Origin: Gonapodya sp. JEL0774
Taxonomy: Eukaryota > Monoblepharomycota > Monoblepharidomycetes > Monoblepharidales > Gonapodyaceae
Direction of reading: 5' to 3'
Assembly: GCA_027604505.1 (NCBI GenBank)
Contig: JADIIX010000081.1
Span: forward strand, 29,468 to 93,467
DNA length: 64,000 bases
The notes under the pieces are model-generated. The model saw nothing but the letters and a program-made list of their open reading frames with translations, did not search any database and was not told the DNA's origin. A program made the position numbers and the translations under genes. The stretch's first letter is position 1; every line of letters starts with the position of its first letter. Shown here one piece after another: positions 1-64,000 of this stretch.

Positions 1-1167
1 CTTGCGCGGCAAGCTGTCGCTGGATCTTACGAAACTTATCCTGGCGGTCGTCGGCAAGCCTGAAGCTTTGGTTCGAGGAAAAGAAGTAAAGTTCATGGAC
101 AGAAGAACCGTTGATGTTTTCCTCGACGCTGAGACGATTCCCGCGCTGGAATACTCAAGAGCTCATCCTGGGAGTAAGAGTTTCGACGGACCCGTCAAAG
201 TCGGAACAATGGTGGTTTCTGCAACGTTTATGCCAGACGACTATGACCCGAAGGATCCAAACGTGCATGTTGGCTGGACGCGCAAGAAGAACGTAACGGT
301 GGCTTACCGTGGGGTTGACATCTCGGAAATCCTTCGGGCTGATGGCGCGGTGGCGACAGCGAACTTGCAAGCAATGCTTGAAAACGATCCCTTGTATGGG
401 AAACCGGCGGTGAATGCCCCAGCATCCGCACCCAAACCATCCCAGGAGGCGGGCAAATCCAGGACGGAAGATGCAATGGTGTGCACACAGGCACCTCCTG
501 GCGTGAAGAAGATCCGATTGGTGTACGGAACTGGTCGACACACTGAAGTCGCATTTATGCTTCGAAGGAGGTGAGAAAGTGATGATTGCAGTGCAGTCCC
601 AATGAGACCGACGTGTGCCGGATGGTCTGGTTGCAGAACCACCCGAATCGACTTAGGCCCTCACGATGTGCCTTGGCGACTCCTGAAGTTGGATGTGGAC
701 GCGCAGATTCCAGGCTTCAGCTGTCAGAAGGGTGTTGTTTTTGGTATGTAACGACATGAAAGCGAGGCAATGTGACATCTGAGTTCGATTATGATTCCTA
801 CAATATAGAGGACCGTGGAACGCCCCAGAACGATCCCGAACTTGGCTCATTGAAGAAATCTGGAGACGGAACTGTGGCGTACGCCTCCCTTCGACACATG
901 ATCAATTGGCGAGAGCAGGGGATTGATGTAACTGCGCTGGAGATTCCAGGCGCAGAACATCGTGGGATGCTTGACAACGTCTCGTTCTTGGAAGATTTTG
1001 TAACGTATGTGGGACAAAAGCCGGCCGTCGAAACTTCCGTCAAACTGTCTGCTGCTGAAGAAGTCGGGCGAGGTGTTTCGAAACTTATGGCTTCAGCGGA
1101 ATCAGCAAAGGAAAAGGCTGGTAAAGCTTTTGATAGCATGACTAAGGACATTTTTCACCGGAAGTAA
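1..1167 (+). CDS. LCAT/PDAT-like acyltransferase, 3' part only
   Basis: The 5' part lies outside the window. Three exons can be read: one from the window edge to about 573, one around 640-740, and one from about 783 to the TAA at 1165-1167. The last exon carries SGDGTVAYASL and, about 30 residues on, GAEHRGML. In the lecithin:cholesterol / phospholipid:diacylglycerol acyltransferase family, the Asp and His of the catalytic triad sit in such contexts; the Ser would be upstream and is not seen. The sequence VYGTGRHTEVAF in the first exon fits the family's conserved Tyr-Gly stretch before this region. The C-terminus ends in an Ala/Lys-rich amphipathic tail. The family transfers acyl groups from phospholipid or acts as a phospholipase. 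Substrate cannot be told from this fragment. Confidence 0.72.
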
Positions 1168-1478
1168 ATTATTTGTACTTATTCGATCTAATAAAGGGGT
1201 TTTATACACGGATGGTAGCGTTACGTGTGCGTTTGCGAATCTCGGACGAGGTACGAAGACAGCCAAGGCTTTCTTGAGCCGCGGACATTGCACAGAGTTT
1301 ACTCTCAAAGAATGAATTGACATCGTTGAGCGTCACGTGTCAAGCGGGAGACATCGGAGATCAGGGACAAGAGGGTCGCCGATTACCCTTTTGATCTCCC
1401 ACTCAAAAGCTTTGGTTCTCCATCGGCGGTCTCGAACTGCAACACCGAAATAGAAGACTAAATCGCTGCTCCGCGGTC

Positions 1479-2628
1479 ATGCAAGGAACTCACCGATTGA
1501 TTTCAATACTCGCAGTCCTTTTAGCGTCTGCGTTGTGGAAAGTTGAGGCTCTCGATGTTGATCCAAAAGCCAAGGCTTCACTCGTGACCACATCTGTCTC
1601 GTGAGTTCTTCTTCAAATACTGAATGAAGCTGCGGTGAGAGTCCGATCGGGTGACTGAGTCCATCGTCCTCTTCAACGTGCAGGAACGAGATAATTTTCC
1701 AGGCGCGTTATGCATGGGCTGGTGGTTGCCAGGTCAGCAAACACAACCCTCTTTTTTTTTTTTGGCATTGTTTCTGTCAACTAATTAAACAAATCCCTTC
1801 CAATTCCAACAATGCAAGGTCGGCCGCTTGTCTCTTGATTGGAATTGCGACTCCATCTGTTCAGACAATAGCACCGCGGGAACTAAAGTTCTTGGCGTTC
1901 TGAAGAATCCTCTTCGTCAGAACTCATACTCTGGATTTATCGCAATTCAACCCGACAACAAAACCATCGTGTTCGCAATTCAGGGTACAGAGAGCATCCC
2001 CGACGCGATTTCCGACATAGGGCTCCTGCCGTACTTTGGCGTTCAATCGCATTTTCCGAAAGCCCCACTCCTTTCAAGTGCACACAGTGGCTTCTGGAAT
2101 CTTTTTAAAGCGGGAATTCCTTCCTTTCAAGACGCTATTGACAACATTCTTCCAAAGTACCCATGGATCAAGCGTATTGTCTTCACTGGCCATTCTCTCG
2201 GCGCCATTCAACAAAACCTGAACGCACCATACTTTCAACCACAACTTGCGGCGAAAGGCTACAAGCTTGAGACGTACGGATTTGCTCCAGCTCGTACCGT
2301 CAACGACGTGTTCGCCAAGTACCTGTCCACACTCCCGGCCTTCTCGGATGACTCGTTCTACCGCATTATTCAGCGACAGGATATCATCCCACGAATCCTT
2401 ACTCCTTACTTTCCGACCTTCTACACTCATCTTGGCACCGAATACTACATCAACGTTGCGAAAGCAGGAGACACGTACCCAATATACAAATGTCCAGCTC
2501 CGTCCATTGGAGAGGAGAATCAGTATTGTATGAATACCGTAACTCCGCTCGAGCTATCACTATTTCCTGGCCATACCGACTATCTTGGCGAGAATTATTA
2601 TGGCTGCGGGGTTCTTGGTGAGATGTGA
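1479..2628 (+). CDS. Secreted class 3 (fungal-type) triacylglycerol lipase
   Basis: There are three exons: 1479-1600, 1684-1732 and 1819-2628, giving about 326 residues. The ATG at 1479 opens a clear signal peptide (RLISILAVLLASALWKVEA), so the product should be exported. The second exon encodes the start of the mature domain with YAWAGGCQ. The third begins near WNCDSIC and carries a GTE oxyanion-hole-like motif (QGTESIP), the nucleophile elbow GHSLGA (Ser about residue 183), an Asp in RQDIIPRI and a His in FPGHTDYLG. Together these form a complete Ser-Asp-His triad of the alpha/beta-hydrolase lipase class 3 family, which cleaves acylglycerols outside the cell. Exon phases join exactly. The second intron contains a run of T. 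Length is normal for the family. Confidence 0.9.
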
Positions 2629-2985
2629 AGTCGCGACAGCAAGTTGTTCTTCTGAAATCAACCACTGCTTTTCACAGCTGTACTACTCGCCAACTTGATA
2701 CCCTCGTCCTAGAAGTACTAAATAGGAATTCCTTTTACGAGCTCTCATGAAATAATCGAACAAGTGGGAGCAAGCTTAAATATTAAATATTAAATATTTA
2801 TTATTTGATCCGCAGAAGCCAACATTCTTGAAGAAAAGAAAAACAATTCTGTTCAGCGTTCAGTTTGTGCTGTGGAGGCACCCATTCGATTCAGCTCTCC
2901 GCCACAAGAACCCACCAACAGACTGTATAAAGGTGAATGGGAAGTGTGCACGCGTACTCGAAGCACTTCATTCTCCGACGTGTCC
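2629..2985. other. Intergenic stretch with AT-rich tract
   Basis: This lies between the lipase stop and the NmrA-like start. It contains the short TTAAATA tandem repeat near 2776-2796. I see no convincing coding signal. Confidence 0.5.
2776..2796. repeat. TTAAATA x3 tandem microsatellite
   Basis: Three exact tandem copies of the heptamer TTAAATA run directly into more A/T sequence. They lie downstream of the lipase stop, probably in its 3' flank. Confidence 0.8.
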
Positions 2986-4288
2986 ATGGAATCATCACAG
3001 AAAACAATGTGAGCTTGTTCGCAAGGCATCGTTGACAACAGTATGACGGAGTTCAATAACTGTGTCCGTTCCATCCAAGTCTCCTGTTTGGCGCAACCGG
3101 TCGGATCGCCGGAGCAGCTCTCCGAGCAATGCTGCAATCCACAGTGGCAGATCGATACACCTTCCGTGCCGCGACTCGGAACCCAACATCTCCCAAGGCA
3201 GTCGCCCTAAAAGATTTGGGAGTGGACCTCGTCAAGGCCGATCTTGGAGATAAAGAATCTATTGAAAAAGCTGTGGTGGGCGTGTGGGGAATCTTCCTTG
3301 TGACGGTATGGGCTAAAGGCACTCTTGAAGCGGAACAGGTCAAGGTCGCGGTTTCCAGTGCCTTGAAAGGAGGTTATCACTAACGATCTCGGAAATACAG
3401 GGAACAGCTGTAGCCGACGCGGCACACAGGGCTGGAGTGGCTTTCTTCGTTTATCTATCTGATCCCCCCCTGGCTGAAAATGTTGTTTTGTGAGTCAATG
3501 AGAACCACAACCGACACCGCTTTGTTCCACAACTTCTTTTGATTCGCGTTTCTTAGGAACGACAACAAAACCCGTATCGAACATCACATCTCCTCCTTGC
3601 CCTGGCCCGTGGGTCATACAATCGTCAGACCTGCGTTCTTTTTCGAGACCTTTGAATCCTCAAAAGGACTCACCCGTGGCTCTCTCAGCTTCGTTGTATC
3701 TCCTGATGTTCGACTACGATGGGTGAGCCTTGCAGACACTGCCGAATGTATAGCGAGGGTTTTTGGGGAACCACATAAATTCGCGAGCAAGACAATCGAT
3801 CTGGTGGGTGCGGTGGCTTCTGTGAAGGAGATGGCCAAGGTATGTGCGCAAATGTTTCATTTGCAGTCCAGATTGTAAGTCACTGAACTGGTTCTTTTGG
3901 TGGCCAGACGCTCACGGAGCTCACTGGGGAGCCATGGACAGCGTCACGGTTTCCTCCATTGTTCCTCATACGCCTTGTAAGCTCCAACTTACATGGTAAG
4001 ATTCAGGAGGTTGAGAAGGCAAAAGGACCACCTGAGGTGCTTCTTTCGTTTCCATTGCACTTTCGCGTCACTGTGTTGCACTGTCTCACAAACCTCTCCC
4101 GTTTTTTGCTTGCTCGTCTCTCACAACGCTTGTTTAAACAGTCTGACCTCTCTCTACTTCGTGAGATCCTTCCAAGTATGCAAACCTTCCGTGAATGGTG
4201 CCAAGACAAGGGAGTAGGTCGTGAAGGGGCTGGTGCATACGTTTACGCGCCGACTTGGTGGGAATGGGTGTTTGGGAGAGCTCTGTGA
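2986..4288 (+). CDS. NmrA-like NAD(P)-binding family protein
   Basis: Five exons can be joined in phase: 2986-3008, 3080-3338, 3401-3489, 3557-3839 and 3908 onward. The short first exon completes MESSQKTILLFGATG, so the protein opens with the Rossmann glycine motif GATGRIAG. This is followed by RAATRNP and an ADLGDKES segment (second nucleotide contact), EQGTAVADAAHRAGV, and a C-terminal substrate-domain segment with LTELTGEPW. This is the atypical short-chain dehydrogenase NmrA/HSCARG group, which often senses NADP rather than catalysing a reaction. The 3' end is uncertain. The frame can be read straight through to the TGA at 4286-4288, or an extra intron beginning GTAAGC at 3977 may be present. 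Confidence 0.82.
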
Positions 4289-4682
4289 GGAAATTCGACA
4301 GACTCATAGAGGTATACAACATAGATTATTGTCAAATGAATCAGAAAGAGTCTTCGAACGATTACAGGTTCCGAATATTGCATTTTGCAATACAAAATTT
4401 CGTCCAGAACACTCGATAGAGCACCATCTCCGTGGAAAACGTCTGTCCGTGTTCCACTGATAGTCCACTATCCCACGAGCAGTGTTCGGCAACTCGGTGC
4501 TTCTTGGGAGTGCACCATAGATTCTGAGTGTCTCGCAAGATAACAACCTCCATTCCGTCCGTTAGATGCTTTTAAGCTTCCGTCCGTTAGATGCTTTTAA
4601 GCTGGATGAGCCCACCGTCGAAAACTGATTTACCTCATCGCAAAGCAGCAGAAATTGCCCGGCTCACTGTCTTCCGAGTCAG
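4289..4682. other. Intergenic region with a 25-bp tandem repeat
   Basis: No gene was recognised. The region holds the repeat at 4553-4602 and lies between the 3' ends of two convergent genes. Confidence 0.5.
4553..4602. repeat. Perfect 25-bp tandem duplication
   Basis: Two exact adjacent copies of a 25-base unit beginning TTCCGTCCGTTAGATG occupy 4553-4577 and 4578-4602. Confidence 0.9.
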
Positions 4683-5417
4683 TCACCACATCCAAAGGTA
4701 GCACAACCTTGAGTGAGAGTCTGGAGTGGCCCCATGACTTCCGCTAGCTTTGCAGACATTGAAATAAGCTCGATTGACGAATGCCCTGCCGAAAACCGAC
4801 AAAGATGAATGCGCCTTCAGAATTGACCCACTACCCCTGATATCAGCGCTCTTGCGAAGCCCACGGGCAATGACTCGCACATAAATATCGGCTAAAAAGA
4901 ACGGCCAGGCTTCCCGCATTCCCGTGACTGTCACACGAAACGCGAGTTCGCTCCAATGTGTCGTGATTCGTACTGTTCTGGGCTCATTGAGACGTATCAC
5001 ATCACCAAAACATCGTTCATAGTGAGTCACATTCAATTTCCCGTCTTTGATGACCGCCCAGCCCATGGGAAAGGCATGTGCGGTTGATTTTGAAGCGGGT
5101 TCGAAACACAAGTATGCAGCGAGCGGTCGCTGTCCAAAACTTCTTCGAAGCCTGTCTAGCACGGCAACAGAATACCTTACGGGAGGTCTTACTTGATGGC
5201 ATTGTGGAGTGGTTTTGATTGCGAGTCTGCGGAACTGTTGCTCACTGCGCTCCCGACCAAGGGGTCTCGAATCGACATATCCGAGCGTTGCGAAGAACTC
5301 TAATCTTAAAAGAAACCCGTCGGGGAAGGAGGGGTATCCTTCTTGGTGAGCTTCTGTCAGCGGAGTCTTTGCCATGCAAAGGATGATGATGACCAAGATG
5401 ACGCCCGTCGCAAGCAA
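4683..5417 (-). CDS. Hypothetical protein with N-terminal signal sequence
   Basis: This is an uninterrupted frame of 244 codons. It opens with a very hydrophobic segment (MLATGVILVIIILCMAK) that looks like a signal peptide or anchor. I do not recognise the rest. It has no obvious motif, a fairly basic composition and five Cys residues after the leader. It is divergently placed against the F-box gene at 5657, with about 240 bases between them, which leaves room for a shared promoter. The frame could be a chance one, because base composition does not separate it clearly from the surroundings. An intron-split gene in this position is also possible. Confidence 0.42.
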   Translation of the reverse strand: MLATGVILVIIILCMAKTPLTEAHQEGYPSFPDGFLLRLEFFATLGYVDSRPLGRERSEQQFRRLAIKTTPQCHQVRPPVRYSVAVLDRLRRSFGQRPLAAYLCFEPASKSTAHAFPMGWAVIKDGKLNVTHYERCFGDVIRLNEPRTVRITTHWSELAFRVTVTGMREAWPFFLADIYVRVIARGLRKSADIRGSGSILKAHSSLSVFGRAFVNRAYFNVCKASGSHGATPDSHSRLCYLWMW

Positions 5418-5656
5418 GCGAGATCGTGGATGGTTACATCACGAAAGCCAATAATTTGAATGAAGAAAAAGGATGGAAAAGTTTGCGAGTGTTTTTGTTT
5501 GGTCGCCAGCAGCGAGCGGCACAGGTGGGGATGGCACAAGGAAGTGTGACTCTCCCCAAAGACCACAACCAAGATAACATCACTCTTTATCGGGGCGGTC
5601 ACTAACCCAAGGGACACCACTTTCTTCAACATATAATTAGGGAAAAGGCACCCCTG

Positions 5657-7042
5657 ATGGACATTCTGCCCGACGAGCTACTCTGCCGAATCTTGCGATG
5701 TCTTCCTCCCATAGCTTTCAATTCATTGGTCTCCAGAGTCTGCCGGCGATTCCGAAACGCTTCGTTCACCGCTCTTCCGGGGAATCAAGGCCGAATTGGC
5801 GTGCTTTGCTCCATCCGGGCTTTGCCTTCATCGGGTATCCCCCTGAGGAAATCCAACAGTTCGTTGCGTTGGGGCAAAATCAGACATCTACCAGGCTTTC
5901 ACGCTTCTGCGAATGAGTTCGAGTCGTTCTGGGCGTCCAGTTGCATTGATGTGATGGTTGATATTGATTGTCTTGCGACTGAAGTGGAAAGATATGACTC
6001 GGCACTCGATTTTCTCACCTCTGGCATCGTCGATCATACTCCAGCTCTCCAGCGTCTCGGAGTAGTCGTGGCGATGGAATCCGTCAGGTTCCATTTCGAC
6101 CCGGACATCCCTCACGATGGTCGGACGTTGGAGGCGATTTCCGCGTTATGTCACGATTGCAGAGTGAAATGCGTCAGTGCGAGCCCACAAAACCTTTCCC
6201 ACCTTGCGGATGCCCACGGCACCGCATTCGATTCTGTCATCGAACTTCTGTCCAATCCTGAGGTTGACCAACAAGCTCAGCACATCAGCTTGGGGCAAAC
6301 ATGTGCCATGATCACCGAAATATTTCCGAACCTGCGGCGCTGGCACTTGGGTGGATTGGAATTGAGCCCAGTCAACATGGCGCAGATCGAGAAAGCATTT
6401 CCACCGAAATTTCGTCAGCAATTCTCTTCCATCATTTCTGCATCTCTCATCGCTTACAAGTTTGAAAGTAGGCCTCAGTACAGCTTTCCTGCCGGCCTTC
6501 TTAGCGTTCCCAGCGTATTCCCGAGTGTGCGAGAATTCGGGTACCTCGACCTTCAAGAGAGTATGTGGGACTCCAGCCGTTTATCGGAATCTTGTGTGGA
6601 CCTCACTGCACTGAGGCATATTGAGGCTCTAAGGCTGGATATGTGCTTATCGGACAGCATTCTCTATCGAGAAAAGGACATTCAGGCAGCACTGGTGGCG
6701 AAGTTCGCTTGCTACATGCCTCTACTCAACCGAATTACACTCTTTCTTGCATCTCGCATGCCAAGCGATGATTACGCGGAGTCAGACGGTGTCAGTGACC
6801 CTGAATCAATCGGGAGAGCCAACTCCCCAAACCTTGAGCCATCATTCCCCACTCCGGAACCGCAAATCGGTCGCTTATTCCGCTTCTTTTTCCAAACTTT
6901 TAACTCTGGCACTCTGGAGATAGAAGATGGATATCTTGATCGCGAAGATGGTGTATACTTGGACGCTGTGAAACAATGCGCGACGGAATGTGGCTGGAAA
7001 GTGATCCATGTTGATAGAAGTATATACACTCACTTGTTTTGA
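5657..7042 (+). CDS. F-box domain protein
   Basis: A single exon of 461 codons opens with MDILPDELLCRILRCLPP. This is followed by LVSRVCRRFRNAS, the classic F-box pattern (residues about 1-45) that binds Skp1 in SCF ubiquitin ligases. The rest has leucine-rich, weakly repetitive segments (HLGGLELSP, EALRLDMCLS) of the sort seen in fungal F-box proteins with degenerate LRR substrate-binding parts. No recognisable WD40 or other partner domain is present. The start is fixed by the F-box itself. The substrate is unknown. Confidence 0.8.
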   Translation: MDILPDELLCRILRCLPPIAFNSLVSRVCRRFRNASFTALPGNQGRIGVLCSIRALPSSGIPLRKSNSSLRWGKIRHLPGFHASANEFESFWASSCIDVMVDIDCLATEVERYDSALDFLTSGIVDHTPALQRLGVVVAMESVRFHFDPDIPHDGRTLEAISALCHDCRVKCVSASPQNLSHLADAHGTAFDSVIELLSNPEVDQQAQHISLGQTCAMITEIFPNLRRWHLGGLELSPVNMAQIEKAFPPKFRQQFSSIISASLIAYKFESRPQYSFPAGLLSVPSVFPSVREFGYLDLQESMWDSSRLSESCVDLTALRHIEALRLDMCLSDSILYREKDIQAALVAKFACYMPLLNRITLFLASRMPSDDYAESDGVSDPESIGRANSPNLEPSFPTPEPQIGRLFRFFFQTFNSGTLEIEDGYLDREDGVYLDAVKQCATECGWKVIHVDRSIYTHLF

Positions 7043-7735
7043 TTCGAAACTTTACTTTGGACGAATAGTTTATTGAATTCCTATATTTTCATCGGTGAAA
7101 ACGTTTATGATGTCATTAACAAAGTGCTCTTTGTATAAGACAAATTTGCTCAGGTTGACAAACAGCCACTTACGGCCTTTTTGAATCCATATCATGACCT
7201 GCAATCAAGTTCCATCATTTCGGGGCTCCAAACGAGGGTGCCGGGTCCACCTGCGAAGACAGTCACCACTGGACGGCCGTCGAGCAAAGAACCCAGCGCC
7301 TGGAACGCAGCAACCCACACGAACGAGAGAACGCGAAGGCGATCCGCTTTCGGTGATCGAAAGGTGAGATGTCACCATCAAGTTGGAGAACTCGGTTCCA
7401 TGGATTTGATAACGACAGCGGTCAGAACTGGGCCAATCGCTAGTAAAAGACGACGATTTCGGAAGCAGGGAAAAGGTGAACGTTGGAACTGGAGAGTCAT
7501 GGGAAGATGATGGTCACCACCTGAAGCGCGCGTGTGTGGGTGCGGGTAGGGATACAACCACGACTTCTCCCAACCAGCTCAGGGCGTTTTGACGAATCTG
7601 GGGACATGCTGGGGCAAATTTTTACCTTTGATGTCGGAGTTTGTGGCATTTTGTATGGATTTACGAATCCTGATAACCTGAGTATCTTCGATTCATTGAT
7701 CACTCAACCTCACTGAACAACCACTAGCGGACGAA
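7043..7735. other. Intergenic region upstream of the RecQ gene
   Basis: The left end is AT-rich. I found no conserved coding motif here. The short open frames in the region lack codon or motif support. Confidence 0.5.
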
Positions 7736-13473
<5,738 letters not shown>

Positions 13474-13772
13474 TCGGAAGGCAGAAGCACGCGGAAATGA
13501 AGGAATACTCGCTGTCAGAAAAATCAACCTCATACATCCCTCTAGTACCATGAACAAAGCCACAATACCTTGTATGTACGGACTTTACAACGATGTATCC
13601 ATGTCAGAAAACACAACGGGCCACACATCAAAAGCGCTCGAGTATCATGTGTATCAGTGTCCGTGCAAGAAAATCTTTTGTCAATAATTGTTTTGTCCTC
13701 TCTTGCCGCATTGATTATCACGTGTTTGCACTGGCCATTTTGTCCACAATTTGGCTGCCCGAATCACCAGCT
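13474..13772. other. Intergenic spacer
   Basis: This separates the helicase stop from the next ATG. I see no coding or RNA signal in it. Confidence 0.4.
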
Positions 13773-14878
13773 ATGAAGATTTCTCCAGAAGACTATCATC
13801 GGCACAGCAACTGTCTGTACAGTGAATGGGAAGCGGAGCGCGACCCTTCTTATGCGACAAAACTCGTTAGACTGAAGGTGTGCACTCGAAGTTTCACGTC
13901 GGAGCATTCACGTCGGAGCAGACGTTTCAATTGTGCACTGTCATCACAAACGGTGCGTTTCTGACCTTTCTACCGGTTCAGGTGGGGTTCCGTCGGACAC
14001 ACTTCAGAAAGCTGATCCATTCCACCCCATTCAGCTTTTGCCAGCCAAAACGACTACAAGGTTGATATCAACTTTTCCGTTGCTCCTGATCGCACACCAA
14101 TTCTCCGGATCAAGCCAATGATCAAACCTGAGACTATTAATCCACTGCTGGACAAAGTTGGCAGCTTTTTGGAGTTGAATGGACCCATTGCTCTTGCTGT
14201 CGAGACTGGCGCTTGGCCTTTCCCTCCGAAAATCAAAAATCCGGTATCCTACGGTAGACGTGACTGCTACGAGCGCTCTTTTCGGATTGCTCCAGGCGCT
14301 TCATCATTCAAATTTAGCCCAAACGACAACGAGTACTTTCGATTTTGGTTCCGAAATAATCTTATCCGCGAGGGAGGAGGATGGGGCACCAAGTGGCGAA
14401 CCACTGGCGTGGAAACTTTTGGATGGGTAGTGCCGAGCGAGGAAGCCCTAACTGCTCTTATTGACGAATCAAAGGGCCGTGTTGTAGAGCTGGGGTCTGG
14501 AAAGGGCTAAAGGGCATGTTGCTGGACGAGCGGGGTGCAGATATTGTTGCTGTTGACGCACTCCAGGAGTGGCAAGGGAGTCCCCAAAAATTGTAGATCA
14601 GGTCTCCAATTCTTGTGGACGGCAGTCACTATCTACAATCACATGGTGGCTGCAAAGATCGCATGCTCTTCATTTGCTGGGGACGTGACGTTGCGACAGC
14701 CTGGCTCGAGGGTTACAAGGGTGATACTGTGGCGGTAGTTGGAGAAATTGATGGATGGACATGGTGGTTGGATGAGGAGAAATATCCGGGTTGGAAACAG
14801 TACTGTCAAATGTGGATTCCAAAACGGTGGGGCTATCACGACGTCCTCCGGTTCTACAAGCGAGCTGAGGTGGTGTGA
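13773..14878 (+). pseudogene. SAM-dependent methyltransferase-like gene with frame breaks
   Basis: A start at 13773 (MKISPEDYHRHSNCLYSEW) is followed by an intron and then a long exon with DYKVDINFSVAPDRTPILRI, ending at the SAM-binding motif I VVELGSGKG near 14505. Directly after that glycine the frame hits TAA. The conserved continuation (MLLDERGADIVAVDAL) is found two bases out of phase. About 70 bases later the same frame meets TAG before ILVDGSHYL. The rest (CKDRMLFICWGRD, then DTVAVVGE) is intact to the TGA at 14876-14878. The fold is that of a poorly studied eukaryotic methyltransferase-like family of unknown substrate. The breaks may be real decay or sequence errors; either way the identity is clear only at the fold level. 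Confidence 0.55.
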
Positions 14879-15277
14879 CATGGTGTCACTAGTGTGCTCC
14901 AGATCTCGCAGACGCATGCAGAATGATATATCAGGGTGAGGGTGTTGAAAAAGGCAAGGTGCAAAGATCCACGAAATATTCTAAAAAGCTTTACACTAAA
15001 CAAACAACAATCAAACTCAATGTAATACTATTTTACTTTATCAAAAAATAAGTCGAATAAATTTCGTGAACACATACATTCTCGAGAAGGTATCACAACT
15101 CCGTCACCTTTTGGAACTCCCCTCAGAGTAATGAATTGCGATTGCGAGAGAATGTACAAATTATCATGAGAGATTTCTCAAGGAACCCTGATGATTTTCT
15201 TTCAAACGCACCACTGGGCGTGTACTGTGGAGTTCGGAGAGTATTACATTCAGTCGGAGGGAGGTCCGGGAACAGGC
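14879..15277. other. Intergenic AT-rich spacer
   Basis: No coding motif or RNA gene was recognised. An AT-rich block lies at about 14990-15065. Confidence 0.45.
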
Positions 15278-16436
15278 ATGCCGATCCCCACCGCCGCCCT
15301 CTCTCATCTTCCAGACAATCTTCGCTCTCTCATTCATAGGCTGATCGCCTATAAGACTCCGTATGACTTGTATGGTGAGAGGTTGATGTTGCTTCCGGAC
15401 ATCGATGTTGCGAAGACGCCGATCGCGACATCGTTCACAAGACACGAATCTCCGCGCCGGAGTCTTGATTCCCCTTTTAGAAGCCAGAGATGGGTCAGAG
15501 TGGGTTGCCTCGCCGGTGAAGAGTCAACCGCAACCAGTTACCGATATAGTTGCACTTGCAAAGCCTCCATATCTTATTCACAATTCGAGCGAACCACCTT
15601 CGCACGGGGAGCGGTGATGTGGTGTTCCCCGGAGGTTCGTGACTTTCTGTATGTGTATTCCGTGTTCGTCGATGACTCTTCCTTACGCTATGTGATTGCG
15701 TTGGGATCCTTGAAGGCAAAATGGATGCGACTGATCGCGATATCATTCACACTGCTCTGCGAGAGACACACGAGGAAGTAAATCTGGCACCATCTGGTGT
15801 CGTTGTACTCAACACCCTTCCCTTGTACCTCGCGCGAAATCTCCTCGTGACGCCAGTTGTTGGCTACGTGCAAGACGTGGAATGGAAAAAAAAAGTCTGG
15901 AATGGAGAAAGGATATGGAATGATGATGAGGTGCGAGAAGTTTTTACAATGCCTCTGGCCAAGTTTTTAGAGGTGGGTTCGTTCCCAGTGTTAATGTATG
16001 TACACGATCCACTGATGCCCAACTGCTTTCGCGCTTTGTGCACTTCTCATTGAAACAATTGTAGAATGGGCCGGGCCACCTCTCGTTTGATTTTGTTTGG
16101 ACGAACTCGGAGCTTGGAGGCGATATACAAACGCGATTCCACCGATTTCGCCACCCGAATGACCCCTCCACTCAACCTCTTCTACCTCCGCGCCGATTGC
16201 CAACCGGTGTGTTCCCGCAATATCCAACAGTCATGGGATTCACCGCTCATGCTGCGATCACTTGTGCAGAGATAGCACACGGGCGTAACGCCTCGTTTGA
16301 AAAGGACTTGGCGGGAGGAATGGATGAAGAGGACAGAATTCGCAAGATGGGACTTGTGACGGGTCGGTGGAAAGAGAGATGCCCTTCGGCGGGACTGTCA
16401 TTGGAGGGAATCACCTCTTCAAGTACAAAACTATGA
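15278..16436 (+). CDS. NUDT7-like CoA diphosphatase (Nudix), apparent frame break
   Basis: Exon 1 (15278-15374) joins in phase to 15442 onward, giving DTNLRAGVLIPLLEARDG. A segment ending SHGE precedes GDVVFPGG, but the two are one base out of phase near 15612, so a one-base indel or an undetected intron is present. GDVVFPGG splices (15634 to 15716) to GKMDATDRD and TALRETHEEVNL. Together these form the Nudix box Gx5Ex7REUXEEXGU, with Asn where Gly is usual. The last exon carries MGFTAHAAITCAEIAHG and ends in Thr-Lys-Leu, close to the peroxisomal PTS1 SKL. Known relatives (NUDT7, Pcd1) cleave CoA and CoA esters to 3',5'-ADP and 4'-phosphopantetheine in peroxisomes. Localisation here is inferred from the weak TKL end. 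Confidence 0.75.
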
Positions 16437-16661
16437 CACCACACTTAGATGCTGAACAGAAAACCTACTTCCGATATGTATTCATCATGTACGTACATAC
16501 ATACGGACACACATGTGTACTGTATGTACAAGAAACCTTGTGGTTAGTTTTGGCACCCTGAATGAACCCTCCACACGGCCCCACTGCGGCCGCGCACAGA
16601 GGGTGCCTTGCGAGTGAGGATCCTCTTGGTGGCGCCCAGACGTGTCTTGTTCTTGCCAACG
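16437..16661. other. Intergenic spacer with TACA-rich tract
   Basis: A short (TACA/ATAC)-rich low-complexity stretch lies around 16490-16535, close to the next start. No separate gene is seen. Confidence 0.4.
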
Positions 16662-18033
16662 ATGGTTTCTGTCACAACTCAAAGCCAATCGCTAATCGCC
16701 TTTGGCGTCATTTGTGTGGCGATCCTCACCATTCTCGGGGCTGCCTACTTGGGAGGAGCGGGCGGGCGAAGTTTTCGTGGTTGGGAAGAAGAACGACCAC
16801 CCTTCCCACCTGGCACCCCTCTAGACTCTGTAGGCCCGGAAAACGGGCGATGGGAGGATAAGGCTTTGTCAATGGTTCTTGCTGCCCCTCATCTTCAGTT
16901 TCTGTTCAATATGAATGATCATGAACGGAGAGTTTTCTCGCAATATTCGGAGGATGGCATCCTCGAGTACATTTTCGACAACATAGGGACGACAGACAAA
17001 TGTGAGAGTCCGGTTTGTCCGCCACCTCTCTCGGTGCCTGAAGGGTAAACCGTGTTTAGACTATGTGGAATTTGGAACCGAGGCTTGCACAGAATGTAAC
17101 ACAGTAAGTTTTGGCAATTTTCACCCCTGTTTCCATTTTTGTATCATGGCACATCTTTCGTACGCCTCTCCAGCGATACCTTTGGGATGAGTACGGCTGG
17201 GATGGCTTGGTAGGCGATGATTTGTTCAGCGAACTGCCAAAATCCGAAAAATTGATCACAAATCCAGCTTATGGACGGCGATGGTGTCGCTCCAGATTCG
17301 CGCGTGATCAAGAATCACATGATTACGGTCCAGAATGTGGTCTCGTTGTTCGAAAAGTACAACGTACCCCACAAATTCGACTTGCTGTCAGTCGATATTG
17401 ACTCTGTGGACTACTATGTCACAAAAAAAATCCTGGACGCTGGTGAGGCAAATGTTCTCGGCGATGGAACGTAGTAGAGTGGGTGATCTTGCCAGCTCTG
17501 ACGGATCATTCCGCTTCCAAGGTTATCGTCCCCGCGTCATTGTGAACGAGATCAATCCGTACTTTGGACCCGAAGATGCTATGACGGTTCCAGAGGATCA
17601 CACGGTCTGGGGACACGACCATGTTTTCGGTAAGTGAAGGAACTTCCGCTATCTGCAATATCCCGACTTTCATCTCCCTCGCACGTACATTCAGGCCAAT
17701 CGGTGCGACTTGTTTATAAGTTGATGGAGAGGTACGGATACAGAACTTTCCACATGAAGTAAGTTGAGATATTTCCACTCCGTCCCTCACTGCAAAAACG
17801 AGACTCTCAATTGTATTCTTCCGAAAAGGGGAGTGAATGCGTTCTCCATTCGCCTCGATGTTTTGGCGAAATTTGTGGAAGAGCGAGCAGGTGTCACTCT
17901 GGACGAGCGAGATATTGCCCGATTGCTGCCCCCTTTCCACTACTTGTACAGACGACAACATCCCTTGAACCCCAATATTCCTAACAAAGCCTTTGAGAAG
18001 GATAAGGGCAAATTTGTGACTCCAGATATATAA
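16662..18033 (+). CDS. Membrane-anchored FkbM-like methyltransferase-family protein
   Basis: There are seven exons (16662-17001, 17060-17103, 17174-17209, 17268-17442, 17522-17629, 17695-17758, 17829-18033) and all phases agree. The start at 16662 precedes a single hydrophobic segment (SLIAFGVICVAILTILGAA), suggesting a type II membrane protein with a lumenal domain. Conserved blocks in order are FSQYSEDGILEYIF, YVEFGTEACTECNT, RYLWDEYGWDGL, LMDGDG, NVVSLFEKYNVP, FDLLSVDIDSVDYY, YRPRVIVNEINP and GVNAFSIR. These are typical of a eukaryotic family resembling FkbM methyltransferases, whose substrate is not known to me. The VEFG and SVDID motifs match SAM-binding positions. The start could instead be 54 bases upstream (16608, same frame). 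Confidence 0.82.
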
Positions 18034-18260
18034 ATATTACGTAGACCTGCAGCCAGATCACGTTCTTGCAAATACAGAGGTGCCCGAGAGTCTACATAAT
18101 ACCTTCGATGCACAGTCTCAATGTGAAAGCGACATGTGATTCTGCAATCGGTTGGCAACCTGCGTCGCTGTTGCTAAATTGGTGTAACCACCCTCCACCT
18201 CAACAAGCGCATCTACTTTCACCTGCTATGATATACAATATCCCCACCTCATAGCCACAA

Positions 18261-18900
18261 TCAAGCCTTACTCTCTGGCGCCTTCTTGTTGACCCTCTCC
18301 ATGAACTTATTCGAATCCACAATAGCCCTTGTGTGGGTCCCCCTCCCGACAATCTCCGTCTCGTCCCGAATCTCCACCTCGAAGTTGAGCGTACGTTTTT
18401 CGTGGGACACAAGCGTAGCAGTGGCAGTGACACGTTGACCCAAAGGTGTCGCGGCGATATGAGTGAAGTTCACGAGTGTTCCTATGGTGGGGGGAAGGGG
18501 GGGGGGGGGGNNNNNNNNNNCCGCCCGCGCCCCGCCCCCGCGGCGCCCCCGCCCCCGCGCCGCCGCCCCCCCCCCCCCCCCCCGGAAGATAACTTCATAT
18601 ACAGCAATCATCGACTCGCCCAAAAGATCCCTAGATTGGTGTCTATGGTGAACGAGTGTCACGCTCCGTCTTCATTCGCAAATGTAATTTGATTCCGAGA
18701 CGACACCAGAGCTGATTCCCAAGAATGCGGGCGGGCGGCCTCCGGCAGTTCGAGAGACTGTAAAGACCGGGGGATGCTGGGCGCCCGTTCTGACACGACT
18801 TGCCGACATCACCAAGCCTACTCACCCACAGTTGTCCAAGGGTTTGTGAGATGTGCCTGCGCAGCGTCGAACGCAGCTTTCTATAAAGAGAGGCTCTCTT
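18261..18900 (-). CDS. Fluoroacetyl-CoA-thioesterase-like hotdog protein, interrupted by gap
   Basis: The 3' exon on the minus strand encodes IGTLVNFTHIAATPLGQRV, then VSHEKRTLNFEVEIRDE and IVGRGTHTRAIVDSNKF, ending at 18261. This matches the C-terminal half of FlK-type acyl-CoA thioesterases (hotdog fold; conserved Thr-His in THxAATP and Gly-x-His-xR). An upstream exon reads DLLGESMIAVYEVIF, the conserved helix with the catalytic Glu. Between them lies a ten-N gap in G/C homopolymer, so the middle is missing. A further exon (KAAFDAAQAHLTNPWTTV) around 18790-18895 is possible. In bacteria FlK hydrolyses fluoroacetyl-CoA. The natural substrate of fungal relatives is not known, so the name describes similarity only. 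Confidence 0.68.
18495..18586. other. Assembly gap with artefactual G/C flanks
   Basis: Ten Ns lie at 18511-18520, with a poly-G run on the left and a C/G-only stretch on the right. The flanking bases do not fit the gene they interrupt. Confidence 0.9.
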
Positions 18901-19443
18901 AGCATCTTAACAGAATAGCCCCTGCCGAAAACGTAACATGGGTAGGCAGCAGGAGCTTGCGCGTACCTCAGAGAGCGCTACCAAAGATGGGGTCGCAAAG
19001 ACTGGGAGAGCTCCGGATGCCACTCGAGCTGCTGTCACTTCACTAAAGCATCACCATTTGGAAAGCAAGCACGGGAATCAAGCGATTCCACAAGCAAGAT
19101 TGGTGACGGAGTGGTCGTAGCAGAACATCAGATTGAGTAAAATCATTCAAGGGCGGGAATGAGAGTATCGGACAGCAGAGTTGGACACAGGGCAGAGAAT
19201 GAACGAATTTCAGCACCCACGGAACAACGATGAGGGATGCAACGCCCTTGAGGCCGGTGGGAAAAGTAAAACTCATGTAGACCAGCTGTGTCGGAAGTAA
19301 TTTGACGCGTGTATATTGTTGTTATTGTTGTTAAGGCTGGATATGTCAGGCTCCCAACTCCCGATTATTCGGTACAATAGACAACCAATTACTCAGTCAA
19401 AAAGGATTCACTTCCACTCGAACCCGCTCCTACTGAATCTCAC
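18901..19443. other. Intergenic region
   Basis: The thioesterase gene and the membrane-protein gene diverge from here. Small open frames on both strands lack motifs. I see nothing I can support. Confidence 0.45.
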
Positions 19444-20416
19444 ATGTCCGCAAAGCCAATCGCTGCGCCGCTCGCCCCATCAGATTCGTCTCTGACAATC
19501 TATGCGGTTGTCCCGGCCGCAGCTCCTACAGAAACGGACAGGCTGCTGCCATCAGACGATGCAACCCCAGGAGAAACCTGCGTCGCGTGCTGTGGAGGGC
19601 TGTGTTTCGGCGCTGAGCTGTGTGCTCTCGTAGTTATAGCGGTGTTGCAAGCTGTTCTCACGGTAGGTCCCATGTGGCATAGAGTTTGAGCATTCTGAAG
19701 TCATTGACATCTCTGACAACCCTCTGTAGCTGGGTGTCATTGTTTCTACAATTGCAGTGCCCATTCTCACCGATGGGGAGAGTGAGTTGCTGCCAAGATA
19801 TCGAATGGATACGCAAAGAAATTCATCTCCATTGATTGTAGCGTGCGACCAACCATTGCGCACATTCGTCCTCGGCTACGGCATTGTTTTTACCATTCTC
19901 AGTATGAGTGTCAGCGGGTAGGTATTCTGATATTGTTGGTGCGTTTCCCTCCAATTGACCCTTTCTCGCCCCTATCGACCATATTGTCCGCTTGTGCAGC
20001 AACTACAAACGCAACGTCGATCATGATACGTTCCATGGTCATTCTGGGTGAGCCTTTTCCCGAATATCGATGAAAACTATTCTCCTCACTTACAAAATTC
20101 CGACACCAGAGCTAGCTTCGGCAACTTTTTCGCCGGTCCTCTGTCTTTCGTGCTCTTCGTGTTCTTCGTGTTAGGGAATGTGTGGCTTTACAAGTCCCAC
20201 AGCTGCGTAGACACGTCGCCAATCTTGTACTGGACTGCGTACGGTTACGTCGCATTCGGATGGGCCAAGCTTGTTGCTGTACCCTGCATTGTTATCAGTG
20301 GGTTTGATGATGGAAATTATGCGTTATTGCATGGCCCAACTCACGCATGTCCCATTTTCGCGTCTACTAGGCCTCATGTGCTCGATGGGACTTCTCAGCA
20401 CAGTTCTCGTTCGTAG
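19444..20416 (+). CDS. Predicted four-span membrane protein
   Basis: Five exons join in phase, ending with TAG at 20414-20416. The N-terminal 50 residues are Ala/Pro-rich and cytosolic in character. They are followed by a Cys-rich TCVACCGGLCFG and four hydrophobic segments: ELCALVVIAVLQAVLT with GVIVSTIAVPIL, TFVLGYGIVFTILSMS, LSFVLFVFFVLGNVWLY and GYVAFGWAKLVAVPCIVI. The pattern GNVWLY...C...SPILYW resembles the membrane part of some RING-type E3 ligases and related fungal proteins, but no RING domain is visible. The tail after the last span is short, and the last intron could be misjudged. Function is unknown. Confidence 0.6.
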
Positions 20417-20903
20417 TCCTGCATCAGAGCCTATTGCGTGAGCTCATGCTCAGAGTTCGCCGGTTTTGAAAGCGTTTAGGGAATTTTTATAGCGTTTAAA
20501 CAGTATTAGGCAATGGCATAACATGTGTTGAGGTGAATTGCGGTCCTATGGAACAAGCAAAAAAAAAAAAAATGGAAACATGTACGTCATTAATCGTTGG
20601 AGTCTCATGAATCAGAAGGGATGCAGGAACAGCAGGCCCAGTGTGCTGTGTTCTTCCAAGTCCCAAATTCTGTTCAAGAACACAGAGATAGTACAATAAA
20701 TGTATATGAAGCGGAGTACAATACACGATATGGATAGTTCTATGAGTTTACATAAAGTTGAGTGCAAGCAATATTGTCAATCACAGTCATAAATACATAT
20801 TTTTGACCCCGATTCCTCCCATATTACGAATCACTTGAAATACAGAGGTGGACCTGCGATAGAACAAGACCGACAGTACAGCGCTCCAGTGGGAATTCTC
20901 TCA
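20417..20903. other. Convergent intergenic region
   Basis: This lies between two 3' ends. It contains a poly-A run near 20560-20572 and nothing else I can support. Confidence 0.5.
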
Positions 20904-23882
20904 TCAATTGCGATGAGGCTGAGAGGATGTGCGAGGAGGTGGCGCAGAAGTACCTTCAGAATGCAACGAATCATTGTCATCGATAACGTCAGTGAGACAT
21001 GATAGTGGAAAGACACCAGATTGCACTGGTGGGGTCTTGTTGGTACCCTAAAGTATACGAACACAGTCTCAGGGCATTGGCGACAAGCTTGAGCAGAAAC
21101 ACAACAAACAACTCACAGCTGCCCAGCCATCTGGATACTGAAAAAGACAAAACACTTGATCTCCTATAGAAAGTCTGATTTCATCGCTTTCCCGGGGCTC
21201 GTACGCATTTCTCACTTTGAACACCTTCCGAACAGGTAGCGGTGCAGACGCCAAAAGGATCGATGATCTGGGCGATGCACGCACCGCCAGCTGCTGCTTC
21301 AAAAACTCAACGGCTTTCGCCATGTCGTTCACCTCTTTGCGCGCGGTTTTGCTTTCATCCCGCTCGCACGCCAACTTGGATTCTAAATGTTCGACATGCC
21401 TCCGTTCGCTCGCCTGAGAGGCTTGCACCTCCTGCTCCAATTTCTGCTTTTCCAAACTCGCTATTCTTCCCTGTAGGTTGAGCACGGTCTGCTGGAGACT
21501 CTCCAGCTTTCGGTCTCTGTCTTCTAAAGCACCGCGCTGTTCATCAATTATGCGAACATGACTCTCAGCAACTTGTGTGGAGAGAAAAATAGCAGTAGAA
21601 AGCTCGTTCAGATCCGAAGTTGAATCATTACGATGGCTCATCCCATGCGCAGCTTCCAACCGTAGAGCGACACCAGTGTCAAATTTTTCAGCCAGACCTT
21701 CCATTCGGCGTGATAGCTCTGTGGCGATTTTTCCGTGCGCCTCTAAGGACTCTAACACCCGTGCAACGGTCTCGCCTTGCTTGTTTAACTGCTCGGACAC
21801 AGTCTCCAAATGATTATGTGTCTCTACTCTTTGACGTGGATCGCCACCGAGATTCATTTCGGCGATCAAAGCCACAACTTTCGAGGAGAAATCTGAAAGG
21901 AAGTCCGCCGATGGATGTACCGGACCTACGACACCGTCCACCCTTTTCGCAGCAGCTTGTGCCCGAATATGTGACTCGATCAAAGCGTCGATTTTGGTGT
22001 GCACTTCCTGAAATTCCTTTCTAGTAGCTTCCGTCGTTTCCGCATTTCGCGCTTGAACGGCTCTGAGATGCCCTTCAACCGCCCTGAACATGCCCGCGAC
22101 ATTCGGCTCCACCTCAGTCTTAGCCGACGCCATATCGTCCACTTTCCGGGCGGCATGTTCCGCAGCATTATAAACAGCATCAAGACGCGAGTGAAGGGCC
22201 TCGGCAAGGTGCTGCTGGTGTGACTCGAGGGAATCCAGGCGGGAGGAGGTATTGTGAAGATGCGCTGCGATAGATGAAATGGAGACAGGCGGTTCGTCGT
22301 AGTCGCTATCAACGAGCATGCCATCGGATGGACCATGAGAGGGCGGGATGGTGACGCGTGACTCAAGAAGTCGGCGGATTTCGTCCAACTTCTCAGCAAG
22401 CCCCGCTGCAGATTTGTCCGATTGAGTTGGTGGAATTAGTATGGGGTGTTTTGCTTCACCCAAAGGAGAAGGACCACCGCTAGACACAGCAAAGGGCGAG
22501 CTCAGGTTGAAATCAGAGGGCTGATGAGAGCCGTTGTCGCCTGGTTGGTTCGAAAACATTTGAGACGCAGAAGAATAATCAGGATGACCATAGCCAGCAA
22601 AGTCAACATTATTGTTCTCGTAAGCACTCGAGGAATGTTGTGAGGAAAGATCAGCTCCGTCGAAATGATGGACCCCGTTTGCGAGTTGGGCAGACCCACT
22701 GTTCGCTGCCGCCGCCACGAGCTTGGCCATCGTCCCATCGTCAGGCAAGTCCACGAGTCCCAAGTTCCCCCGCTGTCTCGCATACTCCACGATTACCGCC
22801 AGAGGTTCGGGTTTGGGCTCGAATTTGGCGCCCCATCGATCCTGGCCAGCCGCAACCGCGCGGGCGAGCTCGACTGTTTTCACGGTGACGTGAGCTCCGT
22901 GTTGAAGGAGCAAAGATATGATCTCGGCAGATGGCGTGAGAGTGAAACGCTCGCGGACTTGGTCTCTGTGTGACGGGTTGGAAAGAACCACGTTGGGACC
23001 GGGGAGCTGTGAGCGTTTACATCGATCGACATCAACAGATGAGCAGATATGAGACCATGAGCATTGCAAGATATTTACTCACACTAAAGTCCCACACTCC
23101 AGCAACTAAGGCAAAGTCGAGATGAGACTCATATCTTCGAGACTCGTGGTCAAACCAGCGTTCGTTCTCCCAGTCCGCTAGTGTCCAAACGGAACTTGAC
23201 AAGAAAGGCATGTGAGATGCTTCAGGTGACAACATAATGCAGGGACACCTGGAACAAGCACACTCACTGGTGGTATGCTGTAAGCCAGTGGACACCCAAG
23301 TTGGGATCGGCTCCTGCCGAAAGCAAAGCCTGAACCAAGTCCACTTTACCAGACCGGATGGCCAAACAGAGAGGCGTTTCCATGAGCTGTGAGTCAGTCC
23401 GGACACCAAGGTAGTCCAGAGTGATATTGAGTGTGACACGCTTTCTGTGAAGGTTAAGTTGCCCACATGTCAATCACCAATCCCCACTTCGTCAATCATC
23501 CCCACGTCCACCAATAACAACACCAGTGAATCTTCAATGGTGAAAATCTTCCGAAGTTGAGACTTTGTGTCTCAAGAAGACAAGGGGAGCAGTGGTTCCG
23601 CGGGTTCGTCTTCACCATTCTTCACCTCAAGGAGTTTTATATCCTCCAAGAGCCACACAAACCAAACGACATATCCTTCACCCAAAACGAGCTATTACGC
23701 CCGAGAAGATGGAGGCGCGAATCCGAACATTGGCTCCTTAGCCGTTCAGAATCTACTCACCGAGCACCGTTGACATCTGCACCATCCCGTATCGCCTGCT
23801 GGACAACATTGATGTAGCCTCTTTCCACAGAATCAATGAGACGCCCGTTTGCGCCTTCCGAAGGGCCTAGCGATTGGGTCAT
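20904..23882 (-). CDS. Ankyrin / coiled-coil / SH3 scaffold protein
   Basis: The start at 23882 (MTQSLGPSEGANGRLIDSV) opens an ankyrin-like exon (23761-23882). The next exons add METPLCLAIRSGKVDLVQ with ALLSAGADPNLG, a clear ankyrin repeat, and LTPSAEIISLLLQHGAHV. A Ser/Gln-rich linker follows, then long heptad-rich helices (for example RVIDEQRGALEDRDRKLESL and EKQKLEQEVQASQASERR) that should form coiled coils. At the end, VFKVRNAYEPRESDEIRLSI, QYPDGWAA and, in the last exon (20904-21047), GTNKTPPVQSGVFPLSCL make a complete SH3 domain. The architecture suggests a cytoskeletal or signalling adaptor. SH3 domains also occur in the kinase pair at 43-51 kb. Partners are unknown. Confidence 0.78.
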
Positions 23883-24275
23883 GATTTTTATTGCTGCTTT
23901 ACCACGCCTGGGGAGTGAGTGGCCCTCCTCACATCGCCGCACCCGGCTCAGTGAGGAACCATTCCCCACTCTTCAAACAACCACCAGACTTACCACAATC
24001 TGCTTGCTGCAAATTTGCTGAGCTGTAATGGCCCAACCAATTAAGCAGGACACCTTCATCGCAAGGTTTCCTGAGATATTTTAGAGAGAGACTTATGAAT
24101 TTGACTCAAACTCAAGATGCAGAAGCAATGTGTATCGTGTAATGTTTACCTCGTTTGCTTCACCAGCTGTAGGCCACAGCAGGACAGAGGTTAGACAGAT
24201 CCCCCAGTCCACTCGCCAACGCATTTAAAACCAATCGCTTCCATACGAATCTGGATTCACAATCACGCATTCAAT
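23883..24275. other. Divergent intergenic promoter region
   Basis: This separates the minus-strand ankyrin/SH3 gene from the plus-strand exonuclease gene and should hold both promoters. No motif was assigned. Confidence 0.5.
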
Positions 24276-25132
24276 ATGCCTCGAAACGAGATCTACATTT
24301 CCACCGATATCGAGTCTGACGGCCCTATTCCCGGCCCCAATTCCATGCTCTCGTTCGGCTCCGCCGCCTACACCCCGGACAAACGCCTCGTGTCGACATT
24401 CTCAGCAAATTTGGAGCTCTTACCTGGTGCACAGGGGGATCCTAAAACTATGGCATGGTGGGGAACGCAACCGGAAGCCTGGGCGGCGTGTAGATCGAAC
24501 TTGGAAGAACCAGAAGTGGCTATGAAGCGATACAAGACGTGGCTCAAGTCCCTGTCCGGAACTCCAGTCTTCGTGGCATATCCGGTGAGTATTATGATGG
24601 ATTAGTTACTCGTGATGCAGTTTTTCATCGAGCGACCGTTGCATACCGGATTCTTGGCCAGGCCGGGTACGACTTCCTGTTTGTCTACTGGTACCTCATC
24701 CGTTTCACTGGCGACAGCCCATTCTCTCATTCTGCCCTGGACATCAAGACTTACGCCATGGCACTATTGAAGGGGAATTACAGGGACGCTACAAAACGTC
24801 ACATGCCCAAAAAATGGTTCGACCCGGCATTGGCGCATACCCACGTCGCACTCGACGATGCCATCGAACAAGGGGCGTTGTTTTGCAATATGTTGAAGCA
24901 GAATCTGGAAGGGCCGACGGACAGGTCGGTTTACAATCAGGACAATTCGAGAGTTGGACCTCTTGGGTCAGCAGGCACTGCAGGGTCGGCAGGGTCGGCA
25001 AGGTCGACAGCACTAGTGCCTTCCGCAGCGCCGTCTGCTGCTTCACCACTATCTGAGAGCACTGGACAATCTCCAACAGGAAGTGGTGGGTCGAGCTCGA
25101 GTACTTGGGCTGCAAAGGTCAAAGGGAGGTGA
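24276..25132 (+). CDS. DEDDh-type 3'-5' exonuclease-like protein
   Basis: Two exons (24276-24584 and 24662-25132) join in phase. The first carries [20 protein letters not shown], an exonuclease I motif with Asp11 and Glu13. The junction gives [18 protein letters not shown] (motif II Asp), and then [12 protein letters not shown] and [13 protein letters not shown] provide the His and last Asp of motif III. Order and spacing match a group of bacterial 3'-5' exoribonuclease-like proteins of about 180 residues. This protein adds a Gly/Ala/Ser-rich C-terminal tail. It is a single-domain enzyme without helicase or polymerase parts. The substrate (RNA or DNA) cannot be told. The bacterial resemblance suggests possible transfer, but the gene now has an intron. 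Confidence 0.8.
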
Positions 25133-25220
25133 TGAGTGTTGCACCTTATAATAGTTTATCATCTGGCTCCTCTAAGAGACATCGTTATCTGTAGTGTCTC
25201 GTTGCCCTGTAATCCACGTA

Positions 25221-26048
25221 TCAAGAATCTTGCGCCAGGTCCTTCACAATCAACTGTGCTGGGCCGTAGTCTGGCGGTATCTCCGAGGCCCGCTTTTGTT
25301 CTAATTCGGCCCACCATTTTCGTGAGCCGACCGTGAGTGCAGTCACTGATGGCGAATCATTGTCTAAACGTTTCGTGATGCCTGGTTCGACACCAACGAA
25401 ACCATTGTCCCTGACGAGGGCGGCCATTTGTCCGGGGTGAACACTGATCCCCCATATTCGCGCCAGGAGTGGGGTACGGAAGGTGTATGCTCCATACAAT
25501 GTCTCTACCCGTTGCGAGTACTTCCGGTTCACGTCCTTGACATGATCGACCAGCGCGTCCATCAGGAGTCGTCCTATGCCACGTTTTTGGTAAGAAGGGT
25601 GGACGACTCGGTCATGGAGGTAGAATATCAAGGGGGCATTTTTGGCTGGTTGATCCTTCTCGTCGTTGAGGCGTTGCTTCACACCAGATTCTTCGGCGGC
25701 TTCTGCCATCCAGTCCGATTCCAAGGCAAGATCCAATCCGGGATGTTCAATGTCCGGTGTTACGTGGTTGATGTGTGGAAGACTCTTATCACACCACCAA
25801 GGGTAGCCGATGATGTAACCGACCCTCGTCTCCTTCCCACCTTCCTCCAGCACTGCCATTAGCCCGATCCCGCCTCTTCTCCTCCCATAGCCGTAGTGCA
25901 TTTCTGGTGTCTCAAAGTACTCGGGATGCTCCCGGTACGCTGTGTACTGGATTTGAGTCAAGGACCGATTTTGAGCGGTGTCGTCGGTGTAATCTTGCAG
26001 CGTCGGGACACGGAGAAAGATACGGGAGGATGGTGATTGCGATGGCAT
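25221..26048 (-). CDS. GNAT-family N-acetyltransferase
   Basis: The frame extends upstream to 26168, but the Met at 26048 (MPSQSPSSRIFLRVPTLQDY) fits the usual GNAT start, so I chose it. That gives about 275 residues. Motif A of the acetyl-CoA-binding fold is plain: HPSYQKRGIGRLLMDALVDH (Q/RxxGxG/A). The middle insert is Glu-rich and disordered. The C-terminal half (FRTPLLARIWGISVHPGQMA) forms the remaining sheet. These enzymes move an acetyl group from acetyl-CoA to an amine; the acceptor is unknown. The gene is intronless and its 3' end converges on the exonuclease gene with fewer than 90 bases between them. Confidence 0.8.
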   Translation of the reverse strand: MPSQSPSSRIFLRVPTLQDYTDDTAQNRSLTQIQYTAYREHPEYFETPEMHYGYGRRRGGIGLMAVLEEGGKETRVGYIIGYPWWCDKSLPHINHVTPDIEHPGLDLALESDWMAEAAEESGVKQRLNDEKDQPAKNAPLIFYLHDRVVHPSYQKRGIGRLLMDALVDHVKDVNRKYSQRVETLYGAYTFRTPLLARIWGISVHPGQMAALVRDNGFVGVEPGITKRLDNDSPSVTALTVGSRKWWAELEQKRASEIPPDYGPAQLIVKDLAQDS

Positions 26049-26168
26049 TTTCCAGGTGTGGAATCGCGGGGATGGGTGGAGAATGTGGGGAAACAGGAAT
26101 CCCCAGTGGAGTTCCCAGGGCCTGAGCGGGGGGTGCGCCGCTGTTCTTTGCTTTCCATGATAATACAT

Positions 26169-26537
26169 AAAGGCGATATGTAGAACCGAAAAAATGCATC
26201 TATGATAAGGCTTGAGAGATATTCCGGAGCTGTTTTAGCTCGGAGAATTCCGATTCGATGGGAAGGCTATGTGAAACTCCCTCTTCGCTAAGGCGCTTTC
26301 AGTATCTAACTACTCAAAGCCCCACGAAACGTGATTTCGGCACTCCTGGCGCCTTTCTTTCAAGGCACAACTCTCGAAACCAAAAAACTGCTGCGCAGGG
26401 TATCAGGTTGAGGCACAAGCCGGCTGAATGTTCACAATGATTATCCGATATCCGATGTGGTCGGTGCGGTGATTCTTTTCCCGACACAAGCAGTCAATCT
26501 GAAACACCCAGACCAATACCACGTCACAAAAAAAGAA
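26169..26537. other. Divergent intergenic promoter region
   Basis: This lies between the GNAT and epoxide hydrolase starts. No other signal is supported. Confidence 0.45.
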
Positions 26538-28435
26538 ATGCACGTCGAGCCGTTCTTATTTTCAGCATCAAAGGAGCAGCTAGATGATTTGAAGACCAGG
26601 ATCACTCTTGGACTCAAACGAATTCCTGCTCCCATTCCGGGCACTGAGTGGGAATGTAAGACAGTCAAGTCATCAATTGCAGTTACCGGGTGGAATTTTG
26701 AAAGCTCATGCATGCAATCCTGCAGATGGTACCAAGAAGGATGTTCTGTTGGACCTTGTGAACTATTGGAAGGACTCATACGATTGGAAGTCGGCAGAGA
26801 AGCGCATCTTTGGAGATTTCAAACATTTTGTGGCAGATGTGAACGATATCAAACTGCACTTCATCCACGAGAGGAGCGAGAGACCCGATGCGCTACCGCT
26901 GATTCTGATGTGGGTTCGTCCAAGTCTCATCGTTTTCGCACCTCTGTAAGATCTCATCACAGAAAGGGCTCTTCTTTTCCTTCCGAAAATCAAGTCACGG
27001 CTGGCCCGGTAGCTTTTACGAATTCATTGAACTTATCAAGGAACTCGCACATCCTTCCAACCCATCCGACCCCGCATTTCACATCGTCGTTCCCTCCCTT
27101 CCAGGTTATGGATTCTCCTCCGCACCCCAAGTGAAAGGATTTGGGATCCCTGAGATGGCTAAGACGTTTGATCAGCTCATGAGTGGACTTGGATACGCAA
27201 AGTACTTCGCTCAAGGCGGTGGGTGAACAGACACACGACAACCTCTGGAACTGACTTGAGGTTTGGTAATCTCTCCACCTACGGAATCCGACTCCAGGCG
27301 ATTGGGGATCCATTATCTCGCGAACTTTGGCAATAAACCACCCAGACACATGTCGGGGAATTCACATTAGTACGTAAACGTTCTCCACAGGGGGGTGCAC
27401 AAGTGACTTGTGACATTTCTTCGCTCACAGTCTCAACTTCATCACTTTGCAATCAGACATGTTTATTTGCACACCACCAGCGCCGGGTATTACAACCCTT
27501 TGGACTCTGTTTAAGGCTATACTGTGGAACTTCGGGGCTCCTATCTTTTCCAAGGAAGAGGACAAGTGGGTGTGAAATACTGACAGCTCAAGGAAAGAAC
27601 GATTGCTTTACCGTATCTGCTTTGTGTTTTCGTTTTCACAATAGCTGGCTCAAAAGCACTCAGGACTTCCAGAGGAAGGAAACTGCTTACCAAGAGATTC
27701 AGGTGAGACACTAATTGTTCATTTCTACCCTCAACTTGCACAGCGATGTAATTTTGATCACAATTTGGCAGGGCACCAAACCTCAAAGCCTCGGTTACGC
27801 CCTGAATGACTCCCCCGTGGGGCTCTGCGCATGGATACTCGAAAAGTTCTCGACGTGGGGAGAAAGTCGTGGCGATGTGCTAGGACACTTTGGACGCGAC
27901 CGGATACTGACCAATATTATGATTTACTGGTGAGCGAAGCTCGAGCTTGACTACTGGTGTAGTAGGAGGCAATGAAGAAAGTCATCTCGTGATGCTTGTT
28001 GAATCAGGCTCTCTGGATCCATCACCTCGTCAATGCGTCTCTACTACGAGGTCCGACACAACCCAGCCAGTCTAGGTGCAATTCTGACAACCTACCACAA
28101 GCCACCAGTCGCTATCGCGAAGTGAGTTTACCCCTCTTGCTACCAACACTTCCGAAAACTTATCCCTGCATCGTCTCAAAACAGCTTTGCGGAGGAGCTC
28201 TACCGGGCGCCCAAAGAGTGGGCGGAGCATGTTGTTAATTTGCAACAGTGGAGCGTGTTCCCCAGTGGGGGCCATTTTGCGGCAATGGAGGTGGGTATTC
28301 CATGAGCGGCCAGGTTTTTTCTCCACTCAACAATAACGCTGCTTCAAGGAACCCGCACTTTTGCTTGCGGACGTACGGAAGTTCTTTGGTAGGAAGGATA
28401 TTGCCAGTCAAATAGAAGGTGGATCAAAGTTGTGA
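26538..28435 (+). CDS. Epoxide hydrolase with peroxisomal SKL end
   Basis: The start at 26538 gives MHVEPFLFSASKEQLDDLK, the epoxide hydrolase N-terminal domain. Exons 26538-26655, 26726-26909, 26995-27218 and 27298 onward join in phase through WEYGTKKDVLLDLVNYW, LILIHGWPGSFYEF (oxyanion HGWP) and GGDWGS (nucleophile Asp). Later exons carry the lid with the expected Tyr-rich segments and SGGHFAAMEEP (catalytic His). The protein ends GGSKL, a canonical PTS1, so it should be a peroxisomal matrix enzyme. It opens epoxides to diols through an alkyl-enzyme intermediate. The splice near 27370-27430 is uncertain by a base or two. Length (about 415 residues) is normal. Confidence 0.9.
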
Positions 28436-28551
28436 GACGCAGATGGCATTTCAGGTTCAAGGGCAACACGTGAATGTGATGTTTTAAGATTTTGCAAATG
28501 AGCAATATCGTCTGATGCTTTTGACGGTCATAATATTAACTTCGTGTCATC

Positions 28552-29868
28552 ATGGTGTTCATCAACTTGACGGACCCTCTCATGACAAGCGAACAATGTT
28601 CACTCCTTCCTGTGTACGTTCCCAGAAACGAATCGCACTCGCGCGGTCACCTCGAATCAACTGATGACCCCCACGAATCATTTGATTACCTCGACACGGC
28701 TGTGGAAGAAGAGCTGATGCGCTTGTACACTGGCAATCAGTCTGACTCCACAAAAGCATCCCGACGCACCCATCCTCATCACCGTCTAGCGTGTATCAAT
28801 TTCGATTGGACGCTGGGATGGGATACAACCGGTACTGGCCCTAAATCTCCCCGGAAAAGTGTGTCGATCGCGCAGAATCCTGGAACACATTTTGGGGGTG
28901 GTGCACGGACGGGGAACGTTTGCTGGCGGTCGGGTATGGTGCTCGCCAAGATGTTCGCCAGCGATTGGGGGCGAAGTGTTCTCCGCGAAGTGTCTGAAAG
29001 TGCAATGCGATCTGGAGATGGTAATCTTCGGTATGTGCTCCGGGCGATTTTTCTTGACAGAAATCGGCGAGACAAGAGATCTCATCCATGCACGCTACCC
29101 TTCAGCGTCCTTGAACTCGGCTCCGGCACTGGACTCCTTGCGGTAACACACCTGTTGACCTTGTTTCACGGTCTACCTGCCCTCTTTCCCAACCCCAGGA
29201 CGCGTCTCCCAACTGTTCACTTGACGCTTACAGACTCAGATATGAGTGCGCTCTCTGTGGCGCGGAAGAATATACTCGAGAATCTCGATGGGATGGTTCT
29301 GGAGGCGGATGGTCTTGGAACTAGACCCGATTTAAAGCCTTCTGAAGCGTCTACGAAGAACCCAAAGCGATCCCGCATCGAGAACGCAAGACCTCCACCG
29401 ACTATTTTTGTTTCGTTTGTTCACTTGGACTGGACCTTACCGGCCACATACCCGAGCTTTTCATCCGACAGCCCCTTCTTGACGACCCGACCATCCCTCA
29501 TTCTCGCCACCGACACTGCCTACAATGAATTTCTGGCCGATTCGTTTGCACAAGTAGCGCGGCATACAATGGGAATCGGTGACAGTGTGGGGGCGACAAA
29601 GGGGAGTACGCTCATTGTCGCTCAGGAGCTGCGTTCGCCAGAGCCACACCGAGCACTGCTCCGAAGATTACTGAATGCAGACGCTGAACACGATGATTGC
29701 ACTTCTGGCGATGATGTATGCCTGTACCGAATACCGGACGACACAATCAGGGGTGCCTGCCGAGTCTCGCAGTGGGAGGGCACTATGAATGAGGAGGAGG
29801 ACGACACTTTTGCAGAAGGTGTCGTGGTTTATGTTATGAAGGCGGGTGAGGCAACGCTGGAGCGGTAG
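28552..29868 (+). CDS. METTL21/EFM-type lysine methyltransferase-like protein
   Basis: A single exon of 438 codons. The SAM-binding motif I is FSVLELGSGTGLLAV; LTLTDSDMSALSVARKNI follows as motif post I. FVHLDWTLPATYP and SLILATDTAYNEFLADSF match the D/E-x-x-Y region of class I family-16 protein lysine methyltransferases, which modify elongation factors, chaperones or other non-histone proteins. An N-terminal extension of about 170 residues and inserts in the core make it longer than most relatives. The TAG stop follows a natural end. The target protein cannot be inferred. It lies about 115 bases after the epoxide hydrolase, on the same strand. Confidence 0.75.
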   Translation: MVFINLTDPLMTSEQCSLLPVYVPRNESHSRGHLESTDDPHESFDYLDTAVEEELMRLYTGNQSDSTKASRRTHPHHRLACINFDWTLGWDTTGTGPKSPRKSVSIAQNPGTHFGGGARTGNVCWRSGMVLAKMFASDWGRSVLREVSESAMRSGDGNLRYVLRAIFLDRNRRDKRSHPCTLPFSVLELGSGTGLLAVTHLLTLFHGLPALFPNPRTRLPTVHLTLTDSDMSALSVARKNILENLDGMVLEADGLGTRPDLKPSEASTKNPKRSRIENARPPPTIFVSFVHLDWTLPATYPSFSSDSPFLTTRPSLILATDTAYNEFLADSFAQVARHTMGIGDSVGATKGSTLIVAQELRSPEPHRALLRRLLNADAEHDDCTSGDDVCLYRIPDDTIRGACRVSQWEGTMNEEEDDTFAEGVVVYVMKAGEATLER

Positions 29869-30141
29869 CGTGGGTTGATGAACGACTTCGAATATATGTC
29901 TAGCAACTCTGCTTAAGATGATGTAAATATGTTATATACCGGAATCCCAAACTACACAAGCGAATAGGATTTCTCAACACGGTGGATGAAACTACATACC
30001 AAAAATCACGCTCATCCTTCCTACGGCATGATATGCACGATAAACGTTATCATAAACGCAGAAGCTTCCTCCAATTCTCTATTTTTCCACGAGTCGCAGC
30101 GATCTACAAATTATTCTTTCTGTCATGTAGTATTCATGAAT

Positions 30142-32158
30142 TCAAATGTTGAGTCCCCTGCCCTGCCCACCGTCGACAACCAAGTTGGCGCCCGTGATGT
30201 AAGTTGCGGCGGTCGAGAGGAGGAAAACTACCGAGTTGGCGATTTCTTCCGGAGTGCCCATACGACTGCATTGTGGAGGCAAGCAGTGTGGACGTGTTTT
30301 AGTGACGAAACCACGAAGACCCATACCCCCTCACAAGAGCTCAAAAAGCACGAAACACGTTCTCGGGGCACTCACCCCATCGGATTCAAAGACAATATCC
30401 TGTTGTACCGCTCCGGGTTGGAGATCTTGGCTTTGCCCCAGACGCCTCCTTCGAAGTAGACTGGACCGGGCGCGACGGTGTTGAAGCGGATTTTCTCTTT
30501 TGCGTAGGTGTTGGCCCATTGTTCTGCACAGCGGGGATAAGAGATGGAAGGAAGTTCGATAGTTGGGCGAGAGAAGAGCCGTAAGATGATGAGCGGCCTG
30601 TGGGAGCAGGGCGAGTGAAAGACGAGGAGAGAGACTTACGTGTTTGGTGGGTGAGGGCGGCTTTAATGGGGCCGTCTGTTGAATGGCATGGTAAGTCTCG
30701 TCAGACCGCATCCCCACCAACCCAACCTGAAACACCCCTCGCAAAACTCACACGGCCTCAGATCCGACACCTGTCTCGCCGACACACTGGTAATGTTCAC
30801 CACGGCCGCATCACCGCGTCTGGCAACACTTTCTCTCAGAGCCGGGAGTGCCGCTTCCACGACGCGGACGGTGTGGAGGAGGTCGACTTCGAACATGGCC
30901 GTCCAGTCGGCTTCGGAGGTGCCGTTGCCGAAGGCCTGAGGGAGGCGTGGAGCGGAGGGGAGGAGATTGAGAAAGAGAGCTACATGTTTCCTGGGAGGGA
31001 TGACAAGAGCAAGCACAATACACCACGCTCTCCTATTCAAGCGCGCACTCGTCATCCAGCATCCGAACATTGTCTACGCTTGGATCTCCTCAACAAGCAC
31101 TGTCCATCCGATTCCCAATGACATTCTACAAATATTCGAAACCCCCCTTCTTTCCCCATGATCAACTCACAGACACGTTACAAACGATCAAATCCAACCC
31201 TCCGAACTCCTTGGTGACGTCCGCAACCCACGCCTTGATCTCGTCCCCGTTTCGGACATCAACGGCGCGGCCTGAGCCCTTGACTGAATTCAGAAGTGAA
31301 GAAACGACGGGTCAGGGAATGCGAGTGGTGACGGCAGAGGGGATAGGCGTCAGAGGGTGCAGTAAAGATGGGGAGGTTTGTGTGGTGGGTCGACCAGCAC
31401 TCAGGCTTTACAACGTTCTCCGTGCTGCTCGCGATCTATTTTAGACAGGCAGACAGACTTATGGTAGGCCCCTTTCAGGTCTCTTTGTAGTTCCCGTCCC
31501 TCATCCCGTTCCAGCTTGTGGCGAAAGCCATCCCATCCAGTATCACGACCAAGTTGACAAATCTGAATCGACTTTCCAGTGCGCTCGTGATATTCACCTC
31601 CGAACGCTTGAATCTCCTTCACGGTCGAGTCGATTTCCGCCTGGTTCCTGGCGCAAATTGCGACATCGACACCTGGTGGGTAGTGGCAAGAGGAAGTATA
31701 TTCACGGTTGTTTTCAGTAGAGGGGACAATCACGACGTTGGAATGATTAGGAGATCCGAGAGTTCAATGACGGAGGTCAAGCAAAGAGCCGTATGTCAAC
31801 GATTGGAAAGAACTTTTGAGAACGAACCTTCCTTGGCAAGCAGGAGGGCCGTCGATCGACCGATGCCTTTGCTGCCGCCCTAGATGAGAGGGGTGGGCAG
31901 ATAAGAAGAATGGGTTTCCAGTGGTGTGATGTGATTAATTCCACGAACACGGCCCAGTCAGCGCGAACCCCATCAAGGGCGATTTCACAAGGTGTGATTC
32001 AGCAAAGTGGATAACATCGTTTGCATTGTGCGATTTTTTAGGCACAGAACGGGATCCATTAGAGAGAAGAGTGAGGTGTGCTGACTGGGCCAACGGAAGC
32101 AAATCACACCGAAACATACGGTGATGAGAGCCTTAGCGCCTTTGAGTCCGAGTTCCAT
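30142..32158 (-). CDS. Short-chain dehydrogenase/reductase
   Basis: The start at 32158 gives [13 protein letters not shown], and the intron joins it in phase to [18 protein letters not shown] (from 31879), the NAD(P)-binding TGxxxGxG-type motif. Following exons read [20 protein letters not shown], a middle strand, [32 protein letters not shown] (catalytic Ser region), [18 protein letters not shown] (with a Tyr-Ala-Lys-Glu-Lys near the active site) and [20 protein letters not shown] to [12 protein letters not shown]. That is a classical SDR of the FabG/3-oxoacyl reductase-like type, about 260 residues once spliced over six or more exons. The substrate is not predictable. Introns are longer and less certain than elsewhere. 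Confidence 0.8.
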
Positions 32159-32818
32159 GATGTGTGGGATTCGAAGGTGGGATGAGTGAAACGGTGCAAT
32201 ATGAATACCGTTGCAATCCGAAATCTTTGGAGAGACCCGGGTGGACCGAGGGAGCGTGCCGGACATTCTGTTCCCCCGCAGACCTTCCACATCTCCCTCC
32301 CCCCACACCGTCCAGAATCTGCAATACCGCCAACCCCCTTGCAGATTCTAGACATTGGGCACCCCATTTAGTACGGAGGAGTCGAGGCGGGTCGGACGGT
32401 TGTGGGTGCACGGGCGGAGGCGTATGCGGAACTGGAGCTCCGAATGGAGAGGAGTCACTGGTATGAGGAGGAGAGTGCCGGTGGTAATTGCTAGATACAT
32501 GACCTGGTAGACATGTGATCAGGTGAGAACTTGTGCAATGCAAATTTCGCGAATTAAATTAGAGTTGTTGTGTCTGCCGTCATGCAGTGTGATGGTATTT
32601 CCCGCCCCCTTAAATAATTAAAGTCTTTTATACAGCCGCCATCCGCTGCGCGACAACGGACTTGAGTGCGGGTTGATAATCTTGGGCTGCTCCGGCCGTC
32701 TCAGTCGGGCACTCAGTGGTGCTCAGTCCCTTAGTTCCTGTGGACACCTGTGGACAAGCTCTCGATCTTTTCATTAATTAATTTGATTCACACACACGCG
32801 AAGTCGCCACCTGCACCG
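32159..32818. other. Divergent intergenic region
   Basis: This lies between the SDR start and the vWA-receptor start. It is GC-rich on the left and AT-rich (TTAATTAATT) about 35 bases before the ATG at 32819. It probably holds both promoters; no gene is seen. Confidence 0.5.
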
Positions 32819-35800
32819 ATGAAGCTCGAGCGTCAGATCAAGCTGCGGTGCGTGCATCTGCCACTTGCGACCTGCGCTGCCCCTCACCGTTGACACCTCG
32901 CCCCTCTCATCCAGTCTAGTCCTCCCCGTCGTCCTGGGCATGCTCGTGCTTGGTGGGCTTCCTTTCCTTTTTCCCACCCAAGAGTCATTCCTTACCATTT
33001 GCATCAAGCACAGGGGCTGCCACCGTCGCTCTGATTTACACGCAGTCGTCCTCGTGGATCGACGAACTCGCATCCATCATCGATGACTTGCAAGTGCGTC
33101 AAACCAGGACATCTTCTCTGCTGTACTTTAACGCCTCTTGTGAATCATTTCCAACCAACATTCATGTCAAAACTCAACGCCCCCAGATCACAGCCGTCCA
33201 GTCCCGTGCGTACGGCAAGGCCTCATTCGTCCAGTCATTTGTCTCTTCTTTGGTCCTCGACGTGCGCGTGCTTGCTCTCTATGCCGCCTCGGCCACGCGG
33301 GGAACACTTGGGACCATAGTGCGGTAGGTCTAGTCCCACACTCCTGCGCACCATGTACTTTATGATCTCTCACTCCGACTCTCTCCCATAATTTGGCGTA
33401 TCACATTTCCATATTACTCACGTGTCCTGCGCCCTGCCACCACAGACCGATCCCGTCATTCTTTCAGCTCCCACTGCTTGACTCGCCTTCCGTTGCCACA
33501 CCGATGCCCCCAGAGACGTCCCGCCCTCTGTACTCGTCGTACTGGTCCGTCAACATATCCACCTCGGCTGACCTGGCCGCGGCGGCCAACTCAAGCATGA
33601 ACAGCACTGTTCTGGACATGGTGTTCAGACCGTTGTTCCTCGACAAGGTGAGTCGGACTTCTGAATATTGGACTTTGAGGTGAGAAGCGGGGAAAAAGGC
33701 TATGTGCCGTTGATAGTGTTCGGAAGGGGATTGCAGCAATTCCGGAGAGTGGACAATGAGCATTCGAGATGAGTTCGCCAGAGAAAGACCCATCAGATCC
33801 ACGCACGGTTTGGCTCTGCGGGAAGAGGGAAACTAAATTCCTTCATGTCCCTTGCCTGTCCTCGTCCCACCACAAAAAAACCGCTCACAACCCTTTCTCC
33901 CACCTGACCTCCTCACCGCACAGCCCGGCACCAACCAGCTGTACACCGGCTTCTCCGACACAGGCATGCGCAAATTCCCTTACATATTCGCCTCGTCCCC
34001 GAACGCTTCGTTCCGGACCCAGCGCTTCTGCGACGCGCCTGATCTGGACCCGTCGATTCGAGGAAAGGTGGGGTTCATTCCGGCGTGCCGTGGGTGGTAC
34101 AGATCCGCTGTAGACGCGGTGCGGAACGCGTCCACCACAAGCACGGTAAATACCGTGGATGGCGTCGGGCCGTGGGTCATTGTTTCGCCGTATGTGGACG
34201 CGACCACGGGGACGGTGATGTGAGTGTCCGGGTCTGCGCCTTGCGTGGTGGGGCACGGGGGTCTGTACGAGTACTGCCCCCGCAAGATCCTGACTGACCA
34301 TCGCCCGGTTTGGGGCATTCGTGTGAAGCATCTCAGCATCGCAAGCGTTTCTCGACGCGAGCGGTGTCGTCGTCGGCGTGGCAGCGCTAGACGCCAACAT
34401 GGACTTGTTCCTGTCGACTTTTTCGCAGAGTAGCAAGGTAGAGTTTGTGCCTCTGACTCAGGTCTAATGCAGTCAGCTTATCTGTGCGCCTCGACAATCG
34501 CCGGCCGCGGGCTTGATAGATCTTGGACAATGGGTACTTGCTTGTTATGGACACGAGTGGCAATCTTATCGTCTAGTGAGTGCACCCGACACCACCCAAG
34601 CACCCCCGTGCGCCCTCACGACGAAACAACAATCACCCAACCACTCAGCGATCAAGCGCAAGCCCGGGCCAAAAATATTTCCATCTACACCTCCATCACC
34701 AACATCCTCTCCACCGACTTCCCGGGGGACGCGCCTTCCGCGGTGGCCTTCCTCGCCTCGGCGCAGCAATCGGCCACGACAAAAACGTCCACTACTTTCC
34801 TTCGCGGGGGACGTCTCTGGCGCCTCGCGGCGACGACGGTCCCGGACACATCGTACCTCGCTGTCGCGCTCGTGCCCGTATCCGATCTACAAGCCCTATC
34901 GGACTCCATGCGTGCAAAGACCGCCACATTCGGTGCGGCAGCGACGGCCGTTATCGCGGTGCTCCTGGTGGTCGCGGCATACGTAGCGAACAGGGTCAGC
35001 GCTCACATTGCGGACAGGGTGCTGAGGCCCGTCAAAAATCTCACAGACTTCGTCAACCTCGTCACGTCGGGAAATTTGGATCATGAGCCTATTGTGAGTG
35101 CGGCGTTCGTGCGTTTGTGTGCGTCAATGATCGACATCAATAAATGTCCCGCTCCCCACTCTCTGACCTCCCACCGCTCGAAAATCAGAACTATGGGCCC
35201 GTCAATACAGAGATCGACACCATAGGCAAGAACTTCCGCGAGCTTCTGGTAGCAATGCGGTTTGGTAACACGGCGTATTACGCGGGAGATCTCAACAAGG
35301 CTCTCGACAGTGTGAGTGCTTTCTGCGTGCCAGTGTATTTTCTTAGAGCCACCATGTACTGAGTCGTCGCTCCCTCGTGGTTCAACATGCTAGTATCTGG
35401 CAGCGGAGAGGGTCATGACGGAATTCAACTCGGAGAGGGGAAAGGGAGTGTGTTGGAACAACCTCGGTAACGTGTACTCCCAGATGGACAGGTTGGTGGG
35501 CAACTCTCCCGTTATACTGGTGAAAAAGCTCGTTGGAGAAGTATTGACGATCAACGCTCCATTGTTCTTAGGCAGGATCTAGCTCTTATTCATTACAATA
35601 AGGCTATTGACAGTGGTAAGTGTCGCATATTGATGACCTTTACCAAACTCTGAGCCTGCTTCCCCACCAGCTGAGCGACTTCTTGCCACCGAGCAAGATC
35701 CCTCCAAGCGAAGCGCTCTGCAAAGCACTTTAGCCGAACGACTCATGAACAAGGGCGTACTGTTCAAGGTCACAAACAAGCCTCCCGAAGAGTCCGTGGC

Positions 35801-37069
35801 GCTCTTCGAGCGAGCCATAGAGCTACACCGGCTCAATGACAGCGTTGATGGAATAGCACAGGTGTCGGGGAACTTGGGCCAGATGTATCTGGAGCGTAGA
35901 AACATGCCCAAGGCGGAGGAGTGCATTGTAAACGCTTATACCGAAATCAAGGACCGACAGAGGCCGGTGGCGTTGCAATACGCGGCAATGAACATGTAAG
36001 TGACTTGTGTGACGACATGTGTCGGATGAAGTACTGATATTGACGGTTGTGATGGAACAGGGGTCTTCTTGCTGAAGCACAAGGACACAAGGAAGATGCA
36101 CTTGCATGGTTTTTATGTAGGCAACCCAAAATGCTGTGATTTTTTCCCCTGTTTGTGCTGATTCTCGAACTCAATACCATGCTTGAAAGATGTGCTCCAG
36201 CGTTTTGAAGTCTCTGTCCATTATGTGCAGAAAAAGTGCACACAGGAAGTGATTCGGCTCTGTCAAGATCCCGCGATCAACAAGCCCGACATAGCTCAAA
36301 CCGTATTCAAAGTTGGCCGATCGATCTTTCCTGACCTTACCATCGATGGTGCACTAGCACCCATTGGCCAAGTCACAACTCACATTGATCCACAAGCTAA
36401 TGTGGGTGCTCGTAAAGTCGCATCGCTACCTAAAATGACGTTTTTGATATTCGTTTTCAGGTCCAGATGCGCATGCTCATGGCGGGGCGCAAGGATCTTG
36501 CTTTTACGTTGGATGTTTCAGGCTCTATGAGCGGCACGTTCATTCATCAATGTCGCACCTCTATCAACGAAATCATTTACAATCATTGCGGGCAAAATGA
36601 TCGGGTGGCGCTTCTTGTGTTTGATAGCACAGTCCGACAAGTGTTCGATTGGACGTTGGCAACCGACCGACAGAAGGCGGTCATGCGCAATCTCGTTGAT
36701 AACAACACTCCAATTGGAGGAAGTACTGCATTCTGGGATGCACTTATGGCTACCGCCAAGCGCATGGCGGCAGTTAAAGATCACAAAGGCCGCTCGCTCT
36801 GGATCTGCACCCTCACTGACGGAGGGGACAATGCGTCAAACAGCACGTCTAAGAGTGTCATCGCTGAACTCCAAAGATTGCCTCAGGTGGGCCTCATCGC
36901 CATCACAGTCGGAGCCCTCGGCAATGAGGCGGAGATTCGCAAAGTGTGCGAGGCTAGCCGTAATGGGGGTCTTTTCATTCGCGCCGATGCGTCTGGGCAG
37001 GGCATCCAATCCGCGTTTAGGGCCGCGATTCAGCACATGGAGGATTATGCTGTCCAGCACTTCAACTAA
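32819..37069 (+). CDS. dCache-HAMP-TPR-vWA transmembrane receptor
   Basis: About 16 exons give roughly 955 residues. A signal anchor (LPVVLGMLVLGGAATVALIY) is assembled across two introns. An extracellular dual Cache domain follows (about residues 45-365) with LYTGFSDTGMRKFPYIFA, then FIPACRGWY and VSPYVDATTG, and VVVGVAALDANMDLF. A second span (AVIAVLLVVAAYVANRV, about 395-420) leads into a HAMP linker (RVLRPVKNLTDFVNLVTSGN). Several TPR-like repeats follow (NNLGNVYSQMDRQDLALIHY, AQVSGNLGQMYLERRNMPKA). The C-terminal 200 residues are a von Willebrand A domain with a full MIDAS: DVSGSMSG, GGSTAFWDAL and TLTDGGDN. The plan is an outside ligand sensor linked to an intracellular metal-dependent adhesion or scaffold domain. 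No kinase or cyclase output exists. The small exon near 33735 has an unclear donor. Confidence 0.85.
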
Positions 37070-38138
37070 CCTGACTTTTTTTTTTAATGGGTGAAATACT
37101 ATGCTTCTTGAAGAGGGAGAGGTTTGGTATGATTCGTACTGTATAATTATGTTTAAAATGAAGTATATACTATGAACCGGTGGGTTTCAAAATTAGAATT
37201 GGAGGGCCATCCGGAGAGCGTGGGGGTGTCAGATGTTGAAGGGGATCCTGCTGTACGAGTGATTCTGTTTGTGTGCGATGTTGTGGAGGCTGTTGTCGCA
37301 TCGGGGAGCAGTACATACTCGAAAACAATGAAAGTTGCTGCTTGTGGAGGTTGCTGTTCGAGACTCACCAGCAGCAAACTCGAGAGTGAGCGACTTCGTC
37401 GTCAGGACTCAGGAGTGAAGTCTCCGGCAACATCAACATGCAGGAACGCCAAAATACACCGAATCTTTCTCTTTCGGCAAGGTGTGCTTTCTGGTGTATT
37501 TTGGCAAGATTACATTCCACTACGGTCCCAGTCCGCGCGATACGATCACCACAGGTTGATTGTGGCATCTCGGAGAAGACCATCTGGAACTACAACTAAA
37601 ACAGTCTATCCTAAGAAGATTTCGAATGCAGGGAAGGACGGCCACCTACGCGACCTACTCCACAAACTCAACCTTGGGACCCGGAACAAGACAGCACCGC
37701 GAGAATGAAAACAACGCTAAGAACTGAGATCACGTAGTATCGCACTGAAGGCTCAGCTCAAGCGATCTGTCCTGACTTGACCTCTTAATCTATCACCCAT
37801 CAGGAGCTATCCGCCGTCGCTGTGATGGGGGTGGGTTCAGTCCGTGTTGCCGAAAGGGAGAGTGCCAGGGTATGATCCAAAGGCGTTCCATGCACAGTCC
37901 GTCACCGCGTTCCGCTTCATAGCTCTGTTTTGGCAATGCTGACGGCTTTAAAGAACGGGCGGGAAGCGAGCGGCTGAGGCCATGGATATTTCTTCATTGC
38001 TTACTGACGCAGATATGCATCTGGGCCGCATGGACGAATCAGCTACATGCATTCTGGGAACGTGATAAATGATACTGGCACTTACAAATATATATTACAC
38101 AATTCAATTACACCGAAAAGAGAAGGACAACCTACAAA
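37070..38138. other. Convergent intergenic region, about 1 kb
   Basis: This lies between the 3' ends of the two Cache receptors. An open frame of 178 codons at 37172-37708 has no motif and a composition unlike the neighbours, so I do not call it a gene. A T-rich run follows the vWA stop and probably belongs to the 3' end. Confidence 0.5.
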
Positions 38139-40040
38139 CTAGGCGGCTGAGCCTGGCACACCACTCTCTGACAATTCGACAGTTTCATCAGACAGAGGTG
38201 GCAGGTCGGGAACCTTGACTACAACGTTCTTTGAGTGGACAGTGCTGTTCCAGTCTGGCATCTCACTGTTCTTGTAAAATGGGTTCGCCTTCCCTTGGGG
38301 AGCTTTCGTGGTTGCGCGCAGCGCCTCGATCATCGAGTAGAACCTCTGAGATAACTCTTCAGTCTCGTCAACACGTGCAAGGGAGATGCCTGTGCTCCCT
38401 CCCTGGTTGGGATCAACACCAGCGAACAAATCGCTTTCGCCCATGTTGCGGCTGATCTTCTCGGATTCTTTACTGAGTCGAACGAGAGGCTGTGCGGCAG
38501 AGTTTGCGAGGATGGCGACGGAGGTCTTGAGAGGGACGAGGGAAGGAGCCTGTAAGATCGAGCGACGTCGCAAAGTGGAACGATGTGGCTCTTACCGAGA
38601 CAATGATCAAGACGGCAAAGAATATGCCCACTGAGATGCCGCTGTGCGTTGCCAAGATGCTGTTCATCCGCGCTTGAACGTTTTGGACGGGGATGTTGAC
38701 CAGAGCCATCGGGAACGCTGACACAGACACGTATGAGGGGCTCGTCTTTCCGTTGGTGATGTTCAGCACTTTATAAACCTGGGGTCATCGAACCATGAGC
38801 TCCCACAAGAAGGCGAACTCGCGAAAGTCGCAAGACCAACGACCACTTACAACAAGATAGTTGTCGCTGGAACTTGGGTCCTTGTATACTTCTGACGTGG
38901 CAACACCTGGACTTGCACTTATCATCCGATTCCAAAGATCGGCGTTGATAGTTGGATTCGTTGCATTTCTGTACGTGAAGGGGCCCTCCGCTGTCCACGT
39001 CTTCAAGTTCCAAGAAGGATTTGACAGCGCAATTCCATTCATCTGGTACAGCGACATGGAGCCGCCCTTGACTGCTTGCGACTCCAGTGTCGCCTTCAAC
39101 GTGTCAATAACGACGTCGACCCCAGCGACTCCTATTATGGCGCCTGATGACGCGTTCCGGATCAATGACGAGACGGTAATCTCCCATCCCTGGCCAAAAG
39201 CATCGCGGTATGGGTCCGTCACGACGTACGTGGAAGTTGGATTGGCCTTTGCGTCCTTGTACCAAGGACGCAGTCTCGGGTCGTAGCCCGTCTGGTTTCT
39301 GCTGTCGCCCGTGCCTGGGTACCGACGGTGAACGCCACCTTCCTCGAATCCGACGTACAAAGTGATCACATTGGGGTTCAGTTGGTACGAAGACCGGAAG
39401 ATAGGATCCATGTGGGCTGTAGCATCGACAATGGCCTGCTGAGCGAGGGAGAGAGCGGGAGGCTCATTTCCGATGACGTTTGGTATGAGGTAGGTTGAGT
39501 GCTGGAGCGAGATTGTCCACCCGGAATATCTAGAGCCTGTTGGGGAGACCACGGATCCTGCCGCCTGAAAAGGGAAGTTATGATTAGAGTGAAGAGAGAG
39601 CTGTTAACTTGACTTGGCGAGCAAACCTGAATGCCAGTGGAACTATCGAAATACGAAGGAACAGTCGCGAAAGGTTGATCGGTCCTGAATGTAACACCAG
39701 CCGCCTGACTGATCAACAATGAAATGCTGCGCGCTATCTTATTGAGGTCGTTTTCGAACAGAGAGGCTGCGTCGTTAACGCTTAGAGGAGGAAAGAAAGG
39801 TTAGATCGGTGCATCATTTGAAATGGATGATCAACGCTATTACTTTGCTGTGAGTGCCTGCGTGAGCTGTGCGCTTAGCGCATCGTTCGTCGTGCTCCCG
39901 ATATTCCCGATGATTGCGCCGAGAAATCCAAGCGACAGAGCTTCTACCAGGATGAGGAAACCCAGGGAAACGGCCAGGCCCACGATAATGAATTGTGTAC
40001 GCAGACTATAGTCGGTCCATCGACTTTTGCTGGCCGGCAT
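38139..40040 (-). CDS. dCache-HAMP receptor without output domain
   Basis: The start at 40040 (MPASKSRWTDYSLRTQFIIV) precedes the first span (FIIVGLAVSLGFLILVEAL). The dual Cache domain follows over three exons: NDAASLFENDLNKIARSISL, VTFRTDQPFATVPSYFD, then the ligand-binding half with GYDPRLRPWYKDA, STYVVTDPYRDAFGQGW and IIGVAGVDVVIDTL. A second span (GISVGIFFAVLIIVS) leads to a HAMP-like segment (QPLVRLSKESEKISRNM), a short helix (DETEELSQRFYSMIEAL) and a disordered tail. In all, about 555 residues. The spacing Y-x4-R-x-W-Y plus the later Tyr, Asp and Asp match the amino-acid-binding signature described for dCache_1AA domains. No kinase, cyclase or other enzyme follows, so it probably signals through a partner. 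Confidence 0.85.
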
Positions 40041-40688
40041 CTTTCAGACCGTTCAGCACAAGATCGCGCAAGAAAATTAAGTGCATCTTCGCTGTGGGCT
40101 AATATTAAGTCGTTCTGTGGACAGATCCTGCCGGCTGACCCGGCTGGCCACAGATGCCGGACTGAGCAAGACTCAGCGTGGAGTCGCAGACTGAGCTCAA
40201 GAATCTCGCGGGAGCTCGGGCCAGAGTGGGTCTATGTTCCCATGAACTGTATGGAATTTTATTTTATTGCAAGTGGCATTTGCTAAATCCGGGAGTGGTG
40301 AGGAGAGACGTTGGCTTCTGCGGATTGCAACGAGCACACTGAACGCGAATGCAGCGAATACGAGACTTGTAGGATTAGTAGTGATGAGTGGAAATTTGTA
40401 CATATGCGAGAATTTCTTGATTCTTGCTTACGCGGGGTACAAAACTTGATGACGCCGGAGTCATTCCACCACAAATGACATAACAACTCAGCTCTCTTTC
40501 TGTAGAATCCACCTCCATCTCCATTCCAATTCATCGAAGCTTTTGAAAGGCGATCAGGACTTCGGCAAAGCTTCGAGTAGAACTCGTTGCGGTTACCTGA
40601 TCATGACAAGGGGAAAGAAGGTCCCAACGACTCATTCGCTGTGAATCATTGAGAGCAAGCACCACTGGACAACTCATCACTCGTCGAT
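40041..40688. other. Divergent intergenic region
   Basis: This lies between the minus-strand Cache receptor and the carboxylesterase. No gene is supported. It probably holds both promoters. Confidence 0.5.
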
Positions 40689-42664
<1,976 letters not shown>

Positions 42665-43219
42665 TGATTGGGTGGTTGGATAGGACAAGGCCAAGAGGCT
42701 GTCTTGACCTGTTTCTTTATTACACGCGTGTGAGCAAAGGATGGCAACACATATGTGACACAACCATTGCGCTGATGAACTTTGTGAAGGAAGGTCTTTT
42801 AATCACTACTCGCAAGAGGAGGCGAGGGAATACATAGGACAAGCGAACTGATGAACTAGTTTGAGCGATTACGTATCGCGTCGTGGACATGATGTGCTGA
42901 TAGATTGAACCGATACGGATCAAAGAACCAAAGTGCATCAGTTAATTTCAATGTGAAAATGCTTTTGGAGTCCCCCAATCGTTTTGCGAAAGCACAGACG
43001 ACTAAGATGTTGAACTTTTACATGAGTAACTACTTGTGCCGTGTGGCGTGTCAATACAACAGTTGTAACAAAACCGAACGTATGTGTTCAGAAAAATCCG
43101 CATGAAGCACTCAAAGGAAATGAAGATGGGTACAAGCGGTGAAGAAAGCAAAATAGACATGCAACGTAAAGTAACCAAAGGGGTATAATAAGTTCCAGCA
43201 AAGGAGATGAAGCCCTTCA

Positions 43220-46200
43220 TCACTCACGTGCGCTTCTGGGGAAGAACCCTCCCTTCTCCGGCGCCGTCAGGGTCCTGTAAACCGAGCAGATACGATTGAT
43301 ATGAGACCAAGAGTGCAAGGATTCCAAATGTCACTTTAATTCATACCCAAACAGCAGCCCGCCCTTGTACCGTCCCAGAATCTTGATCTGGTCTCCCGCA
43401 TTAAAGGACAGCTCGTCCCTCCTAGAACGTTTGTGAGCCGACTTTGCGACAACGGTTTCAATTGGGCGTGGCTCGCACAGGGCGGGGATGTCGGTTGGAG
43501 TGTCGGCTCTGGCAAAACACACAAGCCAACGTTCGTGAGAAAACAATGGAATCCGACTCCTCAAGCCACCCCGTCAATGGATAATTGGCACTCACAAAAT
43601 TTCCTCCAGCTTCTTGACAATGTCCGCAAACGTCGGGCGGCTCTCGACCTCAAACTGCCAGCACTCATGGATCAACTCCTTCAGTGGTCCAGGCATGGGC
43701 ACAGCCGTATCGTCGCAGCAGGGACGCAAATCCCCGTCGATGATCCGGTTCCACAATCGCGCGTCAGGGACATCTCCGAATGGCCGTTCAAGCGTCCAGA
43801 TCTGTGACACGAATGGGAGGTAAGCTCCAAACCCCATGCACGCAAAAAGCCCCGGAAGACCACGCTCACTTCAAACGCCGTCATCGCAAAAGCGTATACG
43901 TCTCCCTCCCGGGAGCTCGTGTGTTCTAGAAGGCGCTCCGGGGGCATCCACCGTGGGGTACCCACGCGCTCTGAAGGGTCCGCCCCGCGCGGGCGCGCAG
44001 CATCTTCAAGCTTGCTGTAGCCAAAGTCGCACACGACGGCCACGCCGTCCTTGTCGACGAGGACGTTGCCAGCCTTGAGGTCCGCGTGCACGAGGCCAAC
44101 GGTGTCCAGGTATGCCATCCCGCGGGCGATGTCGAGAAGCTGGGGCGGAGGGTGGGGGGTGGGGGGGTGGGGGGGGTGGGTTGTCGCGGGGTCGAGTCCT
44201 AATATCTTGTTGCTACCCCCGTCTTTCGCAAACATACCATTTTCACCCTCTGATACGTAGTAGTATTCACCGCCATCAAGTACTCCACGGCAGTGCCGTG
44301 CTCCATGAAGGGGGACACCAGGAAGGGGAGCGTGGTCGTCAGACACGCTCCAAGGAGGGGCAGCACGTTATCGTGCTTCAGTCGGGTCCAAATCTCGATT
44401 TCGGAAGCGAAGGCCTTGTGGGATGAGAGACAAAGTCAGCTATCATGACAACCCACCCGCATTTCCACAACCAAGCCTCACCGTGTACAAATCTCTCCCC
44501 ATATCTCCCCTGAAAACGCGCTTCACCGCCACGGTCTTGTTGAGCCACAAGCCGCGGAACACCTCGCCGTAACCTCCCTTACCGATCAACTTGAGCAACT
44601 TGACGTCCTCCTCGTGCAGCCAGGGGGTGTCGACCGAGTGGTGCGTGGATGAGAGCATGGTGGCACTTTATGGTGGGTGAATTCACGGGACGTGGGGCGG
44701 TGGGTGAACTTTGACACCACGAAGGCAGCAAGGTGATAGCTACATACAGCACACCCTGTAACTCCTCCACGATCCCATCAAACGTGAGTCCGTTTGAATT
44801 CTTGAGGGCGCCCTTACACCTCCTCAGCAAATCGACGAGCGCACGCGGGGCCTCCGGGTCCTCCTCCATCATCGCCAGGGTCCCCTTCTCCTTCCATATT
44901 CGACAGCACACCCGAGAGAACGCCACAACGTCACCCTCGCAGGAGTCATAAAGGTCCATCTGCCGCGGGTACGTCAGGCACTGCTCGAGGTACTTGTATT
45001 CGTCTGTGACGAAGGCCGCGGTGGCTGCTGTAGGTGTACGTGACATGGGTCCGGAGGTGAGCCCGAACGAGGAGATCTGTGCGTGGCCCTGGTCGTCAAT
45101 CACAACAATATCTTGATGGATGTTGCAGTGGATGACGCCATTGCGGTGCAGGTGGCGGATGCCTTTGGCGATGTGGAGCATCTGGGGTTGGGTGGGTATA
45201 CAACGACGTTTGTCAACACCCCCGTCGACACACATCGACAATGATTCTTTCAACCCCTACTGAAAACTACCTCAAGCCTTCTAACACTAGCAATCACGCC
45301 CGTTGAATCCCATCATACCAAGAGACTGCCAATTCCCACCTCACCCAGCAAACCCCCAGAACAAACGCACCAGCTTTATCCTCTCTCTCCCCGCTGGCCT
45401 AAATCGTGCAATATATTCTCTCAAGGTGCCATTTCGCATGAGTGGAGAGACAATGTACGGCTGATATGCGTCGAAGCATATGCCGTACAGGCGGATGACG
45501 TTTGGGTGCGGCGGGAGGAGGGACCATGTGAGGGTCTCGTTGGCGAAGGCCTGGGTGAGTTGAGAAGTGGAGACGAGTATTGACAGCAGATTCGGTAGTG
45601 AGACAAATAAGAGAAGGGAGAGGAGGAAACCACATGGGAAAAAACCCACCCGGATGGCCCCGGTATCCTCGAGTGCCAGAACCTTGATGCCGACCTCGAC
45701 GTCGCGCTGCCATACACCGCGAAAAACATGGCTGTACCCTCCCGAAACGATATAGTCGCCAAACTCGACTTCAAAGTGCTTGATGTTCCCCTGCACGCCG
45801 TCAAACAAGTACCGCCACTTCTTCTCGCCGGTGACCCACCCCGTGAGCACGGACTCAGCCGCGCGGGGCAGGTATGGCACGCCATCAAACCATCCCGTGA
45901 GCACGGACTCGGTCGTGCGGGGCAGGTCTCCGGCTTTGCGGATCTGCGGTGTCATGGGTGAGGGGATCGGGTCTGCGAGTTCGTGCGTGGAGGACGTGGA
46001 CGGTTCATGCGTGGTGATGCTGGAGTGGGATAAGTCGGAAGGCAGTGGGACTTGCAGGTAGGACGTGGGAGGAGGGGTGGGGTCGACGGGAGGAAGATTT
46101 GGGCCGGGTTTGCGGTCGATTTCCATCCGTGGCGAGGCTACGGTAGGATCTTCATGTACGGGAATGTGATTCTGTGCTGGGGCATCTCTTTCCTTCTGCG

Positions 46201-46381
46201 TTCCTGCCTCCGTTCCCGTGTCCAATTCGGTAAGAGGTGCCAAGTCGACCGAGCGGTCGATCAAGGTCGCTGTGCTGGACGCAGTGCTGGGGAGCGATTG
46301 CAGCGACGGTTTGGACTGCGAAAGTGTCTCCTCTGCGTCTCCGTGCGCGGGCGTGTCACCGCCGAAGTTTCGCCGGTACAT
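43220..46381 (-). CDS. Pseudokinase-kinase-SH3 protein, copy A
   Basis: A start at 46381 (MYRRNFGGDTPAH) opens a disordered Ser/Pro-rich N-terminus. The first kinase-like domain has YIVSGGYSHVFRGVW, VGIKVL and the helix-C Glu in NETLTW, but HCNIHQD replaces HRDLKxxN and SSFG replaces DFG, so it should be catalytically dead. After an intron with GTATGT donor comes the second domain: IGKGGYGEVFRGLW, VAVKRV, ASEIEIWTRLKHDNVLPLLG, LVHADLKAGNVLV, VCDFGYSKL and GTPRWMPPE, all residues needed for activity present (non-RD type, TKL class). It ends IHECWQFEVESRPTF. The last two exons form an SH3 domain (RDELSFNAGDQIKILGRY, then KGGFFPRSARE). The last junction needs the GTATGA donor near 43345. Confidence 0.83.
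44145..44180. repeat. G-rich intronic tract in kinase copy A
   Basis: G-runs of 3-8 on the plus strand form the C-rich polypyrimidine tract just before a kinase acceptor on the minus strand. Copy B has an equivalent but shorter tract near 49112-49136. Confidence 0.7.
45841..45948 (-). repeat. 54-bp in-frame tandem duplication, copy A only
   Basis: The motif CCGTGAGCACGGACTC recurs exactly 54 bases apart (45841 and 45895). It encodes two copies of an 18-residue unit ending ESVLTGW in the linker before the pseudokinase. Kinase copy B has a single unit. Confidence 0.85.
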
Positions 46382-46400
46382 ACATACATACTTGGGTTGG

Positions 46401-47740
46401 AAGCATTTCGACCATGCACCAGGCAACCTTTTGAATTCGGGCCCCGCGCACCGGGAACATTAATAGAGTACGCGAACAGGGGTAAAGATTGTGGATTTTG
46501 ATAGTATATTCCAAGCTAAAATGGTCCTATTCAAGATTTAGTTACACAAGCTTGGTGATGAGGTGGGAAGTGTTGCTACAAACACAAGAGGCTCCTTTCG
46601 AAAATGAGCATGAACAATAGATTTGGGTGTGGAGTCTGTCTTGTTGGTCATTTGGTTGCGACTCCTGGGTGAAGCGGAGAACATATGACCGTGCTGGGTC
46701 ATATTTTCAAAACTTTCTGGCCAAGCCCTGACGCCCACCTATTGCCTATTCTCTAACTTAGAAGCTAGTGTAGCTACCCTCACTTTACAGTACAATGTAC
46801 TACTTTGCTCCAACCAAACAAGTTCATTCACTGTGCTCTGCCTCAAAATAGCGACAGCCAGCAGGTTTACAATCGCAAGGCTTGTTTGTCAGTAAAGTAA
46901 GTCGCTTTTGCGCTTACGTGGGTCTTCTCGTTGCGTTCTTATCCTCATCAGTGCGTCCACCTTCGTCACAACTCACAGTCCTCTCAGTCTTCCTTATCTG
47001 AGTTTGTTGCTTAGTGAGCTCAAGCTTGCCGACTACAAGTAACCTAGCACGTTTTCATTTCATTCGACAGGTCCAATTCTTGTATGGACCAGATTGGACA
47101 TTAATAGAGATTTGGATCCCGGTTCCGAGATTTCATTACACAAAGAGTCCGGCGTCAGCAAACGGATCCAATCACGTCAATCTGTTCACTGTTTTCGTTT
47201 TCGTTTGCCATCAGTTGATGAAAATTTTCTCTTGATAATAGGATACGGCTGACGACATTTAGGTATAATTTCGAGGAATGGGAAGGCATCGAAGGGAAAT
47301 CGTCGCTGAAACTCACCTTTTGCTCAAGTTGAATGATGGAAGAGCCGCTCTCCAAAAACAGCTGTGATTGAAGCAGGCGGAGGCCGGAGCTGGCTGATGC
47401 TGAGACAGTCGGGGAGAAACTGATGGGTGAGGCCTGACGCGAGGGGGAGGTCCAGAATCCAGCATTTTTGTCCATTTGATAGGCGCCGGTGGAAAATGGA
47501 GAGGAATTCCGCACTTCCTTGGTTTCGGGCGGTGATTTTGAATTCAAATGGGAAATTTTCCAAGATGTGGTGCCATCCCTCTCCCCCCCTCCCCAAAATG
47601 AACACGAAGACTCGAAATGATTAGCGCAGCGGGTCACCCAGGCGCCAGGCCGCTCGGGGAGCGAGCGGGGGCGAGGCGGNNNNNNNNNNCCCCCAATTTT
47701 GTTGGGCCAAAAAACCCCCCCCCCCCCCCCCCCCCCTACC
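46401..47740. other. Spacer between duplicated kinase genes
   Basis: This is mostly unique sequence. On the minus strand, 47190-47600 holds a possible exon (MDKNAGFWTSPSRQASPISF, ending IIQLEQK before a GTGAGT donor) with a short basic last exon. Its 5' side is lost in the N gap at 47680. I cannot assign a function to it. Confidence 0.45.
47597..47736. other. Assembly gap with artefactual C-rich flank
   Basis: Ten Ns lie at 47680-47689, with a poly-C run of more than 20 bases to the right and G/C-rich sequence to the left, directly at the edge of duplication copy B. Confidence 0.9.
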
Positions 47741-50700
47741 GAGATATGTGGTACAAGCACTGCGCTGATGAATGTTGTGAAGGAGGCTCTCTCTATCACT
47801 ACATAGTCGCAAGAGGAGGCGAGGGAAAAACAAAGGACAAGCCAACTGATGAACTGGCCGCAGCGATTACATAAAGCGTCGTGGACATTTATTGAATGAA
47901 CCGATAATACGGATCAAAGACGCAAAGTATATCATAATTTCACTGTAAAAATGCGTTTGGAGTCCCGCAATCGCTTTTGTGAAAGCACGGACGACTAAGA
48001 TGTTTTACATAAGTAGCTACTTGTGTGTGGTACATACAACAGTTTTAATGAAAGCGAATATGTGTTCAGAAAAGTCCACGTGAAGCACTAAAAGGATATA
48101 AAGATCTCGCGGTGAAGAAAGCAAAAATGGGGAATGCAATGTAAAGTAACCCAAGGCGTATAATCAAGTTCCAGCAAAGGAGATGAAGCCCTTCATCACT
48201 CGAGTGCGCTTTTAGGGAAGAACCCTCCCTTCTCTGGCGCTGTCAGGGTCCTGTAAACCGAGCAGATACGATTGATATGAGACCAAGAGTGCAAGGAGTC
48301 CAAATGTCACTTTAATTCATACCCAAACAGAAGCCCGCCCTCGTACCGTCCCAGAATCTTGATCTGGTCTCCCGCATTAAAGGACAGCTCGTCCCTCCTA
48401 GAACGTTTGTGAGCCGACTTTGCGACAATGGTTTCAATTGGGCGTGGCTCGCACAGGGCGGGGATGTCGGTTGGAGTGTCGGCTCTGGCAAAACACACCA
48501 GCTAATGAGGAAACAATAGAACCCGACTCCTCAAGCCACCCCATGAAAGAAAATTCGCACTCACAAAATTTCCTCCAGCTTCTTGACAATGTCCGCAAAC
48601 GTCGGGCGGCTCTCGACCTCAAACTGCCAGCACTCATGGATCAACTCCTTCAGTGGTCCAGGCATGGGCACAGCCGTATCGTCGCAGCAGGGACGCAAAT
48701 CCCCGTCGATGATTCGGTTCCACAATCGCGCGTCAGGGACATCTCCGAATGGCCGTTCAAGCGTCCAGATCTGTGACACGCATGGGAGGTGAGCTCCAAA
48801 CCCCATGCACACAAACAGCCCGGAAAACCACGCTCACTTCAAACGCCGTCATCGCAAAAGCGTACACGTCTCCCTCCCGGGAGCTCGTGTGTTCTAGAAG
48901 GCGCTCCGGGGGCATCCACCGTGGGGTACCCACGCGCTCTGAAGGGTCCGCCCCGCGCGGGCGCGCAGCATCTTCAAGCTTGCTGTAGCCAAAGTCGCAC
49001 ACGACAGCCACGCCGTCCTTGCCGACGAGGACGTTGCCAGCCTTGAGGTCCGCGTGCACGAGGCCAACGGTGTCCAGGTATGCCATCCCGCGGGCGATGT
49101 CGAGAAGCTGGGGGCGGCGGGGGAGGGGGGGGGGGTTGTCGCGGGGTTCAGTCCTAATTTCCGAGAAGATATTTTTGCTACCACCTCCTCGCCCCCGTCT
49201 TTCGCAAACATACCATTTTCACCCTCTGATACGTAGTAGTATTCACCGCCATCAAGTACTCCACGGCCGTTCCGTACTCCATGAAGGGGGACACCAGGAA
49301 GGGGAACGTGGTCGTCAGACACGCTCCAAGGAGGGGCAGCACGTTATCGTGCTTAAGTCGGTTCCAGATCTCGATTTCGGAAGCGAAGGCCTTGTGCGAC
49401 GAGAGACAAAGTCAGCCATCATGACAACCACCCGCCTCTTCACAACCAAGCCTCACCGTGTACAAATCTCTCCCCATATCTCCCCTGAAAACACGCTTCA
49501 CCGCCACGGTCTTGTCGAGCCACAAGCCGCGGAACACCTCGCCGTAACCTCCCTTACCGATCAGCTTGAGCAACTTGACGTCCTCCTCGTGCAGCCAGGG
49601 GGTGTCGATCGAGTGGTGCGTGGATGAGAGCATGGTGGCACTTTATGGAGGGTGAATTCGCGGGACGTGGGGCGGTGGGTGAACTTTGACACCACGAAGG
49701 CAGCAAGGTGATAGCTACATACAGCACACCCTGTAACTCCTCCACGATCCCATCAAACGTGAGTCCGTTTGAATTCTTGAGGGCGCCCTTACACCTCCTC
49801 AGCAAATCGACGAGCGCACGCGGGGCCTCCGGGTCCTCCTCCATCATCGCCAGGGTCCCCTTCTCCTTCCATATTCGAAAGCACACCCTAGAGAACGCCA
49901 CAATATCGCCCTCGAGCGAGTCATATAGCACCATCTGCCGCGAGTACGTCAGGCACTGTTCGAGGTACTTGTCTTCGTCTGTGACGAAGGCCGCGGTGGC
50001 TGCTGTAGGTGTACGCGACATGGGTCCCGAGCTGTACCCGAACGAGGAGATCTGCGCGTTGCCCTGGTCGTCAATCACGACAATGTCTTGGTGGATATTG
50101 CAATGGATGACGCCGTTCCGGTGTAGGTGGCGGACACCTTTGGCGATGTTGAGCATCTGAGGTTGGGTGGGTCTCTCAGTCGATACCGCGACGACTGTTT
50201 GTCAACACCCCCGTCGACAAACATCGACAATGACCCGTCTCAAACACTCCTTAAAAACTGATTCAAGCCTTCTAACACTAGCAATCATGCCCGTTGAATG
50301 CCATCATACCCAGAGACTGCCAATTCCAACCCCACCCACAGACCCCCTGCAACAAACGCACCAGCCTTATCTTGTCTCTCCCTGCCGGCTTAAATCGTGC
50401 AATATATTCCCTTAAGTTGCCATTTCGCATGAGCGGAGAGATAATGTAGGGCTGATAGGCGTCGAAGCATATGCCGTACAGGCGGATGACGTTTGGGTGC
50501 GGCGGGAGGAGGGACCATGTGAGAGTCTCGTTGGCGAAGGCCTGGTGAGGTGAAAAGTGTAGCCGAGTATTGACAGATTCGGTGGGTGAGACAGACGGAA
50601 CAAGTCAAATGAGACCAAAAGAGAGGAGGAAACCAGTGGAATGAAACCCACTCTGATGGCCCAGGTACTATCGAGCGCCAGAACCTTGATGCCGACCTCG

Positions 50701-51350
50701 ACATCGCGCTGCCATACACCGCGAAAAACCTGACTGTACCCTCCCGAACCGATATAGTCGCCAAACTCGACTTCAAAGTGCTTGATGTTCCCCTGCACGC
50801 CGTCAAACAAGTATGGCCACTTTTTCTCGCCGGCGACCCACCCCATGAGCACAAGTTCGGCCGAGCGGGGAAGGTATCCGGCTTTGTGGATTTGCGGTGT
50901 CGTGGGCGAGTGGATCGGGTCTGCGAGTGTATGCGTGGAGGACGTGGACGGTTCATGCGTGGTGATGCTGGAGTGGGATAAGTCGGAAGGCAGCGGGTCT
51001 TGCAGGTAGGAGGTGAGAGTGGTGGCGGGGTCGATGGGGGGTAGATTCGGGCTGGGTTTGCGGTCGATTTGCGTCCGTGGCGAGGTTGGAGCACCATCTT
51101 CGGGCGCGAGAAAGTGACTATGTGCTGGAGCATCTTTTCCCTGCTGCGTTCCCGCGTCCTTTCCCACGTCCAATTCGCCATGCGGTGCCAAGTCGACCGA
51201 GCCATCGAACAAGGTCGCTGTGCTGGACGCGGTGCTGGGGAGCGATTGCAGCGACGGTTTGGACTGCGAACGTGTCTCCTCTGCGTCTGCGTGTGCGGGC
51301 TTCTCACCACCGAAGATTCGCAGCCACATGTTGATAGGGTTGGGAAACTT
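47741..51350. repeat. Segmental duplication, copy B
   Basis: The partner of 42751-46400. Coding parts are nearly the same; introns and the 3' flank differ by scattered substitutions and small indels. Confidence 0.88.
48196..51329 (-). CDS. Pseudokinase-kinase-SH3 protein, copy B
   Basis: A start at 51329 (MWLRIFGGEKPAHADAEET) lines up with copy A. The layout is the same: disordered N-terminus, pseudokinase (YIGSGGYSQVFRGVW, HCNIHQD, ISSFGYSSGP), active TKL-like kinase (IGKGGYGEVFRGLW, LVHADLKAGNVLV, CDFGYSKL) and SH3 (DELSFNAGDQIKILGRYEGG, then KGGFFPKSALE). Differences from copy A include a restored first glycine in the pseudokinase loop (Gly where A has Val), a single 18-residue linker unit and a slightly different N-terminus. 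Both copies keep open frames, splice sites and all active-site residues of the second domain, so both look functional. It could instead be two genes, since the second domain starts at a Met in GCCACCATG context. Confidence 0.83.
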
Positions 51351-52584
51351 AGCTCTGGTTGGTGCCGTCAGACTTGATTTTGTGCGCGAAGCCAACCTGC
51401 CCCAACCATTCACAAACCAAGTTGCACAACCCCAACCCCCGGAGTACGCGAAACGGAGCACCCAGACTACATTTTGACGTGTAGTTCTGGTTGTGGAAGG
51501 GTTTGGGAAGGGCCGCGCTGTGCTTGGAAGGGGCCCGGTTGAAAGAGACTTTGAACTTCGTGGAATGCAAGCGCTTGAAACAGATGGCCCACAATACCGC
51601 ACCAACTCCAGTGAAGCTTTTCGCTATCGAAAACAATGACAATAAAATGTATCCTTCGCTTAGATCACTTTGCCTATCGCGGTGGGTGGATAGACATGCC
51701 GGACTTAATGTCATCGCAACACAACACAAGTTTCGCCAGATTTGCCACGGTCCGTCACACCAAGACGATCCAGTGACGGACGGAACTGAATAGGGCTTGC
51801 TCCAAGTTTCCGAGACCTCTGGTCAAGCCACCTCACTTCAGCACCCGCATTGAGTCCTACGGTGCTTCGGGTGTTGTTGGAGCTCAACAAATGGCGGTGG
51901 CGTCCATGCTCAGCTAGGCCTTCATCTGCGAATTCTCGGAGCACGATTCACGAAAGAGCTCGGTGGAAATATCTCCATCCCACCAATCCATGACCCTAAT
52001 TGCCTGAAGGCCGTCTCAATGTTGATGTCCGTGAGATACGTCTCCTTTGGTGCAAGCACGGGAGGCATCTTATGGGAAGTTGACATGGTTGGTATGTACA
52101 TGTAGTGAGAATGCCCGCACAATAACAGCTGCAGGTGTAATCATATAACGAGACATCACTTTCGAGACTTTCTCTCTCAGTGAGAGACTGCGTTCTCTTT
52201 CCGTACAGTGGTGTTGACGGAGAAGCTGAGCTTCAGTGATGCACACACCATCCCACGCAAACTTTCGAATACAGCATGATGGAACAAAACCTTCAGGTTC
52301 ATCTAAACAGTTTGCGCTCTCTTCAGGCCGTTGGGATTTGCGTTATCTTTGTTTGTCTTATCGTTGTTGTTGATGATGTCACCGAGTGTCACGCAAAGCC
52401 TCCTGGTTGTTGGGCCCTTGTGCGGATGGGCCCTTCCGGCGCATGTGATCGCAAACTAAAACTGTAGATAAGACCGATCACCGTTTTGCGTGAACATCTC
52501 CACAGTTTCTTGTACTTAAGAGCGAGCAGTGTCTCTCGACACCCACATTGCTTTCACCGTTTCGTATTCCCATTCGCGAGAATC
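51351..52584. other. Intergenic region upstream of the ammonium transporter
   Basis: Minus-strand open frames at 51711-52122 (MSTSHKMPPVLAPKETYLTD) could be a small two-exon gene, but no motif supports it. The rest shows nothing recognisable. Confidence 0.4.
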
Positions 52585-54656
52585 ATGGCAGAAGTTTCAT
52601 GTCCACTTGGCACGCTTTCTTACACTCCTCGTGGATTGGAAGAGCCAGCGTGCATGCCTATGGTGGACAGTGTGTTCATCTTCGTCGGTACGGCGGTCTG
52701 CATGCTTCTTATACCCGGGTAAGTTGAACCATGGATGAGGTTGAAGTTCCGATCTCAGTACCAACACATTGTCCTCCATGACCACCTTGTAGAGGACTTG
52801 GAATGGTACGTTCTGATGCAGTGCCTGTTCGCAGATCCAACTTGGGCCGACTTCGACTGTTCGCTAGCTTTACGGAGGATGGGGAGGAAAAAGGAGTGTT
52901 CTCACCATGGTACGTAGTGGTACTTTCGGTTCCACGGCAAGTATTGTGGCTATAACAGCGTGACTTCACTTTGAAGATGGCCATCTGCTACACCGGTGCT
53001 GTCGTCATCTCCATTCAATACTTCCTGTTCGGATTCTCTCTGTCGTATTCCAACACAAGCTCCAACTTCATCGGAAACTTTGGTGAGCGTAGAACAGCGC
53101 TCATTGTTATAAAGGAAGATGTCAGCATCTGACTCGGGCTTCGTTTCCACCTATAGCCAATGCCCTTCTCATTGATGTCAACGCCGAACCGATGGCAGTT
53201 GCGCCAGCACTACCTGCGAGCATTTTCATGCTTTTTCAGTGCATGTGCGTCTCCACAAAATGTTGAAAATCCATTTCTTGTTTTAACATTGCGTTGGGAT
53301 GAACAGGTTCGCCGCGATCACACCGGTCATCATCATCGGCGGAGGAGCCGAACGGATTAGGATCTGGCCAATGACTTTGTTCCTGCTGCTCTGGTCGACA
53401 TTCTGCTACGACTTCTTCATCGCTTGGATGTGGGGAATCAACGGCTGGCTCAAGAAGTTCGGTGAACTCGACTTTGCAGGGTGAGTCAACCGGATGCAAA
53501 CATGTTGCTTCTCTTGGTTTACCGTACCATCTCACAACACCTTCATTGCATCAGCGGAACCGCTGTGCACGTCGCATCGGGCGCTGCCGGTTTGGCTCTC
53601 GCCATCTTCCTCGGACCTCGTCAAAACAAGAACGTATACCCGGCGTCCATGAAGGACGTTCTTCTCGGAACCGGCCTCATTTGGTTCGGGTGGTACTTCT
53701 TCAACGCCGGCTCCACCCTTGCACTGAACTTCCAAGCGCTTAATGCCGCCGTCGTCACTCACTTTGCGGCATGCGCTGGATGTCTCACTTACTCTGTTCT
53801 CGGTTACATTCACCACAAGAAGATCACCGCGGAGTGCCTTGTTAATGGTGGGTGATAATTCGAATGGTGCACACCTCGGTGGGTACTGACAGATCCGAAC
53901 ACGCGATCATAGGTATCATTGCCGGACTGGTTGGAATTACACCCGCCTGTGGGTTTGTCTGGCCTGCATCTTCCCTTGCCATTGGCGCGGTGACTGCTTT
54001 GTGCTGCTACTGCTGGACCCACTTCGCTCGCCCGAAGATCCCCGTGGACGATGCGCTCGACACATTTGGCCTTCACGGTATTGGAGGTGTTGCAGGCGCG
54101 GTGCTCACCGGCGTGTTTGCTACTTCGGGAGTGACAGAACTGGGTGGCTACGAGATTGACGGTGGTTGGGTCGACGGCAACTGGTGAGTCGTACGATCGA
54201 GTCGCGTAACGTTCGCTTATTACCTTCGATCGGTCCTCAATTTTTTATTCTCTCATGCAACAGGATCCAACCTTTGAAGCAGCTTGTCGGAGTTGTGGTC
54301 ATCGGCTTGTGGTCTTTCGTTGTCTCGTATGTTCTCCTCTTCGCCATCGACAAGATCCCAGGAATGAAGGTCCGACTCGCCCCGGAACATGAAGTCAACG
54401 GTTCTGACCACGCTCAAATGGGAGACATGTGAGTGAAAGTGATCTCCACTGTCAATCTTCGCATGTGATTTGACTACTTTATTCTCAACCGAAAACATTG
54501 ACTCAAATTAGGGAGCACGGCTACTTCGACCCTCACCCGTTGGACGAGAAGAGTAAGAAGGAGATTAACGGTGTTCCGTTCAGGCACACCGACACGATGG
54601 ACTCCAACTATCCAGTGGAGCCCAAGGACAACCCGCTCCACCGCATGCTGCAATAG
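52585..54656 (+). CDS. Ammonium transporter (Amt/Mep family)
   Basis: The start at 52585 gives MAEVSCPLGTLSYTPRGLEE and the first span. Exons 52585-52718, 52793-52805 (13 bases), 52868-52909 and 52977-53082 join in phase, giving LYGGWGGKRSVLTM then MAICYTGAVVISIQYFLFGF. Later exons contain ITPVIIIGGGAERIR, LDFAGGTAVHVASGAAG (first pore His), GTGLIWFGWYFFNAGS, LNAAVVTHFAACAG, GITPACGFVWPASS and DTFGLHGIGGVAGAVL (second pore His). All eleven spans expected can be placed. It moves ammonium across the plasma membrane. The C-terminal tail (EHGYFDPHPLDEKSKKEING) is cytosolic. The stop is TAG at 54654. In other fungi such genes respond to nitrogen supply; nothing in the promoter shows this directly. 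Confidence 0.93.
52793..52805 (+). other. 13-base microexon of the ammonium transporter
   Basis: The exon AGGACTTGGAATG lies between TTGTAG and GTACGT. It completes the glycine codon of exon 1 and adds GLGM, restoring the conserved PGxxxxYxG turn after the first span. Confidence 0.75.
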
Positions 54657-55461
54657 TGTTAGTGGATGATTCGCATTTTAGAACATAACTTTGTCATCTG
54701 CACTTTTATTCGTCATGTTTTGTAATTGTTGTGTTCGAGCAGGGAGAGCTGGTATAATGGAATGTTTTTGCACTGTCAATCACTCCCTGAGAGCTACTCT
54801 TTGAGAACTGAACTCTCACTAATTGACGAAGGGAAGCTTCGGTATGAGATCTTCGTTTTCGTTCTCACTCCAAATGATGAAACTACATACTCAGTCTGAG
54901 TACACAATCGATGCGTTCAGGTACATGACTCCGTCATTACTCACTGCTTTTTACGACAGAATCGAGTTAAAAATGGAGACAGTTAGCGAAGATGAAGTTC
55001 AAAGGCTGTCATTCTGTGCTAGTTGCTGACATAAAACTGAAATACCAAGAGATTTCGTTGGTTTCTCTTGGTGGGTCTTGCAGCTGCTCGACGCAGCTGC
55101 CAGCCTCGGCATAGTGGGGACTTCAATCTCTCAACCAGACAATTGTTACATGAGACAGTACTCGCAAACTCCCCGCACATTCACTCCGCCTGCAAATCAA
55201 TCTTCTCTAAAACTGTCAAGCAAGATTCAGCGGTCGTTGGGCCACGCATCAGAAACCAGAACCACAAATTCAAAACAGACTGCGAATCCGCTAGCAGAAC
55301 CTGTTTCCAAAAACAATCGCGCGTTTCTTCCATGCAATGCAGTTCAGAGAGCTGGAGCGAGTGGCGCCAGGACCCGGGTGCAGGTTGTGGTGGAAGGAGG
55401 AACGGCGGGGTGGGCGGACGCGCATCGCGGATACGGGTGCAATGGGAGTAATGACAGGAAG
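54657..55461. other. Intergenic or 5' region of the next gene
   Basis: The frame of the disordered protein extends upstream to 55078, but that part shows no conserved feature. I see nothing else. Confidence 0.4.
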
Positions 55462-57408
55462 ATGAAAAGAGCAAAGGACGCGTGGGTCACACCAGAAACA
55501 CTTGCTGTCGAGGTTGATTCAGTGCGTGTGGACAGTACCGAATCGCCGTACATCATTGACGAATCAGACAATGAATCATTAGCTTCCGCATTACCACCCC
55601 ACGAAGCTCGCGCGAGAACTGCCATTAAAGAATTTCGGAAAAAGGTTGCCGCCAGGATCAGGGCAGAGAGAATGCGCGCTGCGACTGAAAGCCACGGAGG
55701 TGAAAACAGCCAGTGGGATTCTCTCAACCAACTTGAACCGCCGCCGTACATGCCGACCAACGTCCATCTCCTCGACAAAAGAGAAGCAATGAAGAGGCTT
55801 GAAGTCCGCAGATTGTGGAGTGAAATGGGGCGAAGCAAGGTTGTGGAAAGACAACAGAGGACGAGGGAACGAGAGCTCGAACAGAGGCGTGTCGGTGATG
55901 GTGGACGCGACATTTCCCGTGGATGGGATTCAAACGTCGGCAGTGTAAAACAAGTGGAGCGCGAGCTCCCTGTGAAAGACGTCGATGAGGATTGGAACTG
56001 GCGTGACCTCCCTCCGCCCGCACCCTCACCTTCTCCGCCTCGAGCACCACCCATTCCGCATGTACGAGACTTTGCGCATGTCGGTCTTGGTCCCGCTCAG
56101 GGCGTCAGCGTCAACGTGTCGCCCACGACGGGTTCCTTCTTCCCTGGTGGAACCGCTGACGTGCAGGTGGTTCGGAGTCCATCGCCGTCATCTTGTCGCA
56201 ATCCCGTTCCCGTTCCCTCCCTACATCCGCAACCTACGTCTCCCCTCCCATCGTCCTTCCCAGTGCAATCTCATACCGAGAACCGGAGCTCCGCCTTCCA
56301 GCCCCAACCATCACCCATCCGTTCCTTTCCCACTACTACCACAGTCCACTCCCTTCGCGTCTTCGAGGGTGGAGGCACACACTATCAATCAGGAGCTGCT
56401 GCGGCTGCGAGAGAGCGAAGAGAGAGGGAAAAGCAGAGAGAGAGACGGGACGGGGGCGACGAGTACACGAGGCTTACGAAGCGAGTAGTAGGTCAAGCGG
56501 CGGCATTACTACCTGATGTTGTGGCTGTGAACGCGTCCAAAGGTCGAGCACGGGGCAGGCCGATTGGAACAGCCAGAAGGGACTCAGTGCTGATGCCGGT
56601 ACCTGAAACCGATGCAGCTCCAGCTCGCCGAGGGCCTATATCCCAGGTCCCGTTTTCTCACCCTGGGTCCGCTGGCACCTCGCCATTGTCGAGTCCCAGA
56701 CGATTGGTTACTGGGCTGGTGGAGGTCACGCAAGAACAACGTGAGCAGCTCAAACCACCACCTATACCGACACCCTTCGCGTCCATAGCGCGGGCGCGTG
56801 CACGCGCGGCCCGGACAGAAGCAGCCGCTATGACTCTTCATCCACCGCCATTGCCGACTCGAGCAGTTTCATCCCCGAAAATGTTCAAAACGAAAGTGCC
56901 CCGACACCAACCACCCCGGCAACTCGCACCGCGTCCTGTAGTCCCAAGCTCACTTGTTCTATTGCGCGAGAGAGTGGACCCAGATGCGCTGGTGGTGGTA
57001 AGAAAGGAAGTTCCGGGAAGCCATAGGGCGGACGGCGTTGGTGGTAGTGCGAGGCGGAGACGCACAACATATCCGGGTGATGCAGAAGGCGAAGCACAAG
57101 ATCATGAGGAAGACGATTTCATCGGGGTTGTGAGAGTGACGTGTAATGGAGGTGGCGCGCCTGGGACTCAATACAGGCCTGGAAGGATCATTCCCCCGAC
57201 AGCTCCACTGCCTACAGCATTGCGCAATGTGTCGCATGAGGCAACAGCCCATGTCACAATGGAGCCTTCTACGCCAAACAACATTCCTTCATCGTGGTTC
57301 GTGGTGCCAGGCGTGGGTCATGTTAGTGAACCCCAGCTGTCACCGGCGAGGGAAGGCGCATCTTCAGAGGGTACACTGTCGGTGGGAGCGTTGGGTGTTG
57401 GCTGGTGA
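55462..57408 (+). CDS. Large intrinsically disordered protein, unknown function
   Basis: A continuous frame of about 650 codons runs from the Met at 55462 (MKRAKDAWVTPETLAVEVDS). A more distant in-frame ATG gives 776. It contains an acidic segment (IIDESDNESLA), a charged helix-prone region (EAMKRLEVRRLWSEMG, RQQRTRERELEQRR) and long Pro/Ser/Arg-rich low-complexity parts (PPPAPSPSPPRAPP). Near the end, EEDDFIGVVRVTCNGG is more ordered. I recognise no domain. The lack of stops over nearly 2 kb in GC-balanced sequence supports a real gene. A nuclear or scaffold role is possible but not shown. Confidence 0.55.
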   Translation: MKRAKDAWVTPETLAVEVDSVRVDSTESPYIIDESDNESLASALPPHEARARTAIKEFRKKVAARIRAERMRAATESHGGENSQWDSLNQLEPPPYMPTNVHLLDKREAMKRLEVRRLWSEMGRSKVVERQQRTRERELEQRRVGDGGRDISRGWDSNVGSVKQVERELPVKDVDEDWNWRDLPPPAPSPSPPRAPPIPHVRDFAHVGLGPAQGVSVNVSPTTGSFFPGGTADVQVVRSPSPSSCRNPVPVPSLHPQPTSPLPSSFPVQSHTENRSSAFQPQPSPIRSFPTTTTVHSLRVFEGGGTHYQSGAAAAARERREREKQRERRDGGDEYTRLTKRVVGQAAALLPDVVAVNASKGRARGRPIGTARRDSVLMPVPETDAAPARRGPISQVPFSHPGSAGTSPLSSPRRLVTGLVEVTQEQREQLKPPPIPTPFASIARARARAARTEAAAMTLHPPPLPTRAVSSPKMFKTKVPRHQPPRQLAPRPVVPSSLVLLRERVDPDALVVVRKEVPGSHRADGVGGSARRRRTTYPGDAEGEAQDHEEDDFIGVVRVTCNGGGAPGTQYRPGRIIPPTAPLPTALRNVSHEATAHVTMEPSTPNNIPSSWFVVPGVGHVSEPQLSPAREGASSEGTLSVGALGVGW

Positions 57409-57565
57409 ACATGGCGATGAAATGGCGGTATATTGAGTTTTTTTCCAAATATTTCGTGCTATTCTCTTTCTTTCGAATCACATAGAAATGTTATGGGTTG
57501 TTCAATCGATTAGTTGGCTGGCGCAAGGGATGAGTGGATTGACGGTGGTCAGTACTATATGAAGA
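57409..57565. other. Short spacer
   Basis: The spacer between the disordered-protein stop and the FAD-oxidase region is AT-rich. No feature was recognised. Confidence 0.35.
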
Positions 57566-59063
57566 CTTCACAAAAGGAGGTGGAACTTCCAGATACAGCC
57601 ATACTGCAGCGATCATTGTCCCCAAAGATGTATTTGAGATTTCTCAGACAATCAAGTGGGCACAAAAACACACAATGTGAGACTTCGGATTTGAAGACTC
57701 CCACTGGAAGTCGATCGAAGCGTCTTGACGTCATTGCTCATTCCCACCCGATCTCGTTCATCTAGAGATCTCACCATCGCCTGTGGTCGACACACCATCC
57801 ACAGTTCAAAAGATCTTCATGTAACCCTCGACCTCCACCTCCTCTCTGCCGTCGTTCCTGACCCAACTAACAACGTCGTCCACGTCCAAGGAGGAGCTCG
57901 GTTGGGACAGCTTGGCAAAGTGTGCTTGCTACACGGTATCGCGACCGTGGCCGGGACAAATCCCGAATCAGGGTTTGCAGGGTACACGGTGGGGGGAGGA
58001 TACGGCTACTTATCCAGGCAGAAGGGAATGACCGTGGACAATTTGATCGAAGTGGAAGCCGTGGATGCCAGTGGAGATATTGGTGAGTCTCTTATCGCGT
58101 CCTCTGGAGAAAGAAACATCGATATGAGTCATGTTCCTTGCAGTAATTGCGAACTAGACACAAAACAGCGATCTGTTCTGGGCGATCCGCGGGGCTGGGG
58201 CGAACTTTGCTGTTGTGAGTAACTGAGTGCATTTAGGTGGAGAGACTCTCATTGAATGCTGACTCTTCTTTCCCAGAGTTCACTTTCCGCACGTACAAGA
58301 TCAACACGTGCACAACTGGACTCATTGTACACCTGCCAGCCCACGCTCGCGCTTTGCTTGAGCTTGTTCAATCTACCATGGCAGACGGACCTCGTCCACT
58401 TGCCACATCGGTACTCCTTACATTTGCACCCCCTCCCGGAGTCGCACCAGAGGACGTGAGGCAACCTGCAAAACGTTTTTGCTGCTTTCCTTTCCTCCAG
58501 GGCTGTATCGCCTTCCTCCCCTAATCGTAATCATTGAGATTCTTGTCACTCAATTCACTAAAGCACCTATCAAGGGCTCCAACATTATCGTACATCCAGT
58601 GGGTGGAGCCATCGGGGACCTTTCCTCCGATTCCACAGCATTTCCGTGGAGACTCAAGGCTGGTTTTTGGGTGAGACACCGTCACCTGCACTTGAACTGA
58701 CTTCCCTCGTCTTGATGACGCTTTTTCTGTCCTTAGATCCTCATAATCTCCCGTGCGTCCACAGATGCGGAATTTGCTCTGGCCCGAACTTGGACGATCG
58801 AGACTGATAATTAGCTCCGCCCTTTCCGGGCTGCAACATTTCTTAACGAGATTGGTGGATCGGTGAGCAGCCAAGATGGTATTCGACCCAGTGTTGTGGG
58901 AGAGGAGTATTATGGCTCAAACCATGCAAGGCTGGTGGAGCTAAAGAAAAAGTTTGATCCGGAACAATCACAATGCTGTATAACCACAAGCGATTGGAAT
59001 ATCGTCGTTGGAGAGAACAAAGCGTTAGATCACTCAAAGCAGGGTACCATGGTACCAGTTTAG
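57566..59063 (+). pseudogene. BBE-type FAD-linked oxidase gene with two in-frame TAGs
   Basis: The FAD-binding (PP-loop) part reads AAIIVPKDVFEISQTIKWAQ, then DLTIACGRHTIHSSKDL, VHVQGGARLGQLGKVCL and YTVGGGYGYLSRQKGMTVDN, all typical of FAD_binding_4 enzymes. After a splice come VIAN, a TAG, and TQNSDLFWAIRGAGANFAV in the same frame. The substrate domain has EFTFRTYKINTCTTGL, HPVGGAIGDLSSDSTAFPWR and FALARTWTIETDN, then a second TAG followed in frame by LRPFRAATFLNEIGG. The BBE C-terminal element EEYYGSNHARLVELKKKFDP is intact. Such enzymes oxidise sugars or small molecules with a covalent flavin. The two stops suggest a recent pseudogene, or errors. The 5' start is not fixed. Confidence 0.6.
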
Positions 59064-59161
59064 TCTCGGTACACAGAGAAAGAACGATTGGTAGTGTGAC
59101 AAAACACAGTATAGATCATAGAGAGATATACAAGACAAGGTACTATTACGAAACTCGAACA

Positions 59162-59970
59162 TCACCGGTCGAAATCTCTCCCAACAGTTCCCACTCCACC
59201 TGTCGCATCGACACCTGAATCAACCATGCTAGTGCCTTCATCAGTATTGACACCACGTGGGAAGGTGGGAAACTGAAACTGCAGGTAAGATGGTGTACAG
59301 ACGCGACAATAAACGGAAGCCTTACTTGCGTAGCCATTTCCGAGCCCGACACCTTGTTGGCCTGGACGACTTTCCCCTGCGTGATATGCAAATGAACATG
59401 ACTTGTGCACTATGCACTCTCGTCGCCGGACAGTTTTAGATCCACACTCACCCGGCCAGACGCTTTCAATGTTTGCGAAGCAAGTGTCGCTAAAGCAACT
59501 CCCGCAATGACAGCTAGTACAATGGACGCTACCAAGGGTCCCGTGCGATCAGGGCAATTGCAATTTGCTCCATCACCTGGTGTGCCGACTCTATCAGATG
59601 TTGAGTTACCAAAGAGTGTTGAAGTAGACGCGGCGAGGACGGCCGATGAGGATGGGGACCAGGGACCATTTATGGTTGTGGAGGCCACGTTGTCGGGAGT
59701 AGAGGTGCCTGGAAGTAATGACACGGACAGTGGACTCACAAATGAGCAGATCGTGAACAGAAGTTTTGCCTAGTACCTAAACGAACCTGTTCCAGAAGTC
59801 AGAGTTTTCACAGAAGTCACAGAGGACGTGCCTCCAACTGTCCGTAGGCTTTTTATTGAGCTGGAGATTTTTGTAGATGGAAATGCCCTCACTATTGTGG
59901 AGTTTGAGGGGCAAGATGTCCCAAAGTAGCAGGTTTCAACTGGGGAAGGGGAGGCATCAAAGCAGACCAC
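59162..59970 (-). CDS. Ser/Thr-rich single-pass membrane protein, unknown
   Basis: Minus-strand exons give a Ser/Thr-rich stretch (SSIKSLRTVGGTSSVTSVKT, then STPDNVASTTINGPW), a CNCP motif and one hydrophobic span (GPLVASIVLAVIAGVALATL). The tail follows in a further exon (GKVVQANKVSGSEMATQ), with a last exon ending GVGTVGRDFDR at 59162. Splice sites with GT/AG support the joins at about 59700-59790 and 59290-59370. The upstream limit is not known; it may join the exons at 60 kb and beyond. This looks like a type I membrane protein with an O-glycosylated stalk, but no family is recognised. Confidence 0.4.
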
Positions 59971-60061
59971 AAATCTTTTGAAATAACGTAGCGGTCAGAA
60001 TAGGGTACAACATGAAACACCTTATCAGGCAAATACAAATCAATCATTGATGCAACTCACC

Positions 60062-63000
60062 CTATATCACATTCAACCGCACAGAAACCCGACCGTGTAT
60101 CGCAATATCGAACAACTTCATGCGGTCCCGAGATACCACAATCTGTACTTGCGTTACAGGCGATATACGTCCGGCGCTGAAAATGGGCTGCGGCAATACG
60201 GAAAAGAGGGCATCACCATGGCATAACATAGTATGATGTTTCGCCATCCTCAACTAACTCAACGCGATGACGGTCGGCAGCATCAGCGAAGCCCAACCAA
60301 GCACGTTTAGTGCTAGAGAGAACATATGATTGATTGTTTGAGTGGGGTCAAACGATCGCCAGGAATCCTGCACCAACCTCTTCCCGAATTGAATGGGGAA
60401 TTTCGCCTCCGGAATCGCGATGACGGCAAAAGGGTAGCGGTCATAATATTCCAACTTTCCACCCAAAGAATTCGGGACGGAATCGTTTGTAAAACGTTTC
60501 GGATTTCACCAAGGTTGGTGAGGCGAGTTCCGCCGAAAGGCATCAGGTTGTGACGCCACACGTTCGTCACACTGAGGGAACAACCGCACAAGGATATCTA
60601 ATGTATTATACAACCGTTTCGGCTCCATTCGTGGGAGGTCCCAACACATCTTTCAAAACTTGCGTCATCATTGCGTTATGTATTTGAGAATGGACCTTCC
60701 TCCAGCGGCATTTCACTAACCTCAAATGGCAGCAGCTGCTATCGGCTTGGGCTCTTCACTCTGATTCAATGGAAGCAAATTTTTCTCTACAGATTTGATC
60801 GGAGTGGTTGGCTTGAATATCCCTGTAGCTGTGATAGTTAATAAAATTCACGACAGACTGACTAATGCCCTGGAACTCACCGGGTGTGACTAAGGGGTAC
60901 AAACGAAGAGCTGCTGCACCAAAATGTGCTAGTGCAAGTGAAATAGAGAGAGCAACAGCTGGAAACAGGAGTAGTAGGTGGCCCAAGAGTCACAAACTGA
61001 ATTGACTCTGGCCTACCTACCACCAATCAAAGTGCCCAGGTACTTACGCCACAGTGCAACACCAACGACTCCAGTCGAATCCGTCACGTTTATGAGCTTT
61101 GTGAATGAATCCTGTAAGGTGGATGACACGATCATCTCTCAACGACTTAACCGACCACGTAGATAGAATATGCAAGCCACAGTCCACCAAGCACCACTCG
61201 AGGAATAATTGCAATGGTGAATTTTATGGAATCGAGCAAACATAATCACACTCACCGTCGTAGACAACCTCCAATTGCCATGCAACTGCCCAAGAAGGAG
61301 ATACAAAGCGCTCGATCGTCTTCCGGTAAGATGCAATCACGTCAAATGCTATAATGTGAAGAGAAACCACCACGGCAACGACTGCCACAATGATTGATGG
61401 CAAGAAAATCTTTGATCCTCGAAAGTCATCGAGATTTTCGGACGAGCAAAACGTCCGCGTGAACGAGGCGAGATTGCAAATGTACGAGAGCTCTGATGGC
61501 AGTGCAGTAGAGACGTAGTGGACTGGATGGATGAAATGGGTGGCGGTAGAAAAGATAAGTTTCGCCGAAATTGTCAACTACTTACAGCCCACTCCAACGC
61601 AAATCAAAACACCAATCAGCAGTACGAGCTGAAGAATGCGGAGACGCCGCAAATGGGTAAGGTAAGGGCGTTCAGACTCTGGGCTAGACATGGAATTGAT
61701 TTTGGCGGATCGAGTGCGTCACTATGAAACAGGCCGGAGTTTCTTTTTGCTTGAGACCCCTCACATGCTCCCGACCCGAAGAACATTCTAATATGAGTCT
61801 GAAACGAATACAAACTCTTCGGTCACTGGGCGGAAATCACTACATAAGAGTACAAATTGGCTCCCGCCGACGAAGAGAGAATGAATTGCTTCATCACCAA
61901 GCACTCAGACGACGAAAATGAAGGGAAAGAACTAAGCGGCTTTATGCTTGCAAGCGTTCGCCAATCATCTGACACATTAACCACTTTCGGAGCCTCATCA
62001 CAGCATGTCCAGTAGAAAATTTCGGAGTTTAGTCGATGTCTTCATAGAAGCTTGGTAGAAGAAGTTTTGAAAGCATGCGATCTTGCCTCAAGTCAGTTAT
62101 ATCTATTGTTGTTCCATATATTTGGATCTCATCCCCGACCTCAGATTACAAACCGACAAAGCCGAAAAAGAGCACACACCCCGCCTGAACGTCCTTGCAA
62201 ACATCGTCCCACCGCAGTCTCGGCCAGCAAGACCTGTCGATATTTCATCCACGTGAATTGCCAGGATCGGACTGATATCGAAGCGGGAGTCTGTGAGTTG
62301 GCTCCTGGCTCCGCGGAACTTCCTCACATTCAAAGATCGCTCACGGGATTATTGTACGACCCAAGTCTTCTTACATGTCACATTGAGGAGATTCAGGGAT
62401 GCCGTACAAGCGAATTGGTGGTTCCGGCAGTGAGCCTCAGAACGTCAAACTTGACAAACACATTCTGTGATTCTGTGAATTTAATGCGCAGGCAAATGGA
62501 AGCGCGAAGATGGAGTACATTACGCGGAAATTCAAAAGGATCATGTCGTCAAGGGCAACGGCCATTTTGTTCATGAGTTTCCACTGCGATATGAGGCAGT
62601 GGACACGGGTATGCCGATCCATCTGCCAATATATCCTCACCAGAAGGACACTAAATCCACCGTAATCCATGCGCAAATCAAGGGGCAAGTGCACCAAGCA
62701 CGTCAGATGCAAACATACCCATGGAAGTGAGTAGCAATGGTGATCGTGCATCACCACTGTTGGACTGAGAATACTCCTTCCATGGCAGTCGATTTTGCCA
62801 GTCGATGCATTTGAGACCCCTCGTCCGTCACGTACACGTTCCCACATAGAGGTGAGATCATTTTTGCCAAGTTCAAAGATGTGGTACATAATGTAACGAG
62901 TACATTATATCTTTAGAGTCGCGAAGGGAACAAGGAAGATAGCGAGACCCCCAAGTTCCATAAAAGTGAGTTCAAATAGAACATATTGCAGGTGATAGGA

Positions 63001-63400
63001 CTGATCAATAAGTTCTGTTGTTGATGCCATCGTATAATCAAGCGCTGCTGCCTGGACCACCCCCAAAAGTGCGGAGGAAACGACCCACGTCAACATTCAA
63101 CCCAAGACTTGATAAGCGGACACCAGCAAAAAAAGAGCGCAAGAGTCTCTGGATGCAGATGCAGCTGGCTCTTTTGGGGCGGCGCCGTGGTCAACAAATT
63201 ATGGAGACATCCCGCATCAAAGCCCTTCTCGCTATGTACCTCCCACCAATTGTCGATAAGAACCATAAAATAACAGATTGGAAAGAGGAAACGCTTGAAT
63301 GGGATGAACCATCGGACGAGTTCTTCAGCATATCAAGCCGCAGGATGGACAACATGATATCAAGTACGATGTTGCCTTTGAGACTAAAATAGCACAAAGA
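60062..63400 (-). CDS. Unresolved minus-strand multi-span membrane gene region
   Basis: Several minus-strand open stretches contain hydrophobic helices: ILWFLSTIGGRYIARRA (about 63230), LFELTFMELGGLAIFLVPFA (about 62950), IFLPSIIVAVVAVVVSLHII (about 61390), LLLLFPAVALSISLALAHFG (about 60940) and FSLALNVLGWASLMLPTVIA (about 60290). Order, spacing and splice-like borders suggest one or more polytopic membrane proteins. I could not build a reliable gene model or name a family. Plus-strand open frames in the same region look like shadows. Treat as low-certainty coding. Confidence 0.35.
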
Positions 63401-63912
63401 AATCTACATGTACATTGCTCAAGTGCTTCCGCATAATGCTTGTGCATTTTGGTCCATTTTTCCTCGAATTGTCTGCAGCAAATCCGCTTCCTTCGTGAAC
63501 CACACTCTCTCGAACCATCACGCGTTCTAACGAACTTTCCCGTCATCCACCGCCAGTTTGGCTCCGCAGACACAGATTCGCCCAGAATCAACAAAATGAG
63601 GCTCCAGCAACGCCCGCGGGACAGTACAGGCAGGGTGAATCCTTGTTCGCCCGCTCCAACTCGGTTCACAACGCATCAACACCGCTTCAGGAAGAATTCT
63701 GCACGCAGTTGATGTGCTTAATTTAGTGCGCTTTACCGGACGCGCCAACATCGTCCGCAAAGAGCACCAATTCAAATGAATTTGGTCTCTTCAGTGTACC
63801 GTCTAGTCATTTCCTGACTCTCGACGGCGGACAATTCTAGATTATATCTTTCACGTATTCCCGACTGATGTTCTTGCCTTTCCGTGTCTGCGACTTCAAT
63901 CCTTTCTCTTGT
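63401..63912. other. Region without a recognised gene
   Basis: Short open frames on both strands have no motif. This may be the 5' side of the minus-strand membrane gene. Confidence 0.4.
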
Positions 63913-64000
63913 CCTGGGGCGGCCCCGCCCCCGCGGCCCGGCGGGGGGGGGGCCGGGCGGGCGGCGGGCCCCCCCCCGCGGGGGCCGCCCGGGGCGGGAG
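63913..64000. other. Low-complexity G/C contig end
   Basis: The last 88 bases are almost only G and C in homopolymer runs, like the flanks of both N gaps. This is most likely an assembly artefact. Confidence 0.85.

Follow-up and report, generated by a model that had tools for sequence, protein, structure and literature searches.

A receptor gene in the window, the stretch of 64,000 nucleotides of Gonapodya sp. JEL0774 DNA that was analysed, appears to join an extracellular dCache sensor to a HAMP-like linker, TPRs and a vWA domain. HAMP receptors are known to end in kinase, cyclase, GGDEF or methyl-accepting outputs, and the locus raises the questions of whether this combination is one real gene, whether it has relatives, and how a receptor ending in a vWA domain might signal.

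Gene model and domain order

Judged by its sequence and that of its relatives, the dCache-HAMP-TPR-vWA gene is real and is one gene. The model spliced from the DNA (Table 1) retains the 16 exons of the preliminary description, and all 15 introns, as rebuilt from window DNA, are GT-AG. NCBI protein P0001 (HDU93_009324, Gonapodya sp. JEL0774; 983 aa) equals the 952-aa model letter for letter, except that intron 3 is kept; the corresponding 31-residue stretch is absent from the alignment of both relatives in Rhizophlyctis rosea, and the 16-exon model is thus probably better than the deposited protein. These two R. rosea proteins (HK097_005400 and HDV00_008714), from another fungal phylum, are collinear with the window protein from N- to C-terminus (34–35% identity), and the gene is therefore no fusion artefact. 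That the model fuses what are really two genes, or was spliced wrongly, is barely credible: the 15 introns and the disagreement between the NCBI protein and the present model at intron 3 would allow it, but against a split between HAMP and TPR or between TPR and vWA stand the end-to-end collinearity of the R. rosea relatives and the presence of all the domains of the Asgard archaeal relatives in single ORFs.

Table 1. Features of the receptor gene and of its neighbour, in window positions
Feature	Position	Strand	Details
Whole receptor gene	32819..37069	+	16 exons, 952 aa, spliced from DNA; start 32819, stop ends 37069
Exons 1-8	32819-32847, 32915-32952, 33014-33093, 33187-33323, 33446-33647, 33924-34219, 34329-34437, 34520-34575		
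Exons 9-16	34649-35093, 35189-35311, 35394-35495, 35576-35615, 35671-35995, 36061-36116, 36190-36401, 36461-37069		
Intron 3	33094-33186	+	31 codons, in frame; NCBI P0001 keeps it
TM1 / signal anchor	32919..33036	+	aa 12-30, span includes intron 2; Kyte-Doolittle window 2.56
Extracellular dCache sensor	33049..34916	+	~aa 35-405, span includes introns; Pfam below cut-off, alignments
TM2	34929..34985	+	aa 410-428; Kyte-Doolittle window 2.43
HAMP-like linker	34989..35248	+	~aa 430-484, includes intron 9; Pfam HAMP sub-cut-off
HAMP-to-TPR junction	35249..35486	+	RFGN..YY.G....A...Y..A....NN.GN; ~aa 485-536, includes intron 10; alignments, profile
TPR superhelix	35255..36311	+	~aa 487-720, includes introns; Pfam TPR_12, predicted helices
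vWA domain	36494..36991	+	aa 762-927; MIDAS D768-S770-S772, T839, D870; Pfam VWA
Second receptor (neighbour), 5 exons	38139..40040	-	40040-39844, 39780-39627, 39564-38851, 38778-38596, 38549-38139; 552 aa

The order first described (TM, dCache, TM, HAMP, TPR, vWA) reads the same from Pfam, hydrophobicity and alignments, with strong Kyte-Doolittle windows at TM1 and TM2 and a weak third at aa 260-278. In the Pfam check of the window protein, scored on a 951-aa draft with another exon-12 boundary than the 952-aa model, TPR_12 (49.2 bits, cut-off 30.1) and VWA (49.4 bits, cut-off 23.8) pass, whereas dCache_1 (39.0 bits, cut-off 45) and HAMP (15.1 bits, cut-off 25) fall short; no MCP signalling domain was found with Pfam at E up to 1. 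PF02743 is listed for P0001, and dCache_1 exceeds its cut-off in the R. rosea relatives (50.7, 45.1) and in both Asgard main receptors tested (63.4, 53.8). HAMP passes in none of five main receptors tested, fungal and Asgard (20.8 in Asgard orthologue L025), and in one of two Asgard partner proteins tested (28.8; the other 24.1). The linker sits directly after TM2 and combines a conserved proline, Pro443, kept in 49 of 49 sequences (3 fungal, 46 Asgard), with a long helix in a low-confidence region of the model; its identity is drawn from the sub-threshold Pfam score together with orthology, and it is here termed HAMP-like. The MIDAS described as complete is indeed kept across all 3 fungal and all 46 Asgard sequences (D870 in 45 of the latter, with one gap). 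AlphaFold2 with 9 sequences gave a mean pLDDT of 58.7, mostly 67-91 in the TPR and vWA regions and mostly below 60 in the sensor, parts of which reach 81; a model from 3 sequences (pLDDT 49.7) was set aside.

Relatives in fungi and Asgard archaea

By sequence comparison, the receptor is a member of a real dCache-HAMP-TPR-vWA family of zoosporic fungi and Asgard archaea. A protein search with the vWA domain (191 candidates) returned four rows, comprising the protein itself, the two R. rosea proteins and a bacterial SLH-TPR-vWA protein, and two further searches (~8000 candidates scored each) recovered the protein itself only. Two other vWA places in the Gonapodya genome, read by eye as RING-vWA (contig C3) and vWA-Hint-like (C61), were rejected as paralogues; with tblastn at E up to 1, contig C3 gave a vWA piece of 51 residues with 39% identity, and the fetched stretches of contigs C61 and C71 gave no match. 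The HAMP profile had no match in this genome at E 1e-3 and is thus unable to reveal relatives there.

Among prokaryote genomes, a scan with two strict peptide patterns (44 stretches) yielded seven relatives, from Asgard archaea only; at the seventh locus, L027, the match lies only in the TPR stretch of another protein, and the same genome holds a cut family gene. Within the Asgard phylum, the family profile hits 66 genomes out of 227, and in 50 of these the match extends over almost the complete profile. Of the 392 genomes related to L021, 66 match at 1e-60 and each of these had already appeared among the 227, which gives 0 of 165 others if the 227 sit within the 392. No family relative was found among 40 pattern matches on viral contigs, and none of the 103 plasmid records matching parts of the Asgard receptor covers 80% of it; the Gonapodya neighbour protein has a weak match to one plasmid record. 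The coverage of bacteria consists of the pattern scan and these plasmid records. The domain order is not unique to the Gonapodya gene, being shared by two fungal phyla and Asgard archaea.

Six aligned Asgard proteins are 22-25% identical to P0001, and it is improbable that fungi and Asgard archaea assembled the same order independently. In favour of such an independent origin, each of the four domains is widespread and a long stem, with 2.18 changes per column, leads to the fungi; among segment profiles built from Asgard sequences only, TPR is non-discriminating (fungi 91-94 bits, controls up to 87.9), as is dCache: the main-receptor dCache profile gives 106.0 bits for the Gonapodya neighbour, 92.3 and 80.4 for R. 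rosea, 79.3 for a bacterial control and 73.7 for the window protein. The HAMP-TPR junction and the vWA domain are, however, specifically common to both groups, the junction profile scoring 65-71 bits in the three fungal proteins against at most 25.6 in five control TPR proteins, and the vWA profile 92-100 bits in the fungi against 53.8 in the best of 3 vWA controls, two of which are partial ORFs. R488, N491, G497, N528 and N531 are invariant in the alignment of 49 proteins, and an output-less dCache neighbour occurs in both groups. A quick sensor tree joins fungal and Asgard main receptors (SH-aLRT 95), apart from the partners and from bacterial dCaches.

The adjacent dCache gene and the ligand pocket

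An output-less dCache-HAMP gene lies directly behind the receptor, on the same strand, in all 53 informative full-length Asgard loci, drawn from 60 of the 66 matching genomes; the six left out (G184, G139, G084, G071, G050, G187) have fragment matches. The first batch comprised 46 loci of 45 genomes, and 45 of 45 had the partner once L091, whose contig ends at the gene, was set apart; a further 15 loci included 8 full-length ones, 8 of 8 with the partner, and 2 with receptors cut by the contig at the 5' end, both with the partner. At L114, which is uncounted, stops break the receptor and the following frame, and a partner-like piece lies behind (127 bits over 122 residues). In four Asgard genomes, receptor (575-577 aa) and neighbour (146-154 aa) both lack the sensor, which fits a pair that functions as a single unit.

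The Gonapodya neighbour has the layout TM, dCache with YxxxxRxWY...Y...D, TM and a HAMP-like tail (HAMP 13.0 bits, below the Pfam cut-off), with no match to TPR or vWA; the two genes are convergent, forming no operon, and the fungal pair is known from Gonapodya alone. The neighbour is probably the partner, being favoured as such by profiles: the Asgard partner profile scores it at 161.3 bits (123.9 with the main profile), whereas the Gonapodya main sensor reaches 84.2 and the best of 6 bacterial controls 94.6. Trees fail to place it, the AU test giving p 0.70 for a grouping with partners and 0.69 for one with main receptors, and its single-sequence scores favour partners in only 28 of 45 loci, where a bacterial control reaches 26. 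A less likely alternative is that the window protein acts alone, the neighbour being a duplicate or some unrelated dCache gene; the unplaced tree position, the convergent orientation and an unrejected clade of fungal main receptors plus neighbour (AU p 0.052) agree with this, whereas the profile scores speak against it, and the AU test rejects an origin by duplication of just the Gonapodya main gene (p 9e-7). A dCache_1 Pfam search of the 25 Mb genome found the neighbour and one other place only, having missed the window gene itself, so that more may exist; with so few places, chance adjacency of the two genes looks unlikely.

The amino-acid motif of universal amino-acid-sensing dCache_1 domains, formed by Y, R, W, Y, Y and D (in PctA Y121, R126, W128, Y129, Y144, D173) and placed by eye, is present with all six residues in the neighbour sensor. 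The window protein has FxxxxRxWY ... Y ... D, in which F replaces the first Y and leaves the six-residue motif incomplete, and other main receptors deviate likewise, with A for D in R. rosea and, in 31 of the 46 Asgard sequences, E for R. The pocket arginine suggests an amino acid as the fungal ligand. In 28 of 40 Asgard loci the partner is followed by an arginine-decarboxylase-like gene, defined as a phmmer match to L021:9071-10864, and the Asgard ligand may have a connection to arginine or agmatine; three of the encoded proteins (L021, L066, L070) all score below curated NCBIfam cut-offs, which makes the substrate a guess. One of four upstream propeller-like Asgard proteins was scanned and had no NCBIfam match.

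Proposed signalling, descent and known systems

The favoured reading, to which we assign a probability of roughly 0.6, is a transmembrane dCache-HAMP-TPR-vWA receptor that would work with the dCache-HAMP product of the adjacent gene and signal through regulated protein binding by its vWA domain. Extracellular dCache domains, as homodimers or as heterodimers with the partner, would bind a small ligand of amino-acid or amine type, and the ligand-induced change would pass through TM2 and the HAMP-like linker into the TPR superhelix, which would expose or reposition the cytoplasmic vWA domain; its metal site might then recruit a putative effector that bears an acidic side chain. The output would thus be regulated protein binding, not a kinase, cyclase or methyl-accepting activity.

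The preliminary description knew of no comparable system, and a search confined to the open-access literature likewise found no description of this architecture. The closest proteins are those of Asgard archaea, with which the window protein has in common the domain order, junction signature, MIDAS and adjacent output-less dCache-HAMP gene; they differ in being intronless, in having the gene pair on one strand, in a pocket arginine mostly replaced by Glu and in often adjoining the arginine-decarboxylase-like gene. Bacterial dCache_1 chemoreceptors of the PctA type have the same TM-dCache-TM-HAMP front half and the R-W-Y of the amino-acid motif, which the window protein carries only in part, but their output is a methyl-accepting coiled coil without TPR-vWA, and fungal Cache histidine kinases of the Sln1 type likewise have an extracellular Cache sensor, with a kinase output instead. 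The alpha2delta subunits, like the window protein, combine dCache with a MIDAS vWA, and are not known to contain HAMP or TPR. That the window protein is itself alpha2delta-like, with an extracellular vWA and an action on a channel, is nevertheless very improbable: alpha2delta vWA is among the phmmer matches and, as chain 6jp5_F, among the vWA domains matched by Foldseek with the predicted vWA, and Cache and vWA co-occur there, but according to PMC9901441 the alpha2delta vWA is extracellular and inserted in the first dCache of a GPI-anchored protein, whereas that of the window protein is C-terminal, after TM2, the HAMP-like linker and the TPRs. A precedent for the reading as a vWA-output receptor is the archaeal signalling protein ArnB, with a metal-holding vWA; ArnB/ArnE of Sulfolobus differ in that the vWA is inserted in a beta-sandwich with a helical bundle and the partner is the FHA protein ArnA, and the available part of that account mentions no sensor, HAMP or TPR (PMC12852372).

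Asgard archaea are close relatives of eukaryotes, and a two-protein receptor system might have existed in the Asgard ancestor of eukaryotes, been inherited vertically rather than acquired from bacteria, as has been assumed for eukaryotic Cache receptors, and survived in zoosporic fungi; we put this descent forward as a doubtful proposal, under which the system would be a transmembrane sensory route of archaeal origin whose output recruits proteins in a metal-dependent way. A 2016 survey limited plant and fungal Cache domains to histidine kinases and ascribed those of eukaryotes and archaea to horizontal transfer (PMC4822843). The receptor design, found in 66 of 227 Asgard-phylum genomes and two zoosporic fungal phyla, probably with the same partner, makes inheritance of sensory receptors from the archaeal ancestor of eukaryotes testable on one multi-domain character, and the decarboxylase neighbour together with the acidic pocket residue offers a concrete ligand guess. 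A TPR-vWA output family would be one more means of relaying external signals through a membrane.

Receptor relatives in fungi and Asgard archaea

The window protein, which NCBI lists under HDU93_009324 as a hypothetical protein of Gonapodya sp. JEL0774 (genome of 25.0 Mb on 381 contigs; genus placed in Monoblepharomycota), carries in order a short N-terminus, a first transmembrane (TM) segment, dCache, a second TM segment, a HAMP-like linker, TPRs and a vWA domain, and showed no Pfam match to a kinase, cyclase or MCP domain. The presence of two TM segments, with positive residues beside them, suggests an extracellular sensor and a cytoplasmic vWA domain. Retention of intron 3 in HDU93_009324 is probably an annotation error; the stretch is missing from both Rhizophlyctis rosea relatives in alignment. 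An AlphaFold2 model was confident in the TPR and vWA regions only; Foldseek ranked TPR proteins (SPINDLY, O-GlcNAc transferase) at the top, and vWA chains (inter-alpha-inhibitor, CMG2, alpha2delta) and LGN/Pins TPRs lower, with low whole-chain TM-scores (query-normalised, at most 0.22 among the best 50 rows).

Features in the Gonapodya window and in the loci compared
Feature	Sequence	Position	Strand	Remarks
dCache-HAMP-TPR-vWA gene	window	32819-37069	+	spliced model: 16 exons, 15 GT-AG introns, 952 residues
Intron 3 of this gene	window	33094-33186	+	93 bases, in frame, sensor region; kept in HDU93_009324
Second dCache receptor gene	window	38139-40040	-	tail to tail with the window gene; TM-dCache-TM, HAMP-like tail
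ORF	window	30663-31073	-	sub-threshold Pfam hit to short-chain dehydrogenases (adh_short, 19.1 bits)
Further dCache-type gene	L020, Gonapodya contig C71	~83391-83702		TM and HAMP-like tail, by eye
vWA protein gene	L019, Gonapodya contig C61	~97268-97519		runs into a Hint-like region, by eye
Hermodarchaeota partner gene	L023	2700-4652		zinc ribbon and HEAT repeats after HAMP (Pfam)
Hermodarchaeota partner gene	L025	7601-9349		as L023, alike by sequence
Upstream gene	Asgard locus L070	1559-3001		propeller-like, zinc-ribbon-like C-terminus, by eye

The window protein belongs to a family. A protein search with the vWA domain found two relatives (967 and 969 aa) in R. rosea (Chytridiomycota), listed with dCache_1, TPR and VWA in precomputed Pfam data and aligning end to end at 34-35% identity. 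A strict pattern scan of prokaryotes (one genome per species, 84,980 species) returned seven relatives, every one with an Asgard title (four Heimdallarchaeota, two Hermodarchaeota, one Kariarchaeota); in six of the seven loci an open reading frame spans sensor, linker, TPR and vWA, the start at L023 being cut off. The Kariarchaeota match is a different TPR protein, and the same genome has the family gene itself in cut form. With a family profile built from three fungal and six Asgard proteins (threshold E 1e-60), 66 of 227 genomes in the phylum of Asgard locus L021 (taken as Asgard) matched; in 50 of these the match began at or before profile position 34 and extended at least to position 801 (profile length 896), and in the others it was shorter. 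None of 165 further relatives outside that phylum matched (392 being read as including the 227). Bacterial coverage consisted of the strict pattern scan and plasmids. An exact-word search of open-access literature gave no description of the family, which goes unmentioned in the accessible portions of PMC4822843, PMC9901441, PMC10104139, PMC5847659, PMC10343646 and PMC12852372; in PMC5847659, Cache was found to be far rarer in archaeal than in bacterial histidine kinases.

Specificity of the fungus-Asgard likeness

Segment profiles built from Asgard sequences alone were scored on fungal proteins and controls. The junction from HAMP to the first TPR gave 65-71 bits in fungi against at most 25.6 in five bacterial TPR proteins, and the vWA profile 92-100 bits against 53.8 for a bacterial SLH-TPR-vWA protein, the highest-scoring of three controls. 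The dCache profile (73.7 bits for the window protein, 79.3 for one bacterial control) and the TPR profile (fungi 91-94 bits, controls up to 87.9) alone do not discriminate, and whole-protein homology therefore rests on the junction, the vWA domain and the domain order.

A quick tree of the sensor halves clustered the three fungal receptors with 21 Asgard receptors (SH-aLRT 95), set apart from 20 partner genes (93) and six bacterial proteins (86); forcing fungal receptors and partners together was disfavoured (AU p 0.036). The full-length quick tree separated the fungi and four Asgard sequences from the other 42 with support of 100, the fungi lying near those four on a long stem (2.18), and long branches make this placement unsure. 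The tree is unrooted; it does not distinguish inheritance from transfer.

Partner genes in Asgard archaea and Gonapodya

Behind the receptor in the first six Asgard loci lies a partner gene for a TM-dCache-TM-HAMP protein without output. The partner follows directly on the same strand in 53/53 informative full-length Asgard receptors (45/45 and 8/8 in two sets), and likewise lies behind two receptors cut by contig ends. In the set of 45 loci the gap is -86 to 19 bp and the partner matches neither TPR nor vWA. Pfam was run on two of the six partners; the Hermodarchaeota one has HEAT repeats, which with its zinc ribbon are perhaps a second output. Four further Asgard genomes (L110, L111, L112 and L113) encode receptors of 575-577 aa in which no sensor matched and which, judged by eye, have two TM segments and a short loop followed by HAMP-TPR-vWA; behind them lies a gene of 146-154 aa whose similarity to the partner is confined to the TM-HAMP parts. 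We regard this joint absence of the sensor as the best sign that the two act as one unit. Of 40 loci in which the gene after the partner could be read, 28 have an arginine-decarboxylase-like gene there. The upstream gene of L070 belongs to a family that recurs upstream in many Asgard loci (phmmer matches in 32/46), and its product has no NCBIfam match.

The second dCache gene of the Gonapodya window, in which no output domain was found and whose HAMP-like tail scores 13.0 bits (Pfam HAMP, below cut-off), is likely the partner of the window receptor, and the two would then form a fungal pair. With the Asgard partner profile this gene scores 161.3 bits, the Gonapodya receptor sensor 84.2, and none of six bacterial dCache proteins more than 94.6; the Asgard receptor profile ranks it fourth (123.9), behind the fungal receptors (147.0, 137.4 and 126.4). 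Evidence on the other side is that its pairwise scores favour partners in 28/45 loci, one bacterial control reaching 26, that as a query against the 227 genomes it matches partners, receptors and some other places, and that the tree leaves it unplaced. Descent as a copy of the Gonapodya receptor sensor alone was rejected (AU p 9e-7), and an origin shared with all fungal receptors was not (AU p 0.052).

Ligand pocket and proposed output

In R. rosea, A replaces the Asp of the amino-acid motif, placed by eye on the PctA numbering of the accessible source text (PMC9901441 prints one x fewer); in the window protein, F replaces the first Tyr, and the motif is complete in the neighbouring Gonapodya gene. 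The motif Arg is E in 31/46 Asgard receptors and E or D in 35/43 partners, the remaining positions being mostly kept. Since an acid stands where the carboxylate-binding Arg is expected, a cationic Asgard ligand may be guessed at, which would fit the adjoining decarboxylase-like gene.

The MIDAS residues (D768, S770, S772, T839 and D870 in the window protein) are conserved in 49/49 proteins, one gap aside, and metal-dependent binding by the vWA domain thus seems to be under selection. In the parts of the sources available, archaea employ a metal-holding vWA protein, ArnB, in signalling (PMC12852372), and the vWA metal site of alpha2delta contacts an aspartate of the channel (PMC9901441). Given these precedents, the kept MIDAS and the lack of a kinase, cyclase or MCP match, we propose that extracellular ligand binding would alter the packing of HAMP and TPRs and so release the vWA domain, which would then hold an effector by an acidic site.
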